Assembly: GCA_947501265.1 (NCBI GenBank)
Contig: CANMVY010000001.1
Location: 1-64,000, forward strand
Length of the DNA: 64,000 nt
Direction: 5' to 3'
Source: Bacteroidota bacterium
Lineage (GTDB): Bacteria > Bacteroidota > Bacteroidia > UBA7662 > CANHCV01
In this document: piece by piece, positions 1 to 64,000 of the stretch
How positions within the stretch are numbered: the first letter of the stretch is position 1
Layout: each line of letters starts with the position of its first letter
Translations under genes and position numbers: made by a program
Notes under the pieces: generated by a model
Database searches by the model: none
Seen by the model: only the letters and a program-made list of their open reading frames with translations
Told to the model about the DNA's origin: nothing

Positions 1-156
1 GATCCGACCACGTATGTGGAGTGGGACATGAAGAACCAGCAGCGCATTCCAGTCGCTTCGGGTACGTACATCATCCACGTTGACGCGGGCGACTTGGGCA
101 CGAAAACCTTGAAGTGGTTCTGCATCATGCGTCCAATCGATTTGGATACGTTTTAA
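1..156 (+). CDS. C-terminal end of a secreted protein (5' truncated)
   Basis: An open frame runs from the window edge to TAA at 154-156 and gives the last 51 residues of a protein. It reads WDMKNQQRIPVASGTYIIHV followed by a short stretch ending in RPIDLDTF. The pattern W-D-x-K-N-x-x-x-x-x-V-A-S-G-x-Y resembles the FlgD-like or gliding-motility type C-terminal beta-sandwich of large exported Bacteroidota proteins. The N-terminal part lies outside the window, so the full function is unknown. The codons are richer in G and C than in the neighbouring minus-strand genes. Confidence 0.6.
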   Translation, partial: DPTTYVEWDMKNQQRIPVASGTYIIHVDAGDLGTKTLKWFCIMRPIDLDTF

Positions 157-171
157 GAAATTCAGATAAAC

Positions 172-206
172 GAGAGAGGGGGTAGCCAATTGGCTACCCC
201 TCTCTC
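172..206. terminator. Bidirectional hairpin terminator
   Basis: A strong inverted repeat with left arm gagagagggggtagcca and right arm tggctacccctctctc (one bulged G) lies between the stop at 156 and the stop of the convergent gene at 226. It is followed by a T-rich stretch on the plus strand, so it probably ends transcription from both sides. Confidence 0.75.
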
Positions 207-225
207 ATTTGTTTGACATTTTATT

Positions 226-1548
226 TTAGAATCCCCCTATGGTAATTCCGAACATGACCGGACGAACATCGGGAGCTCCAACCACATCGGAACGGAAAAC
301 ATTGGTTAATCCATAACGAGCGAAAAAGTTCCAATCGTCAAATCCAATGCGAGCGGTAGCTGCGTATTTGATATCGGAAAGCAAGTAATTGCCGCGGGTT
401 TTGGTTTTGTGCTCCTCTCCAGCGGCATCGGTATAAACGCGTTTCACCAAACTTCCTAAACGGTATCCACCCTCTACTCCAACGGCAAGGCGGAAGCCTT
501 TGGATTCTTTGTAAGGGTGACTGCGGTATTCCAACATCAAAGGAACATCCAAATAACCGGTTCTGAGTTTGGTTTTGATGAGACTCGATCCGTCTTTGTA
601 TTCTGTTACGAACAAGGAATCGCGACCGTTTGAGCTGATACCGATGTTATTCGCGAACTTATAATTTCCTGATTCGTACCCAATACCGGTTTGCAAACGA
701 ATTTTTTCACCAATAAGCTTAACGGATTTCAGCTGATACAAGTTTACCCCAAGCGAAGAAACCGAATTCATTTCAAGCAACGCATTCTGAGCCGTTGGAG
801 TGATTCCGCTTCCAGCATACATCCATTGATTAAATCCGATATCAATTACGCCGACGGAGGAGATGGCTTTCTTCTTTTTTACTTCTTTTTTGGGAAGTTT
901 AATTTCTGTCGTATCACCATCAATATAAAGTACAATTTTATTGTCAGATTTCTTTCGGTCTATCCATTTCGTAGAATCGGAAAAAAGGAAAACATTGCCA
1001 AAATCACCGTTCATGTTCAAGGACTCTAAATCAACGTTTCCATCTAAACTCTTGATTTTGATTTTTTTATTCATTCCTAGCATTTCGCCATCGATCATCA
1101 ATTCCAATTGATCTGGAGCTGGAAGTTCTGAACCTTCGAGAATGATGATTTTTGTGGTGGAATCAATTTGAAGACCTGAACCGTCGGCTTGGTCGTTCTT
1201 CATGATCTTGATTTCCTTGGTCATGACTTTTTTACCATTTGAAAAACCTTTTTCATCACTTTCGATGCGAATGGTTTTCATCAAAGAATCCAAATTGAGG
1301 GATTTGTCGGAAGAAATCACCGAAATGGTTTTGATGGTTTTCCCATTTTCTTTCATTTCTTTTACTTCGATGTGGGGAAGTGTTTTGTTTTGATCGCCAA
1401 CTTTAGATAAATCTATCGTTGTGGTATCAAGATCGGAGATGACTAAAACTTTGCTAGGGTTTTTACCGTTTTTTTTCTCACTTCCCTTCGGTTGAGCAAA
1501 AGCTTGTGCGCTCCCCAAAAGGAGTAATAAAAGTAAAGATTTCTTCAT
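226..1548 (-). CDS. Outer-membrane beta-barrel protein
   Basis: A 440-residue protein with a clear signal peptide at 1-19 (MKKSLLLLLLLGSAQAFAQ). Residues about 20-225 form a Lys/Asp-rich region of alternating strands without a recognised domain. From about 230 to the end the alternating hydrophobic pattern and terminal Phe (GITIGGF) are those of an outer-membrane beta barrel of the PorT/OmpA-barrel-like type common in Bacteroidota. It is the last gene of a three-gene minus-strand operon after an ECF sigma factor and its membrane partner, starting 9 bp after the stop of the latter. This suggests an envelope-stress or surface-sensing role, which is inference. No ligand can be named. Confidence 0.7.
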   Translation of the reverse strand: MKKSLLLLLLLGSAQAFAQPKGSEKKNGKNPSKVLVISDLDTTTIDLSKVGDQNKTLPHIEVKEMKENGKTIKTISVISSDKSLNLDSLMKTIRIESDEKGFSNGKKVMTKEIKIMKNDQADGSGLQIDSTTKIIILEGSELPAPDQLELMIDGEMLGMNKKIKIKSLDGNVDLESLNMNGDFGNVFLFSDSTKWIDRKKSDNKIVLYIDGDTTEIKLPKKEVKKKKAISSVGVIDIGFNQWMYAGSGITPTAQNALLEMNSVSSLGVNLYQLKSVKLIGEKIRLQTGIGYESGNYKFANNIGISSNGRDSLFVTEYKDGSSLIKTKLRTGYLDVPLMLEYRSHPYKESKGFRLAVGVEGGYRLGSLVKRVYTDAAGEEHKTKTRGNYLLSDIKYAATARIGFDDWNFFARYGLTNVFRSDVVGAPDVRPVMFGITIGGF

Positions 1549-1557
1549 ATTCTTTGT

Positions 1558-2388
1558 TTAATGTACGTTTCCGCTGACTTGAATAACCGGGGTGCTAAGT
1601 TGGTATTGCATCCGGTTGGGATCTTGGTCGTTCAACTGAATCAACTGAGCATTTCCCAATTGTTTCAAGACGAACTTTTTAAAATCTCGTCCACCTTTTT
1701 TATCTTGAGAATTGCCTGTTTGTTGAGCAACCACTTGGTTGATGGGAATTTCTTGATTGAGGTACCCATTTTTCCTCAATAACTGCAAGAATTCTTGTTG
1801 AGACATTTCAACGACAGAACTTTCATCTTTAGCTCCAACCAGATTCTTTTCTTTCAAGTTCATTTGAGAAATTAGCTCCGTTGGTACTTGAATTTTATCT
1901 AAAACAGAATGCGGTGGTTGAGGCGAAACGGAGATTACATTGATGGGATTTCCTTCAACCGGTAAACTAGCAAGAATGACCGATTGGGTATTTTTATCTA
2001 CCTGTTTGGAAGAAGCAATGGCATTTGAAACGGCTAAGGACCGAACTTGTGAAGGAGTTGCTTTCGGTTGAACCTGTTGAGACAACCCTGCTTCAATCGA
2101 TTTATTTTTGGATTCTTTTTCGGAATTTTGAGCGAAGGAATCGTCTTTTCCTTTCCATTTAAAAAATCCAGGATGCGTGGTTTGAACCGTTAATCCTACC
2201 GATAAGAGAACAACGGCTGCCGCACTAGCCCAAGGAAGCCAAGCCCGATTTTTTTGGTCTTCGATTTCCTTACCATCTAAATTGGACTCAAGTTTGGTCC
2301 AAATATGCATGGGTGGTTGGGTTTCGTACGTTTGTAATCTTTCACAAACCATGCTTTCAAATGCATCTCGTTCTAGCTTTCCACTCAT
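1558..2388 (-). CDS. Putative anti-sigma factor, single-pass membrane protein
   Basis: A 276-residue protein with a cytoplasmic N-terminus, including the Bacteroidota-style segment YETQPPMHIWTKLESNL, one hydrophobic segment at about 49-68 (LPWASAAAVVLLSVGL) and a long low-complexity periplasmic part. Its ATG overlaps the TGA of the upstream sigma factor (ATGA), so translation is probably coupled. That position and topology are typical of anti-sigma factors in the phylum, although no zinc-binding HxxxCxxC motif is visible. A direct anti-sigma role is inferred from context. Confidence 0.6.
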   Translation of the reverse strand: MSGKLERDAFESMVCERLQTYETQPPMHIWTKLESNLDGKEIEDQKNRAWLPWASAAAVVLLSVGLTVQTTHPGFFKWKGKDDSFAQNSEKESKNKSIEAGLSQQVQPKATPSQVRSLAVSNAIASSKQVDKNTQSVILASLPVEGNPINVISVSPQPPHSVLDKIQVPTELISQMNLKEKNLVGAKDESSVVEMSQQEFLQLLRKNGYLNQEIPINQVVAQQTGNSQDKKGGRDFKKFVLKQLGNAQLIQLNDQDPNRMQYQLSTPVIQVSGNVH

Positions 2389-2933
2389 GACGATATTCTT
2401 TGAAGTTTTTCGATGCGATTTTTCAAAATTCCTTTTGCTCTTGCCAATTGGCTTTTGGAGGTCCCTTCAGAAATATTCAACAACTGACCAATTTCTTGGT
2501 GGGAATAGCCCTCAATAACGTACAAATTAAAAACAGTGCGGTATCCAGGACTTAACTTTTGAACCTCTTTTAAAATTTCTTGGGTGGTCATTTCCGAAAG
2601 TGCGTCAACATAATAGTGATCGGGCATCCGTTCATCGTATTCGTAAACCAAGGTCATTTTTCCGGCTTTACGCAATTCATCTAAGGCCGTGTTTACTACA
2701 ATTCTTCTCATCCATCCTTCGAAGGAACCGGTATGTTGGAACATTTCAATGGAACGAAAAATTTTGATGAAGGAGTCCTGCAACAAATCTGCTGCTTTTT
2801 CCGAATCGGAAACGTAACGCATGGCTACCGAATACAATTTTCCGGAATAGCGGCGGTACAATTCAAATTGCGCCTTGCGCTCCCCGTGTTTGCAGGCTTC
2901 AATGAGCGAAAATTCATCTTGATACAGTTGCAT
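2385..2933 (-). CDS. ECF-type RNA polymerase sigma factor
   Basis: A 182-residue sigma-70 family protein. Region 2 covers about residues 24-90, with the core-binding helix DLLQDSFIKIF and the -10-melting segment GSFEGWMRRIVVNTALDEL. Region 4 covers about 125-178, with the helix-turn-helix YSHQEIGQLLNISEGTSKSQ. Region 3 is absent, as in extracytoplasmic-function sigmas. It is first in an operon with a membrane protein and an outer-membrane barrel. The gene is divergent from panB across a 125-bp gap. What it controls cannot be read here, but self-regulation of the operon would be usual. Confidence 0.9.
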   Translation of the reverse strand: MQLYQDEFSLIEACKHGERKAQFELYRRYSGKLYSVAMRYVSDSEKAADLLQDSFIKIFRSIEMFQHTGSFEGWMRRIVVNTALDELRKAGKMTLVYEYDERMPDHYYVDALSEMTTQEILKEVQKLSPGYRTVFNLYVIEGYSHQEIGQLLNISEGTSKSQLARAKGILKNRIEKLQRISS

Positions 2934-3058
2934 AATTGTAGTGGTTTATTGCCAAAACCGAATTCAAAACGCGTGCCACTTTTTATCCGTTGCATAAAAA
3001 AATGAAATTTTCTTTCCATTTCAAAAAAATGCTGAACTTTGCTTCAAATTAAACCAAG

Positions 3059-3874
3059 ATGTCGGTTCACAAATCCTACAAAAGAGTTACTACCCAGGTG
3101 CTTCAAGAAATGAAGGTCAATGGCGAAAAAATTTCCATGCTCACAGCATACGACTTTTCGTTAGCCCAAATTATTGATGATGCCGGTATCGATGTGGTTC
3201 TCGTTGGTGATTCTGCTTCCAACGTAATGGCCGGACATGAAACAACTCTTCCGATTACATTGGACCACATGATTTACCACGCTCAATCCGTTGTTCGAGC
3301 ATCGAAACGGGCGCTGGTAGTGGTTGATTTACCCTTTGGTTCTTACCAAGGAAATTCGAAAAACGCTTTGGATTCTGCCATTCGAATCATGAAAGAAGCC
3401 GAGGCCCATGCCGTAAAATTAGAAGGCGGACAAGAAATCATTGAATCCATCCAACGAATTTTAACGGCAGGAGTTCCAGTGATGGGTCACTTGGGCTTAA
3501 CGCCCCAGTCTATCTACAAATTTGGCACCTACAGCGTTCGCGCAAAAGAAAAAGTAGAAGCCGAAAAACTTATCGAAGATGCTATGGCTCTTGAAAAAGC
3601 TGGAGTTTTTGCCATCGTGGTCGAGAAAATCCCAGCCAAACTAGCTGAAAAAGTTCAAAATGCAGTCCAAATCCCCATCATCGGAATTGGGGCTGGAAAT
3701 AAAGTGGCCGGACAAGTTTTGGTTATCCACGATTTATTGGGTATTACCAAAGAGTTCACCCCCCGCTTTTTACGTCGTTACGCTAATTTATACGAAGAGA
3801 TTTACAAAGCCACCCAAGCTTACATTTCCGATGTAAAATCGGGCGACTTCCCTAACGATAAAGAACAGTATTAA
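3059..3874 (+). CDS. panB: 3-methyl-2-oxobutanoate hydroxymethyltransferase
   Basis: PanB transfers a hydroxymethyl group from 5,10-methylene-tetrahydrofolate to 2-oxoisovalerate to give ketopantoate, the first committed step of pantothenate and coenzyme A synthesis. The 271-residue length fits the family (about 264). Conserved blocks are [19 protein letters not shown], the metal-site region [20 protein letters not shown], the HLGLTPQS block and the catalytic-Glu block VVEKIPA. No other pantothenate gene is in the window. It starts a plus-strand run with meaB 6 bp downstream. Confidence 0.97.
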
Positions 3875-3880
3875 AGCAAG

Positions 3881-4900
3881 ATGTCTTCCATCAATCCAAA
3901 TTTTCATTTCCGAAAAGCTTCCGAACCTTCGGTTTCAGAATTGATGGATGGAGTATTGAATCAAAATCTTACCGCTTTAAGCAAGGCAATTACCCTGGTG
4001 GAAAGTGGGTTACCTCACCACCGAAGAATGGCCAATGAATTGATAGATGGTTTGCTTCCACATGCTGGAAAAAGTCATCGCATTGGAATCACCGGAGTTC
4101 CTGGAGTTGGAAAATCTACTTTCATTGAGTCATTCGGTTTGCAATTGATCGAGCGCGGACATCGGGTAGCGGTTCTTGCCATTGACCCCACCTCCAGCAT
4201 TAGCCACGGCAGTATTTTGGGCGATAAAACGCGCATGAATGAATTGGCAGCACATCCAAATGCATTCATTCGACCAACCCCCAGTGGTGGTAACCTCGGC
4301 GGGGTTCACCGAAAGACCCGTGAATCCATTCTTTTGTGCGAGGCCTTTGGGTTTGATCGAATCATCGTAGAAACCGTTGGTGTAGGTCAAAGTGAAACCG
4401 CCGTTCATCACATGACCGATGTTTTTCTCCTGCTATTACTTTCTGGTGCTGGAGATGAACTCCAAGGAATCAAGCGAGGAATCATGGAAATGGCCGATTT
4501 ATTGGTCATTCATAAAGCCGATGGAGAAAATCGGGTCAAAGCCGAACGAGCCATGGCCGAAGTAAAATCAGCAATTCGCCTCTTCCCTACTCCCCCTTCG
4601 GGCTGGCTGCCTGAGGTTCAAACCCTTTCCTCCATCGAAAAAATAGGTTTCGATTCGCTTTTTCAAAAACTAGATCGTTTTTTCAATCATTCCATGAACA
4701 AAGGTTTCTTTGATTTCAATCGAAAAGAGCAATCGCTTGCTTGGATGAAAGACGCGTTGGGTGATTCCTTGTTTTTCTGGTTAGAAAACCAATCCGATTT
4801 CCATGAGAAGTGGAAACTTCAAGAGGAAAAAGTATTGCTTCAACAAAAAAGTCCATTCTCCGCCGTTTCCGAAATACTTCAAAATTACCTTCCTCAGTGA
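3881..4900 (+). CDS. meaB: Methylmalonyl-CoA mutase-associated GTPase MeaB
   Basis: MeaB (ArgK family) is a G3E P-loop GTPase chaperone that gates adenosylcobalamin loading and protects methylmalonyl-CoA mutase. The 339-residue protein has Walker A GVPGVGKST at 72-80, the Mg-binding LAIDPTSS block near 103-110, the G3 block ETVGVGQSE and the base-recognition HKAD. It begins 6 bp after panB. The mutase subunits are not in this window. Its presence implies a B12-dependent propionate/methylmalonyl pathway in the organism (inference from the family). Confidence 0.95.
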   Translation: MSSINPNFHFRKASEPSVSELMDGVLNQNLTALSKAITLVESGLPHHRRMANELIDGLLPHAGKSHRIGITGVPGVGKSTFIESFGLQLIERGHRVAVLAIDPTSSISHGSILGDKTRMNELAAHPNAFIRPTPSGGNLGGVHRKTRESILLCEAFGFDRIIVETVGVGQSETAVHHMTDVFLLLLLSGAGDELQGIKRGIMEMADLLVIHKADGENRVKAERAMAEVKSAIRLFPTPPSGWLPEVQTLSSIEKIGFDSLFQKLDRFFNHSMNKGFFDFNRKEQSLAWMKDALGDSLFFWLENQSDFHEKWKLQEEKVLLQQKSPFSAVSEILQNYLPQ

Positions 4901-6219
4901 CTTCCAACAAAGAAATTCTCAAATTAGCAGGCCCCATTGTTTTGGGGAATGTATCTCAAATGGCGTTGGGCTTAATCGACACCGCCATGGTTGGTCAGGT
5001 GGGAGCAAAACATTTAGCGGCCTCGTCGTTGGTGCTCGCTTTGTTGGGCATTCCCTTTGTTTTAGGAATTGGGATTACCACGGCGATTGGTCCATTGGTG
5101 GCCGAAGCAAATGCTGCACAAGACCCCAAAAAAGTTGGAAAAATTGCTTGGTTGGGGTTTATCCTTACCCTTACTTTATCCACTTTTATCGTTACAGGAA
5201 CTGAATTTGCTTCCGAAATTGTCTTTTCCATGGACCAAGATCGGGAAGTGGCCGATTTGGCCCATCCTTTTTTTCGTTTGATTAATTTTTCATTGCTACC
5301 CATGCTGTTGTTTTTGGCGTTGAAGCAATTTGCAGATGGGCTAGAATTCACCAAATTCGCCATGGCCTTATCCATTGGGTCGATTCCCTTGAATGCCGCT
5401 TTGAACTGGATTTTCATTTACGGAAATTTAGGATTTGAGCCGATGGGATTAACGGGGGCCGGTCTTGGTACGTTAATTACACGCATCATCATTCTGGTTT
5501 GCATGTTTGCCTTTGTATTAAAACACCCAAAATTTGCGCCGTTTCGAAGTTATTTTTTCACATCTTTAAGAGATCGAGGCATTTCCATTTCCATTTTAAA
5601 GATTGGTATTCCTGCGGGGATTCAATACTTAGTGGAAGTTGCGGCATTCAGTTTGAGTGGAATCATGGCCGGATGGATCTCGGCAGAAGCGCAAGCTTCC
5701 CATCAAATTGCATTAAGTTTGGCTTCAACCACCTACATGATTAGCATTGGGTTAGCGGTTGCGGGGGGGATAAAAGTTGCGGAAGCTCTAGGCAGAAAAG
5801 ATGCGACGGACTTGCGAAACATCAACAAAAAAGTTATTCGGATGAGCCTTTTTTGGGGTGGATTGTGTGCCTTGTTTTTCATCGGCTTCCGAAATTTCCT
5901 TCCGCAATGGTTCACCACCGATGAAAATGTGATCAAAACGGCTTCATTATTATTGATTTGGGCGGCGATTTTCCAAATTGGAGATTCGGTTCAAGCGAAT
6001 GCAGCTGGGTTGATGCGCGGCCGTCAGGAAATGAAATTTCCAACGTATTTCGTCATCTTCGCGTATTGGGTGATCACCATTCCCCTCTGTTATTTCCTTG
6101 GTTTTACGCAAAATGGTGGCATTGAAGGAATCTGGATCGGCCTTTCGTTGGGGCTAACCCTTGCCGCTATTGGGCTAACGTGGAAAACGTTGAATTTCCG
6201 TAAATCGCTTGAGGCTTAA
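4897..6219 (+). CDS. MATE-family efflux transporter
   Basis: A polytopic protein of about 440 residues with around 12 predicted hydrophobic segments and the MATE hallmarks GPIVLGNVSQMALGLIDTAM near the N-terminus and NAALNWIFIYGNLGFEPMGL in the middle. MATE proteins export cationic drugs or metabolites using Na+ or H+ gradients; the DinF-like branch fits best. The start chosen is GTG at 4897, which overlaps the meaB stop (GTGA). An ATG at 4810 in the same frame would add 29 non-MATE residues lying wholly inside meaB, so I reject it. It is likely coupled to meaB translation. Confidence 0.88.
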   Translation: MTSNKEILKLAGPIVLGNVSQMALGLIDTAMVGQVGAKHLAASSLVLALLGIPFVLGIGITTAIGPLVAEANAAQDPKKVGKIAWLGFILTLTLSTFIVTGTEFASEIVFSMDQDREVADLAHPFFRLINFSLLPMLLFLALKQFADGLEFTKFAMALSIGSIPLNAALNWIFIYGNLGFEPMGLTGAGLGTLITRIIILVCMFAFVLKHPKFAPFRSYFFTSLRDRGISISILKIGIPAGIQYLVEVAAFSLSGIMAGWISAEAQASHQIALSLASTTYMISIGLAVAGGIKVAEALGRKDATDLRNINKKVIRMSLFWGGLCALFFIGFRNFLPQWFTTDENVIKTASLLLIWAAIFQIGDSVQANAAGLMRGRQEMKFPTYFVIFAYWVITIPLCYFLGFTQNGGIEGIWIGLSLGLTLAAIGLTWKTLNFRKSLEA

Positions 6220-6260
6220 ATCGTTTGAAATTTTAGGGTCATTTTTTGACAATTTCTGCT

Positions 6261-6268
6261 TATTTTTG
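6261..6268 (+). promoter_or_regulatory. -7 promoter element upstream of hppA
   Basis: tatttttg matches the Bacteroidota -7 consensus TAnnTTTG and lies 35 bp before the hppA ATG. The nearest TTG (6246-6248) is only 12 nt upstream, shorter than the usual 17-23, so the -33 element is uncertain. Confidence 0.4.
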
Positions 6269-6303
6269 CGCTCGATTTTGTAAAAAGAAAAACACAATTA
6301 TTT

Positions 6304-8742
6304 ATGAATGAACTGTTTTACGTTGTTCCTGCGCTAGGATTGGTTGGCCTGATTGTGATGGTTACCAAAAGTGCTTGGGTAAACAAACAAGATGCTGGGG
6401 ATGCTAACATGCAGAAACTAGCGGGTTACATTGCTCGTGGAGCCATGGCATTTTTGAGAGCGGAATGGAGAATTTTATCTTATTTCGTGGTCGTTGCTGC
6501 TGCTTTATTGGCGTGGTCTGGTACTGTTACCGAGGTGAATGGCATTGAAATCCACAGCCACTGGTTAATTGCTGTAGCATTTATCATTGGTGCATTTTTC
6601 TCGGCTTTCGCTGGATACATTGGTATGAATATCGCTACCAAATCGAATGTTCGAACTACTCAGGCTGCTCGCACAAGTTTATCGCAAGCCTTGAAAGTCT
6701 CTTTCACTGGAGGAACCGTTATGGGTCTTGGTGTTGCGGGATTAGCTGTATTCGGTTTAGGTGCTTTGTTCATTGTTTTTTACCAAATGTTCGCCGCTGA
6801 TGCGCCTGCTAATGGTGTTGAAATGAAGCGTGCGATTGAGGTTTTAACCGGATTCTCCCTTGGAGCTGAATCCATTGCCCTTTTCGCTCGTGTTGGTGGT
6901 GGTATTTACACCAAAGCTGCCGACGTTGGTGCTGACTTGGTAGGTAAAGTAGAAGCAGGAATTCCTGAAGATGACGTTCGTAACCCAGCAACCATTGCCG
7001 ATAACGTAGGTGATAACGTGGGTGACGTTGCAGGTATGGGAGCTGACTTGTTTGGTTCGTATGTAGCAACCATTTTGGCGACCATGGTATTGGGTCAAGA
7101 AATTAACGTTCAAGATCAATTTGGTGGTTTATCTCCCATTTTGTTGCCCATGATCATTGCTGGATTGGGAATTATTTTCTCTATCGTTGGAACTTGGTTT
7201 GTACGCGTTTCCAAGGAAACCGATTCGGTTCAAAAAGCATTAAATCTAGGAAACTGGTCATCTATTGTCCTTACTGGTATCGTATCTTACTTTTTAGCCA
7301 CAACTATTCTTCCTGAAAATCTTGAGTTGCGCGGTGTTAAATTCACCAATCTTGATGTTTATTGGGCAATTTTGGTTGGTTTGGTTGTTGGTGCTTTGAT
7401 GTCCATCGTTACCGAATATTACACTGCCATGGGCAAACGTCCTGTCGATTCGATCGTACAAAAATCGGCAACAGGCCACGCAACCAACATCATTGGTGGA
7501 CTTTCAGTGGGTATGGAATCTACGGTTATCCCCATTCTTGTATTGGCGGCTGGAATCATGCTTTCCTTCAAATTTGCCGGACTTTACGGTGTTGCTATTG
7601 CAGCAGCAGGAATGATGGCAACCACAGCTATGCAATTGGCGATCGATGCTTTCGGACCGATTGCCGATAACGCTGGGGGTATTGCTGAAATGAGTCAACT
7701 TCCTTCAGAAGTTCGTGACCGTACCGACAACCTAGATGCCGTTGGAAATACCACTGCAGCTACAGGTAAAGGTTTCGCAATTGCTTCCGCAGCGTTAACT
7801 TCTCTTGCCCTTTTCGCCGCTTTCGTAGGCGTTGCCGGAATTGATTCCATCGATATTTACAAGGCCGACGTTTTAGCCGGTTTGTTCGTAGGTGCTATGA
7901 TTCCCTTTATCTTCTCTGCCTTAGCCATTGCTGCTGTAGGTCGCGCTGCCATGGATATGGTGAAAGAAGTTCGTCGACAGTTCAAAGAAATTCCAGGTAT
8001 CATGGAATACAAAGCTGAACCTGAGTACGAAAAGTGCGTTGAAATTTCTACCAAAGCATCTCTTCGCGAAATGTTGATGCCCGGTGCTATCGCATTGATT
8101 ACCCCAATCCTTGTAGGATTCATTTTCGGACCTGAAGTATTGGGAGGTTTATTGGCTGGTGTTACTGTTTCAGGCGTATTGATGGGAATTTTTCAAAACA
8201 ACGCCGGTGGTGCATGGGACAATGCTAAAAAATCTTTCGAAAAAGGTGTGATGATTGATGGGGAGAAATACTTCAAGAAATCAGAACCACACAAAGCTTC
8301 CGTTACTGGAGATACCGTTGGAGATCCTTTCAAAGACACCTCCGGTCCTTCGATGAACATCTTGATTAAATTGATGTCCATCGTTTCTTTGGTGATCGCT
8401 CCTTACATCGCCATGACCGGTGGAACAGATGGAAAAGAAGCTAATGCTGGAAACAAGAAGGAATGTTGTTCGGAAATGTCATTGCCGAAGGAGTGCCAAG
8501 AAGGTATGGCAGCGATGAACTGCGAAATGGATGCCGATGGCAATTGCTGGGTATCTGATTCCACTTGCAACGCATGGATGAAAGAAGGAAAATGCGATTC
8601 TACCGCTTGCATCAAGCAAGAAAATGGTAAATGTTTGGTAAAACACGAAGTGGCCATGAAAGCCATGGGACATACCGAAGAAATGATGCATTCTGAGTGC
8701 AAAGAAGGCCCCAAAGACGGTCATCACGGGGAACATCATTAA
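6304..8742 (+). CDS. hppA: Membrane-bound pyrophosphatase with Cys/His/Met-rich tail
   Basis: HppA couples pyrophosphate hydrolysis to H+ or Na+ export. The 812-residue protein has the catalytic block [11 protein letters not shown] at 207-217, the second acidic block [17 protein letters not shown] at about 232-248 and [10 protein letters not shown] at 481-490. In that last block the Ala and Gly at 485 and 488 are the signature of K+-dependent enzymes (K+-independent ones have Lys and Thr). Pump ion specificity is not decided here. After the last hydrophobic segment (about 685-705) comes an unusual 107-residue extension with ten Cys and many His and Met, ending GHHGEHH. Family topology places this tail outside the cytoplasm. 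A hairpin terminator follows. Confidence 0.97.
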
Positions 8743-8765
8743 TTTTATTTCCACGATTTATTCCC

Positions 8766-8790
8766 AAAGGGCCCATTCATTGGGCCCTTT
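8766..8790 (+). terminator. Rho-independent terminator after hppA
   Basis: A perfect 10-bp stem (aaagggccca / tgggcccttt) with loop ttcat is followed by gtttattttt. It ends the hppA transcript and supports the short start of the next gene at 8829. Confidence 0.9.
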
Positions 8791-8828
8791 GTTTATTTTT
8801 ACGTTTTCGAGTTTCTAACAACCCAACT

Positions 8829-10367
8829 ATGAGAAGCATTTTTGCAAAAAAAACTGTTGAACAAATCCTCGCAGAATCTGAGGGAGGAGAACACAAACTT
8901 AAGCGAACCTTAAACGTTTGGTCGCTCATCGCCATTGGAATTGGCTGCATCATTGGTACCGGTATTTTCGTGCTTACTGGAAAAGTAGCGATTGAAAATT
9001 CTGGCCCTGGAATCATGTTAAGCTTTATCATTTGTGGTGTTGCTTGCATTTTAGCAGCGTTGTGTTATGCTGAATTTGCCAGCTTCATTCCCATTGCCGG
9101 TTCGGCCTACACCTACTCTTTTGCCACCATGGGCGAAGTCGTTGCGTGGGTTATCGGTTGGGATTTGATCTTGGAATATGGACTAAGCACTTCAGCTGTT
9201 GCCGGAGGATGGAGTTCGCACTTTGTCAATTTCCTCGATTTGGTCTTCGGGGTTGAATTTCCCAAGGAATTGGCATTAACCCCTGCTGATGGTGGATATG
9301 CAAACGTTCCTGCCATGTTCATTTCATTGGCCATTACTGCATTGCTGATTACCGGAATTAAAGAATCAGCTCGATTCAACAACATCATCGTTATTGTAAA
9401 ATTAGCTGTAGCCTTTTTCTTCATTGGTGTTGGATTAATTTATGTGAATCCCGATAACTGGTCCCCCTTTATCCCGGCTATCAAACAAGCCTCTTCATCC
9501 GGTGAATCGGTTATAGCATCCGTTTGGGATACACCGCTTTGGAAAATTGTTGCAGGATGGTTTGGATCTTCTCCAACGAGTTCTTTTGGAGGAGTAAGCG
9601 GAATTGTATTAGGTGCCGCAACTATTTTCTTCGCATACATCGGATTTGATGCGGTTTCAACCACTGCAGAGGAAGCCGAAAATCCTTCTCGCGACGTGCC
9701 TCGTGGCATCATTTGGTCGCTGATTATTGCCACCATTCTTTACATCTTGATGTCGATGGTTTTCACCGGCATTGTTCGTTGCGATGGAACACTTACGATG
9801 GAAGATTTAGGTACCGACGCTGGTGCACCTTTGGTGTATGCGTTCAAGCAAGTCCCCAATTCGATGATCAATAAATGGGCAGCCATTCTAGTAGATTTGG
9901 GAGGCTTGGCTGGAATTACGTCAGTACTTTTAGTAACACTTTTGGGACAGAGCCGAATTTTTTATTCGATGAGTCGAGATCGTTTGTTGCCACCATGGAT
10001 TGCAAAAATTCACCCTCGGTTCCAAACTCCTTACGTAGGCACGATGATTACGGGAATTGCCGTATCGATTGTTTCTGGTTTTGTTCCTTTGGGTACTATT
10101 GCCGAAATGGCCAACATGGGAACCTTGTTTGCTTTCGTTTTGGTGAGTGGTGGAATCTTGGTTTTGCGCAAAACTCAACCGGAACGTATTGCCCCTTTCC
10201 GTACTCCTTTCGTTCCATATACTCCCATCATCGCTATTTTATTTTGCGTTGGTTTGATGATTTCCCTGCCATTGCTAACATGGACCAGCTTCTTCATTTG
10301 GATGGGAATAGGAATGTTTGTTTATTTCCTGTATAGCCACAAGAATGCCGGCCTACCAAAAAAGTAA
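8829..10367 (+). CDS. APC-family amino acid permease
   Basis: A permease of about 512 residues with at least 12 hydrophobic segments. The APC signature IGIGCIIGTGIFVLTG lies near residue 39, where the unwound helix 1 binds the amino-acid carboxylate. AYIGFDAVSTTAEEAENPSR is the helix 6 region typical of the cationic amino acid transporter (CAT) subfamily. The start is ATG at 8829 (MRSIFAKKTVEQ). An in-frame upstream extension to 8697 would run back through the terminator into hppA and is rejected. The substrate is probably a cationic or broad-range amino acid. A perfect palindromic terminator follows. Confidence 0.92.
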   Translation: MRSIFAKKTVEQILAESEGGEHKLKRTLNVWSLIAIGIGCIIGTGIFVLTGKVAIENSGPGIMLSFIICGVACILAALCYAEFASFIPIAGSAYTYSFATMGEVVAWVIGWDLILEYGLSTSAVAGGWSSHFVNFLDLVFGVEFPKELALTPADGGYANVPAMFISLAITALLITGIKESARFNNIIVIVKLAVAFFFIGVGLIYVNPDNWSPFIPAIKQASSSGESVIASVWDTPLWKIVAGWFGSSPTSSFGGVSGIVLGAATIFFAYIGFDAVSTTAEEAENPSRDVPRGIIWSLIIATILYILMSMVFTGIVRCDGTLTMEDLGTDAGAPLVYAFKQVPNSMINKWAAILVDLGGLAGITSVLLVTLLGQSRIFYSMSRDRLLPPWIAKIHPRFQTPYVGTMITGIAVSIVSGFVPLGTIAEMANMGTLFAFVLVSGGILVLRKTQPERIAPFRTPFVPYTPIIAILFCVGLMISLPLLTWTSFFIWMGIGMFVYFLYSHKNAGLPKK

Positions 10368-10385
10368 TTTGACTTTCAATCACTT

Positions 10386-10421
10386 AAAAAAATCCCCCGA
10401 AAGCTTTCGGGGGATTTTTTT
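10386..10421 (+). terminator. Perfect palindromic terminator after the permease
   Basis: A 36-bp perfect palindrome, each half reading aaaaaaatcccccgaaag toward the centre, is flanked by A and T runs. It would work as a rho-independent terminator on either strand. Confidence 0.92.
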
Positions 10422-10449
10422 TGAATAGTACTGCATTTTTCAAAAAAAG

Positions 10450-10483
10450 TTGATTTTAATGTCAATTCCTCGACTTATCTTTG
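10450..10483 (+). promoter_or_regulatory. Promoter of tRNA-Ser(UGA)
   Basis: TTG at 10450-10452, then 23 nt, then tatcttTG-type element TATCTTTG at 10476-10483. This matches the Bacteroidota housekeeping consensus and ends 4 nt before the tRNA 5' end, so transcription would start almost at the mature end. Confidence 0.65.
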
Positions 10484-10487
10484 TAAC

Positions 10488-10575
10488 GGAGAGTTGGCAG
10501 AGTGGTCGATTGCGGCAGTCTTGAAAACTGTTGACTGTAACAGGTCCGGGGGTTCGAATCCCTCACTCTCCGCCA
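10488..10575 (+). tRNA. tRNA-Ser(UGA)
   Basis: An 88-nt class II tRNA. The acceptor stem GGAGAGT pairs with ACTCTCC, the anticodon loop cttgaaa gives UGA, there is a long variable arm, the T-loop is GTTCGAATC, the discriminator is G and CCA is encoded (10573-10575). It reads UCA and related codons. A large palindrome begins at its last base. Confidence 0.97.
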
Positions 10576-10697
10576 AAACAATTTCAAAGCCTCACTTCGT
10601 GAGGCTTTTTTTATGCTGATGAGTCAGAGCAAAGCTCTAGCGAATTTAGCATAAAAAAAAGCCTTAGCTGCGAAGCAGCTGGCTTTGAAATTGTTTT
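10575..10697. repeat. 123-bp nested imperfect palindrome at the tRNA-Ser 3' end
   Basis: Outer arms of 17 bp are perfectly complementary: aaaacaatttcaaagcc (10575-10591) and ggctttgaaattgtttt (10681-10697). Inside each arm is a smaller hairpin: ctcacttcgtgag on the left and agctgcgaagcagct on the right. Next inward are a matched pair of ggcttttttta/ataaaaaaaagcc segments and tatgct/agcata, and agagcaaagctct is at the centre. The left half doubles as the tRNA terminator. It looks like the terminator region duplicated in inverted orientation. Confidence 0.85.
10586..10612 (+). terminator. Terminator of tRNA-Ser(UGA)
   Basis: Stem aaagcctcac / gtgaggcttt with loop ttc is followed by a T run, 11 nt after the tRNA CCA. 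It lies within the left half of the larger palindrome. Confidence 0.85.
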
Positions 10698-11189
10698 AAA
10701 TCGCTCTCCCACTTAGGGATCACGAGCGAAGCAAGTCATCCCATTAAATCTGATTGGTGAACTCCCAAAAAGTAGTTCTGGCTTTGAAATGGCTTTGAAT
10801 CGCTCCCCCACTTAGGGATCACGAGCGAAGCGAGTCATCCCGTTAATTCTGATTGGTGAACTCCCAAAAAGTAGTTCTGGCTTTGAAATGGCTTTGAACC
10901 GCTCCACCACTTAGGGATCACGAGCGAAGCGAGTCATCCCGTTAAATCTGATTGGTGAACTCCCACAAAGTGCTTCTGGTTTGAAATTGTTTTTACCCCA
11001 TCCCCAACTTAGGGATCACGAGCGAAGCGAGTCATCCTGTTAATTCTGATTGGTGAACTCCCACAAAGTGCAGCTGGCTTTGAAATGGCTTTGAATCGCT
11101 CCCCCACTTAGGGATCACGAGCGAAGCGAGTCATCCCCGATTATTTCAATTACCTTTTTTCTAGAATACAGCTGGCTTTGAAATTGCGT
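10681..11189. repeat. Tandem array, about 99-bp unit, five full copies plus a partial one
   Basis: Units begin with ggctttgaaa (or ggtttgaaa) at 10681, 10780, 10879, 10978, 11076 and 11174, giving periods of 99, 99, 99, 98 and 98. Each full unit carries tagggatcacgagcgaagc, a short imperfect stem gggatca/tcatccc around it, and ctgattggtgaactccca. The unit sequence varies by only a few bases. There is no credible reading frame. The first base of the array is also the right arm of the palindrome next to tRNA-Ser. Confidence 0.9.
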
Positions 11190-11362
11190 AACCAATGGTT
11201 GAAAAACGAATCATCCATTGATGTTGTGAATGCACCTTTTCATCGATTAGAGCATAGGCAAACGTCCCGATTTGAACAAAATCATTTCTCCGATAATAAA
11301 CCTGAATCGGTGAAAATTTTTCAATTCTTTGAAGTACGATTCTGGCTAGCGCTCGCTCCCTG

Positions 11363-11662
11363 TTATGCCGCGTTTCCCTCTATTGGTTTGATATTATTGA
11401 ACTCTTGTTCTTTTTGACTTCGCTCTTCCTCTAAATCATAATCATCTTGAAGCCCTAACCAAAACTTAGCGCTTGTTCCGAAAAATTTGGAAAACCGAAT
11501 CGCAGTGTCAGCCGTGATTCTTCGATTACCTTTGATGATTTCAGAAATACGGGTCTGCGGAAGAAAAGTTTCCTTAGCCAAACGATAAGCAGAGGTCTCC
11601 ATAGGAATTAAGAATTCCTCGAGCAAGATTTCACCGGGGTGAATATTTTTCAGCTTTTCCAT
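11363..11662 (-). CDS. higA: HigA-type antitoxin
   Basis: A 99-residue Xre/HigA-family helix-turn-helix protein. The N-terminus NIHPGEILLEEFLIPM is the classic HigA start, and the DNA-binding helix pair is RLAKETFLPQTRISEIIKG followed by RRITADTAIRF. In such systems the antitoxin neutralises the upstream-encoded toxin and represses the operon. It begins 10 bp after the toxin stop, the toxin-first order expected for higBA. The pair sits inside the tandem repeat array, indicating accessory DNA. Confidence 0.93.
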   Translation of the reverse strand: MEKLKNIHPGEILLEEFLIPMETSAYRLAKETFLPQTRISEIIKGNRRITADTAIRFSKFFGTSAKFWLGLQDDYDLEEERSQKEQEFNNIKPIEGNAA

Positions 11663-11672
11663 ATCCGTTGCT

Positions 11673-11954
11673 TTAATGATAATCTACTATTCTTGTTTCG
11701 TATGCATCATTATTGATCCATTTGAAGATGATTCTCCATTGATTGTTTATTCGAATGCTGTAAAATTCTTGAAGATCACCTTTCAATTTTTCAAGTCTGT
11801 TTGCAGGCGGAATGCGAAGATCATTTACATCCTGAGCGTTGTTGATCATCCTAAATTTTCGACGCGCAACATCTTGAATTTCGTTTGGCAATTTTTTCGA
11901 ACGAATTCCATTCCAAATTTTCTCCGATTCTTTATCACCAAAACTTTTGATCAT
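11673..11954 (-). CDS. higB: HigB-type mRNA interferase toxin
   Basis: A 93-residue RelE/HigB-fold protein, full length for the family. Diagnostic segments are MIKSFGDKESEKIWNG, LRIPPANRLEKLKGD, YSIRINNQWRIIFKW and the terminal ETRIVDYH. HigB toxins cleave mRNA on the ribosome. It is first in a two-gene operon with higA. The upstream flank (11955-12057) leads directly into another copy of the tandem repeat unit, and no separate operator was identified. Confidence 0.93.
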   Translation of the reverse strand: MIKSFGDKESEKIWNGIRSKKLPNEIQDVARRKFRMINNAQDVNDLRIPPANRLEKLKGDLQEFYSIRINNQWRIIFKWINNDAYETRIVDYH

Positions 11955-12057
11955 TCGTTCCGAATTACGTTACTAACGCCAAAGGTAAGTATTTATTTCT
12001 TCTTAGGAAAGTTTTTAGTTTTGTTCTACTTCTATTCGTCTTAGCTGCGAAGCAGCT

Positions 12058-12120
12058 AGCTTTGAAATGGCTTTGAACCGCTCCCCCACTCAGGGATCAC
12101 GAGCGAAGCGAGTCATTTAG
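12058..12120. repeat. Detached copy of the 99-bp repeat unit
   Basis: The sequence from agctttgaaatggctttgaa to gagcgaagcgagtcattt matches the first two thirds of the array unit. The preceding ttagctgcgaagcagct (12041-12057) matches the tip of the palindrome at 10664-10680. It marks the far side of the higBA segment. Confidence 0.85.
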
Positions 12121-12264
12121 TTTGTAACAAAACGATTCTGGAAAAAGCTTGGAAAGTGTAACCAAACAAGGAACTTACCATACCAAGTTGAACAAGTTTT
12201 GTCTTTAGTAGCTGTTGGTGAGATTAATTCATACAACGAACCCGATTTAGAGCTTTCTTATTGA
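12121..12264 (+). pseudogene. Possible coding remnant
   Basis: A 47-codon open stretch without a usable start lies directly after the repeat copy and ends at TGA 12262-12264. It includes NLPYQVEQVLSLVAVGEINS, which looks protein-like in composition. No family is recognised. It could be the tail of a gene cut by the repeat, or chance. Confidence 0.25.
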
Positions 12265-12279
12265 AATAAATTGACATTG

Positions 12280-12636
12280 ATGTTGAATGGTTTTGTATTG
12301 GATATCCATAACGAGAATGGATTTGAATGTGAGCTTCCGTTGTTTCGTGACTTTAAATTACCGGATGGGTTGTCCATCAGGACAAGCAAGGGTAATTATT
12401 CCTACGATTCCCTCGTATTGAGGGCAAAAAACGAAAAATTTCTTGGGTCTGGATTTCAATCGGATATTGTTCAGAAAGCACTATTCATGTCTCCAAAAGG
12501 CGCACTAACTATGAATTCAACCGCTTTTTCAATAGACCAAGAAATAATCATCGACGGCTTTGAGAATTATCTTTCCATCATCATTCCTCCAAATAGTATT
12601 GGCGTTTTTCAACTGTTTCCACATTTAGAAGGATAA
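12280..12636 (+). CDS. Hypothetical protein
   Basis: A 118-residue frame from ATG 12280 (an in-frame TTG lies 9 bp earlier), just after the repeat island. It has no signal peptide and no transmembrane segment, and alternating polar and hydrophobic runs such as NYLSIIIPPNSIGVFQLFP near its end. No family is recognised. It may be a small accessory protein or a fragment of a larger one. Its proximity to the higBA/repeat island suggests it travelled with that DNA, but this is inference. Confidence 0.4.
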   Translation: MLNGFVLDIHNENGFECELPLFRDFKLPDGLSIRTSKGNYSYDSLVLRAKNEKFLGSGFQSDIVQKALFMSPKGALTMNSTAFSIDQEIIIDGFENYLSIIIPPNSIGVFQLFPHLEG

Positions 12637-12764
12637 CAACGAAGATTGAATTCAGAAGTAATTTTGGAATGATTCTATTGCTTCCGTTTTTTCTGACATT
12701 TCAATTTTTAAAAAAGTTTATGCTTTCAATTCCCCATTAAAAAACTTTTTCCTCTCTAAATCCT

Positions 12765-12772
12765 TAATTTTG
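12765..12772 (+). promoter_or_regulatory. -7 element almost touching the start of the Omp85-type gene
   Basis: taattttg matches TAnnTTTG and ends only 5 nt before ATG 12778. If it is used, transcription would begin at or just before the start codon, giving a leaderless message. No TTG is present at the expected -33 spacing. Confidence 0.35.
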
Positions 12773-12777
12773 CATTG

Positions 12778-13902
12778 ATGCGATTTCTTTTTGGGTTTTT
12801 CTTCATTGTCATTCTCGGCTCCTTTACTTTCAGTCAAAATCAAAAACCTCGATTGAAAAAAGGACTAGCTTTCATACAAAACGATACCGTACACCGAAAT
12901 AAGGGATTTTTCGCCCTTCCTCTCTTGTATTACACGCCCGATACGCGTTGGGCCGCTGGATTGGCTGGCGTTGTTTATTTCAATACCGGACATACCGATT
13001 CCCTGCTTGATACTCGACTATCTTATGTAAAAGTTTTAAGTGATTATTCCCAAAACAAACAAACCGATGTTTGGGCTGAATGGAATATTTTCACAAGCCA
13101 TGAAAAATTTTTAACCAAAGGAGAAATTCGGTACAGAAACTTCCCAGATAAATTCTATGGCATCGGAAATCAGAGCCTATCATCGGATATGGAAGCCTAT
13201 TCCTACAATTTATTTAAGATCAAACTCCTGGGAATGAGGCAAATAAAAAAACACTGGTTTTTAGGGTTAGATTATCAGTTTGAAAATGAATTTGACTTTC
13301 AACTCGATCCTCAGGGTGCTCTTATTCAACAAAACATCATTGGAAACAAGGGAGGAATTGGTTCTGCTTTAGGAGGTTTAGTCACCTATGATTCCCGTGA
13401 TAACGTTATCAATGCACATCGCGGAAAACTATTCGAGTTTTCCACCTATTTCAATCACGATTGGTTGGGTAGTACTTTTCATTATACCAACATCAATCTC
13501 GAGTACCGCCAATATTTTGAATGGAAAAAAAATCACATTCTCGCTTTTCAAGGTATCGTAAATCTCAATTTTGGGGAAGTTCCATTTCTGGATATGGCTC
13601 GTTTGGGTAGCGAAGGAATTTTAAGAGGATATGCTTCGAACCGCTACCGTGATCATCACATGATTGGCCTTCAAGCTGAAGCCCGATTCCCTGTTTATAA
13701 ACGATTAGGAATGGTTGTTTTCGGCGGAGTTGGTGATGTTTTCAACGAGTTGAACGATTTAAATTTGCGTCACCTCAAATTCTCGTTGGGAACAGGCCTT
13801 AGGTTCACCATCAATCCGGCTGAGCGCCTGAATTTTCGAATGGACTACGGAATCGGTAGGCGCTCTTCAGCATATTACATCATGGTAACCGAAGCATTTT
13901 GA
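12778..13902 (+). CDS. BamA/TamA-type outer-membrane surface antigen
   Basis: A protein of about 374 residues with signal peptide MRFLFGFFFIVILGSFTFSQ. The rest has the beta-strand rhythm of the Omp85 16-strand barrel. Diagnostic elements are the HRGKLFEFSTYFNHD strand and the lid-loop motif region SEGILRGYASNRYRD (the RGY that inserts in the barrel), followed by the terminal strands. No POTRA domains are visible between signal peptide and barrel, so this is the short surface-antigen form rather than BamA itself. The start is ATG 12778; a TTG one codon earlier is less likely. The next gene overlaps its stop. Confidence 0.85.
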   Translation: MRFLFGFFFIVILGSFTFSQNQKPRLKKGLAFIQNDTVHRNKGFFALPLLYYTPDTRWAAGLAGVVYFNTGHTDSLLDTRLSYVKVLSDYSQNKQTDVWAEWNIFTSHEKFLTKGEIRYRNFPDKFYGIGNQSLSSDMEAYSYNLFKIKLLGMRQIKKHWFLGLDYQFENEFDFQLDPQGALIQQNIIGNKGGIGSALGGLVTYDSRDNVINAHRGKLFEFSTYFNHDWLGSTFHYTNINLEYRQYFEWKKNHILAFQGIVNLNFGEVPFLDMARLGSEGILRGYASNRYRDHHMIGLQAEARFPVYKRLGMVVFGGVGDVFNELNDLNLRHLKFSLGTGLRFTINPAERLNFRMDYGIGRRSSAYYIMVTEAF

Positions 13903-14942
13903 GAACAATCATTCTTCTATTCTTCCTTTTTTCATGCTTAATTTCCCAAGCACAGGTCAAGGCTTTTCCCAAAGCCATTCCCTACCCTTACCTCTTCTTT
14001 ACCCCATCAGAAGTCAATCAACAAAAGAAACTTCCGCTCATTATTTTCCTTCACGGCAAAAGTTTAAGCGGCAGAAATCTTAAAAAGCTGTACCAATACG
14101 GCCCCGTTTACGCCATGCGAAAAGGACTCCACCTCCCCTGTTACTTGGTCGAGCCTCAAACTACCATGGGAAGCTCTTGGAATCCTGCAAAAATTAATCA
14201 ATTGCTGAATAAACTCATCAAGCTTTATCCAAAAATCGACACCAATCGCATTTATGTCATTGGGATGAGTTTGGGCGGATTTGGCACCATGGATTTCTGC
14301 GGGAAATACTGGTACCGCGTGGCTGCTGGAATTGCCATGTGCGGTGGCGGACAATCCCGCGATGCTTGTAACCTTTCAAAAATCCCATTCTGGATCATGC
14401 ACGGCAAACAAGATCGTGCCGTACCCTTCGATCGATCCATGCAAATGGCCGAAGCCATTACCCAATGCAATCCGTTTCACCGACTTTTCTTCGATGAACA
14501 CGAAACCTTTGGTCATGGTGAGTATGCACGGGCATTCAACAAACCTGAACTGTACGAATGGCTGTTCCAACACCGTAAAAATGATTCTTCCCTTTACATT
14601 TTAGCCGATCATTACATCGATATTTATCCCAAAGCGTTCAGCACACACTACACCGTACCAAACGAACCGGGTTTGTACCGCGAAGCCGACGAGAAAGAGA
14701 GTATCCCTTTGGAAGATTCCATTGTTTTCATCGAAGAGCAGGTTTCATTCGAAGCTCCGAGAAAGCCAAAACCAACAATCGATAAACCTCAGATTCCAAC
14801 CCCCAAGAAAAGTGTTTACATCGTAAAATCTGGCGATAATTTGTCGGTCATCGCCAAGAAAACAGGCGTCCCCCTCTCCAAATTAAAGGCGTTAAATGGT
14901 AACGGGAAATTAAAACCCGGACAAAAAATTCGTTTGAAATAA
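13899..14942 (+). CDS. Secreted alpha/beta-hydrolase (esterase) with C-terminal LysM
   Basis: A 347-residue protein. It has signal peptide 1-19 (MRTIILLFFLFSCLISQAQ), then an esterase/prolyl-oligopeptidase-like hydrolase with oxyanion region IFLHGKSLSG, nucleophile motif GMSLGG (Ser124), acid HGKQDRAVPF (Asp172) and His206 in ETFGHGEY. After a Pro-rich linker, a LysM domain at about 306-347 (YIVKSGDNLSVIAKKTG) should bind peptidoglycan or a related glycan. The start is TTG 13899, overlapping the previous stop as TTGA; the signal peptide begins there and the next Met is at 73. The hydrolase probably acts in the periplasm or at the cell surface; the substrate is unknown. Confidence 0.85.
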   Translation: MRTIILLFFLFSCLISQAQVKAFPKAIPYPYLFFTPSEVNQQKKLPLIIFLHGKSLSGRNLKKLYQYGPVYAMRKGLHLPCYLVEPQTTMGSSWNPAKINQLLNKLIKLYPKIDTNRIYVIGMSLGGFGTMDFCGKYWYRVAAGIAMCGGGQSRDACNLSKIPFWIMHGKQDRAVPFDRSMQMAEAITQCNPFHRLFFDEHETFGHGEYARAFNKPELYEWLFQHRKNDSSLYILADHYIDIYPKAFSTHYTVPNEPGLYREADEKESIPLEDSIVFIEEQVSFEAPRKPKPTIDKPQIPTPKKSVYIVKSGDNLSVIAKKTGVPLSKLKALNGNGKLKPGQKIRLK

Positions 14943-14943
14943 G

Positions 14944-15429
14944 TTATTTGATTCGGGGATACGCCCACCATCGATGCAATGGAAGCGTTGGGGAATGCAA
15001 AAGTTGAAGGATTTGAGCCGCTGATGTGTTGACCATTGCCGTTTCCTCCTCAATTTGTCCGCCCTGGTACGCACTTTTCAATTCCTCCAATTCCATCGGG
15101 CGGGTTTCGCTCCCCAAAACTGGAACGGAAAGCAATCGGTTGAAGAAGGTAACCTTCAGGTTCTCTTCGCATTCCTTCACCAACTTCACCGAAGAATCGA
15201 TGCTGCAACCGCTGGCCGCATGGTTTGACTCATCCACCGCTAATCGTAGAATACAAGCGTGTTCAATTTGAAAAGAAGCCGTTAACGAACTTCCATGTGA
15301 GGCCCAATCGTTGCAGAATTGTTGGCAAGCCTCGGCAAGGGCCGCAACTTCATCTTCTCCGAGCAAACGAGATGCGGTATAATTCCACAAACGTGCATGC
15401 TCGGGCATTTGATTCCATGGTACAAACAT
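14944..15429 (-). CDS. Conserved Bacteroidota protein of unknown function (often mislabelled ABC transporter ATPase)
   Basis: A 161-residue cytoplasmic protein with start FVPWNQMPEHARLWNY and the conserved ATGCSIDSS-type segment ASGCSIDSSVKLVKE. I recognise these from a Bacteroidota family that databases commonly label ABC transporter ATPase. No Walker A, Walker B or ABC signature is present, so that label is not supported. It is third in an operon after a DUF349 protein and a nucleoid-associated protein, overlapping its neighbour by one base. Its stop codon lies 1 bp from the convergent esterase stop. Confidence 0.75.
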   Translation of the reverse strand: MFVPWNQMPEHARLWNYTASRLLGEDEVAALAEACQQFCNDWASHGSSLTASFQIEHACILRLAVDESNHAASGCSIDSSVKLVKECEENLKVTFFNRLLSVPVLGSETRPMELEELKSAYQGGQIEEETAMVNTSAAQILQLLHSPTLPLHRWWAYPRIK

Positions 15430-16475
15430 TACAATTCCTCCCGGTAATACAATTGGTAATACTTCATTCCCGTTTGTTCATCCTCTCCTTTTTTCACCAA
15501 ATCCCTGTTTCCATGAATGTAAATGTGAAAATTCTTATCCAATTTGATGATGGACTTGAACGCTCGGGCATTTTTCTTTAATGCTACCTCATTCACTTCC
15601 AACTCATCATCAAAAGTAAAATCACGCGAATCTTCGTACAATTTCTGAAATGTTTTGAATCGTTCCACCACCTCGGGCTGCTGAATAATTTCTTCAGCGT
15701 ATTCATCCATTTGGAATAAATCCTTGCTTTTCAAAAACTCTTGGGTGCGATTCAATAATGCTACTTGATCGGCTCGATCCAATTCGAAATGTTCGGGCAT
15801 ATCATGCTGGATGAAATTGGAAGCAAAACGAACGAATTGTGTGGTTTGACTGAACGAAGTTTTGCTTTCCATCACCTTCAAAAAGGAATCTTTCCAAAAC
15901 ACCGCTTCTCCATCGCGGGCTGTCATGTCCACCACTAACGCGTTGTAACCCGATTCTTCATCCAAGTTAAAAATGATGCAGCCTTTGTCTAATTTATTGA
16001 TGTTGATGCCTTCCTCAGCGCCCAACGTCAAAGCTGATCCCATAACATTGATCTTCAAAAATGTGTCTTTGTTCTCACTTTTAAAGATGCCGATGGCTTG
16101 GGTTTCATTCCCGTCTACTACCACTCCATCCATCAAAACCACATACAACTCCCCACTTTTGATGTTGGGATGCAAGCTTTGCTCAAACAGATGTTTTGCA
16201 AGCTTTACCGATACGTCGTAAAACGAATCCGAATTCTGAAAAAGCGTTCGAGTGTAGGTAAAAACCGCATTGAACTCAATGTCATCGGGATGATAGAAAT
16301 GATGGTAGTCTTCTACTTTGAAAGGAGCCGTAAAGTAGGCCCGCAACAAATCGGAAAGGATATCATCGCTCAAAGGCGTAACGTGTTCCGAAAAAAAGCA
16401 GGACTCTTCCCTCGCCTTGTTGCCAACGCGGTGAACAATCATCTTATCGATGCGGGCCTCCTGTAGGAAAAACAT
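15429..16475 (-). CDS. Nucleoid-associated protein (NdpA/YejK family)
   Basis: A 348-residue protein of the 37-kDa nucleoid-associated family. Recognised blocks include ARIDKMIVHRVGNKAREE at the start and LFEQSLHPNIKSGELYVVLM in the middle. It is expected to bind DNA in the nucleoid; its precise role is poorly known across the family. It is the second gene of a minus-strand operon, overlapping the upstream DUF349 gene stop by one base. Confidence 0.85.
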   Translation of the reverse strand: MFFLQEARIDKMIVHRVGNKAREESCFFSEHVTPLSDDILSDLLRAYFTAPFKVEDYHHFYHPDDIEFNAVFTYTRTLFQNSDSFYDVSVKLAKHLFEQSLHPNIKSGELYVVLMDGVVVDGNETQAIGIFKSENKDTFLKINVMGSALTLGAEEGININKLDKGCIIFNLDEESGYNALVVDMTARDGEAVFWKDSFLKVMESKTSFSQTTQFVRFASNFIQHDMPEHFELDRADQVALLNRTQEFLKSKDLFQMDEYAEEIIQQPEVVERFKTFQKLYEDSRDFTFDDELEVNEVALKKNARAFKSIIKLDKNFHIYIHGNRDLVKKGEDEQTGMKYYQLYYREEL

Positions 16476-18718
16476 TATTGATCTTTCTTGTTGGCTTCAC
16501 GAATCATGCGCAACTGATCTTTCAATTGCCCTATTTCGACCTGAGCCACCCGAATTTTCTTGTCAACCTCGGCACGAAGGGCATCGATGTTTTTGCTATT
16601 GGCAAAAAACTGAATGTTGTTTTCGTACAAAGCGATGTCGTTCGATATTTTATCGATTTTCTGACGTAGAACTTGCTCTTCTTTGCGCATTGCGCCATCT
16701 CCCGACTCCTTCAACGATTCCAAACGATTCTGGAATTGCAAGCGATGCTTGTCGGCCTGATTCATTTTGATGGAACTGAAGTGACCATCGATCAAGGCAC
16801 GGTAATCATTTTGCAAAGCTTCTCGCTTGTCTTGTGGAACTTGCCCCAATTCGAACCAAGTATTTTGGAACGCTTTCAATTGATCAATATCTTTTCCAGG
16901 ATTCTCAGAAACTTGGAAGGCTTTGATTTCTTCCATCAAGGCCAACTTCTTGGTGTAGTTCTCGGCTTTTACGGAATCCAAAGAGGAGAAATATTCATTT
17001 TTCTTTTGGAAGAACCAATCGCAAGAGGTGCGGAAACGCTTCCAAATTTCGTCGGATTGTTCGCGGGGAACGGGACCAATTTTCTTCCATTCAGCCTGAA
17101 GGCGCAAGTATTCGTTGGTGGTATTTTTCCAATCGTTGCTATCCATTAATGCTTCAGCGTGAACGCACAATTCTTTTTTGCGGTTCAGGTTGTTGATTTG
17201 CTCTTGACGAGCGGAACGGAAATGATCGTTCTTCGCATTGAAAAATACGTTTCTTGCTCCTTTGAAACGTACCCAAAGGGCTTCGTTTTCTTCTTTAGCT
17301 GCTGGACCGGTTTTCTTCCATTGTTCAAAGATGGCTTCAACTTGTTCAGTAGCGTTTTTCCAATTTTTTTTGTTCTCTTCGGAATTGGCCGCGATGGCCT
17401 CTACCGCTTCGCACAAAGCCGTTTTCAATGCGGCATTGTTGGCGCGAGCTTGCTCCAATTGATCGATGTATTCTTTTCGGCGATCGTGGATTTTATCGGA
17501 AGCCGATTTGAATCGATCCCAAATTTCCTGACGTTGGGCCGGATTAACCGGTCCAATTTCTTTCCATTGAGCGAACAATTCATTGAGTTTACGGCTTGCT
17601 TCAGCCATATTTTCGTGAACGATGAGCGATTCGGCTTGATCGCACAAATCCAATTTAGCACGCAGATTTTTCTGCATGTCTAAATCGCGAAGCTCACGGT
17701 TGATTTTTAAGTTATCGTAGAACTTCTCATTGAGGGCGTGATAGTTGTCCCACAATTCCTGGGCATTAACTCCGGGAACGGAAGGCATCTGACGCCATTC
17801 ATCCTGCAAGCGACGGAACTCGTTGATTCCTTCGTTTGGATCTTCGGCCGTAAGGGCATGACGCATGGAGATGATCAGATTCTCGCGCTGTTTTTTACTA
17901 AGTTGACGAGAACGCTCGCGTTGATCGCGTTCGTTTTGCAAACGATTGCGGTAATGCGTTAAGGCCCCGTCGAACTTTTCTTTTTCTGGATCTACGTTAT
18001 CGAAGTCTTCGGCCAAGTTACCGAGATCGATGAAGGCGCGAAGGCGCTGTTGGCGCTCGTGGTTAAAGCGATCCAACAAAATGTTTTTCAATCGGTTTAC
18101 GCGAGCACGTGCGTCGAGTGGATTTCCTTCTTTGGTTACTGCGTAAAATTCATCCAACAATTCCTTTTTGGTTTTCGATTCCAAATCGGCATCGTCGTTG
18201 GCGGCTTCAGCGAAATCCGCCAAGCCGTGTTCGTCATCGTCGGCAATGGTTTCCACTTCTTCGGTTACTGCTACCGTTTCTGTGGCAGCGTTTTCTTCAA
18301 CAAGAACTTCTGCTGCGATTTCTTCGGAAGGAGTTTCTTCTACTGAAATTTCTTCAGCAGGCGCTTCTTCTGCGATTTCTTCGGAAGGAGTTTCTTCTAC
18401 TGAAATTTCTTCAGCAGGCGCTTCTTCTGCGATTTCTTCGGAAGGGGTTTCTTCTACTGAAATTTCTTCAGCAGGCGCTTCTTCCGCGATTTCTTCGGAA
18501 GGGGTTTCTTCTTGAACCATGTCTTCTGCGGCTTCAGCAACCACCTCTTCGGCCGTTGCTTCTTCTTCCAAAACTTCCGCTACAGCTTCTTCAGCAGGGG
18601 TTTCAGTAGGTTCAACCATGGATTCAGCTGGGGTTTCCACTGAATTTTGAGGAAGATCAGCTTCAGGCTGATTTTGGGAGATGTTTTCCATCTCATTTTC
18701 GTTGAGGTTCTCGTTCAT
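16475..18718 (-). CDS. DUF349 repeat protein with acidic tandem-repeat N-terminus
   Basis: A protein of about 747 residues. Residues 1-180 are extremely Glu/Ala-rich and contain three and a half copies of EETPSEEIAEEAPAEEISV (19 residues, 70-135). The remainder is helical and carries repeated DUF349 units with the core W-K-x-I/T-G-P, for example FAQWKEIGPVNPAQRQEIWDRF and LQAEWKKIGPVPREQSDEIWKRF. A coiled coil closes the C-terminus. No enzymatic motif is seen. The start is ATG 18718 (MNENLNENEMENISQ); an upstream in-frame ATG at 18949 lies inside the divergent lyase gene and is rejected. It leads an operon with the nucleoid-associated protein. Confidence 0.88.
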   Translation of the reverse strand: MNENLNENEMENISQNQPEADLPQNSVETPAESMVEPTETPAEEAVAEVLEEEATAEEVVAEAAEDMVQEETPSEEIAEEAPAEEISVEETPSEEIAEEAPAEEISVEETPSEEIAEEAPAEEISVEETPSEEIAAEVLVEENAATETVAVTEEVETIADDDEHGLADFAEAANDDADLESKTKKELLDEFYAVTKEGNPLDARARVNRLKNILLDRFNHERQQRLRAFIDLGNLAEDFDNVDPEKEKFDGALTHYRNRLQNERDQRERSRQLSKKQRENLIISMRHALTAEDPNEGINEFRRLQDEWRQMPSVPGVNAQELWDNYHALNEKFYDNLKINRELRDLDMQKNLRAKLDLCDQAESLIVHENMAEASRKLNELFAQWKEIGPVNPAQRQEIWDRFKSASDKIHDRRKEYIDQLEQARANNAALKTALCEAVEAIAANSEENKKNWKNATEQVEAIFEQWKKTGPAAKEENEALWVRFKGARNVFFNAKNDHFRSARQEQINNLNRKKELCVHAEALMDSNDWKNTTNEYLRLQAEWKKIGPVPREQSDEIWKRFRTSCDWFFQKKNEYFSSLDSVKAENYTKKLALMEEIKAFQVSENPGKDIDQLKAFQNTWFELGQVPQDKREALQNDYRALIDGHFSSIKMNQADKHRLQFQNRLESLKESGDGAMRKEEQVLRQKIDKISNDIALYENNIQFFANSKNIDALRAEVDKKIRVAQVEIGQLKDQLRMIREANKKDQ
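18314..18511 (-). repeat. 57-bp tandem repeat inside the DUF349 gene
   Basis: Three full and one partial 57-bp units encode the 19-residue acidic repeat. Copies differ at only a few positions (for example ggagtt versus ggggtt, tctgcg versus tccgcg), so expansion is recent or sequence conversion is active. The unit length is a multiple of three, so copy number can change without a frameshift. Confidence 0.9.
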
Positions 18719-18769
18719 AACGGGAGATTTAGAAATAATTTCTGGCGAAAATAATACAGAAATTTGAGG

Positions 18770-18777
18770 TAATTTTG
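18770..18777 (+). promoter_or_regulatory. -7 element upstream of the lyase gene
   Basis: taattttg fits TAnnTTTG and lies 26 nt before ATG 18804. No clear -33 TTG is seen at the expected distance. Confidence 0.35.
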
Positions 18778-18803
18778 CTCCATCATCATTCCAAAGAAAA
18801 AAA

Positions 18804-19652
18804 ATGAAACTTGTTGAATGTCCACGCGATGCCATGCAGGGGTTTTCCCGCCTTATTCCTACGAGTGAGAAAGTAGAATACTTGAATTTGCTGCTGGAAG
18901 TGGGTTTTGACACCTTGGACTTCGGAAGTTTTGTTTCTCCCAAAGCCATTCCGCAGATGGCTGATACGGCGGAGGTTTACGAAAAATTAAATTGGAAAAA
19001 CAGCAAAACCAAGTTGTTGGCCATTGTTGGAAACGAACGCGGAGCAGAAACGGCTTGCGGGTTTGAAGGGATTCAGGTTTTGGGATTTCCGTTCAGTATT
19101 TCGCCGGAGTTTCAGATTCGCAATACGCATGCATCTCAAGATGAAGCATTGGAGCGCATTGGTGGGATCTGGAAATTGGCTCATGAGTCTGGGAAAGATT
19201 TAGTGGTGTATTTAAGCATGGGTTTTGGAAATCCGTACGGCGATGATTTTTCGGTGGAGGTGGTTCAGCAATGGGCGAACCGAATTTCGGAAATTGGTCC
19301 TGTGATTTTCGCCGTGAGCGATACCATTGGAGTTTCAAATCGGCAAAACATCAAAGAGGTGATGGAAGGATTGAATGATTTGAAATCGAAGCACGAAATG
19401 GGGGTTCATTTGCACAGCAATCCGTTTTCGTGGTTGGAAAAAATGGAAGCTGCTTTTGCAGCGGGGTGCGAACGATTCGATAGTGCTTTGTTGGGATTCG
19501 GTGGCTGCCCGATGGCGAAGGACGAATTAACCGGCAACATGGCCACCGAAAACGTGATTGCCTTTTTGAGCGAAAAGAATGCCCTACCTTCAATCAACGA
19601 AGACGCTTACCGCCAAGCCATGCTGATGGCCAATCGTTTGTTTTTGGGTTAA
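18804..19652 (+). CDS. Hydroxymethylglutaryl-CoA lyase family protein
   Basis: A 282-residue DRE-TIM-type lyase. The N-terminus VECPRDAMQG corresponds to the catalytic Arg-Asp motif (usually VGPRDGLQ). HLHSNP is the metal-binding His pair and GFGGCPMAKDELTGNMATE carries the catalytic Cys loop of HMG-CoA lyases. HMG-CoA lyase splits HMG-CoA into acetoacetate and acetyl-CoA in leucine breakdown. The Cys-Pro in place of Gly-Pro in the first motif is a mild deviation. It stands alone, divergent from the DUF349 operon. Confidence 0.88.
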   Translation: MKLVECPRDAMQGFSRLIPTSEKVEYLNLLLEVGFDTLDFGSFVSPKAIPQMADTAEVYEKLNWKNSKTKLLAIVGNERGAETACGFEGIQVLGFPFSISPEFQIRNTHASQDEALERIGGIWKLAHESGKDLVVYLSMGFGNPYGDDFSVEVVQQWANRISEIGPVIFAVSDTIGVSNRQNIKEVMEGLNDLKSKHEMGVHLHSNPFSWLEKMEAAFAAGCERFDSALLGFGGCPMAKDELTGNMATENVIAFLSEKNALPSINEDAYRQAMLMANRLFLG

Positions 19653-19733
19653 GGAAAACCATTTCCATCAACATGATTCGTGAATTCCGGTAATTCTGGG
19701 GTACGAACAATAACTCAGTAAAAAACAAAGAAG

Positions 19734-21836
19734 TTACATCGTCCACTTCATGCCGCAATAAACAGATCGGGGCAAGCTCGGCCCGTAGATGTAATTGCTA
19801 TCCCGATTCTTGCCCAAATCAAAATCGGTTTGGTACGCATTCAAGGCATTTTTCATCCCAATAAAGGCTTCTACCTTTCCACGTCGTTCCACAGTTGGGA
19901 TGACTAAGTTCCATTTCCAATTCCATTCCCAAAATGGATGGGTAGTCACCAAACGATCTGTGGCTTGGTTCACGGCACCTCCAAAGTGAGCAATCTGCAT
20001 GCTTCCCGTATAAACCGTATTCAAATTGAAACTCCATCGGGAGCTTGGAGTCACATTCAACATCCCAAAGCCATAATTTCGAGGCGTTCTCAAAAATTCG
20101 GACACCTTGGGCAACCCTTGAATCACGTCAACCGCTTCATCGTACCGACTTCTTTGCGTGGTAAATCCCGCTTCTAACTGAACTTTTTTTGCATAATTCA
20201 TGCGAAATTCAAGAGTAATTCCGTCCACTTTCGCCCCTGCCCCATTTCGTTTCTCAAAAATTTCACCGAAGGAATCTTCTCCAATATTTTCTAAAATAAA
20301 CACCCGATTCAGTTGTGTTGAGAATGCTTCCAACGTGCCTCCCGCAATCCACTTTTCTGTTGGGTAATCTACATTCACGCTGCTACTCCAACTCTTGGAA
20401 CGCTCCTCCCGCAACCCAGGCGAAATGCGTACCCTTGAAACTCCACCGCCCGCAAACGCCACGTGCAAATCGGAATCAAACGCTTGCGGTGCCCGAAATC
20501 CCGTTCCGTAATTCAAACGTATTTGTGTCCTTGAAGATGGCTTGAATAGCAACGCAAACCGCGGACTCCACACCGGTCGATTTAAAAAATTATGGAAATC
20601 AAGCCGCAATCCGGAAAGAAGATTAAGGTTTTTCCTCCATTCCCAATCGCTTTGAACAAAGAAGCCCCAATTTTTGGTACTCTGCTCTACCTTGTAACGA
20701 TAACTTGGAATGAAATCTCGAATGGAATCATGAAGAAATTCTGAGCCGAACGTCCATACATTTTTACCTAATTTCCCGAGGTTTAGTTGATGATTCAATT
20801 GCATCCCCCCTTGAAAAGTGCGGTTAAAAGAGGTACCGAAGGGGGGCTGACTCAAGTATTCCTTTTTCTTTAAAGAATCGTCGGGTTGGATACCCGTGAA
20901 ATGTTGACGTTTCGTTTGCTGGATACCCGAATAAACGATCCAACTGCTTTTTCCTCCATTGAAATTTATCTGATAATCAAAACTGCCCAAACCAATCAAG
21001 TGTCGGCGTTCCTCTACTTGTTCCAATTGAATCATCGGAAGATTGGCCATATCTCCTCCCAAACGGTACTCCTCCATTCTACTGGCAGAAATCTCCAATT
21101 TGTGGTTAGGTTTCCGTTGATAAATGCCGTGAAATCCGGTAGCCAATAAATTCAACCGAGGAATCTCCGAAAATCCATCGTTGTTTGCATCAAAAAATCC
21201 ACGGTTCCTCGAATTGATAAAGGCGGTCATTCCAGCGTTTTTCTTTTTGTTCATGAGCGTTCCGTTTCCATTGATGGAATAATCGGATGTTTGACCGCCC
21301 ACATTTTGATACGAAGTTTGGAACTCACCGCCATTCTTTTTGGGAATTTTCGTGATGATGTTCACTGTTCCACCAATCGCGCTCGAGCCATACAAAGAAG
21401 ACCCGCCTCCTCGCACCACTTCAATTCGATCGATGAGGTTGGCGGGAATTTGCTCCAACCCGTACAACCCCATAAGCGGACTGAACAAGGGCCGACCGTT
21501 GAACAAAACTTGGGAGTAACCGCCTTGCAATCCATTCATCCGCAGTTGGGTATAATTGCAGGTTTGGCAGTTGGTTTCCACCCTCAGGCCTGGCTGAAAC
21601 TTCAAACCTTCAGAAACGTTGCAGGCCTGTAGTTCTCCCAGTGCTTTGCTATCCAAAACGTTGACCATCACAGGTGAATCGGTTCTCTTTTTGAAAGTTT
21701 TGGTACCGGTTACAACAAATTCCGGACGAAAAATAGTTTTGATGCTGTCTTGAGATGAAGTGGTTCCTTGGGAAAAGGCCCAACCAACGGAACATTGCAA
21801 AATTCCAAAAATTCCTATTGTCCTCCACCAATTCAT
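19734..21836 (-). CDS. TonB-dependent outer-membrane receptor
   Basis: A protein of about 700 residues with an N-terminal signal peptide (about 1-22, ending near WAFSQG), a plug domain at about 40-160 and a 22-strand barrel. The plug shows FVVTGTKTFKKRTDSPV (TonB-box-side strand), NGLQGGYSQVLFNGRPLFSP and IEVVRGGGSSLYGSSAIGG. It contains a Cys pair, NCQTCNYTQ, typical of one Bacteroidota receptor group. The ligand is unknown; cobalamin, metal-chelate or sugar uptake are all possible. The start is ATG 21836; a TTG two codons upstream is less likely. The gene has no partner transporter beside it. Confidence 0.92.
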   Translation of the reverse strand: MNWWRTIGIFGILQCSVGWAFSQGTTSSQDSIKTIFRPEFVVTGTKTFKKRTDSPVMVNVLDSKALGELQACNVSEGLKFQPGLRVETNCQTCNYTQLRMNGLQGGYSQVLFNGRPLFSPLMGLYGLEQIPANLIDRIEVVRGGGSSLYGSSAIGGTVNIITKIPKKNGGEFQTSYQNVGGQTSDYSINGNGTLMNKKKNAGMTAFINSRNRGFFDANNDGFSEIPRLNLLATGFHGIYQRKPNHKLEISASRMEEYRLGGDMANLPMIQLEQVEERRHLIGLGSFDYQINFNGGKSSWIVYSGIQQTKRQHFTGIQPDDSLKKKEYLSQPPFGTSFNRTFQGGMQLNHQLNLGKLGKNVWTFGSEFLHDSIRDFIPSYRYKVEQSTKNWGFFVQSDWEWRKNLNLLSGLRLDFHNFLNRPVWSPRFALLFKPSSRTQIRLNYGTGFRAPQAFDSDLHVAFAGGGVSRVRISPGLREERSKSWSSSVNVDYPTEKWIAGGTLEAFSTQLNRVFILENIGEDSFGEIFEKRNGAGAKVDGITLEFRMNYAKKVQLEAGFTTQRSRYDEAVDVIQGLPKVSEFLRTPRNYGFGMLNVTPSSRWSFNLNTVYTGSMQIAHFGGAVNQATDRLVTTHPFWEWNWKWNLVIPTVERRGKVEAFIGMKNALNAYQTDFDLGKNRDSNYIYGPSLPRSVYCGMKWTM

Positions 21837-21839
21837 GTT

Positions 21840-21847
21840 CAAAATTA
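21840..21847 (-). promoter_or_regulatory. -7 element 3 nt before the TonB receptor start
   Basis: On the minus strand the sequence reads taattttg (TAnnTTTG) and ends 3 nt before ATG 21836. Transcription would then begin at the start codon. No -33 TTG is seen. Confidence 0.35.
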
Positions 21848-22054
21848 AGTCTATTTTTCGATTTAAAAAAATTTTTTTAGACCACTCTAAAAATCATTTA
21901 AACCGTTTCACTTCGTTGAAGAAAACTCATCCTGCTTCCATTTTGTCTACTTTCGATGGAAATAAATGGCTGAAAACTGGGAGTACCCCATGTTTTGAAT
22001 AACTTCAAGAAAAGGCAATCGAAAATTTTCCAAACTTCCGTATTTTTACCGAGT

Positions 22055-22747
22055 ATGAACGCTTCAAAAGTAATCCTCACCGTAACAGCCCACCCCGACG
22101 ATGAGGTGTTGGGATTTGGTGGAACATCGTTTGCCCTATCGAAAAAGGGATACACCGTTTACAACCTCATTTTATCTGGACAAGTCGATGCGCGTCAGCA
22201 CCGTCCGGATGTTGAAGATTTGCACCGGCATACGGCGAATGCTCAAGAAATCATTGGAGCTGAAAAACCAATCTTAGGGCCGTTTCCCAATATCAAATTT
22301 AATACCGTCCCTCACCTGGATTTGGTTCAATTCATCGAAAAACACATCGAAGAAATCCAACCCGATTACGTGTTTACGCACCATCCTTACGACCTCAACA
22401 ACGACCATTACCACACCTCCAAAGCATGCCAAGCGGCCATTCGATTGTTCCAAAGAAAACCGGTGAAGCCCATCTCTGGCTTTTATTTCATGGAGATTTT
22501 GTCTTCTACCGATTGGGCGTTTCCGGTGGATGGGCAGAATTTTACCCCCACCGCATTTTGGGAAATTGGAGAAGAAGGCGTTCAAAAGAAAATTGAAGCA
22601 CTTCGCTGTTACGAAGGCGTGATGCGCGACTTCCCGCATCCTCGCAGTGAAGAAATCCTGAAAGGATTGGCCGCCTATCGGGGCGGGCAAGCAGGATTGA
22701 AGTATGCCGAAGGATTCCAAGTGGTGTTTCAACAAAATATTTTCTGA
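22055..22747 (+). CDS. PIG-L/LmbE-family sugar deacetylase
   Basis: A protein of about 230 residues of the zinc-dependent N-acetylglucosaminyl deacetylase (PIG-L/LmbE) superfamily. The metal/catalytic motif TAHPDDEVLGFGG is at the N-terminus and the third metal ligand is in THHPYDLNNDHYHTSK. These enzymes remove N-acetyl groups from sugar conjugates. The start is ATG 22055; a TTG at 21995 would add 20 unrelated residues. The stop overlaps the next gene (TGATG). With a phosphoglycosyl transferase and a formyltransferase following directly, a role in surface-glycan or glycolipid building is more likely than bacillithiol synthesis, but BshB-like activity is not excluded. Confidence 0.88.
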   Translation: MNASKVILTVTAHPDDEVLGFGGTSFALSKKGYTVYNLILSGQVDARQHRPDVEDLHRHTANAQEIIGAEKPILGPFPNIKFNTVPHLDLVQFIEKHIEEIQPDYVFTHHPYDLNNDHYHTSKACQAAIRLFQRKPVKPISGFYFMEILSSTDWAFPVDGQNFTPTAFWEIGEEGVQKKIEALRCYEGVMRDFPHPRSEEILKGLAAYRGGQAGLKYAEGFQVVFQQNIF

Positions 22748-23310
22748 TGTATTCCTTGATCAAAAGAGCCATTGATATTTTGGCGTCCCTGTCTGTATTG
22801 ATCGTCCTATCACCCATTTTAATGCTGGTTGCGGTCATCATCTACCTACAAGATTTTGGCAATCCCATTTTTAAACAGCAACGAATGGGGAGAAATGGGG
22901 AGCCCTTCAACTTTTACAAGTTCAGAAGCATGCCCCTCAACACCCCGAATGTGGAGTCGAAAGACCGCGATAAACTAACGGTTACGCCCTTTGGCAAGAT
23001 TTTACGCCGTTCCAATTTGGATGAAATTCCGCAGTTGTTCAACATTTTGAATGGCGACATGAGTTTAATTGGTCCCAGGCCTTCGATCCTATCCCAAACC
23101 GAACTAACTGAGATGCGCAAAGCCAACGGTTCCATTCGGCTTCGTCCGGGCTTAACCGGTTGGGCGCAAGTGAACGCTTATGATTTCATGCCGAACGAAG
23201 TAAAAGCCGAGTTTGATGGGTATTACGCCAAAAACATCAGTTTCGGATTGGATGTGAAAATTGTTTTGAAAACGTTGGGTTATTTAACCAAAAAACCACC
23301 TACCTATTGA
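22747..23310 (+). CDS. Undecaprenyl-phosphate sugar phosphotransferase (small PglC-like)
   Basis: A 187-residue monotopic phosphoglycosyl transferase. It has one N-terminal hydrophobic re-entrant helix (about 12-32), then KQQRMGRNGEPFNFYKFRSM, the catalytic Asp/Glu pair in LRRSNLDEIPQLFNIL (D-E), the SLIGPRPS motif and LRPGLTGWAQVN. The family transfers a phospho-sugar from a UDP-sugar to undecaprenyl phosphate, beginning a lipid-linked glycan. The size matches the minimal PglC form, without the large N-terminal domain of WbaP. Its start overlaps the deacetylase stop and the formyltransferase begins 1 bp after its stop. Confidence 0.93.
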   Translation: MYSLIKRAIDILASLSVLIVLSPILMLVAVIIYLQDFGNPIFKQQRMGRNGEPFNFYKFRSMPLNTPNVESKDRDKLTVTPFGKILRRSNLDEIPQLFNILNGDMSLIGPRPSILSQTELTEMRKANGSIRLRPGLTGWAQVNAYDFMPNEVKAEFDGYYAKNISFGLDVKIVLKTLGYLTKKPPTY

Positions 23311-23311
23311 T

Positions 23312-24133
23312 ATGAAAATTGCCTTTTGCACCTGCGTACAAATTGGTTTGAGCTGCATGGAAGCCATCTACGCTTCCGGAGGTTCTTTGGATTTGATTTT
23401 GAGCATTCCCGACGAGAAAGCCAGGAAGAAGTCGGGTAGAATTTATGTAGATGCATTTGCGCAACAGCATGGAATACCTGTTTTTAAGTCCAACCACATC
23501 AACGATGAAGCGGTGAAACAGGAATTGAAGGATCGTGGAATTGACTGGTTGATCATCATTGGATGGTCGCAAATTGCTTCGAAAGAAGTCATTTCCATTC
23601 CCACCTTTGGAACCATTGGTGCCCACCCTACCCTTTTGCCCGAAGGTCGCGGAAGAGCAGCCATTCCATGGGCCATTCTAAAAGGACTACACCAAACCGG
23701 GGTTTCTTTTTTTAAAATGGATGAAGGAGTAGATACGGGTGAAATTTTAGGTCAGGAAATTGTTCCTATCGCTCCAAATGAAACCGCCACTCTTTTGTAC
23801 GACAAGGTGAATACCGCTCACGAAACCCTGATTCAGAAGATTTTCCCCTTGTTGAAAAAAGGAGAAATTCGGGGAACGGTACAAGATGAATCCAAGGCCA
23901 CGTATTGGGAAGGTCGCCGTCCGGAAGACGGACAGCTTTTGCCCAGCATGAGCGTTGCAGAGGTAGATCGATTGGTTCGTGCTACCACGCGACCTTACCC
24001 CGGCGCTTTTTGGATGGATGGCCAAAGAAAAGCCATCATTTGGAGTGGGACGATGGGACATCACGGTCCGAACGCACTCCTTTTTGCTGATGGGCATTAC
24101 ACCCCTACCGAAATGGAGTGGGTGGAGGAGTAA
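23312..24133 (+). CDS. Formyltransferase-family protein (sugar N-formyltransferase-like)
   Basis: A 273-residue protein with the formyltransferase fold used by Fmt, ArnA and sugar N-formyltransferases, donating from 10-formyl-tetrahydrofolate. The catalytic His and folate loop are in GAHPTLLPEGRGRAAIPWAI and the catalytic Asp is in GVSFFKMDEGVDTGEIL. The usual N-x-H triad Asn is replaced by Gly here. A C-terminal OB-like part follows (about 205-273). The genome's true Fmt is expected elsewhere. With a deacetylase and an undecaprenyl sugar transferase in the same operon, N-formylation of a glycan amine is the best guess. Confidence 0.82.
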   Translation: MKIAFCTCVQIGLSCMEAIYASGGSLDLILSIPDEKARKKSGRIYVDAFAQQHGIPVFKSNHINDEAVKQELKDRGIDWLIIIGWSQIASKEVISIPTFGTIGAHPTLLPEGRGRAAIPWAILKGLHQTGVSFFKMDEGVDTGEILGQEIVPIAPNETATLLYDKVNTAHETLIQKIFPLLKKGEIRGTVQDESKATYWEGRRPEDGQLLPSMSVAEVDRLVRATTRPYPGAFWMDGQRKAIIWSGTMGHHGPNALLFADGHYTPTEMEWVEE

Positions 24134-24160
24134 AATCCACTCTCCGCCTTTCTTTTTTTG
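24116..24160 (+). terminator. Probable terminator of the glycan operon
   Basis: A gagtgg / ccactc stem starts inside the end of the coding region and spans the stop. It is followed by a pyrimidine-rich run ending in seven T. The loop is 15 nt long, so efficiency is doubtful. Confidence 0.35.
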
Positions 24161-24173
24161 TGTTGGGATATTA

Positions 24174-24195
24174 GGATCAAGGCATGCCTTGATCC
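24174..24195. repeat. 22-bp perfect palindrome, copy 1
   Basis: Half-site ggatcaaggca followed by its exact reverse complement. It shares the pattern GGwTCAAsGCATGCsTTGAwCC with the copy at 24932-24953. Confidence 0.85.
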
Positions 24196-24506
24196 CACAG
24201 AGGTTGATCCCAACTGCCATGATCCCACAAAAAAATCCATCGCGGCCAACGGTATTTACAAAAACCGAAAATTCAGGGCCGCTAGAAAAAGGGGGAAAAT
24301 AATCGGAAAAACCGGGGCAAATATTGTTGTGGAAACAGTTCTGAAATTTGGGTAAATGGGACTACCCTTCGACCGGCTTAGGGAAAACCCATGGTCGCAA
24401 AAGGGACAAATAGTGTTGTCGAAAATATTTCGAAGTTCGCGAAAACGGGGGCTACCGCCCCTACCCAAGTCAAATTTACGGCATTTCATGACCGAAGTCG
24501 TATCGT

Positions 24507-24541
24507 AAACGTTTATAAACGAATAGAAACGTTTATAAACG
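24507..24541. repeat. Twin 12-bp palindromes, 20-bp spacing
   Basis: aaacgtttataaacg occurs at 24507-24521 and again at 24527-24541. Each contains the perfect palindrome cgtttataaacg. The 20-bp repeat distance is about two helical turns, as in paired operator sites. The flanks (gtcgtatcg... and ...cataacgac) extend the symmetry imperfectly. Confidence 0.75.
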
Positions 24542-24775
24542 TTTCATAACGACTAGCAAAAATTAAACCCCTAACTTTACTTCCGGGGAGGGGTGGACAT
24601 AGTCCCCGTTTTTGATTTTCTATTTGGGATTTGCTTCATACCTTGGTTATTTTCTCATGTATTTAATAACCATTCACCCATCTTTAAGAAAATTGGAAAC
24701 GATTGAAACGGCTCTACTCCTTAACTTTAATTCCGGGGAAGGGTGGGTGTTCCCTGAGTTCAATCGAAGAGCGGT

Positions 24776-24795
24776 CCCTGAGCGAAGTCGAAGGG
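24776..24795. repeat. Short dispersed palindromic element
   Basis: ccctgagcgaagtcgaaggg forms an imperfect inverted repeat. It resembles a REP-like element I have seen in many bacterial genomes. A degraded partner (ccctgagttcaatcgaaga) lies just upstream at about 24752. Confidence 0.55.
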
Positions 24796-24858
24796 TATCC
24801 CCCAGTGGCAGCCTTTCAATTTTTTTGAAAATCTATTTAACAACGAGACCAGCATAAA

Positions 24859-24891
24859 TCGCTTCGCTCGTGATCCCTAATTGGGGAGCGA
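24859..24891 (-). repeat. Reverse-oriented copy of the tRNA-Ser(UGA) array core
   Basis: The minus strand reads tcgctcccc, aattagggatcacgagcg, aagcga in continuous order. This matches the core of the 99-bp unit (cgctcccccacttagggatc and following) and shows the element is dispersed. Confidence 0.75.
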
Positions 24892-24928
24892 TACACCCAT
24901 AGAAAACCAAAAACAATTCGTGGATTGA

Positions 24929-24956
24929 GTAGGTTCAACGCATGCGTTGAACCTAC
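24929..24956. repeat. 28-bp perfect palindrome containing copy 2 of the 22-bp design
   Basis: Half-site gtaggttcaacgca followed by its exact reverse complement. The inner 22 bp (24932-24953) differ from copy 1 at two symmetric base pairs per half, so pairing is preserved. Confidence 0.85.
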
Positions 24957-24972
24957 CATAAAACCAAATAAA

Positions 24973-24994
24973 AAAACCCAGCAAGCTGGGTTTT
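24973..24994 (-). terminator. Terminator of tRNA-Ser(GCU)
   Basis: Stem aaaacccagc / gctgggtttt with loop aa. On the minus strand it follows the tRNA end by about 10 nt and is followed by a T run (ttttttattt). Confidence 0.85.
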
Positions 24995-25004
24995 CAATGG
25001 GCAG

Positions 25005-25093
25005 CGGAGGGGGCGGGATTCGAACCCGCGGTACCGGTTTCCCAGTACGACAGTTTAGCAAACTGTTGGTTTCAGCCTCTCACCCACCCCTCC
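25005..25093 (-). tRNA. tRNA-Ser(GCU)
   Basis: An 89-nt class II tRNA on the minus strand. Acceptor stem GGAGGGG / CCCCTCC, anticodon loop tttgcta giving GCU, long variable arm, GGTTCGAATCC T-arm and G discriminator. CCA is not encoded. It decodes AGC and AGU. Confidence 0.97.
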
Positions 25094-25161
25094 TTTGGGA
25101 AGGCAAATTTAAGGATTGTTTTCCTTTATCCACAAATTTTTTCGACCTTTATTGAACCAAA

Positions 25162-26199
25162 ATGAAAAAATTCCTGCTTTTGTTTTTTCTGCTCCCGCAA
25201 ATCATTCATTCTCAAAACTTAAATTGGGAGGTCAATGTTTCCAAAGGAATTGGAACTTTCATTCCGCATACCTATAAAATCCGACACCTCGTTTCAGGTT
25301 ATGAATCTCCGTTTGCATTGAGCTTATTGAATCAAACCAAGCAAACCCAAGTTTTTCTCCATTACTTTCCTTCCCAAAATCCTGTAATTGGTTCTCAATG
25401 GGCAATAACTCCAACCCATGTTTATCCCATTATCAGCACTTCCACATTTAAATTCCAATGGCTGGGTGGTGCAGGAATAGCACGAATTGAAAATCCATTT
25501 CATCAGATTTCCAATCCCAAAAACATTGCAATCGGTTCGAAATGGAACGTTTCCATTTTAACCGGATTTAAAACCAAATTTCAATTCAACGAATGGAACA
25601 TAGGAACCGAACTTTTTGCTCAACACGCCAGCAACGGATCCTTTAAAAAACCAAACCTGGGTTTGAATTACCTCAACTTCTATTTTACGGTTGGAAAATC
25701 ACTATCAAATCTTCCGAAGTTTCGGTTAGAAGTTCCAAAAACAATCATTCCACCATCTTCCATATATACAACCTTCTGTGCGTTTGTCAATCAAGCCAAT
25801 CTTCCTGGAGCACCAACATCTTTGGTTTTTTCTAGCCAAACAGGTTGGATTCAAATGATATCGAAGAAAAAATTCTTCACCACAGGAATGGATATCTTCT
25901 TGGATGGTTCTAATCGAAAAACCCTTTCCCAAATTTTAGAAAAAGATTTAACACCATTTCAAACAGCACAAATTGGCTGGCAATTGGGGTATGGGTTCTG
26001 GGGAAATGGTCAATTAGCCGCATTTGTACAACAAGGTGTGTATTTGTATTCCCTCGAAAATCTGGAAGGAAAACTTTATCAGAGAATAGGTATTCGACGG
26101 ATCATGAATGAACAATTACAATTCACGGCTTCCTTAAAAACACACTTTGCCCGAGCCGACCATCTAGAATTTGGAATTTTATACCTTTGGAAATCATGA
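25162..26199 (+). CDS. PagL-type lipid A deacylase / acyloxyacyl hydrolase family
   Basis: A 345-residue protein with signal peptide 1-18 (MKKFLLLFFLLPQIIHSQ) and outer-membrane barrel character. The segment QHASNGSFKKPNLGLNYLNF matches the PagL active-site pattern H-x-S-N...N-x-G with catalytic His and Ser. PagL removes the 3-O-acyl chain from lipid A at the outer membrane. The protein is roughly twice the size of enterobacterial PagL; the extra C-terminal strands are usual for the Bacteroidota branch. The next gene overlaps its stop as ATGA, indicating coupling with a surface lipoprotein. Confidence 0.75.
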   Translation: MKKFLLLFFLLPQIIHSQNLNWEVNVSKGIGTFIPHTYKIRHLVSGYESPFALSLLNQTKQTQVFLHYFPSQNPVIGSQWAITPTHVYPIISTSTFKFQWLGGAGIARIENPFHQISNPKNIAIGSKWNVSILTGFKTKFQFNEWNIGTELFAQHASNGSFKKPNLGLNYLNFYFTVGKSLSNLPKFRLEVPKTIIPPSSIYTTFCAFVNQANLPGAPTSLVFSSQTGWIQMISKKKFFTTGMDIFLDGSNRKTLSQILEKDLTPFQTAQIGWQLGYGFWGNGQLAAFVQQGVYLYSLENLEGKLYQRIGIRRIMNEQLQFTASLKTHFARADHLEFGILYLWKS

Positions 26200-26936
26200 G
26201 AATCCTTACTGTCATCTTTTTGTGGAGTTCCCTATTCGCTTCGTGCACGAAATGGGCCGATGACCCTTGCAAGCATCAAGGAGGTGAAAAAGGGAAGTTG
26301 GAAAAGGTCATTAACCCCTTCCATCATTTGGAAATCAACCAGCATCTTCCTTGTACGATCATTTATTCAGACACTCCGAAGATCGTGTTTTACGGGCCCG
26401 CGGGTAGTTTACCGTTCATTTCAGCCGAAGTCGAGAACGATACCTTAACCTTAAAAAACAAGAACCGCTGCAGTTGGTTACGAAATTACGATCAGTCCAT
26501 CTCGGTTGAGATTTATACTCCGTTCCTCCATTCCATTAACCAAAAAGGTTCTGCAGATCTTAGCATTTCAAAACCGTTTCAAACACCCAAGTTGATTTTT
26601 TACTCCGAGTATTACTCTGGAAATGTTACTTTCGAAAATTTAGCTACCGACACCCTCATGGCATGGGTTAATTCTTCAGGAAGTGCGTTTTTTGATATAA
26701 AAGGGAAGAGCAAATACACTTATTTATTCATTCGAGGAAGCAGTCAAATCAACGGTTTAGAATTGGAAACCGAGACGGCTCATTTGGTTAGTTATTCCAA
26801 TGGAGATATTCAAATGAAAGCCCCAAACGAAACGATTATTGCAGAGATACGGTACAACGGAAATATTCAAATTAGCAAAAGACCTCCACACGAAAAAATT
26901 GTCATTACTGGAAAAGGAAAATACCTCTATCCATAA
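26196..26936 (+). CDS. Lipoprotein with head-GIN (DUF2807) domain
   Basis: A protein of about 246 residues with lipoprotein signal MRILTVIFLWSSLFASC (lipobox LFASC). It is followed by a repetitive beta-helix-like region of the DUF2807/head-GIN type, with short turns such as NQKGSADLSISK, NSSGSAFFDIKG and RYNGNIQISK. The family is thought to act in surface adhesion or sensing and has no known enzyme activity. The start is ATG 26196, overlapping the upstream stop; a TTG three codons earlier is less likely. A bidirectional terminator follows. Confidence 0.75.
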   Translation: MRILTVIFLWSSLFASCTKWADDPCKHQGGEKGKLEKVINPFHHLEINQHLPCTIIYSDTPKIVFYGPAGSLPFISAEVENDTLTLKNKNRCSWLRNYDQSISVEIYTPFLHSINQKGSADLSISKPFQTPKLIFYSEYYSGNVTFENLATDTLMAWVNSSGSAFFDIKGKSKYTYLFIRGSSQINGLELETETAHLVSYSNGDIQMKAPNETIIAEIRYNGNIQISKRPPHEKIVITGKGKYLYP

Positions 26937-26968
26937 AAAAAGGTCGATCCCGAAGGAACGACCTTTTT
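26935..26968. terminator. Bidirectional terminator between the lipoprotein gene and rpoC
   Basis: Stem aaaaaaggtcg / cgaccttttt, with the inner tcc/gga pair continuing it, and A and T runs on the two sides. It serves the plus-strand lipoprotein gene and the minus-strand rpoBC operon. Confidence 0.85.
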
Positions 26969-26988
26969 TGTTATTGATTTCTTAAAGA

Positions 26989-29900
26989 TTATTCCAAGAT
27001 ATCTGCATGCTTGGATGGCATAATGGATTCGTAATCATCTTTATTGGCCACCAATACGCGATTGAATCGACGCATACCGGTACCAGCAGGAATCAAGTGT
27101 CCAACAATAACATTTTCCTTCAAACCTTCCAATGAATCAACTTTACCAGAAATGGCGGCTTCATTCAAAACCTTGGTCGTTTCTTGGAAAGATGCTGCAG
27201 AGATAAAGCTCTCGGTACTCAAAGAAGCACGAGTAATTCCTTGAAGAACCGGACGTGACGTTGCAGGAATTGCATCACGGTACTGAACCGTAGTCATATC
27301 ACGGCGCTTCAATTTAGAATTCTCATCGCGAATTTGACGAAGAGTTACGCGTTGACCACGACGTAAAACGTCGCTATCTCCGGCATCAACAATGATTTTC
27401 TTATCAAAAATCCAATCATTTGACTTGTTGAACTCCATTTTATCGGCAATTTCTTGCTCCAAAAATTCGGTATCACCTGGATCTTCAATTTCAACCTTCT
27501 TCATCATTTGACGAACAATGACTTCGAAGTGTTTGTCGTTAATTTTCACCCCTTGCAAACGGTAAACTTCTTGGATGTTATTAACCAAGTAGTTTTGAAC
27601 GGCACTTGGTCCTTTGATCGCAAGAATGGCTCCAGGAGTAACAGCTCCATCGGAAAGCGGGTGACCTGCCTTGATGAAGTCGTTATCTTGAACAAGGATG
27701 TGTTTCGACATGGGAACCATGTATTTCTTCTGGGTTCCATCGCGGGATTCAATGTGAATTTCACGATTACCACGCTTAATTCCACCGAAGGTTACCACTC
27801 CATCGATTTGAGAAACAACAGCTGGATTGGATGGATTACGCGCCTCGAACAATTCAGTTACACGAGGAAGACCTCCAGTAATATCCTGGGTACGGTTTCC
27901 TGAACGTGGAATTTTTGCAAGAATTTGTCCGGGAACAATTTTATCTCCATCGGAAATCGCCAAGTGGGATCCCACCGGCATGTTGTAATTACGCAACAAC
28001 TGGTCTTTCTTCACAATTCGAAGAACAGGGTTACGTTTTTTATCACGTGTTTCAATGATTACTTTCTCGCGGAAACCTGTTTGTTCATCGGATTCTTCTT
28101 TGAACGTAATGTTTTCAACGATGTTCTCGAATTCAACTTTACCTTCAAATTCAGAGAGGATAACCGCGTTATAAGGATCCCAAGAACAAATCTTCTGACC
28201 TTTGCTGACGGTTTCTCCATCTTTCACAAAAAGAGTAGAACCATAAGGAATAACGTTGTTAGCAAGAACCGTTTTGGTTTCTGGGTGCAACAAGCGCAAT
28301 TCACCTGAACGAGTTAATACCACTTCATTTGCAGCGTCATTGGTTTTGTTGGTAACCGTACGAATTTCATCAAATTCAACAATACCGTCGAATTTAGCTA
28401 AAATTTGAGACTCTCCAACGAAACCACCCGCAACCCCACCGACGTGGAAGGTACGAAGTGTCAACTGGGTTCCAGGTTCTCCAATCGATTGAGCTGCGAT
28501 AACACCAACTGCTTCACCCATCTGAGCTAACTTCCCAGTTGCCAAGTTTTTACCATAGCATAAGGCACACACCCCTTTTTCTGCCTCACATGTCAAAACG
28601 GAACGAATTTCAATGGTATCTAAAGAAGAATTCTCAATACGTTTTGCAACGAAATCGGAAATTAATTCATTGGCTGATGCCAATTTTTCTCCAGTAACCG
28701 GATCAATAACATCGTTCAAACTTGCACGACCAACAATGCGCTCTGAAATGGGTTCAACGATTTCTTCGTTGTCTTTCAATGCAGATACATCAATTCCGCG
28801 CAAAGTACCACAATCATGCTCATTGATCACTACGTCTTGAGCAACGTCGTGCAAACGACGGGTAAGATAACCCGCATCTGCCGTTTTCAACGCTGTATCC
28901 GCCAAACCTTTACGAGCACCGTGAGTAGAGATGAAATACTCCAATACCGAAAGACCTTCTTTAAAGTTAGAAAGAATGGGGTTTTCAATGATCGCGCCCT
29001 GAGAAGAAGCACCAGATTTCTGAGGCTTTGCCATCAATCCACGCATACCACCCAACTGACGAATCTGCTCTTTGGAACCACGAGCTCCTGAATCCAACAT
29101 CATGTAAATGGAGTTGAATCCTTGCTTATGGCTCGAAATTTCTTTCATCAAGGTATCTGTCAATCGAGAGTTAATGCGGGTCCAAATATCAATAACTTGG
29201 TTATAACGCTCGTTGTTCGTGATGAATCCCATGTCGTAGTTCCCTTTAACCTCAGCAACTTCCTCCATCGCTTGATTCACCAAAGAAACCTTTGCTTCAG
29301 GAACAATGACGTCGGCCAAGTTGAACGACAATCCACCTTGGAATGCCATTTTGAAACCTAGTGACTTGATATCATCCAAAAATTTAACCGTTGTTGGAAG
29401 ATCGGTATAGTTAATAATTCGGGTAATCAAATCACGAAGCGACTTTTTGGTCAACAACTCATTGATATAACCAACGTTTTCAGGAACACATCCATTAAAT
29501 AATACGCGACCTACCGTTGTTTCAATCACTTTTTTCACCAGTGCATCTCCTTCGCGAACATTTACACGAACTTTAATGATGGCGTGCAAATCTACACGGC
29601 CTTCATGGTAAGCAATCGATACTTCTTCTGGTCCATAAAACGTTAATCCTTCCCCGCGAACTGGATTCTCAGGAATAGATTTACGAGGTTTTGTGATGTA
29701 ATATAGACCCAAAACCATGTCCTGAGAAGGTACGGTAATCGGAGATCCGTTGGCAGGATTAAGGATGTTGTGCGATGCCAACATCAACAATTGGGCTTCC
29801 AAAATTGCGGCATTGCCTAAAGGCAAGTGAACCGCCATTTGGTCACCGTCAAAGTCAGCGTTAAATGCAGAACAAACCAATGGGTGCAATTGAATTGCTT

Positions 29901-31314
29901 TACCTTCGATCAGTTTTGGTTGGAACGACTGAATCCCCAAACGGTGAAGAGTTGGAGCACGGTTCAAAAGAACTGGATGTCCTTTCATTACGTTTTCCAA
30001 AATTTCCCAAACCACGGCTTCTTTACGCTCAACTACTTTTTTAGCTGATTTAACGGTTTTTACAATTCCACGCTCAATCAACTTACGAATGATGAATGGT
30101 TTGTACAATTCCGCTGCCATATCCTTTGGAATACCGCACTCGTGCAATTTCAATTCAGGACCAACAACAATAACGGAACGACCGGAATAATCAACACGCT
30201 TACCCAACAAGTTTTGACGGAAACGGCCTTGTTTACCTTTCAACATATCGGAAAGGGATTTCAGAGCACGGTTACCTTCTGCTTTTACGGCATTCACTTT
30301 TCTTGAGTTATCGAAAAGAGAATCTACCGCTTCTTGAAGCATGCGTTTTTCATTTCTTAAAATCACATCTGGAGCCTTGATTTCGATCAAACGCTTCAAA
30401 CGATTATTACGAATAATAACACGGCGGTAAAGATCATTCAAATCCGACGTTGCGAAACGACCGCCGTCCAATGGCACCAATGGACGCAATTCCGGTGGAA
30501 TTACAGGAACCATTTTCACGATCATCCACTCAGGGTTATTCGACCCGGTAGTTTTGGCATGACGGAAAGCTTCTACAACTTTCAAACGCTTCAATGCCTC
30601 AGATTTACGTTGTTGAGACGTTTCTGTATCGGCTTGTGCACGCAAATCGATGGACATGGTATCCAATTCTAGATTGGATAAAAGATCCAAAAGGGCATCA
30701 GCTCCCATCTTTGCAACAAATTTGTTGGGATCAGAATCGTCCAACATTTGATTGTCACGTGGAAGTGCATCCAAAATTTCGAGGTATTCTTCCTCAGTTA
30801 GAAGATCCAAACGTTGAATGGCACCTTGGTCTTTCCCTTTTGCATCTTCGCCACGGGTAAATACCTCATTGACCATCCCTGGACTAATAACTACATAACG
30901 TTCGTAGTAAATAACCGTGTCAAGCTTCTTGGTAGAAAGGCCCAACAAGTATCCAATTTTATTGGGTAAAGAACGGAAATACCAAATGTGTGCAACAGGA
31001 ACCACCAATTTGATGTGTCCCATGCGCTCACGGCGAACCTTCTTTTCAGTTACCTCAACTCCGCAACGATCGCAAACAATCCCTTTGTATCGGATGCGCT
31101 TATACTTTCCGCAATGGCATTCGAAATCTTTTACTGGACCGAAAATTCGCTCACAGAAAAGACCGCCCATTTCGGGTTTGTAAGTACGGTAATTGATGGT
31201 TTCTGGTTTCAATACTTCACCATACGACATGTCGTTGATGCTTTCGGGTGACGAAAGTCCAATACGGATAGTATTGAATCCATTTTTTACTTTAATGTCT
31301 TTACGGTAGGACAT
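26989..31314 (-). CDS. rpoC: DNA-directed RNA polymerase subunit beta'
   Basis: The 1441-residue beta' subunit. The N-terminal zinc site is [20 protein letters not shown] and the catalytic Mg loop NADFDGDQM lies near residue 470. The second zinc cluster around [13 protein letters not shown], the trigger-loop region [17 protein letters not shown] and the C-terminal tail are all present. It lies 24 bp after rpoB on the minus strand and is the last gene of the operon. A terminator sits about 20 bp past the stop. Confidence 0.99.
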
Positions 31315-31338
31315 AATTCTATTTCCTCTTCTTAATGA

Positions 31339-35148
<3,810 letters not shown>

Positions 35149-35191
35149 AGCCAGTAAAATTTATTGGTTTCAATAATCAAAACAAATAGCC

Positions 35192-35219
35192 GAGCACCCA
35201 ACCTTCCGGAGGGGTGCTC
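35192..35219 (-). terminator. Hairpin attenuator between rplL and rpoB
   Basis: Stem gagcaccc / gggtgctc with a 12-nt loop lies in the 96-bp rplL-rpoB gap. On the minus strand it is followed by a T-rich tract (ggctatttgttttgatt). An intrinsic partial terminator here would lower rpoBC relative to the ribosomal proteins, as known for this junction in other bacteria. Confidence 0.6.
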
Positions 35220-35244
35220 AGCTTAAAACGGGAAACCGTAAGAA

Positions 35245-35622
35245 TTACTTGATCTCAACGGTAGCTCCTGCTTCTTCCAACTTCGCTTTCAAGGCATCTG
35301 CTTCATCTTTAGCAACACCTTCTTTAACGGGTTTTGGAGCAGCATCTACCAAGTCTTTAGCTTCTTTCAAGCCAAGACCAGTAAGGTCTTTAACAACCTT
35401 TACTACGTTCAATTTAGAAGCACCAGAATCTTTCAAGATTACGTCGAAAGAGGTTTTCTCTTCAGCAGCAGCAGCGCCACCACCAGCAGGAGCAGCAGCA
35501 ACTGCAACAGCAGCAGCAGCAGGCTCAATACCGTACTCATCTTTCAAAATTTGTGCTAGTTCGTTAACTTCTTTTACAGTTAAGTTAACCAATTGTTCTG
35601 CGAAAGCTTTTAAATCTGCCAT
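35245..35622 (-). CDS. rplL: Ribosomal protein bL12 (L7/L12)
   Basis: A 125-residue stalk protein. It has an N-terminal dimerisation helix, an Ala/Gly hinge ([20 protein letters not shown]) and a C-terminal factor-binding domain with [19 protein letters not shown]. It recruits translation GTPases to the ribosome. It lies 34 bp downstream of rplJ and the two are normally expressed together, with four L12 or more per L10. Confidence 0.98.
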
Positions 35623-35656
35623 GATTTTGTTTGTTTTTTTGTTTTACTTGTTTGAA

Positions 35657-36178
35657 TTAACCACGCTCTTCAAGCGCTTTTACGATGCCAGCCAATTTGT
35701 TGCCACCAGATTGCAATGCACCAAGTACATTTTTGGCTGGAGACTGGAGAAGGCCAACAATTTCTCCGATAAGTTCATTTTTAGATTTCAATGCAACCAA
35801 AGCATCCAATGACTCATCACCCAAATAAATGGCTTGGTCAATGTAAGCCGCTTTCACAAGGGGCTTGTCTTTTTTAGTACGGAAATCTTTAATCAACTTT
35901 GCGGGAACGTTCCCAACATCGGAAACCATGATTGAAGTTTCACCATGAAGAGCATCGAAGAGACCTTGGTAACGCTCGGAATCAATTTGCTCAAGTGCTT
36001 TACGCAACATGGTGTTCTTCACAACCGTATAATCAACGCCACGTTGGAAGCACAGGCGTCGTAATTGGTTGACGGAATCGACGTTTAAACCACCCGCATC
36101 GGTAATGTAGAAATAGGAGGCATTCTCCAGACGATCTACCAAGCTTTGTATCGCTTGTACTTTATCTTGTCTTGTCAT
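35657..36178 (-). CDS. rplJ: Ribosomal protein uL10
   Basis: A 173-residue L10, the stalk base that carries bL12 dimers. Recognised by MTRQDKVQAIQSLVDRLENA, the RNA-binding region VDYTVVKNTMLRKALEQ and the C-terminal L12-binding helix. It follows rplA by 3 bp. In many bacteria L10 represses its own mRNA; no separate leader space exists here. Confidence 0.97.
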   Translation of the reverse strand: MTRQDKVQAIQSLVDRLENASYFYITDAGGLNVDSVNQLRRLCFQRGVDYTVVKNTMLRKALEQIDSERYQGLFDALHGETSIMVSDVGNVPAKLIKDFRTKKDKPLVKAAYIDQAIYLGDESLDALVALKSKNELIGEIVGLLQSPAKNVLGALQSGGNKLAGIVKALEERG

Positions 36179-36181
36179 ACC

Positions 36182-36874
36182 TTAAACGAGAGATTTAGTT
36201 TCAACATGGATTCCAGGAGACATTGTGGAAGAAATAGCTACACTTTTGATGTAGGTTCCTTTAGCTGCAGAAGGCTTTAATTTCAAAATCATTGAAATGA
36301 TTTCCTGTGCATTTTCCACCAATTTGTCTGGAGTGAAAGATACTCTTCCAATGCGGGTATGAACGATACCGTTCTTATCCACTTTGAAATCAATTTTACC
36401 GCCTTTAACTTCTGTTACCGCTTTGGCGATATCGTCTGTAACGGTTCCTGTTTTAGGGTTTGGCATCAAACCACGAGGACCTAAGAAACGGCCTAAACGA
36501 CCAACTTTTGCCATCATGGAAGGTTGAGTTACAATAACGTCAACGTCGCACCAACCACCTTCAATTTTCTGGATCATGTCATCACCACCCACGTGATCGG
36601 CACCAGCAGCTTTTGCCTCGGCTTCTTTATCAGGGGTACAAATCACCATAACTCGAGCTACTTTACCCGTTCCATGTGGAAGTGTTACGGATCCACGAAC
36701 CATTTGATTTGCTTTACGAGGATCAACGCCCAAACGAACATTGATGTCTACAGAAGCGTCAAACTTAGTGAATGTGATGTCTTTAACCATGCCAGCAGCT
36801 TCGCTTAACGCGTAGATTTTGGTCAAATCAAATTTGGCCAACGCTGCTTTACGATTTTTAGTTAGTTTACCCAT
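36182..36874 (-). CDS. rplA: Ribosomal protein uL1
   Basis: A 230-residue L1, the mobile stalk protein at the E site. It shows [20 protein letters not shown] and [19 protein letters not shown], both family signatures. The start codon overlaps the rplK stop by one base. Autoregulation by L1 binding its mRNA is usual in the family. Confidence 0.98.
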
Positions 36875-37332
36875 TATGCATCCCCTCCATCTTTATCCCA
36901 AGGTGCAGTACCTGAGATGGTAATACCGAGTGAACGGGCAGTTCCAGCTACCATTCGCATAGCGCTGTCTAATTTGAAAGCATTCAAATCAGGCATCTTG
37001 ATCTCGGCGATTTCTTTCACCTGATCCCAAGTTACTGATCCAACTTTCTTCCTGTTAGGTTCTGCAGATCCTTTAGCGATCTTGGCAGCGTCGATCAATT
37101 GAATCGCTACCGGAGGAGTCTTCACCACGAAGTCGAATGACTTGTCCTTGTAAACCGTGATAACTACAGGTAAAACCTTTCCGGCTTTTTCCTGAGTTCT
37201 CGCGTTGAATTGCTTACAGAACTCCATGATGTTCAACCCCTTTGAACCTAAGGCAGGACCAATCGGCGGCGATGGATTCGCGGCGCCTCCCTTTATCTGC
37301 AATTTGATAAAGGTCTCAATTTCCTTAGCCAT
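36874..37332 (-). CDS. rplK: Ribosomal protein uL11
   Basis: A 152-residue L11, slightly longer than the usual 141-147. N-terminal [20 protein letters not shown] is the thiostrepton/release-factor-facing domain and the C-terminal RNA-binding domain contains [13 protein letters not shown]. It follows nusG by 15 bp and precedes rplA. Confidence 0.98.
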
Positions 37333-37347
37333 TATTAATTATTTAGT

Positions 37348-37899
37348 TTAAGAGATTCTTTCTACTTGATTATAGTTCAAATCCAACGGAGTTTTACGTC
37401 CGAAGATTTTAACCATTACTCGCAATTTTTTCTTGTCTTCGTTCACCTCATCAATCACACCGGTGAAATCGTTAAATGGTCCATCGACCACCTTAATAGA
37501 TTCTCCAATGATGAAAGGAACTGTAGCGAAGGCGGCAGCATCCGTCAATTCATCAACAATTCCTAACATTCTTTTCGCTTCTGATTCACGTAGCGGTGTT
37601 GGATTTTCTTTACCAAGAAAATCGATCACATTGGGAACATTACGAATAATGCTGATTAAATCTGGATCTAGTTTTCCTTCTAGAAGCATATAACCTGGCA
37701 TCATGTTGCTTTCTACGACAACCTTTTTGCCATTACGAATTTGTAAACGTTTTTCAACAGGGATGACAACCTGCGGGACCTTTTCAGCAGCACCAACACC
37801 AGCTACTTCTTGGAGAATATAATCTTTGATTTTCTTCTCTTTGCCGCTGATGGTACGCAAAACATACCATTTGAAATCCAACTTTTTTTCTGTACTCAT
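37348..37899 (-). CDS. nusG: Transcription elongation/antitermination factor NusG
   Basis: A 183-residue NusG with an N-terminal NGN domain (WYVLRTISGKEKKIKDYI) and a C-terminal KOW domain with IKVVDGPFNDFTGVIDEV. It links RNA polymerase to Rho or to the ribosome. It follows secE by 20 bp, the normal order. Confidence 0.98.
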   Translation of the reverse strand: MSTEKKLDFKWYVLRTISGKEKKIKDYILQEVAGVGAAEKVPQVVIPVEKRLQIRNGKKVVVESNMMPGYMLLEGKLDPDLISIIRNVPNVIDFLGKENPTPLRESEAKRMLGIVDELTDAAAFATVPFIIGESIKVVDGPFNDFTGVIDEVNEDKKKLRVMVKIFGRKTPLDLNYNQVERIS

Positions 37900-37919
37900 C
37901 TTAATTGATTCCCGTAGGA

Positions 37920-38111
37920 TTAGAACAATTGATACAAATTATCAAGCAAGACAGAGAATACCTTATCCATCAGAAAGATGATCACTGAAAAAATCAGCGT
38001 ACCAACCAAAACGAGGACAAGACTTTGGGTAAGTTCTTCCCATTTTGGCCAGGAAACATTTTCCAATAGCTCGGTATAGGAATCCTTGATGTATGTTAGA
38101 ACGGATTTCAT
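37920..38111 (-). CDS. secE: Preprotein translocase subunit SecE
   Basis: A 63-residue, single-transmembrane SecE with conserved ELLENVSWPKWEELTQS before the membrane helix LVLVLVGTLIFSVIIFLMD. The start is ATG 38111. A GTG start at 38132 in the same frame would run into the tRNA-Trp gene and is rejected. SecE clamps SecY in the Sec translocon. Confidence 0.95.
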   Translation of the reverse strand: MKSVLTYIKDSYTELLENVSWPKWEELTQSLVLVLVGTLIFSVIIFLMDKVFSVLLDNLYQLF

Positions 38112-38129
38112 GACATTATTTTCTTTTTG

Positions 38130-38202
38130 CACGGGCGGTAAGATTCGAACTCACGACCCTCGGTTTTGGAGACCGATGCTCTACCAGCTGAGCTACACCC
38201 GT
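38130..38202 (-). tRNA. tRNA-Trp(CCA)
   Basis: A 73-nt tRNA on the minus strand. Acceptor ACGGGTG / CGCCCGT, anticodon loop tctccaaaa giving CCA, T-loop GTTCGAATC, discriminator G and no encoded CCA end. It lies between tuf and secE, its conserved place in bacteria. Confidence 0.97.
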
Positions 38203-38226
38203 AAACCTGGTTATTTAACAGACAAA

Positions 38227-38253
38227 GAGAACCGGAGTAAAATTCCGGTTCTC
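38227..38253 (-). terminator. Hairpin between tuf and tRNA-Trp
   Basis: Stem gagaaccgga / tccggttctc with a 7-nt loop lies 22 bp past the tuf stop. On the minus strand only a short T tract follows (tttgtctg). It may be a partial terminator or an RNA processing or stability hairpin rather than a full stop. Confidence 0.55.
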
Positions 38254-38274
38254 CACGTCATTTTAAGCTAGATA

Positions 38275-39462
38275 TTAATCTAAGATTTCAGTTACCTGAC
38301 CAGCACCTACGGTACGGCCACCTTCACGAATTGCGAATTTCAAACCGATTTCCATAGCGATACTGTTGATCAAGTCAACGGTGATGGTCAAGTTGTCACC
38401 AGGCATAACCATTTCAGTACCAGCTGGCAAAGAAATTTCTCCAGTAACGTCGGTCGTACGGAAATAGAACTGAGGACGGTATTTGTTAAAGAATGGAGTA
38501 TGACGACCACCTTCTTCTTTTGACAATACGTAAACCTCAGCTTTGAATTTCATGTGAGGAGTTACAGAACCTGGTTTAACGATAACCATTCCACGACGGA
38601 TGTCGGTTTTCTCGATACCACGCAACAACAAACCTACGTTGTCACCGGCTTCACCGCGATCCAAGATCTTACGGAACATTTCAACACCAGTTACGGTAGA
38701 TTTCAAGTTTTCAGCACCCATACCAAGGATTTCTACAGGGTCACCAGAGTTGATAACACCACGCTCGATACGACCAGTTGCTACAGTTCCACGACCAGTG
38801 ATCGAGAAAACGTCTTCAACAGGCATCAAGAAATCTTTATCTACAGCACGAGGAGGAGTTGGGATGAAGCTATCAACAGCAGCCATCAACTCTTCAATTT
38901 TAGCAACCCACTGAGGCTCAGCATTCAAACCGCCCAAAGCAGATCCACGAATTACAGGAATATTGTCGCCATCGTACTTGTACTTAGACAACAACTCACG
39001 AACTTCCATTTCAACCAAGTCCAACAATTCCAAATCGTCAACCATATCCACTTTATTCATGAATACAACCAACTCAGGTACGTTTACCTGACGAGCCAAA
39101 AGGATGTGCTCACGAGTTTGAGGCATAGGACCGTCGGTAGCAGCTACCACGATGATTGCACCGTCCATTTGAGCAGCACCAGTAACCATGTTCTTAACGT
39201 AATCAGCGTGACCTGGACAGTCAACGTGAGCGTAGTGACGGTTAGCTGTTTCATACTCAACGTGAGCAGTGTTGATGGTGATACCGCGTTCTTTTTCTTC
39301 AGGAGCAGAGTCGATTGAAGAGAAATCACGCATTTGAGCCATACCTTTTTCAGCAAGGACTTTGGTAATGGCAGCGGTAAGCGTTGTTTTACCGTGGTCA
39401 ACGTGACCAATTGTACCAATGTTTACGTGTTCTTTGGTACGTTCAAATTTTTCTTTAGCCAT
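38275..39462 (-). CDS. tuf: Elongation factor Tu
   Basis: The 395-residue EF-Tu delivers aminoacyl-tRNA to the ribosome. G1 is GHVDHGKTT near residue 18, followed by the switch region, G3 DCPGHADYV and G4 NKVD. Domains 2 and 3 are complete to the end ([14 protein letters not shown]). It sits between a four-tRNA cluster upstream and tRNA-Trp-secE downstream, so it is probably co-transcribed with them. Codon use is strongly biased, as expected for high expression. Confidence 0.99.
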
Positions 39463-39500
39463 TTTAGGTTCAGTTTAGTTTGTTTTTTCTTTTTTTTTTG

Positions 39501-39572
<72 letters not shown>

Positions 39573-39584
39573 GATGAAAATTGG

Positions 39585-39657
39585 AGCGGAAGACGAGGTT
39601 CGAACTCGCGACCTATAGCTTGGAAGGCTATCGCTCTACCAACTGAGCTACTTCCGC
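39585..39657 (-). tRNA. tRNA-Gly(UCC)
   Basis: A 73-nt tRNA, minus strand. Acceptor GCGGAAG / CTTCCGC, anticodon loop cttccaa giving UCC, T-loop GTTCGAACC and discriminator U. Third in the tRNA cluster in reading order. Confidence 0.96.
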
Positions 39658-39677
39658 TTATTTTTCAACGCGTGGTG

Positions 39678-39762
39678 TGGTGGGGAAAGAAGGATTCGAA
39701 CCTCCGAAGTCGAAGACAGCAGATTTACAGTCTGCCCCATTTGGCCACTCTGGTATTTCCCC
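39678..39762 (-). tRNA. tRNA-Tyr(GUA)
   Basis: A class II tRNA, minus strand. Acceptor GGGGAAA / TTTCCCC, anticodon loop ctgtaaat giving GUA, a long variable arm, discriminator A and encoded CCA (39678-39680), unlike its neighbours. Confidence 0.96.
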
Positions 39763-39777
39763 GGTTTAGAACATTTG

Positions 39778-39851
39778 AGCCTCCAGTCGGATTCGAACCA
39801 ACGACCCCGAGATTACAAATCACGTGCTCTGGCCAACTGAGCTATGGAGGC
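39778..39851 (-). tRNA. tRNA-Thr(UGU)
   Basis: A 74-nt tRNA, minus strand. Acceptor GCCTCCA / TGGAGGC, anticodon loop tttgtaa giving UGU, T-loop GTTCGAATC and discriminator U. First tRNA of the tuf operon, 65 nt below a -7 promoter element. Confidence 0.96.
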
Positions 39852-39915
39852 AATTCCATTTGTTCACTCAAAGAACAATCCGCTTCGTTCGGAAAGTTCC
39901 TCCCGAAATGGATTG

Positions 39916-39923
39916 CAAAATTA
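39916..39923 (-). promoter_or_regulatory. -7 element upstream of the tRNA-tuf operon
   Basis: On the minus strand it reads taattttg (preceded by ta, so tataattttg), fitting TAnnTTTG, about 64 nt before the first tRNA. A TTG lies 12 nt upstream, shorter than the usual spacing. Confidence 0.45.
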
Positions 39924-39960
39924 TAACTCTTTTTCCAAAAAAAAAAGTACTTGCGAAAAT

Positions 39961-40260
39961 TTATCTTCCCATTTCTTTTTCTTTTGCTTTTTGAAGCTGC
40001 TTTCTCAAACTTTCAACGGCTAAATCTATGCTTTCTTCAAAGGAATTAGATTGTTCCTTGGCAAATAAGGTGTGTCCGGGTACGTTTAATTTTAATTCAG
40101 AAATTTTGTTTTCTTTTTCTTCCGACTTTTCCAATCGCAAATAAACATCGGCACTAACAACTTTCTGATTTACGTTTTCAAGTTTTGAAACTTTCTTTTC
40201 TACAAATTCCAGCAAAGCTCCGCTCGCTGAAAAATGAATGGATTGGGTGTTGATTTCCAT
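39961..40260 (-). CDS. hpf: Ribosome hibernation-promoting factor (short HPF/YfiA type)
   Basis: A 99-residue protein with the beta-alpha-beta-beta-beta-alpha pattern of S30AE/HPF. It shows HFSASGALLEFVEKKVSKLE, then a positively charged second helix with SFEESIDLAVESLRKQLQKA. It binds the 30S decoding centre in slow growth. It starts 3 bp after the recombinase gene stop, completing an rpsU-xerC-hpf operon seen across Bacteroidota. Confidence 0.92.
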   Translation of the reverse strand: MEINTQSIHFSASGALLEFVEKKVSKLENVNQKVVSADVYLRLEKSEEKENKISELKLNVPGHTLFAKEQSNSFEESIDLAVESLRKQLQKAKEKEMGR

Positions 40261-40263
40261 AAT

Positions 40264-41163
40264 TTATGCTTTAGGATGTTTCTTTTTGTACATGTCGCGC
40301 AATCGCTCAATAGATTGATGCGTATAAACCTGGGTAGCTGCCAAACTCGAGTGGCCCAATAATTCCTTAACCGCTGCCAGCTCAGCACCCTCATCGAGAA
40401 GATGGGTTGCAAATGCATGCCGAAATTGGTGGGGACCTTTTTTAGTAGAAGTAGTTACCATCGATAGTGATTCTCGAACAAATTGATAAACGTGTGAAAC
40501 GGTTAAAGAAGTGCCTTTCGGATGAAGAAAAACTTCATCACCCGTATACAACGGAAATTTCTCGTTCTTAATAGCAAGGTAACGTAAAATTTCTTTTTTC
40601 AAAAAATTTGTCATGGGAATTATGCGCTCTTTACCTCTTTTACCCAATACTTTTAGTTGACTTCCCGACAAATCCAGATCCTTTTGCTTCAATCCAACCA
40701 ATTCTGCACGTCGAACACCGGTAGAGTACAAAAAGGAACATAAAATTCTTTTTAAGGAGGATAGATAATCATCAACATCTTGAAACGCTTCAAATAATTT
40801 CTCCATGGTAACTTGGTCTACACCCTCGGCCAACTTCTTCGAAACTTTTGGCTTTTTAATTTTTTGAAGGGGATCCGTTGAAATCAATTGCTTTTTAAGT
40901 AAATACTTACTAAAGGATTGCAAGGAAGAAATTTTTCGATGAATGGTTTTGGGTTGGTTCCCCTTTTCCGATAAATAAACCATGTAAGCACGAAGGACGG
41001 TTAAATTCACCTCGGCAAACGAATGGATCTCAAATGCTTGTTGGATAAAAAAATAAAACTCGCGCAAATCCTGATGATAAGCGCGAGTTGTATGTATACT
41101 AAATCGTTTTTCGAATTGAAGGTATTCGATGAACGATTGAAGGTATGTTTCTTCAGCTTTCAC
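40264..41163 (-). CDS. xerC: Tyrosine recombinase, XerC/XerD type
   Basis: A 299-residue site-specific recombinase. It has an N-terminal SAM-like DNA-binding domain (about 1-90, LQSFIEYLQFEKRFSIHTT) and a catalytic domain with the R in YSTGVRRAELVGL, H-x-x-R in PHQFRHAFATHLLDEG, His in LLGHSSLAATQVYTH and the nucleophilic Tyr of that same segment. It resolves chromosome dimers at dif. It lies between rpsU and hpf, the housekeeping location, so it is not a mobile-element integrase. XerC versus XerD is not certain. Confidence 0.93.
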   Translation of the reverse strand: MKAEETYLQSFIEYLQFEKRFSIHTTRAYHQDLREFYFFIQQAFEIHSFAEVNLTVLRAYMVYLSEKGNQPKTIHRKISSLQSFSKYLLKKQLISTDPLQKIKKPKVSKKLAEGVDQVTMEKLFEAFQDVDDYLSSLKRILCSFLYSTGVRRAELVGLKQKDLDLSGSQLKVLGKRGKERIIPMTNFLKKEILRYLAIKNEKFPLYTGDEVFLHPKGTSLTVSHVYQFVRESLSMVTTSTKKGPHQFRHAFATHLLDEGAELAAVKELLGHSSLAATQVYTHQSIERLRDMYKKKHPKA

Positions 41164-41189
41164 GACGGAAAGCTACTATAAAAACTGGA

Positions 41190-41384
41190 TTAAATTCCAG
41201 CTTGTTGCTGCATTTTTTGACGGTAAGCAGCGCGAATGATACCTTGACGAGAGGTAATGGACTTTTTCTCAAAAGCTTGGCGAGAACGCAATTCTTTCAT
41301 TACGCCAACCTTTTCAAATTTCTTTTTGAAACGCTTAAGAGCGCGGTCGATGCTTTCACCTTCTTTTACTTCAATCAGAATCAT
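41190..41384 (-). CDS. rpsU: Ribosomal protein bS21
   Basis: A 64-residue basic protein with S21 signature [20 protein letters not shown] and the arginine-rich helix. It is a late-assembling small-subunit protein that in Bacteroidota helps sequester the 16S 3' tail. It begins the rpsU-xerC-hpf operon and has a well-formed promoter just upstream. Confidence 0.96.
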
Positions 41385-41401
41385 AACAATATTTTGGATT
41401 G

Positions 41402-41431
41402 CAAAAATAACAAAGAATTTTTATTCCGCAA
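41402..41431 (-). promoter_or_regulatory. Promoter of the rpsU operon
   Basis: On the minus strand: TTG (41429-41431), 19 nt, then TATTTTTG (41402-41409). This is a close match to TTG-N17-23-TAnnTTTG, 17 nt before the rpsU ATG. Confidence 0.7.
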
Positions 41432-41441
41432 CCTTTAACAT

Positions 41442-41477
41442 AAAAAAAGTGGGAGCAAATGCCCCCACTTTTTTTTG
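41442..41477 (-). terminator. Terminator of the giant type A protein gene
   Basis: Stem agtgggagc / gcccccact (one mismatch) with loop aaat, flanked by seven A and eight T. It is placed 16 bp past the stop at 41493 and before the rpsU promoter. Confidence 0.88.
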
Positions 41478-41492
41478 ATTGGAATAATCCGA

Positions 41493-44400
41493 TTATTTGA
41501 TGGTTAGTTTTTGTACAAACTCACCATTTTCAGAAGATACTTTCAACAAGTACAATCCGTTAGCAATCTGATTCAATCCAAGAGTAATCAATTGATTTGG
41601 ATTCTCAAACGACCAAGTTTGAACCATCTTGCCATCCAAACCTGTAAGAACTACTTGAACATTTCCTTTTACTTCTTGTGCAAAGGCAATGTTACAAACA
41701 TCTTTGGTTGGGTTAGGGTAAATGTTCAATCCTTTGAAGTTTGAAGCCAATGAAGTTCCTTTGCTCATCACACGTACTTCTGGTGAAGTAGAGAACAATC
41801 CGTGAAGATCGTTCATGCGAACGCGGAATTCATCGCCATTGTTTGCGCTAACGGTAGCGGAATAAACATCCATAGATTGGCGGTTTGCGTTTCCGTTCAC
41901 CTGACCAACAACTACCCAGTTCGTACCTACAAGTTTTTCAACGAAGAAACGAGCATTGGTAAATTCTTCAGCAACTTTCCAAGATACTTCAGCAAAACTT
42001 CCTTTTTGAGAAGCTTCTACTTGGTACCACTCAGAAGAGATCGGGAAAATTGATTCATCGGTAGTTTCCATAGCACGTGGAGCTACTGCCAAACGAGCTT
42101 GTGGTCCACCTTGAAGCGTGGTAGTATTTCCAATTCTTCCAACAAACGCATCATTGGTAGTTCCTGCAGCGCTTAATGAAACGTTCATGATGGTAGCTGA
42201 CCCTTTGTATGTACCTGTGAAATAAGGAGTACCTACATTGGATGCCGCTACACCATTGGTCATTTCATAGTCTGCACCTGAGGTTTTTGAAATAAAGCGA
42301 GGGTTTCCACTAGCGTCAATACTAGAAACGAAACCATCTCCCAAAGAACTTCCAGCAATGATGTGTCCGAAGAAATTGGAGTTGTTTTGTGCGAATCCAG
42401 ATACAAGTAAATTAGAACCCTGATTTACCATTCCAGTTGTGAAGTCTTCACCTGCACCACCTGAAACTTTTATAGATTCATAAACACCAGAAGAATTCCA
42501 TTTAGCGAAGAACAAATCACGACCGCCTACGCTAGGCAACAAGTTTCTTGCAATAGAACCACGAGATCCAATTCCTAGGTCAAAAGTACCCAATACGCAA
42601 ACATTACCGCTTCCATCGATGGCAACATGATTACCAATTTCAGAACCAGAACCAGTTAAGGAACGAGCCCAAGAAAGTGCACCAGCAGAAGTTAGTTTTG
42701 CAACAAACATATCGTAAATACCAGCAGATCCAAGTCCGAACGGTCCTAAAATATCTTTGTTGTTACACAAACCACCTGTTACATAAATGTTACCTGATGC
42801 ATCGGAAGTAATTCCACGCAAAACGTCAGCTTGAGCACCAGGACTGCTGTAAACCCAATTAGAAGCACCAGTAGTACCATCAAATTGAGCAACATAGATA
42901 TCAAGGTCACCGCCAGAGGTAGTGTTGGTCGCATCAATAACCATGGTGCCATTGAACGTTCCACCAAGGCTAACGCTGTTAGAGGATGAGGTATAAAGAA
43001 GTCCTACAACGGTTTCACTTCCTGTTCCACCAAAACGGCGGGCCCAAGTAAGAACCCCAGATGGATTGAATTTTGCAACAAAACCATCTGAAGATCCAAG
43101 GCCTGTTAAGTTAACAGAACCAATTTTCATGGATGTTGAAAATTGACCAGCAATAAAGATGTTACCAGAATTATCAAATGCAATACCGGTAATACGTTCT
43201 GTTCCCAAACCGGTTAAAGCACGAGTCCAAACTGGATTTCCTAAGGTATCGTATTTGGCTAAATAACCTTCTTCGGTGTTACCTCCTTTTAAGGTATCAT
43301 TTCCAATGATTAACGTTCCACGGAAGGTACCAGCGGTGTAAACAACGTTATTTTGATCATAAGCAATAGTAGTACCGTTTTCATTACCAGCAGCTCCAGA
43401 AAGGTTATTAACCCATGAAGCATTCTGAGTAACCCCAATGTTGTAAACCGTTAAAGCAGTGGTGTCGTTTCCACGGTTGATTTCACTTCCAAAAGTAGTG
43501 TAGGCACGAAGTACCAAAGCGCCAGAATTGGTTGAAGTCCAAGGAGTAGTCATCGTTACATTAACAGAACCGCCAACAGGCACATTTGATAATGGGAAAG
43601 ATTGCGTAGTTTTTACTGTACCGTTTTCAGAAAGGGTAACATTCGCGGCACCATTGTAAGCGATAGGACCAAAGTTCTTAATGGTTACGTTAACGGTTGA
43701 TGGTAAATTGTAGTTACCATTTGCTCCTCCCGAAAGTGTTAAAGATGTAACCCCTAAATCACGAGCCGTTGAATCATACAAACACAAAGAAAAGGCTCCT
43801 GTAGCAGTTCCATTGTAATCAGTCACACGAACGCGAATGGTATCTCCTGGAGTTAAAGCAGTAAGAATTAATCGGCTGTGGCCAGTTCCGCCAACTGCGT
43901 CATCATCATTACATCCTACAGATGTAAGAGTACCAGCACATGTACCGGTATATGCATTAACTACGGGATCAGTAAGGAATGAACCGGTTACTTGACTAGT
44001 ACGAACAACAAAACGACCTGATCCAGGAACAACAGTTTTGTACCAAACATCAACATTTCCAGATGTAGCAGTTCCGCAAGAAATCGTTCCACCGGTAGTA
44101 GATGTAGTTGCACCTATATTCTTAGTAAGAACATTATTTGTACAAGTAGTATTCAATGTTACAGGAATGAAAGAGGCTCCAGCACAATCATCGTTACTTG
44201 GTTTCGTAGAAACAGAAATTGGTCCTACCCAAGTTGATGTTCCAAATCCTGATAAACATTCTGCACGTGCATAAATGGAATACGTTGTTCCAGGTTGCAA
44301 ACTGTTGATGGTGTAGCTTGAAGCATTCAATGGAGAATTAACGGTTGGATTAGTTGTTGAGGTTGGAGCAGAAATATTTGTACCGTAGAAAAAGTTCATT

Positions 44401-47400
44401 CTTCTGAAACGAGCTGGTGACAAATTAACCCAATTGTTCGCAATATTGGTAGAACCAGCAACAGAAGCAAAACTTCCAGGGGCTGGACATGGCAACAAAC
44501 GGTACAATGAAATAGAATCAATGACTAAATCTTCACTGTTTAAATCATTTCCACCAAACAAATGGTACGTTAAATAGTATGTTCCTGTTGGCTTATTCCA
44601 AGTGAATGAGTCAACTCGGTAAGTACATGTAGTTCCAGTTACAGAGAAAGATGGACGAATGGTATCGAACGTGGTGCTACCGCTTTGCGAAGTGGAGAAT
44701 CCTACTCGCATTTGTGGTGCATTGGTCCAAGGAGCGCTAACTGAAATGAAGTTACCTAGAGCATAATCATTACCATTAACCAACGTTACGCAACGGGTAT
44801 AGAAGATATCATTTTGGGTAGTAGAACCTGAAGTTGGGCTAAACCACATGCTCTTTCCACCTTGACAAGCACCGAAAGTTTGATTTCCGAAAATATTTCG
44901 AACGGTTACGATCACATCGTTATTCAAATCATAAACCTTCCAACCAATAGGCAATCCAGCTGATGTTTCGAAATCTTCAGTCATCGCACTTGTTCCTAAG
45001 TCAATCGGAAGCGTGTTGTGCGCAACATATCCAGAGAAGATATTATCAATTGGATTTTCATCCCCAGAGCGATTTACATTGAAATTGAAGGTATACTGAC
45101 CACCGGTAGACATGTTCGCAACTGGCATGGTGATGTCTTTGGTAGCGAAAGGCTGGATGGTATCCAAATTGGTTGCGTTATACACCCCAGCACCAGTGCG
45201 AGCACCAGAGAAGCTATATGAAACAGAGAAGTTACCAATAATTGGATTAACACCACTATTTTTCAAACGAACCGTAACAGGTGTAGTTGTAGATAATGCG
45301 CAACCTGTTTCAGGAGAAACCACCGATTGGAAAGTAATGTCGTTGTTATTAACGCGACGGATAGTAATATCATCAATGTTCAGTGGATACAATGTACCGC
45401 CGGTGCTTCCTTGGTTATAATTGAAAGTCAAGAAGTAACTTCCAGATGTAGTTGCCGTGAAATAACCGGTATACGTTTGACAAGAAGAAGTGAAGTTAGC
45501 AACCGAATCCTGATTGAAAACAAATGAATTTGCATTTTGTGAGTTGGAGAATCCGAACAACACCCTAGGTTGAATAGGCCACAAATTCACAGAAGAAGCT
45601 TTATAACCGAATGTCAATTCGTAGGTCTTTCCAGCTTCCATGCTGAAACAATTGGAGAAAACCCACTCATTTTGAGTTGTCTTGTCGCTTGTAACAACCA
45701 ACGCATTGGTACCGTTACAGCTAAACTGGCCCGTTCCTCCGGTATTGTTTTGCCACATGTTTGCATAGTTTCCAGATCCTAGAATTACGGCATCATTCCT
45801 TTCGTCGAACGTGTACCAACCACTTGGCAAACGACCACCTAAACCTTCAAAGCTCTGAGTGTACGTTGATGTTAACGCCGTAGAAGCGTTATTGATGGTT
45901 GAACCGTAACCAATGTTGTTCGAAGTTTTTGGATCGGCGCCCAAATTGGTACGCACTTCAATAAATTTCGTTCCAACGCCGTTTAAATTAATTGAAACAG
46001 TGTGGTTAACCGAAGCTCCGGCTGAGATGCTACCAACATACGAAGTGGTATTTACCCATGAACCGTTGTTTACACGGTACTGCATCGGAACAGTTCCGGA
46101 AAATGCAGATCCTGAAAAATTAGAAACCGTAACACTCAACACTTCAATTGCTCCCAAATTACATCCTGTATTGGGAATATTCACCGCTGTAACACCCAAA
46201 TCATTGTTAGCTCCGCTTACCAAACGAATGGAATCAACCAAGAAATAATAAGCATTGGCATTGAAAGCCTCGGCAACGGTAGGTGCCGTTGGACCATCGT
46301 TTGCAAAAATAGCTAAAACAATTTCCTGTCCTGCGTAAGCGGACAAGGGCACTGAGTAGTTACGGAAAGTTGGAGTTAAATACTGACCACGGGTAATATT
46401 GAACAAATTTGACCATGAAACTCCGCAGTTGGTTGAAACCATTACGGCAACGGTATCATCGGTATGCATGGAATCGGCAAGTACCAAGGATGAAAAATCA
46501 GAAATAGCTGCAGAAAATTCGAAAACATCTCCAGTAGCTGGAGTAAATACAGGACCAACTAACCAATCTTTTCTTTTGGTATCGGCAAATCCAACCTGAA
46601 TAGGGGTTCCCAAAGCAATGGCCGCAGAGTTATTCCCAGTACCATTAAAATTCGGTGCAGTTAACCAGTTGGCGGTATATCCAGTTGGAGTTGATCCAGA
46701 ACCTTCTCTCCATTTGCGATTGGAGACCGTTTGGAAATGTAAATTAGCTCCGTTGTAATTGGTAAAGTCTTGGTTAAAAGGACCACCGTTGGCGTAAAGA
46801 ACATCACGTGAATACGTTGCAGAGTCATTACAAGCTTTCTGGTCAACCCCAGCCACAGCATTAACACTGAATCCGAAACGGTAAGTAGTATCATTGATTA
46901 AGTCATAGGTATTGGACAAGGCAACCGTAAGGTTAGCATTGGGAGCCAATGTTCCAGTATTAATGGTTACCGGAGTGAAAATTTGAGCATTGGAACCAGC
47001 CGCAGAACCTCGAACTTCAACCGGATTGGTTGCAAAGTTCCAAGTAGCAGTTCCGGTATTGCGAATGACTGTTGAAATGGTTTTACCATATCCAGCCCAA
47101 CAACCTGTGGCAACTGGGGTCATTGCATTGATGGATAAATCGGCAGCCACGCTGGAAGGTGCAGTGTAAGCAACTTGAATGGTAGGAACGTAGGTACGGT
47201 TGTTACCAATTGCGGTTGGTAAAGCAGTACTACTAATACCTATTCCGTAATTGGCCGTTGTAGAACCCAAATATCCTGCTGCAGGAAGGCTTCCTCCTGG
47301 TGACAAACCCCATTGGATACCCGTAGTAGAAGCTGTTAAAAAGCCGGTAGTTACGCCTCCATTGATCGACAATTCAACGAACACTTCCACATTTCCACCT

Positions 47401-47855
47401 GTGTAACTAAAATTGGTTGAAAAGGGGAAAGCGATGTAACCAGTTGATGAACTTAAGGTCTGGGTCAAGTTTTGGTATACCAAAGTAGCACCTGTTGTGC
47501 TCCAACTGGTAGAAGCTGTAGCTTGAGTGGTGTTTCGCATATAAATGCGGTACGTAAAGCTTTTTCCTGCTGCAGTTGCAACCGCAGTATTTTTCCAAAA
47601 AGACAATGAACTAATGGTTCCACAAGTTACAATGTTGTTGGTAGCTAAATCACTGGCTTGGTAAATGAAACTGGAACGGCTAAACAATGCACCTGGATTG
47701 GTGGCGTTTAAGTAAACCGGTCCAATGGTAGAAACCAAGGAGAGTGGTCCTCCCAGCGTTACCGTTGTTTGAGCTTGAGAACCTGTTGCTCCCAAGATGG
47801 CCAAGAACAGCCCTAACCAGGACCATAATCGACGTTTTCTTTCGTGTTTTTTCAT
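41493..47855 (-). CDS. Giant secreted protein with T9SS type A sorting domain
   Basis: A 2120-residue protein with signal peptide about 1-28 (ending GATGSQA). In order it shows an N-terminal lectin-like region, a CARDB-like domain (about 240-350) and three choice-of-anchor J-like segments beginning near 365, 665 (QSFEGLGGRLPSGWYTFDE) and 958. A fibronectin III-like segment lies near 1180 (LQPGTTYSIYARAECL). SBBP beta-propeller repeats (FDNSGNIFIAGQF style) span about 1500-1890. The Por secretion sorting domain is at about 2046-2120 (LNIYPNPTKDVCNIAF). It is exported by the type IX system to the cell surface and is probably an adhesin. It has its own promoter and terminator. Confidence 0.93.
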   Translation of the reverse strand: MKKHERKRRLWSWLGLFLAILGATGSQAQTTVTLGGPLSLVSTIGPVYLNATNPGALFSRSSFIYQASDLATNNIVTCGTISSLSFWKNTAVATAAGKSFTYRIYMRNTTQATASTSWSTTGATLVYQNLTQTLSSSTGYIAFPFSTNFSYTGGNVEVFVELSINGGVTTGFLTASTTGIQWGLSPGGSLPAAGYLGSTTANYGIGISSTALPTAIGNNRTYVPTIQVAYTAPSSVAADLSINAMTPVATGCWAGYGKTISTVIRNTGTATWNFATNPVEVRGSAAGSNAQIFTPVTINTGTLAPNANLTVALSNTYDLINDTTYRFGFSVNAVAGVDQKACNDSATYSRDVLYANGGPFNQDFTNYNGANLHFQTVSNRKWREGSGSTPTGYTANWLTAPNFNGTGNNSAAIALGTPIQVGFADTKRKDWLVGPVFTPATGDVFEFSAAISDFSSLVLADSMHTDDTVAVMVSTNCGVSWSNLFNITRGQYLTPTFRNYSVPLSAYAGQEIVLAIFANDGPTAPTVAEAFNANAYYFLVDSIRLVSGANNDLGVTAVNIPNTGCNLGAIEVLSVTVSNFSGSAFSGTVPMQYRVNNGSWVNTTSYVGSISAGASVNHTVSINLNGVGTKFIEVRTNLGADPKTSNNIGYGSTINNASTALTSTYTQSFEGLGGRLPSGWYTFDERNDAVILGSGNYANMWQNNTGGTGQFSCNGTNALVVTSDKTTQNEWVFSNCFSMEAGKTYELTFGYKASSVNLWPIQPRVLFGFSNSQNANSFVFNQDSVANFTSSCQTYTGYFTATTSGSYFLTFNYNQGSTGGTLYPLNIDDITIRRVNNNDITFQSVVSPETGCALSTTTPVTVRLKNSGVNPIIGNFSVSYSFSGARTGAGVYNATNLDTIQPFATKDITMPVANMSTGGQYTFNFNVNRSGDENPIDNIFSGYVAHNTLPIDLGTSAMTEDFETSAGLPIGWKVYDLNNDVIVTVRNIFGNQTFGACQGGKSMWFSPTSGSTTQNDIFYTRCVTLVNGNDYALGNFISVSAPWTNAPQMRVGFSTSQSGSTTFDTIRPSFSVTGTTCTYRVDSFTWNKPTGTYYLTYHLFGGNDLNSEDLVIDSISLYRLLPCPAPGSFASVAGSTNIANNWVNLSPARFRRMNFFYGTNISAPTSTTNPTVNSPLNASSYTINSLQPGTTYSIYARAECLSGFGTSTWVGPISVSTKPSNDDCAGASFIPVTLNTTCTNNVLTKNIGATTSTTGGTISCGTATSGNVDVWYKTVVPGSGRFVVRTSQVTGSFLTDPVVNAYTGTCAGTLTSVGCNDDDAVGGTGHSRLILTALTPGDTIRVRVTDYNGTATGAFSLCLYDSTARDLGVTSLTLSGGANGNYNLPSTVNVTIKNFGPIAYNGAANVTLSENGTVKTTQSFPLSNVPVGGSVNVTMTTPWTSTNSGALVLRAYTTFGSEINRGNDTTALTVYNIGVTQNASWVNNLSGAAGNENGTTIAYDQNNVVYTAGTFRGTLIIGNDTLKGGNTEEGYLAKYDTLGNPVWTRALTGLGTERITGIAFDNSGNIFIAGQFSTSMKIGSVNLTGLGSSDGFVAKFNPSGVLTWARRFGGTGSETVVGLLYTSSSNSVSLGGTFNGTMVIDATNTTSGGDLDIYVAQFDGTTGASNWVYSSPGAQADVLRGITSDASGNIYVTGGLCNNKDILGPFGLGSAGIYDMFVAKLTSAGALSWARSLTGSGSEIGNHVAIDGSGNVCVLGTFDLGIGSRGSIARNLLPSVGGRDLFFAKWNSSGVYESIKVSGGAGEDFTTGMVNQGSNLLVSGFAQNNSNFFGHIIAGSSLGDGFVSSIDASGNPRFISKTSGADYEMTNGVAASNVGTPYFTGTYKGSATIMNVSLSAAGTTNDAFVGRIGNTTTLQGGPQARLAVAPRAMETTDESIFPISSEWYQVEASQKGSFAEVSWKVAEEFTNARFFVEKLVGTNWVVVGQVNGNANRQSMDVYSATVSANNGDEFRVRMNDLHGLFSTSPEVRVMSKGTSLASNFKGLNIYPNPTKDVCNIAFAQEVKGNVQVVLTGLDGKMVQTWSFENPNQLITLGLNQIANGLYLLKVSSENGEFVQKLTIK

Positions 47856-47887
47856 AAAAATTGGTTTAGTTTAAGTTTCGTAATTAG

Positions 47888-47916
47888 CAAACTTAACAAA
47901 AATTAAATGAGTTCAA
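47888..47916 (-). promoter_or_regulatory. Promoter of the giant type A protein gene
   Basis: On the minus strand: TTG (47914-47916), 18 nt, TAAGTTTG (47888-47895). This is an excellent match to the flavobacterial consensus, 32 nt before the ATG at 47855. Confidence 0.7.
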
Positions 47917-48126
47917 CCCCTTACCATTTATAATTGCGTTTTTGGAATATTATTTTCGTTTCAAAGCAACATTCAACCTTCCAAAAAAAAACAAAAAAAT
48001 TAATAAAATTTTGACTTGCAGTTATTTATGAATTACTAACAAAAAACGTACAATTTTTTCAACACTCTGAAATCCAATTCTTTACACCCTACCATTTAAG
48101 GAGTATGCGATAATCGCAGAATTTCT

Positions 48127-48134
48127 TACCTTTG
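48127..48134 (+). promoter_or_regulatory. -7 element upstream of purL
   Basis: tacctttg matches TAnnTTTG exactly, 17 nt before the purL ATG. No clear -33 TTG. No purine riboswitch or PurR-like site was recognised in the 296-bp gap. Confidence 0.5.
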
Positions 48135-48151
48135 TCATTAAAAAAATACCC

Positions 48152-50368
48152 ATGCCCCAACCTTTTGCGACATTAGAACAAGCTCAACAACTCGGTTTAC
48201 TTCCTGAAGAATTTGAATCCATCAAAACCATCTTAGGAAGAACTCCGAATTTTACCGAAATGTCGATTTACTCGGTGATGTGGAGTGAACATTGTTCGTA
48301 TAAAAACTCCATTGCTTACCTCAAAACACTTCCCCGAGAAAGCGAAAAAATGTTGGCAAAAGCTGGGGAAGAAAATGCAGGATTGATAGACATTGGAAAC
48401 AACCTTGGATGCGCCTTTAAAATCGAATCCCACAACCACCCATCCGCCATCGAACCTTACCAAGGCGCGGCCACCGGTGTGGGCGGAATCAATCGAGATA
48501 TTTTTACCATGGGAGCCCGCCCCATCGCTCAACTCAATTCTTTGCGTTTTGGAAAACTTGAAGATGAACGAACGCGCTGGATTATTCGAGGCGTTGTTAA
48601 AGGAATTGGAGATTATGGAAACGCTTTCGGTGTTCCAACCGTAGGAGGAGAAGTATTTTTCGATGATTGCTACAATGTTAACCCGCTGGTTAATGCCATG
48701 AGCGTAGGAATTGTAGAAAAAGGGAAAACCGTTTCTGCCATTGCCTATGGCGAAGGAAATCCTGTCTTTATCGTTGGTTCCAGAACCGGAAAAGATGGTA
48801 TCCATGGAGCAACCTTCGCATCCGGAGATATCACTGAAGACTCAGCCAACGATCTTCCTTCCGTACAAGTTGGAGATCCCTTCCAAGAAAAACTACTTTT
48901 GGAAGCCACCCTTGAAGCCATCGAAACTGGCGTGATTGTGGGAATGCAAGACATGGGAGCGGCAGGTATCACCTGCTCCACTTCCGAAATGTCGGCCAAA
49001 GGAAACAGCGGGATGATCATTCACCTCGACAAAGTCCCTACGCGTCAAGCCAACATGAAAGATTGGGAAATACTTCTTTCTGAATCGCAAGAGCGCATGC
49101 TCATCGTTGTAAAAAAAGGTGAAGAAGCACCATTGTTGAGCGTATTCGAAAAATGGGACCTTCAGTGCGAACAAATCGGAACCGTTACCGATGAACCGCT
49201 TCTCAAGTATTACATGCATGGAGAATTGGTAGCTGAAGTTCCAGCCGAATCATTGGTTCTTGGTGGAGGGGCGCCTATTTATAAGAGAGAATTTAAAGAA
49301 CCCACTTACCTCGAAAAGATCAAAGCCTTTCAACCCGAAAAAGTTGAAGAGCCAACCGACCTCAAGGCCGTGATGGAACACCTCATTGGTCATCCCAATT
49401 TATGTTCAAAGCGATGGGTGTACGAACAATACGACTCCATGGTTGGAACCGTAAACATGAGCACCAATTTCCCTACCGATGCGGCCATCGTTAATGTGAA
49501 AGGGACGGATTCAGCTCTAGCCCTTACAGTAGACTGCAATAGCCGTTACATTTTTGCCGATCCTGTCAAAGGAACCGAAATTGCTGTAGCCGAAGCAGCA
49601 CGAAACATCGTTTGCTCGGGAGGTGTGCCACAAGCAATCACCAATTGTTTGAATTTTGGAAATCCGTACAATCCAGAAGTGTATTGGCAATTCGTTGGAG
49701 CCATCGAAGGAATGGGAAATGCTTGCCGGAAATTCAACACGCCCGTAACCGGTGGCAACGTGAGTTTTTACAACCAATCTTCCTACGAAGGACCCGTCTT
49801 CCCTACTCCAACCATTGGAATGTTGGGTTTATTAGAAAACAAAGAACATGCGCAAACATTGAGTTTTCAACAACCTGGAGATACCATTTATATCATCGGA
49901 ACTTCTTCCAATGACTTGGGTTCATCTCAGTACTTGTATTCCTTTCACGGTGAAAAATTTTCATCTTGCCCGGAATTTAATTTGGATGAAGAATTTGAAT
50001 TCCAACAAAATATTTCCAAATTATTGCGCAAATACAGCATTGAAAGCTGCCACGATGTTTCCGATGGTGGTTTGTTCATCTCTTTAATTGAATCATGTTT
50101 GGAAAACGAACTTGGGTTTTCCATCGAAACCAATAAGAATTTCCGGGTTGATGCGTTTTTGTTTGGAGAAAAACAAAGCCGTGCCATCATTTCGGTTTCT
50201 CCTGAAGAATCAGAATTGGTTGAAGCAACTTTGAAAAAATTTGAGCAGCCTTTTGAACGTCTTGGAGTGGTTACCGATAAAAGTATCGTCATCAACCATA
50301 CCGATTACGGGAATATCCTTGACTTCAAAAATACGTTTCAAGAAAGTCTAGGCAAATTGTTGTCTTAA
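48152..50368 (+). CDS. purL: Phosphoribosylformylglycinamidine synthase subunit PurL
   Basis: The 738-residue small-type PurL, fourth step of purine synthesis: FGAR + ATP + ammonia to FGAM, working with PurS and PurQ. It shows [13 protein letters not shown] at the N-terminus, the substrate/ATP blocks [20 protein letters not shown] and [16 protein letters not shown], and later [16 protein letters not shown]. The length matches the split form rather than the fused enterobacterial PurL (about 1300). It stands between two giant surface-protein genes, with no other pur gene nearby. Confidence 0.98.
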
Positions 50369-50433
50369 TGTCATTTTGTTTTGATTTTACAAAACAAAGC
50401 AACCTTTTGCAAGGTTTAAAGGTCGAAAGGAAA

Positions 50434-53400
50434 ATGAATACCATGAAAAAAGCGAAAATCATTCTGTTTATGCTCTTGGGTTTCATTTTTTGGAACGACA
50501 CCATGGCGACCCACTTAATGGGGGGAAACATTGGATACGATTTCATTGGAACATTACCCAATGGCCAAAAGCGATATCGAATTTACTTGTTTATTTATCG
50601 CGATTGCGATAATGGACAAGCTCCTTTTGATAATCCTCTCCCTTTGGCTGTATTCGACGCATCTACGAATCAATGTGTTCAAAGTTTACAAGTTAATTTT
50701 TTGAATTCAAACATTCGAAACGTTACGCCCAACATTTCCTCCAACTGCCCTCCAAATACGTTACCTTCCTACTGCATTGAACAAGGCTACTATGAAACAA
50801 CGGTAGATTTACCGGTAAGTACGAGAGGTTACCACATCGTTTACGAACGCTGCTGCAGGAATAATGCCATTTTAAACGTAGCTCAAAGTCAAGGACAAAC
50901 GTATACTGCGTTTATCCCTAACACCAATTTCAACAACTCATCTCCACGATTTTCTGATGTTCCAGTACCCTTCATGTGTACCAACGATACGGTTACCTTG
51001 AACAATTCTGCAACCGATCGAGATGGAGATTCTTTGGTTTATTCTTTTGTTCATCCCTATGCTGGTGGATCAACGGCAAACCCTGTCCCTCAATACAATA
51101 TCGGAGATGTTTTAAATCCGCCTCAACCCATTACTTACAATCCTAATTTTAGTACCAATTTACCCTTTGGTCCAACCGGGTATAACTTCATTGACCCCAT
51201 TTCTGGAATTACTTATTACAATTCTACTACAACAGGAAATTACATTGTTGCCGTTAATATCAATGAGTTTCGAAATGGTGTATTAATAAGCTCCACCCGA
51301 AGAGATATTCAATTTTTGGTCGGAAATTGCCCCAGCAATACCCCTCCTCGATTATCTGTTACACCTCCTGGGCCAGGGCAAACCAACGGTTCAGGGCAAA
51401 CGAATTTAACCGTTATTGAAGGAAGTTTGATCTCTTTCCCCATAACCATTCGTGACATTGATTCGGTTTATTTATCCGCCACTGGATCATTGGCGAATCC
51501 TGCAGCCAATGGGATAGCCCAACCCTACCCTACCTTAACGGTTACGAGAGGAATAGGAACCGTAAACGGTTCTTTCAATTGGCAAACCAGTTGTGCACAT
51601 CGAAGAAGTGCTCCTTACGAGTTTACGCTTGCAGCCCAAGACCAAGGATGTCCCAAAAAAACAAGCTATTTTAACTACCGAGTTACTGTTTTAAAATCGA
51701 CTACGGCCACCGGTATCATTGGTCCAAATCGATTGTGCGAAGGGACCATCGATACGTTCAAAACCAATGGTGGAGATACTTCCAGTTACCAGTGGATCAT
51801 TTCGGCAGGAACCATTTTGGGTGGGCAAGGAACCAATCGACTGATTGTTCAAATGCCAGCTGGAGGTGGAAATGTTCAAATTAGAGCCATCGAAACTTCT
51901 ACGGTAGGATGTAAGGGCGATACCCTTTTTGCTAACTTCAGAGTGAATGCAAAACCATCGTCAGCATCTCAAGCAAATCCCAATCCTGCATGTCCGGGTG
52001 AATTTGTCATTCTTCAAGCCCTCCAAGTTGCGCCTCAAAACAAATATTCTTGGACACCTACTACCAATCTCCAAAATCCTTTGTCGCCAACGGCGGCCTT
52101 CATGGCCTTCAACAACTCATCAAGTCAACAACAACGGCTTTTTCAATTAACCGTTATCGATACCACAACGGGGTGTTCAGATTCTTCTTTAATTCGATTT
52201 TCAGTTCGACCCAAAGTAGATGTTTTTGCAGGAAATGATACCACGGTTTGTCCCAATATCCCTTTCCAAATAGGATTGAATTTTACCCCTGGGATTGCTT
52301 ATACATGGGGCGAATTAGGGGGTTCTTTCACATCTACGCTCCCAAATACAACGGTTAGTTTTACCAATGGAACCAATGGGAATATTCAAAAAACTTTATT
52401 TATTTCTGCCTTTAGAAATTTAGATAATTGCAGAACTACGGACACTGTGGTGATTACGGTTCGCCCACAAGCAATTGCCAACGCAGGTCCAGACATTCGA
52501 ATTTGCAACAACGTTTCAGGATTAATTGGAACAGCTGCATTGACCAATCATTCGTATTTATGGACGCCAACCTTGGGGTTAAATGACTCTTTAAGAGCTC
52601 AACCAACCGTTCATTTACAAAATCCAAACGCTGCGCCCATCGCTTTCAATTATGTTTTGACCTCCAATCGAAACGGTTGCATTGCTCAGGATACCGTACA
52701 AGTCACCGTGCTCAATAAGCCTGTCAAACCCATTGTTCAGGGCAATTTCTTCCCCTGCAAAAATAGTACCGGCCTTCCCTATCGGGTGGTTCCGCAATTG
52801 GGTTCCACTTACAATTGGTCCATTGTTGGCGGGACCATTACCCAACGATTGAATACATCCATAACGTGTAATTGGGGAACAACGGATACTGGATATATCA
52901 TCATTCAAGAAAGAGATTCCATTGGTTGTTTGGGAGACCCCGATTCCAACTTGGTATTGATTAATCGGGCAAAAGTTGACTCTCTTTATGGGAATCCTTC
53001 GGTTTGTCCGTTCATTGCGGGTGTTCAATACTGGGTTGATCTCGACTCAGGAAGCACCTACCAATGGAGTGTTTCAGGAGGAAGCATTGCAGGTGGGCAA
53101 GGAACCGATACGGTTCGAATCAATTGGGGAGGTCCAGGAAATGGCTGGGTTAAAGTTATCCCAACCAATCGTTACGGTTGTACCGGTGATAGTGTTGTAA
53201 AAAACATTTTTAAAAATCAACTTTTGGTTACAGTTCCCCCGGTTGGTGATACCGATGTTTGTGCAGGACAAGACTCTACCCGTTATTCGGTTATTCCTAC
53301 TACCGGATCAACGTATTCATGGAGCGTAACCAATGGAATTATTTTAACTGGACAAGGCACTCCGAGCATTTTGGTTCGTTGGCCCAATTCTGTTGGTACA

Positions 53401-56097
53401 GGAGTGGTGACGGTTCTAGAAAGAAGTTCTTTTCCGTGCGAAGGAACACCTGTTAATACCGAAGTTACGATTCACCCCCTTCCGCAACGATTGCCCATTT
53501 TAGGTCCCGATACTCTTTGTCAGAAAGCAGCAGGATCATTTCAAATCAATGGTTATACTTCTTCAAATTTCGTTTGGTGGGGGACTCAAATCGATTCAAA
53601 TACCATATTACCGAGGGGGAGTAATTCCATTTTTGCAGCTTGGAAAATTTCAGGAGTTCAAACCATCAAAGTACTTGAAATAACCGAATTTGGATGTATC
53701 CTCGATACGATGCGCAAAAATGTTTTGATTCAACCCGAACCAACAATTGTTGCACAAAACGACACCGTTATTTGTTCTGGAACATCGTTGGTCATTGGCC
53801 AAACAGCAGAACCCAATCGTGCGTATGAGTGGACACCGGGATTGGGATTGAATGATTCTACCATTTCTCAGCCTACCTTTTTCTGGCTCAATCGAAATAC
53901 GGTTGATGACACGCTTGTATTTTTCCGGAAAGTCATCAACACCGTTACGGGTTGTCTTTCTTACGATACTTTTTCCATCCGGGTACATCCGTTGCCGTTG
54001 GTGTTTGCGGGGAACGATACGAGTTTTTGCACCGATTTCTCCCACCAAATTGGAGAACTGCCTCGCAGCGGTTATCGCTACTTGTGGCAAACCAACTTAG
54101 GTCTCACGAATGACACGATTTCTAACCCCATATTAAGCCTTAATAATCTTTCCGACACACTACAACGTTTCCCGTATATCATTCGTGCCACAGAACCGTT
54201 ATTTGGCTGTAGCTGGCAAGACACGGTAATGGTTGGTATTAAACCCTTGCCAAAACCTTGGGCAGGTCCAGATCGAGAAGTTTGTTCCGATGACACCTTG
54301 GTTTTAGGAATTGGGCAACAACCAAATGTTCAATATTCTTGGTCTCCAACTACCTATTTAACAGGAGTAAATTCACCACAAACCATCTACCAAAGAAGTA
54401 ATCCAAGTCAATTCCATTTTTTCGATTCTACCGTCGTTTTAACAGCTACCCATCAACTATTTGGATGTGTTAAATCAGACACTGTTTTGATCAAGGTTAA
54501 ACCACGTCCGATTGTTCAAGCTGGTCCAAATGTTCGGATTTGTTCTGAAGATTCAATTGGATTAGGAGTTGTTGGTAATTCTCAATACACCTACCAATGG
54601 TCTCCGGTGGCTGGCCTATCGAATCCGAGCATTAGCAATCCTAAATTCGCCTTGGCCAATCGCACCTTGAGTAATCAAATTCTGAATCTAATTTTAACTG
54701 CCAACTTCACAGTTTATAATTGTTCGGCAACTGATACGGTAGAAATATTGCTTCACCCCGAACCCAATACCGACTCCCTTCGTGGACCGAGGTTGGTTTG
54801 TGAATACGACAGTCTTTCTTTGTATTCTTTGCCCTTAAAAGTGGGCTCCATTTATCAATTCAATGTTCAAGGTGGATCTGTTATTTCGCAGTTACCGGGA
54901 GGACAAGGATGGTTGGTACGATGGAACGGAGCCGGTTTAGGAAACATAACCTATCTGGAAACCGATTCCAATGGTTGTGTTGGAAAATGGAGAAATGTAG
55001 CAGTTCGAATTGCGCCACTCCCCTTCTTCAAGAAGATTATTGGAGATACCATTGTTTGCGAACCCACTATTTCCAATATTCCTTATCAAATTCAAAATGC
55101 AGATAATTCTTCCACGTATCAGTGGTTCGCTGTTGGAGGAAACATCAAAACTGGGCAAGGGACTTCTTCAGTCCTGATCGATTGGAATGGCCCTTCAACA
55201 CAAAAAATTGGGTATTTGGAAACCAATGAATTTGGGTGTAGTGGAGATACCGTTTGGCAAAATGTTTTTTTCGACAATCTATCTTTGGAAATCAATTCCA
55301 TTACCACTCTACCCGAAAATTCAAGCATTTTCAAACTTTCTTGGAGAGTTACTTCTGCAGTAAACCTTTTCAAGGGTCAGTACCAGATCTATTACAAACT
55401 ACTTGGTAGCAATTCTTGGAACATCTATGGAGGAGTTCCATTTACCCAAACAGAAACCACTTTGGATCGATTACCCACCAATCAAATTTACGACTTCAAG
55501 GTAGAAGCTCTAAACAACTGCAATCGTTTGGCATCAAGTCTTCCTCACCGAAACGTGGTTATCGACGGCATTACCAATGGAAATCGTGATGTTCAATTAA
55601 AATGGAATCCTTACCAAGGATGGCAAAATGGAGTTTCAGCTTACGAATTGCTAAAAAATAAAAATGGAATCCTCGCTCCTGACCAAAGTGCCTATTTCGG
55701 AACGGATACGACCCAGAGACTTGAATTTTTATTGGATGAATACCAGGTTTGTTACCGTGTTGTTTCTCATGAAAGAAACGGTAGCAATGAATCATACTCC
55801 AACCGATACTGTATTGATTTGGAACCTGTACTTACCATGCCTAATGCGTTTTCTCCCGACTTGAATGGCATCAACGATGCTTTTAAAGCGGCCGGGTTTG
55901 CCATCAAAGACTTTCATATGGAGATCTACAACCGATGGGGAGAGCGAATTTTTGAAACCAACGATATCAATCAAGGTTGGGATGGAACCCATAAAGGGAA
56001 AGCTGCCATGGACGGCATGTACATTTACGTGGTTCGATACAGTGGAGGTAAAGGCAGAATTAATTTATTGAAAGGGAATCTTTCTTTGATTCGATAA
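50434..56097 (+). CDS. Giant secreted PKD-like repeat protein with T9SS type B (gliding-type) C-terminal domain
   Basis: A protein of about 1887 residues. The start is ATG 50434 (MNTMKKAKIILFMLLGF), after an aaagga sequence; an ATG at 50368 overlapping the purL stop would place extra residues before the signal peptide. A head region (about 30-350) is followed by two alternating repeat types. One is PKD-like units with Y-x-W-S-V...GGSIAGGQGT (about six), and the other is units opening AGNDTTVCPN or similar (about six). The type B sorting domain at about 1802-1887 begins PNAFSPDLNGINDAF and includes IYNRWGERIFETND. It is likely a surface or matrix adhesin. Confidence 0.9.
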   Translation: MNTMKKAKIILFMLLGFIFWNDTMATHLMGGNIGYDFIGTLPNGQKRYRIYLFIYRDCDNGQAPFDNPLPLAVFDASTNQCVQSLQVNFLNSNIRNVTPNISSNCPPNTLPSYCIEQGYYETTVDLPVSTRGYHIVYERCCRNNAILNVAQSQGQTYTAFIPNTNFNNSSPRFSDVPVPFMCTNDTVTLNNSATDRDGDSLVYSFVHPYAGGSTANPVPQYNIGDVLNPPQPITYNPNFSTNLPFGPTGYNFIDPISGITYYNSTTTGNYIVAVNINEFRNGVLISSTRRDIQFLVGNCPSNTPPRLSVTPPGPGQTNGSGQTNLTVIEGSLISFPITIRDIDSVYLSATGSLANPAANGIAQPYPTLTVTRGIGTVNGSFNWQTSCAHRRSAPYEFTLAAQDQGCPKKTSYFNYRVTVLKSTTATGIIGPNRLCEGTIDTFKTNGGDTSSYQWIISAGTILGGQGTNRLIVQMPAGGGNVQIRAIETSTVGCKGDTLFANFRVNAKPSSASQANPNPACPGEFVILQALQVAPQNKYSWTPTTNLQNPLSPTAAFMAFNNSSSQQQRLFQLTVIDTTTGCSDSSLIRFSVRPKVDVFAGNDTTVCPNIPFQIGLNFTPGIAYTWGELGGSFTSTLPNTTVSFTNGTNGNIQKTLFISAFRNLDNCRTTDTVVITVRPQAIANAGPDIRICNNVSGLIGTAALTNHSYLWTPTLGLNDSLRAQPTVHLQNPNAAPIAFNYVLTSNRNGCIAQDTVQVTVLNKPVKPIVQGNFFPCKNSTGLPYRVVPQLGSTYNWSIVGGTITQRLNTSITCNWGTTDTGYIIIQERDSIGCLGDPDSNLVLINRAKVDSLYGNPSVCPFIAGVQYWVDLDSGSTYQWSVSGGSIAGGQGTDTVRINWGGPGNGWVKVIPTNRYGCTGDSVVKNIFKNQLLVTVPPVGDTDVCAGQDSTRYSVIPTTGSTYSWSVTNGIILTGQGTPSILVRWPNSVGTGVVTVLERSSFPCEGTPVNTEVTIHPLPQRLPILGPDTLCQKAAGSFQINGYTSSNFVWWGTQIDSNTILPRGSNSIFAAWKISGVQTIKVLEITEFGCILDTMRKNVLIQPEPTIVAQNDTVICSGTSLVIGQTAEPNRAYEWTPGLGLNDSTISQPTFFWLNRNTVDDTLVFFRKVINTVTGCLSYDTFSIRVHPLPLVFAGNDTSFCTDFSHQIGELPRSGYRYLWQTNLGLTNDTISNPILSLNNLSDTLQRFPYIIRATEPLFGCSWQDTVMVGIKPLPKPWAGPDREVCSDDTLVLGIGQQPNVQYSWSPTTYLTGVNSPQTIYQRSNPSQFHFFDSTVVLTATHQLFGCVKSDTVLIKVKPRPIVQAGPNVRICSEDSIGLGVVGNSQYTYQWSPVAGLSNPSISNPKFALANRTLSNQILNLILTANFTVYNCSATDTVEILLHPEPNTDSLRGPRLVCEYDSLSLYSLPLKVGSIYQFNVQGGSVISQLPGGQGWLVRWNGAGLGNITYLETDSNGCVGKWRNVAVRIAPLPFFKKIIGDTIVCEPTISNIPYQIQNADNSSTYQWFAVGGNIKTGQGTSSVLIDWNGPSTQKIGYLETNEFGCSGDTVWQNVFFDNLSLEINSITTLPENSSIFKLSWRVTSAVNLFKGQYQIYYKLLGSNSWNIYGGVPFTQTETTLDRLPTNQIYDFKVEALNNCNRLASSLPHRNVVIDGITNGNRDVQLKWNPYQGWQNGVSAYELLKNKNGILAPDQSAYFGTDTTQRLEFLLDEYQVCYRVVSHERNGSNESYSNRYCIDLEPVLTMPNAFSPDLNGINDAFKAAGFAIKDFHMEIYNRWGERIFETNDINQGWDGTHKGKAAMDGMYIYVVRYSGGKGRINLLKGNLSLIR

Positions 56098-56098
56098 T

Positions 56099-56758
56099 TT
56101 ATTGACCTTGAAAAACGAATTGAAGAATATTTGCGCCCATTTGTAACGCTTTCAATCGAATTTCAGGGCTGTCGTTGTGAACACTTTGATCTTCCCAACC
56201 ATCGCCTAAATCGCACTCTGCTGAATAAAAACAAACCAATCTTCCTTGGTAGAACAAACCAAAACCTTGAGCCGGCTTACCATCGTGCTCGTGAATTTTG
56301 GGCAACCCGTTAAACTGATATTTTTGATGATAAATGGGATGATTTGCTGGGATTAATTCAAAGTTTAATTCAGGAAAAACCTTTTTTATCTCCCGTCGAA
56401 CAAAAAGATCCATCCCGTAATTATCATCGATGTGCAAAAATCCGCCACCGATCAAATATTTACGAATGACATCTACCTCTGACGGATTCAAAACCACGTT
56501 TCCATGTCCCGTCATATGAATAAATGGATAACGGAACATTTCGGAGGAGCCCAAGTCTACATCAGAAATATTGGGATCGATGGAGGTGTTCAGATTTTTA
56601 TTGCAGAATTTAGCAAGATTGGAAAGGCTGGTAGGGTTGGCGTACCAATCGCCACCTCCTTTGTATTTGGCACGAGCAATTTTCAGGGAATAGTTTTGGG
56701 TAAAACCAATTAGGGATGTTCCCAAAAACAACCAAGTAGCTAAAAAAACTTTTTTCAT
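56099..56758 (-). CDS. DUF4159 protein, periplasmic
   Basis: A protein of about 219 residues with signal peptide MKKVFLATWLFLGTSLIGFTQ and a DUF4159 domain (ARAKYKGGGDWYANPTSL, then FIHMTGHGNVVLNPSEVDVI and GGFLHIDDNYGMD). The fold resembles a glutamine-amidotransferase-like domain, with no known function. The start is ATG 56758 overlapping the rsmE stop (ATGA), so it is translationally coupled; an ATG three codons earlier is possible. Its stop lies 1 bp from the stop of the convergent giant gene. Confidence 0.85.
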   Translation of the reverse strand: MKKVFLATWLFLGTSLIGFTQNYSLKIARAKYKGGGDWYANPTSLSNLAKFCNKNLNTSIDPNISDVDLGSSEMFRYPFIHMTGHGNVVLNPSEVDVIRKYLIGGGFLHIDDNYGMDLFVRREIKKVFPELNFELIPANHPIYHQKYQFNGLPKIHEHDGKPAQGFGLFYQGRLVCFYSAECDLGDGWEDQSVHNDSPEIRLKALQMGANILQFVFQGQ

Positions 56759-57441
56759 ACTAAACAAAGGGTAGATGCTACAATTGCAGCGGTTTCAGTT
56801 CGCAAACGTTCTGTACCTAACGATACGGGGACTCCCCCCTGCTCCATCATCCATGCAATTTCGCTTTCAGAAAAATCACCCTCTGGTCCAATGGCCAACG
56901 TACATGGGAATTGAATGGTTAAGGATTTCAACTCAGAGGTTGGATAAGTATCGAGGCAATGTCCGAAATACCAAGGTGACCTTTGACTTTGAAATGTCTG
57001 TTTAAGCAGAATTGGTGAGAGAATTTGGGGGATAAACGCCTTTAAAGACTGTTTAGATGCACCCATAATAATTTTATCGTACCGTTCTTTTCTGAAACGT
57101 TTGCTTTCTGTCCTTTCGCAAAGAATTGGAAGAAACTGAGTGATTCCTATTTCGGTTGCTTTTTCCAAAAGCCATTCGAATCGATCTTCTGATTTGAGTG
57201 GAGAAACTGCAAGGGTAACATTTCGAGAAGTGGGGTGAATATTTGTGATTTCCTCTAATTTAATGAGGACTTCATTTTTACCGACTTCGTGTACCCAGCC
57301 TTGGGCCAGCGTACCTTTTCCATCAAACAAGTGCACCACCTCTCCGACCCTTTTTCGATGGACACGGAGGAGGTGGTGCGATTCTTCTACATCTAAAATA
57401 GCGATAGAAGAAGTTAAATCATTACAGTAAAAACGATCCAT
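56755..57441 (-). CDS. rsmE: 16S rRNA m3U1498 methyltransferase
   Basis: A 228-residue SPOUT-fold enzyme that methylates N3 of U1498 in 16S rRNA using S-adenosylmethionine. The AdoMet knot is seen in LAIGPEGDFSESEIAWM and SLGTERLRTETAAIVA. The N-terminal PUA-like domain contains HHLLRVHRKRVGEVVHLFDG. It follows the DivIC-like gene by 1 bp in an operon with eno and carA. Confidence 0.95.
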   Translation of the reverse strand: MDRFYCNDLTSSIAILDVEESHHLLRVHRKRVGEVVHLFDGKGTLAQGWVHEVGKNEVLIKLEEITNIHPTSRNVTLAVSPLKSEDRFEWLLEKATEIGITQFLPILCERTESKRFRKERYDKIIMGASKQSLKAFIPQILSPILLKQTFQSQRSPWYFGHCLDTYPTSELKSLTIQFPCTLAIGPEGDFSESEIAWMMEQGGVPVSLGTERLRTETAAIVASTLCLV

Positions 57442-57442
57442 T

Positions 57443-59022
<1,580 letters not shown>

Positions 59023-60108
59023 TTAATTTTTTAACAAAGTTACGAAATGATCGAATAAATATTTAGAATCATGAGGCCCTGGATTACTTTCTGGATGATA
59101 TTGTACAGAAAAGGCAGGCAAATCGCGGTGTTGAATTCCCTCCACGGAATCATCATTCAAATTAACATGAGTTAGAACAACTTCAGATTGTTGATCGATT
59201 TCATCACGATTCAATGCAAATCCATGATTCTGAGAGGTAATTTCACTCAAACCAGTGACAAGATTCAAAACCGGTTGATTGATGCCACGGTGTCCGAATT
59301 TCATTTTGTAGGTATTCAATCCAAATGCTCTACCCAACAATTGGTGACCGAGGCAAATACCGAAAGTAGGGAGTCCAGAAGTCACCAACTTTTGAATTAC
59401 AGCAACTTCATCGTCCATGGTCCCAGGATCACCAGGACCATTGGAGAGCATCAATCCCATGGGTTGATACGAGGTGATTTCTTCGACAGAAGAATTGGAA
59501 GGAAAGATTCTTACCTCGCATCCCCTGTTAACCAATTCATTCGCAATATTGGCTTTAAATCCGAAATCGATCATAGCCACTTTGAGGTTATTTCCTTCAC
59601 CCATCATTTCACCTTCTTTTCCCGTAACTTCAGAAACGAGGTTAAGACCTTCCATGTTAGGAACATCTTTTAACCTTTCTTGAAGAACAGAAATATCGGT
59701 AATTTCTGAAGATAAGATGGCGTTCATTGAACCGGATTTACGAAGATGATTAACGAGTGCACGGGTATCAACACCGGTAATAGCAACCAAATTATTCTGG
59801 ATGAAATAGTCTTCGATATTGGTTTCAGCCATTTTTCTGCTGAATGGTTTAGAAAAATTACGAACGACTAAACCGGCAATTTTAATGGAGGAACTTTCTT
59901 GGTCTTCGGAGGTAATTCCATAGTTTCCGATATGAACATTGGTAGCCACCAAAATCTGACGATGGTAACTTGGATCGGTAAAAACTTCCTGGTAACCGGT
60001 CATGGAGGTATTGAAACAAATTTCACCGGTGGTAGTTCCAATTTTCCCAGCAGCATACCCGTGAAATACGGTTCCATCCTGCAGAAGTAAAACAGCTTGT
60101 GTAGTCAT
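59023..60108 (-). CDS. carA: Carbamoyl-phosphate synthase small subunit
   Basis: The 361-residue glutaminase subunit supplying ammonia for carbamoyl phosphate (arginine and pyrimidines). The N-terminal CPSase domain has GYAAGKIGTTTGEICFNTSM. The class I amidotransferase domain has the nucleophile in FGICLGHQLLGRAFG and the His-Glu pair in VQYHPESNPGP. carB is not in the window. The start codon lies about 15 nt after the T-run of the rplQ terminator, so expression may depend on readthrough. Confidence 0.98.
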   Translation of the reverse strand: MTTQAVLLLQDGTVFHGYAAGKIGTTTGEICFNTSMTGYQEVFTDPSYHRQILVATNVHIGNYGITSEDQESSSIKIAGLVVRNFSKPFSRKMAETNIEDYFIQNNLVAITGVDTRALVNHLRKSGSMNAILSSEITDISVLQERLKDVPNMEGLNLVSEVTGKEGEMMGEGNNLKVAMIDFGFKANIANELVNRGCEVRIFPSNSSVEEITSYQPMGLMLSNGPGDPGTMDDEVAVIQKLVTSGLPTFGICLGHQLLGRAFGLNTYKMKFGHRGINQPVLNLVTGLSEITSQNHGFALNRDEIDQQSEVVLTHVNLNDDSVEGIQHRDLPAFSVQYHPESNPGPHDSKYLFDHFVTLLKN

Positions 60109-60121
60109 GTTGGCTATTATG

Positions 60122-60156
60122 TTAAAAAAAGAGGCGAAAACAATGTTTCCGCCTCT
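60122..60156 (-). terminator. Terminator after rplQ, directly upstream of carA
   Basis: On the minus strand the hairpin agaggcg...cgcctct (with inner gaaac/gtttt pairing) is followed by seven T. It ends the ribosomal-protein operon yet leaves only about 15 nt before the carA start. Confidence 0.88.
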
Positions 60157-60179
60157 ACCATTACTCTGATTAAAAAGAA

Positions 60180-60962
60180 TTAACCTTCTTTATTTTCTGA
60201 ATTTTCATCAGAAGAGCTTTCTTCTGATGATTGATCACCTGTCGAAGTATTATCTTCAGAAACAACTTCAGATGTTTCGGTTGATGCTTCTTCAACGGCA
60301 GTAGGAGTTTCCTCTACGGCAACTGGAGTTTCAACAACTTCCTCAACTGCAACTGGAGTTTCCTCTACAGCAACTGGTGTTTCAACAACTTCCTCAACTG
60401 CAATTGTGGTTTCCTCTACAGCAACTGGAGTTTCAACAACTTCCTCAACTGCAGCAGCGGTTTCCTCTACAGCAACTGGCGTTTCAACAACTTCATCTAC
60501 TGCTGCTGGTGTTTCAACAACTGGAGCTGATTCTGTAGCAGTAGAAGTAGCTTTTCTACGGCTACGACGAGTTGTTGCTTTCTTGGCTTCTTTCACGTAA
60601 ATTTCGTTGAAATCTACCAATTCAATCATGGCAGTTTCTGCACTATCCCCTAAACGGAAACCCAATTTGATGATGCGGGTATATCCACCTGGACGCTCGC
60701 TAATTTTTCCAGAAATAACATTGAACAACTCGGTTACTGCAACTTTATCTTGAAGATAAGAGAAAACCGTACGACGATTCGTTGTTGTATCACTTTTGGA
60801 CTTTGTAATTAAAGGCTCAACGTATTTACGAAGGGCTTTAGCTTTAGCTACAGTCGTAGTAATTCTTTTTGATTTGATCAAAGATGCAGCCATATTTGCC
60901 AACATCAAACGACGGTGGCCGGCTTTTCTACCTAAATGGTTATTTGCTTTATTGTGTCTCAT
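60180..60962 (-). CDS. rplQ: Ribosomal protein bL17 with a long acidic repeat tail
   Basis: Residues 1-126 are a normal L17 core ([20 protein letters not shown], then [12 protein letters not shown] and [18 protein letters not shown]). Residues about 127-260 are an extra tail: a short basic patch ([14 protein letters not shown]), four 17-residue units built on [10 protein letters not shown] (158-218) and a Ser/Glu end. Bacterial L17 is usually about 120-170 residues, so the tail doubles the protein. The tail function is unknown. It is the last gene of the ribosomal cluster, 2 bp after rpoA. Confidence 0.97.
60288..60521 (-). repeat. 51-bp tandem repeat inside rplQ
   Basis: Four units of 51 bp encode [10 protein letters not shown] plus seven variable residues, at protein positions 158, 175, 192 and 209. 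A degenerate unit ([10 protein letters not shown]) precedes them at 148. Confidence 0.88.
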
Positions 60963-60964
60963 GA

Positions 60965-61957
60965 TTAATCTTCATCTAATTTAAAGCGAGATAGATCCAT
61001 ACCAAAGGTTAGACCTTTTTCGCGTACCAATTCTTCTAATTCAGTTAAAGACTTTTTACCGAAGTTACGGAACTTCAAAAGATCGGCGATATCGTATTTA
61101 ACGAGGTCTGCCAAGGATTTAATTTCAGCTGCTTTCAAGCAATTGTAAGCACGAACAGACAAATCCAAATCAGCCAAAGGAGTTTTAAGAATTTTGCGGG
61201 TATGCAACAAATTCTCATCTACTTCCAAATGATTATCTTTCGGTTTAGTTTCAAAGGTGATGTTTTCGTCGGAGAAAAGAAGGAAGTGATGAATCAAAAT
61301 TCCTGCTGCCTCTTTCAAAGCCTCTTCTGGATGAATAGATCCATCGGTAATAATTTCGAGAAGCAAACGCTCATAATCAGTCTTTTGCTCAACACGAGTA
61401 TTTTCGATGGTGTACTTAACGTTTTTGATGGGCGTGAAAATCGAATCGATAGCGATAACACCAATTCCAGCGTCAGCCATATGATTCTCTTCTGCTGGAA
61501 CATACCCACGTCCGCGTTGGATGTGCAATTCGATTTCGAAAGTAATTGCTGGATCGATGTGACAAATCACGTGATCTGGATTCAACACTTCGAAAGCTGC
61601 GCAGAAGTTAGAAATATCTCCAGCTGTAAACGCATCTTTTCCCTTAACTGAAACGAATACTTTTTCATAATCGGAAGCACCGGCCTTCTTTTTGAAGCGC
61701 ACTTGTTTCATATTCAATACGACGTCAACAACATCTTCAACCACCCCTTTGATGGTAGAAAATTCATGATCAGCACCAGGGATGCGGATGTTGGTAACAG
61801 CGTAACCTTCCAACGATGAAAGAAGAATACGACGCAAGGCGTTACCGATGGTCACTCCGAACCCGGGCTCCAAAGGTTTGAACTCGAAGTTGCCTTCAAA
61901 TTCATTTGCTTTGGTCATGATAACACGCTCGGGTTTTTGGAAGTTTAATATAGCCAT
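60965..61957 (-). CDS. rpoA: DNA-directed RNA polymerase subunit alpha
   Basis: The 330-residue alpha subunit. Its N-terminal dimerisation domain has [20 protein letters not shown] and [17 protein letters not shown]. The C-terminal domain, which contacts activators and UP elements, has [20 protein letters not shown] and [13 protein letters not shown]. The start is ATG 61957 ([12 protein letters not shown]); an in-frame ATG at 61993 lies inside rpsD and is rejected. Confidence 0.99.
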
Positions 61958-61973
61958 GCTTATTTCTTTACGA

Positions 61974-62582
61974 TTATTTAGAGTACAATTCAACGATCAG
62001 TTGTTCGCGAATATTTTCTGGGATAGAGTCCCTTTCTGGATAGTCGAGGAAAGTGCCTGTCATTTCAGATGCATTCCAAGTTAACCAACCGAATTTGCTT
62101 GCGGTTCTTCCGGCCAAAGACTCAACGATAACTTCATTGGATTTTGACTTTTCACGAACGCTAATCACGTCGCCTGGGCGAACTTGACAAGAAGCAATGT
62201 TTACGATATGTCCGTTCACATTGATGTGACGGTGAGAAACCAACTGACGAGCAGCACGGCGGGTTGGAGCGATTCCTAAGCGGAAAACAACGTTATCTAA
62301 ACGGCTTTCTAAGAAACGAAGCAAATTATCACCAGTACGGCCTTTTTTACGGGCAGCCAATTCGAATGTTTTACGGAACTGACGTTCCAAAACACCGTAA
62401 GTGTATTTAGCTTTTTGTTTTTCAGTAAGCTGAACAGCATACTCTGATTTTTTAGAGTTACGCTTGGAGTTTCCGTGTTGACCGGGGGGATAATTTCTTT
62501 TTGTAAGAGCCTTATCGGGGCCAAAGATTGGGTCGCGAAACTTGCGAGCAATTTTTGAAGTAGGTCCTGTATATCTTGCCAT
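61974..62582 (-). CDS. rpsD: Ribosomal protein uS4
   Basis: A 202-residue S4 with N-terminal [20 protein letters not shown] and the S4 RNA-binding domain [20 protein letters not shown] followed by [19 protein letters not shown]. It is a primary 16S-binding protein and a common autorepressor of this operon. Confidence 0.99.
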
Positions 62583-62593
62583 GATGTTACTTG

Positions 62594-62989
62594 TTAGATG
62601 CGACGACGTTTAGGAGGACGGCAACCGTTGTGCGGAAGCGGTGTTACGTCTTGAATTGAGGTGATCTCGATACCCAAACCTGATAGGGTACGCACGGCGG
62701 ACTCACGTCCTGCGCCTGGACCTTTTACAAACACCTTTGCACGGCGAAGGCCTAGATCGTGAGCCACTTTACCACAATCTGTAGCTGCTACTTGGGCAGC
62801 GTACGGAGTGTTTTTCTTTGAACCACGGAATCCAGCCTTACCCGCAGAAGCCCAAGAGATAACTTGACCTTCAGAGTTGGTGATGGAAATGATCAAGTTG
62901 TTGAAGGTAGATTTGATGTGAACTTCGCCCACAGCGTCAACCTTAACAACGCGTTTTTTTACGACGGTTTTTGATGATGATTTAGCCAT
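62594..62989 (-). CDS. rpsK: Ribosomal protein uS11
   Basis: A 131-residue S11 of the small-subunit platform, with [19 protein letters not shown], the [16 protein letters not shown] segment and C-terminal [18 protein letters not shown]. It lies between rpsM and rpsD with short gaps. Confidence 0.99.
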
Positions 62990-62999
62990 TATTTAACGA

Positions 63000-63377
63000 T
63001 TACTTCGTTGCTTTTTTCTTGTTTGCTACAGTTTTGCGCTTACCCTTACGAGTGCGACAGTTATTTTTGGTGCGTTGTCCACGAACGGGAAGACCCCTTC
63101 TGTGGCGTAGGCCACGATAGCAGCCGATATCCATTAAACGCTTGATAGACAATTGCACTTCGGAGCGCAACTCACCTTCGGTTTTAATGGTGTCACCAAT
63201 GATTCGACGAACGGCTGCTATTTGAGCATCGTTCCAATCTTTCACACGAATATCTTCAGAAATACCCGCTTCGCTTAAAATACGTTCAGCCGTACGACGA
63301 CCGATACCATAAATGTAGGTTAAGCTTATTACGCCCCGTTTGTTATTGGGCAAATCAATACCTGCAATCCTTGCCAT
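63000..63377 (-). CDS. rpsM: Ribosomal protein uS13
   Basis: A 125-residue S13 of the 30S head, with [20 protein letters not shown] and [20 protein letters not shown]. It lies directly downstream of rpmJ (3 bp). Confidence 0.99.
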
Positions 63378-63380
63378 AGT

Positions 63381-63497
63381 TTATCCTTGTCTCTGTTTGA
63401 ACTTGGGGTTTTGTTTGTTGATTACAAACAATTTTCCTTTACGACGAACCATGATGCATTCGTCACTTCTTTTTTTGATAGATGCTCTAACTTTCAT
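63381..63497 (-). CDS. rpmJ: Ribosomal protein bL36
   Basis: A 38-residue protein that begins [20 protein letters not shown] and ends [12 protein letters not shown]. Only one Cys is present, so this is the form without the CxxC zinc ribbon, usual in Bacteroidota. It lies between infA and rpsM, its conserved position. Confidence 0.96.
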
Positions 63498-63498
63498 A

Positions 63499-63714
63499 TC
63501 AGTAGCGATAGTTTATTCTTCCTTTTGTTAAATCGTAAGGCGACATTTCTACAGAAACTTTATCACCTGGTAGGATACGAATGTAGTTCATCCGCATTTT
63601 ACCGGAGATATGTGCAATAATTTGATGGCCATTTTCCAATTCAACGCGGAACATTGCATTAGACAGTGCTTCCAAAATTACTCCATCTTGTTTAAGAGAC
63701 GATTGTTTCGCCAT
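63499..63714 (-). CDS. infA: Translation initiation factor IF-1
   Basis: A 71-residue single OB-fold protein with [20 protein letters not shown] and [20 protein letters not shown]. It binds the ribosomal A site during initiation. Its start overlaps the last base of map, and rpmJ begins 1 bp after its stop. Confidence 0.98.
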
Positions 63715-64000
63715 TAGATTCGTTTGTTTTTGTTTATGAAATCGAAACTCGAAAGAATTTCGGCTTTTCCTTTTCTAACCACCACTGTGTGTTCGTAATG
63801 AGCACTCAGTTTTTTATCCGCAGTGGAGATGGTCCATCCATCGCGGTGTTGTTTAATTCGGGCAGTGCCTTGGTTAATCATGGGTTCGATTGCTAAAACC
63901 ATTCCCTCTTTAAGAATAATTCCACTTCCTCGTTTTCCATAATTAGGAACCTCGGGCTTTTCATGAAGATTCTTTCCTACTCCATGGCCTACTAACTCAC
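63714..64000 (-). CDS. map: Methionine aminopeptidase type I (5' truncated at window edge)
   Basis: The open frame continues to the window end and gives the C-terminal 94 residues. Metal and substrate His regions are present in [20 protein letters not shown], followed by [13 protein letters not shown] (metal Glu) and the last Glu ligand region HYEHTVVV. It removes the initiator Met from new proteins. It is part of the secY-map-infA-rpmJ arrangement; secY would lie beyond the edge. Confidence 0.95.

Follow-up and report, generated by a model that had tools for sequence, protein, structure and literature searches.

A gene-less palindromic element behind serine tRNA genes of Bacteroidota that resembles a minimal tRNA-targeted integrative element

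The locus behind tRNA-Ser(UGA)

The window analyzed here is the whole of a 64,000-nt stretch from a Bacteroidota bacterium (GCA_947501265.1, contig CANMVY010000001.1, positions 1-64,000, forward strand), in which a tRNA-Ser(UGA) gene is followed by a large palindrome, a core hairpin, a tandem array and a higBA toxin-antitoxin pair (Table 1). In the tRNA, the 3' part of the T-loop/T-stem (AATCCC) lies at 10557-10562 and the CCA at 10573-10575. A preliminary description of this DNA had placed the start of the palindrome exactly at the CCA end, and the last A of the CCA is indeed the first base of the left outer arm. The two outer arms (10575-10591 and 10681-10697) are, as described there, perfect: 17 nt long, 100% complementary and 89 nt apart, and the smaller hairpins in the two arm regions have unlike tips. 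RNA folding of 10570-10702 gave -58.6 kcal/mol, where shuffled sequences averaged -29.5 (z -8.0), a second RNA fold computation on the palindrome gave z -6.4 against shuffles, and DNA folding gave z -8.1 and -8.4 on the two strands. The arms and these folds support the suggestion that the palindrome is cruciform-capable. A terminator scan returned one match with a T-rich tail in each direction, in agreement with the proposal that the right half is an inverted terminator. Three features were absent from the preliminary description, namely the inner stem, the core with its array of ~99-bp units, and a second copy of the element after tRNA-Ser(GCU). The inner stem is a third stem, with a hairpin of its own, inside the outer arms, and the predicted shape is therefore a four-way junction; one of its pairs is altered on both sides between species (AGAGC/GCTCT versus TGAGC/GCTCA).

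Table 1. Features at and around the two elements in the window.
Feature	Position	Strand	Basis
tRNA-Ser(UGA)	10488-10575	+	ARAGORN and sequence
Left outer arm, AAAACAATTTCAAAGCC	10575-10591	+	Arm pairing; no difference among the three species of the genus
Hairpin 1 with T-run, terminator of tRNA-Ser(UGA)	10586-10612	+	Terminator scan
Inner stem (10606-10617 with 10648-10659) closing the middle hairpin	10606-10659	+	Pairing, fold, genus comparison
Hairpin 2, TTAGCTGCGAAGCAGCT, GNA triloop; terminator-like on the - strand	10664-10680	+	Sequence and terminator scan
Tandem array of ~99-bp units made up of right arm and core, with additional cores at 10798, 10897, 10995 and 11094	10679-11137	+	Repeat analysis, model R1
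Right outer arm, GGCTTTGAAATTGTTTT	10681-10697	+	Arm pairing
Core hairpin, CTCCC...GGGATCAcgAGCGAAGCaaGTCATCCC, T-arm-like, directly 3' of the right outer arm	10699-10742	+	Model R1, 58.2 bits
Partial right-arm copy, left border of the higBA insert	11168-11190	+	
HigA-like antitoxin (HTH_3)	11363-11662	-	Pfam PF01381
HigB-like toxin	11673-11954	-	Pfam PF05015, E 1.4e-23
Distal repeat of hairpin 2, right arm and core, bordering the higBA insert on the right	12041-12119	+	
Second element after tRNA-Ser(GCU) (25004-25093): arms CCCATTGAAAACC / GGTTTTCtATGGG; core 24851-24894	24851-25003	-	

The palindrome after tRNA-Ser(GCU) has the same architecture as that after tRNA-Ser(UGA) and a sequence unlike it. 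When the genome was searched with the core pattern and with R1, a covariance model of the core hairpin, the core was found at these two tRNA-Ser loci only. The higBA pair stands between copies of the element's right half both in this genome and in the same-genus genome G002 (locus L019), a cassette-like arrangement. Tandem amplification of the right half alone (inverted hairpin, arm and core) is seen in many genera, at L194, L207, L208, L221 and L236 as well as at 10679-11137 of the window; at loci of this kind no amplified left half was seen. The arrays of L208, L211 and L212 are preceded by what is apparently the same transposase C-terminus and end sequence, which suggests that insertion sequences jump into element arrays. 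Elsewhere in the window there are tandem arrays of 51-57 bp units (18292-18552 and 60288-60522), about four copies of a 10-bp palindromic unit, TAAACGTTTA, in an intergenic stretch (24506-24549), and, on the minus strand at 40312-40806, a tyrosine recombinase (Phage_integrase, 302-aa frame) that adjoins a tRNA-Thr/Tyr/Gly/Thr cluster and is probably a chromosomal gene of Xer type.

Distribution and a shape kept without its sequence

Behind the same tRNA, both other genomes of the genus carry the left half together with the right half or at least its beginning, their contigs ending within or just past the palindrome, and in G002 the core, the array and higBA are also present. Together with relatives found across the phylum, this speaks against a one-off duplication, the alternative that the preliminary description had named against its own reading. 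Where the three species can be aligned, their left arms do not differ, and the element is under purifying selection within the genus. Further afield, a survey behind tRNA-Ser in 40 related genomes found that layout again in several families, with arms of unrelated sequence. Model R1 matched cores in 52 of 395 genomes of the class. In a sample of the phylum it matched four genomes outside the class: three of these matches lie after tRNA-Ser, and the fourth (L237) was rejected as a false positive, a dispersed repeat with no tRNA. By our own count, a complete tRNA stands just upstream on the same strand at 36 of the 46 core sites inspected. The remaining sites are mostly contig edges, with some tRNA-end fragments and insertion-sequence neighbours; the contig of L189 begins inside a tRNA end, and L224 and L226 carry a tRNA-like 3' fragment. 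The tRNAs ahead of the cores are mostly serine, some proline or arginine, and in one case tyrosine (L235, phylum sample). Over 40 scored loci the distance from tRNA to core is 109-145 nt, and for nearly all of them it is 109-134 nt, a gap in which there is no coding capacity. A search for a shared neighbouring protein brought out no candidate, the larger clusters of shared ORFs being tRNA/element stretches or homologous flanks.

Across these loci the arms pair with each other and not with a common sequence. The matched-arm sum was 497 within loci versus a permutation mean of 224 (sd 11, z 24), and the median identity between left arms of different loci was 35%; these figures support the preliminary idea that structure rather than sequence is kept. 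Terminator-type T-runs in both directions occur at 35 of 40 loci. In 38 of 47 cores the stem opens with GGGAT/ATCCC and a C-A mismatch; next comes a variable stem whose second inner pair may be C-G, A-T, G-C or T-A and is paired in 39 of 47 against 24.8 in shuffles (0/2000). At the apex of 31 of 52 cores is a GNA triloop. The GNA motif in the form GCGAAGC is an unusually stable DNA mini-hairpin. A mini-hairpin of the GCGAAGC type is put to use in PMC4686876. The core as a whole can be likened to a tRNA T-arm (GGGTTCGAATCCC) whose loop is larger than usual. The 3' strand of the core tracks the T-stem of the adjacent tRNA, AATCCTG beside tRNA-Pro and AATCCC beside tRNA-Ser (0/5000 permutations).

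T-runs in both directions should stop transcription from both sides, so that a single RNA containing both outer arms is unlikely. The complementarity of the arms is most simply explained by selection on DNA, as a cruciform or as a folded single strand that joins the tRNA end and the core; template switching could likewise keep the arms perfect.

Insertion at the tRNA end

At L016, the tRNA-end segment ATCCCTCTCTCTCCGC recurs past the core and is followed by TGAGTACAGTTCGC, whereas at L143 and L144 TGAGTACAGTTCGC directly adjoins the tRNA, as expected of an empty site. This filled/empty pair defines a 174-bp insert with a 16-bp repeat, for one filled locus (L016) and empty genomes that belong to other genera of the same family, not to the same species. 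In a BLAST comparison of L016 with L143, the tRNA side was 96.6% and the far side 96.3% identical. A full direct repeat of the tRNA 3' end is present at L016, L167, L201, L205, L206 and L216, and an imperfect one at L225; elements stand in tandem at L201 (two) and at L205, behind tRNA-Pro. Most copies, those of the window included, lack the full direct repeat, and after the cores in the window the displaced tRNA end is no longer recognisable. The copy in the window would be an old resident, probably no longer mobile, with a right half that has multiplied in tandem. One genome has homologous elements at two of its tRNA-Ser genes (L119/L160), with an alignment that stops short of the flanks, and congeneric genomes have them at genes for different isoacceptors (L134/L183). 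A point against integration of the usual T-loop kind is that the repeat starts at AAT and spans only three of the seven T-loop bases. Phage Ms6, an example of the T-loop class of tRNA integration, needs identity over the full core (PMC1762012). At L143 and L144 a longer integrative element apparently starts directly at the tRNA-Ser (UGA and CGA) with TGAGTACAG..., followed by an integrase-like reading frame identified by eye; the left end of this longer element is also found behind the small element in L016. Sequence comparison thus shows the architecture, the linkage to tRNA genes, the pairing of arms within but not between loci, and an insertion that repeats the tRNA 3' end directly without disrupting the tRNA.

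A probable integrative element and its alternatives

We consider it probable that the palindrome and core make up a non-coding integrative element of ~160-185 bp, which has as its target the T-loop/acceptor end of tRNA genes, in most cases those for serine, and is moved in trans. Its parts would follow in the order terminator hairpin right after the CCA, four-way-junction palindrome and core hairpin, the 3' stem of the core being equivalent to the tRNA's own T-stem strand (AATCCC...). Insertion and excision would be carried out by a recombinase supplied in trans, most likely the tyrosine integrase of tRNA-targeting elements, and folding as a single strand or a cruciform probably brings together the two ends, the tRNA end and the core, as a putative folded substrate. 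The mirrored terminators would preserve termination of the tRNA and block read-through from both sides. Among the suggestions of the preliminary description, a recombination site comes nearest to this reading. The tandem duplication of the right half is left unaccounted for by it.

No integrase ORF lies beside the tRNA in the window, the genome's Phage_integrase genes lie elsewhere, and among the several tyrosine recombinases in each genome examined none was linked to the element. Because tyrosine recombinases occur in every genome tested, this class of enzyme is the default candidate for the mover and not a proven one. An autonomous parent with the same core was not found. The exact core pattern had 0 matches in viral contigs, and plasmid and phage records gave no match; a gapped pattern did match five viral contigs, all in one and the same stretch resembling part of a coding gene, and as that stretch has neither tRNA nor palindrome, the matches were taken as chance and a viral origin was rejected. 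Derivation from a casposon was likewise set aside, Cas1 being present in one of eight element genomes and absent from the other seven.

In its working, the element resembles a minimal tRNA-targeted integrative element, but it has not been shown to belong to any named family, and the family appears previously undescribed in that open-licence papers yielded no description of it. Genomic islands and ICEs in tRNA genes share with it insertion at the tRNA 3' end, restoration of the tRNA, a displaced tRNA fragment at the far end and tandem accretion; however, they carry an integrase and are kilobases long, whereas the element has ~170 bp, no genes, and an identity block that holds only part of the T-loop. 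The Islander database tests for an integrase and rejects candidates < 2 kb (PMC4383910), and elements of this size would therefore be missed. CIMEs share att-like flanking repeats, the lack of integration and transfer genes, and tandem arrays at a tRNA end, but they are described as decayed ICEs or IMEs (PMC5704250), while the element keeps a fixed four-way-junction architecture across families. MITEs such as MITECca01 of Cardinium (PMC9769881) are also short and non-coding, with inverted repeats, and are presumably moved in trans; unlike them, the element is not dispersed, is tRNA-specific, has a core hairpin after the right terminal repeat and has no known parental IS. PINSR of Prevotella, a non-coding repeat of 188 bp, is likewise from the Bacteroidota, but is dispersed in 177-184 intergenic copies, without terminal inverted repeats or a reported tRNA link (PMC4755523).

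A broader reading, which we regard as possible but doubtful, is that minimal, gene-less mobile elements occur phylum-wide which use a tRNA T-arm bearing an expanded-loop hairpin as their att site and recombine as folded single-stranded DNA, tRNA genes serving as the 'attI' of an integron-like array with an occasional gene insert (higBA). Judged from general knowledge of attC sites, the element shares with integron cassette arrays a hairpin in which the end stems and a mismatch are conserved and the inner stem varies, a 3' stem in common with the target, and arrays, once with a toxin-antitoxin insert. It differs in its sequence boxes, with no attC boxes (RYYYAAC/GTTRRRY) seen by eye in the core, in the lack of a nearby IntI, and in that its cores mostly have no genes between them.

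It is unlikely that the palindrome is a plain bidirectional intrinsic terminator between the tRNA gene and convergent neighbours, with arms that match as both halves are terminator hairpins. The terminator-like hairpin on each strand and the frequent T-runs in both directions fit such a role, and at 22 of 36 scorable loci the first ORF downstream is convergent, but this would leave unexplained why the outer arms reach beyond the terminators, why a conserved core tracks the tRNA T-stem, why the tRNA end recurs as a direct repeat, why there is an empty site and why only a few tRNA families are involved. Quasi-palindromes are known to be corrected by mutation, and fold-back copying at the tRNA terminator might have made the right half and kept it perfect, as a by-product with neither function nor mobility. 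The local terminator is present as inverted copies with different tips, and template switching would also yield locus-specific complementarity. Against it, the core is common to unrelated loci and cannot be produced by terminator copying, and neither fixed spacing nor direct repeats nor insertion with a repeat are products of fold-back; we hold this origin to be quite improbable. Very unlikely, too, is a structured non-coding RNA, or a regulator in the tRNA 3' trailer, encoded behind the tRNA genes. The strong RNA fold (z -8), the covarying stems and the purifying selection within the genus would suit it, but the T-runs in both directions make a single transcript over both arms unlikely, tandem elements with tRNA-end repeats point to mobility, and no Rfam family matches: at the gathering score only tRNAs were returned in the window and 20 relatives, and weak E-value matches were at chance level. 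As a separate candidate, a hammerhead ribozyme was considered for the middle hairpin (window 10618-10650), where CTGATGAG...GCGAA is suggestive, and was rejected: G002 has CTCATGA in place of an intact motif, nothing resembling a cleavage strand could be made out, and there was no Rfam match.

The slimmest chance goes to the REP/REPIN-like element that the preliminary description had also offered, mobilised by a Y1 (RAYT-type) transposase: it has in its favour small hairpins with stable tips, some tandem arrays and a Y1_Tnp gene in seven of eight element genomes tested, but the element is not dispersed, with its core at two tRNA-Ser loci only in this genome, is strictly linked to tRNA genes, has direct repeats and requires no Y1 transposase, Y1_Tnp not being detected in the element-bearing genomes G007, G009 and G010. 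By our own reading of the lists, Y1_Tnp occurs in about 39 of the 52 genomes with the element and in 259 of all 395, and there is therefore no clear association with the element. To our knowledge, REP elements do not make direct repeats of a tRNA end.

If the integrative-element reading is true, the element would be among the smallest site-specific integrative elements described, and one missed by island finders that require an integrase and at least 2 kb. It may also account for several assemblies that break just behind serine tRNA genes. It would represent selection on DNA shape without sequence, in a fixed geometry anchored to a tRNA, and would offer a direct test case for folded single strands as the substrate of a tRNA-targeting recombinase.

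Follow-up and report, generated by a model that had tools for sequence, protein, structure and literature searches.

A three-gene operon in a Bacteroidota bacterium may well encode a module that initiates a surface glycan and exchanges the acetyl group on the amine of its lipid-linked first sugar for formyl, a reading to which we assign a probability of roughly 0.55. The operon combines genes for a PIG-L deacetylase, a PglC-type phosphoglycosyl transferase (PGT), and a formyltransferase-fold protein (FMT), all on the forward strand at positions 22055-24133 (Table 1). Positions refer to the window, i.e., the entire stretch of 64,000 nucleotides that was analysed (assembly GCA_947501265.1, contig CANMVY010000001.1, positions 1-64,000, forward strand).

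Table 1. Genes of the operon and features located downstream of it, with positions in the window.
Feature	Position	Strand	Characteristics
PIG-L/LmbE-family N-deacetylase	22055-22747	+	230 aa; H13-P-D-D-E17, D117-H118
Small monotopic PGT, PglC-like	22747-23310	+	187 aa; S22-P23, D92-E93 dyad, GPRP, RPGLTG
Formyltransferase-fold protein, ArnA/Fmt-like two-domain	23312-24133	+	273 aa; G103-x-H105-P, D141
tRNA-Ser(gct)	25004-25093	-	~0.9 kb downstream of the operon
PagL-like lipid A 3-O-deacylase	25162-26199	+	after tRNA-Ser(gct); PF09411, 32.5 bits

Operon structure and selection

The stop codon of the first gene and the start codon of the second share one base (TGATG, 22745-22749), and a single base separates the stop codon of the second gene from the ATG of the third. 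An earlier note, made from the sequence alone, had described this arrangement, and its open reading frames and positions proved to be accurate. Its three family assignments were likewise borne out by profile matches above the respective cut-offs (PF02585, 63.3 bits, cut-off 28.2; PF02397, 192.2 bits; PF00551, 88.3 bits, cut-off 26.1). An alternative in-frame TTG start at 21995 would extend the PIG-L protein to 250 aa; the ATG at 22055 was taken as the start because the relatives begin near this ATG.

The genes of the trio are under purifying selection, as judged from two congeners (omega of 0.05-0.16 against L001 and 0.03-0.05 against L011). Their G+C content (0.466 vs 0.424, sd 0.019) is the top value of 124 stretches of the same size, but the increase is mild and is not taken as evidence of transfer. 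A promoter scan gave no signal exceeding that of shuffled sequences, and a terminator scan was uninformative, with 7 candidates vs 5.6 expected.

Conservation of the gene trio

A scan of genome contigs for FMT, of which the best 80 of 210 relatives were kept, showed all three genes in adjacency in each of the 14 loci whose FMT shares an identity of at least 50% with that of the window. The co-occurrence that the earlier note had proposed to look for in Bacteroidota is not due to chance and reaches beyond the phylum. Two of the loci belong to the genus of the window (L001 and L011); the other twelve stem from Bacteroidota (Flavobacterium, Taibaiella, Algoriphagus, Marinifilum, and MAGs of Chitinophagaceae, Flavobacteriales, and Cryomorphaceae), a deltaproteobacterial MAG, a Bacillaceae MAG, Indiicoccus, and two Clostridia MAGs. 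The order PIGL-PGT-FMT is found in the window, in Bacteroidota, and in the deltaproteobacterial MAG; in Bacillota, the order is PIGL-FMT-PGT. Among 395 evenly sampled Bacteroidota genomes, FMT matches above 200 bits occurred in ten, each with an adjacent PIG-L gene, and the close FMT type of the window was present in three of these ten; within the phylum, the close family of the window FMT is rare.

In L013 (5559-6677) and L014 (12677-14084), a second, divergent pair of PIG-L and Gly-type FMT genes follows a glycosyltransferase (GT) in the same cluster; the pair in L014 lies just before FucNAc genes, and L013 ends at that point. These tandem pairs suggest that the next sugar undergoes an N-acyl exchange as well, and the two pairs in the Clostridia cluster fit an arrangement of one pair per amino sugar.

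The deacetylase and the phosphoglycosyl transferase

Residues H13, D15, D16, E17, D117, and H118 of the PIG-L protein are invariant across 18 aligned relatives, and the HPDDE and DH motifs are presumably those of the metal site. The nearest solved relative by sequence is diacetylchitobiose deacetylase, and the predicted fold is nearest to BshB, diacetylchitobiose deacetylase, and MshB (Z 22-26.5). The protein thus has the superfamily and fold of BshB, and the earlier note had considered a deacetylase acting on bacillithiol precursors, in which case its placement in the operon would be accidental. However, it reaches only 39.7 bits against the equivalog model of BshB1 (cut-off 182.5), and the other of the two PIG-L proteins encoded in the genome, which is located elsewhere, is a BshB1 (294 bits). 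A BshB1 above the cut-off is also present in six of eight other genomes with the trio, and the linkage of the window PIG-L to PGT and FMT is fixed, so a role in bacillithiol synthesis is rejected as extremely improbable.

The PGT is of the small monotopic type, consisting of the PF02397 domain alone, at a length within the expected ~180-200 aa and with a D-E dyad whose residues are invariant in all 17 aligned PGTs. Its best PDB match is PglC (8e37, E 9.5e-40). It is one of five PF02397 proteins encoded in the genome.

The formyltransferase-fold protein

The best PDB match of the FMT is ArnA (E 2e-33), and its predicted fold (pLDDT 93) superimposes on that of ArnA over 268 residues (Z 30, rmsd 2.4), with Z 28-30 for ArnA and Fmt taken together. 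The catalytic motif N-x-H...D is nevertheless incomplete; the N-L-H of ArnA aligns with G-A-H, so that His and Asp are retained and Asn is absent, a change to Gly that is set in an otherwise ordinary fold, given the match to ArnA. An alignment of 20 relatives, among them the PIG-L-linked second copies, shows no variation at G103, H105, or D141, and S86-Q87 and P106 are also conserved. The Asn of the N-x-H motif holds the formyl oxygen. Because this residue of ArnA and Fmt is missing, formyl transfer by the window FMT is not assured and could be modified or even absent; this is the chief weakness of the acetyl-to-formyl reading.

The substitution is not peculiar to the window. Among all 143 sequences, 104 have Asn at this site, none of them with a PIG-L gene within 2 kb, and 37 have Gly, 34 of them with such a neighbour; two have a gap, one with PIG-L. 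These neighbours were identified by tblastn with the window protein, and some of the loci are short. On a quick tree of 91 rows (no mixture model; every second Asn row dropped beforehand), the Gly label requires 3 changes vs a mean of 29.0 after shuffling. A class-wide sample contributed nine more loci: six Gly-type FMTs with PIG-L, and two Gly-type (WGIHAS) and one Ala-type FMT without. FMTs with Gly at the Asn site tend to have a PIG-L gene next to them, although the association is in part a contrast between families, since the Asn-type rows are mostly housekeeping Fmt.

Several further loci show other gene combinations. On alphaproteobacterial plasmids (L180:9001-11596 and L181:9001-11626), GxHP-type FMTs are paired not with PIG-L but with ATP-grasp and HAD genes, and the glycan loci in which they lie also have a PglF-like dehydratase. 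The GWYY...WGIHAS clade (L127, L190, and L193) has Gly at the Asn site and no PIG-L in the locus. PIG-L relatives in L155:1504-2684 and L165:301-2172 adjoin a distant FMT-like protein with the motif HES-LP-GKGWSP. An archaeal cluster on a Halorussus plasmid (L182:4883-9791) contains neuC, PIG-L, neuB, and two FMTs, one of the GxHP and the other of the N-x-H type, which points to a nonulosonic acid as the site of N-acyl exchange.

Neighbouring genes and the identity of the sugar

An SDR reductase or a PglF-like UDP-GlcNAc 4,6-dehydratase accompanies the trio in 11 of the 12 loci from other genera (each in seven by tblastn); the exception is L005, where tblastn detected neither within 10 kb. By the same method, FnlA is present in seven and a GT in eight of these loci, and clustering reveals further GTs in L006 and L007. 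Among the neighbours, family scans identified FnlA-like, WecB, WcaI-like GT, SDR, and PseB/PglF-like proteins. The typical order is FnlA ... FnlC - GT - reductase - PIGL - PGT - FMT, with the reductase directly upstream of PIG-L in L002, L003, L006, and L007; the dehydratase follows FMT in some loci, and the order is rearranged in Bacillota. The reductases are assigned at the level of the SDR family, with no equivalog model naming a QuiNAc reductase.

These neighbours suggest that the first sugar is a 6-deoxy-HexNAc resembling QuiNAc, which makes the plain HexNAc envisaged in the earlier note less likely. The formation of UDP-D-QuiNAc by a 4,6-dehydratase and a 4-reductase has been shown for Bacillus cereus (PMC4514872).

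In the genome of the window, counterparts of the genes found around the trio in relatives, including homologues of the dehydratase and reductase of the D-QuiNAc pathway, are located on other contigs (C2 and C8). Contig C2 carries a GT (41% to that of L004) that overlaps an SDR reductase (48% to that of L006) within a small GT cluster; the absence of a glycosyltransferase stated in the earlier note is therefore true locally, within the operon, but does not extend to the whole genome. Since FnlA was not among the matches of the dehydratase search in this genome, the next sugar probably differs from that of the relatives. Contig C8 (L111:7533-14182) encodes a bacillosamine-type set of two aminotransferases, two small PGTs, a NeuD/PglD-type acetyltransferase, and a PglF-like dehydratase. 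Plain diNAcBac initiation by the trio is disfavoured by this separate PglF/PglE/PglD-like set with two PGTs of its own and by L006, which carries both sets.

Proposed function and alternative explanations

In the proposed pathway, the PGT would take HexNAc-1-phosphate from a UDP-HexNAc and attach it to undecaprenyl phosphate; the sugar is most likely a 6-deoxy form, e.g., D-QuiNAc. PIG-L would then strip the 2-N-acetyl group from the lipid-linked sugar, and the FMT-like enzyme is predicted to formylate the freed amine with 10-formyl-THF as donor. The product would be an Und-PP-linked N-formyl amino sugar, on which GTs encoded elsewhere would extend the chain. A free glycolipid, which the earlier note had offered as another product, is less likely because the trio of the relatives lies within full polysaccharide loci and the genome has its own GT-reductase pair.

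The logic of initiation, deacetylation, and formylation, already outlined in the earlier note, is strengthened by the occurrence of the trio across phyla, by the separate BshB1, and by the finding that 11 of the 12 loci from other genera contain no DegT aminotransferase, so that the free amine most likely stems from PIG-L; the missing Asn of the FMT weakens it. The parts of the pathway have different foundations: the identity of the sugar is suggested by the dehydratase and reductase neighbours and the B. cereus work on UDP-QuiNAc, formyl as the putative added group by the FMT family, and the lipid-linked stage by the linkage to PGT, with which a swap on the nucleotide sugar would also be compatible.

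Such a swap, in which UDP-QuiNAc would be converted via UDP-QuiN into UDP-QuiNFo ahead of the PGT step, is the chief rival, which we consider possible but rather doubtful. Sugar N-formyltransferases among the fold matches of the FMT whose titles name the sugar (for example WbkC, FdtF, QdtF, WlaRD, and VioF) refer to nucleotide sugars, and three alphaproteobacterial loci (L016-L018) have FMT and PIG-L but no PGT within 2 kb. Against this stands the fixed trio, including PGT, in all 14 close loci; moreover, the eponymous PIG-L acts on lipid-linked GlcNAc, and 4-reductases and PGTs have mostly been described on N-acetylated sugars. It is very unlikely that PIG-L and FMT serve different sugars or positions, with FMT formylating an aminotransferase-derived amine at C4 in the manner of VioF. 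A DegT aminotransferase is clustered with the genes in alphaproteobacterial relatives (L016-L018, L020, L026, and L179), where the amine may be at C4 because the aminotransferase is close by, and aminotransferase genes are present on C8 of the window genome; however, the one closer locus that has such a gene, L006, carries it together with a PglD-like gene and a second PGT of its own.

The absence of Asn bears on the nature of the transferred group. That the window FMT modifies the PIG-L-generated amine with a different one-carbon or acyl group, or draws on a different donor, would agree with the tree-clustered change from Asn to Gly and with the conserved S86-Q87 and P106, but H105, D141, and the two-domain fold closely match ArnA, and the loss of one residue need not alter the donor, which leaves this explanation quite unlikely. 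A broader proposal, tentative and on balance unlikely, is that the G-x-H-P FMTs form a distinct class that has an altered catalytic centre, co-evolved with PIG-L, and re-acylates the freed, lipid-linked amino sugar. The GxHP FMTs without PIG-L in L180 and L181 and the WGIHAS clade count against the swap model. An acetyl-to-formyl exchange on the lipid-linked first sugar is the reading we prefer.

Significance and comparison with known systems

The usual explanation for N-formyl sugars is that an amine made by transamination is then formylated. If the preferred reading is true, exchange by a deacetylase and an FMT on the lipid-linked first sugar would provide a further way of making N-formyl glycans, and PIG-L beside a G-x-H-P FMT beside a PGT would be a gene signature by which such glycans could be found. 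The swap would be a small chemical change that, judging from the genes, apparently recurs in distant bacteria, and the role of the 'catalytic' Asn would be directly testable in nature. If the G-x-H-P FMTs are indeed a class of their own, the group they add may be formyl, transferred with no Asn at the customary site, or a different small moiety, and with PIG-L they would make up an N-acyl-exchange module of general use, acting at one or two points of a glycan, across bacteria and perhaps archaea. Each enzyme class is already known; no description of the PIG-L/FMT exchange, its spread across phyla, or the Gly signature was found by searches of open-licence PMC papers, which is weak evidence of absence.

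The window FMT resembles the UDP-L-Ara4N formyltransferase domain of ArnA in its whole-length two-domain fold and in the His and Asp of the motif, but it differs in having Gly for Asn and other operon partners, and its amine probably originates from deacetylation instead of transamination. It shares the fold and a likely role in N-formylation of surface sugars with the O-antigen sugar N-formyltransferases WbkC, QdtF, FdtF, WlaRD, and VioF; these enzymes, however, formylate transamination-made amines on nucleotide sugars and have probably kept the N-x-H motif. The PGT is similar to PglC, the initiating PGT of Campylobacter, in its small size, D-E dyad, and best PDB sequence match, but no PglD/PglE-type genes adjoin it, such a set being located with two other PGTs on C8. 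The deacetylase has the HPDDE and DH motifs and the fold of the PIG-L family (BshB, MshB, diacetylchitobiose deacetylase, and GlcNAc-PI deacetylase) but is far from the models of BshB1 and BshB2, and FMT and PGT are always adjacent in its close relatives. Finally, the trio of the relatives adjoins a dehydratase and/or SDR reductase as in the UDP-D-QuiNAc pathway (Pdeg/Preq of B. cereus, WreQ of Rhizobium), with the reductase on the side of the window assigned at family level, whereas the accessible part of the B. cereus account (PMC4514872) contains no PIG-L/FMT step.
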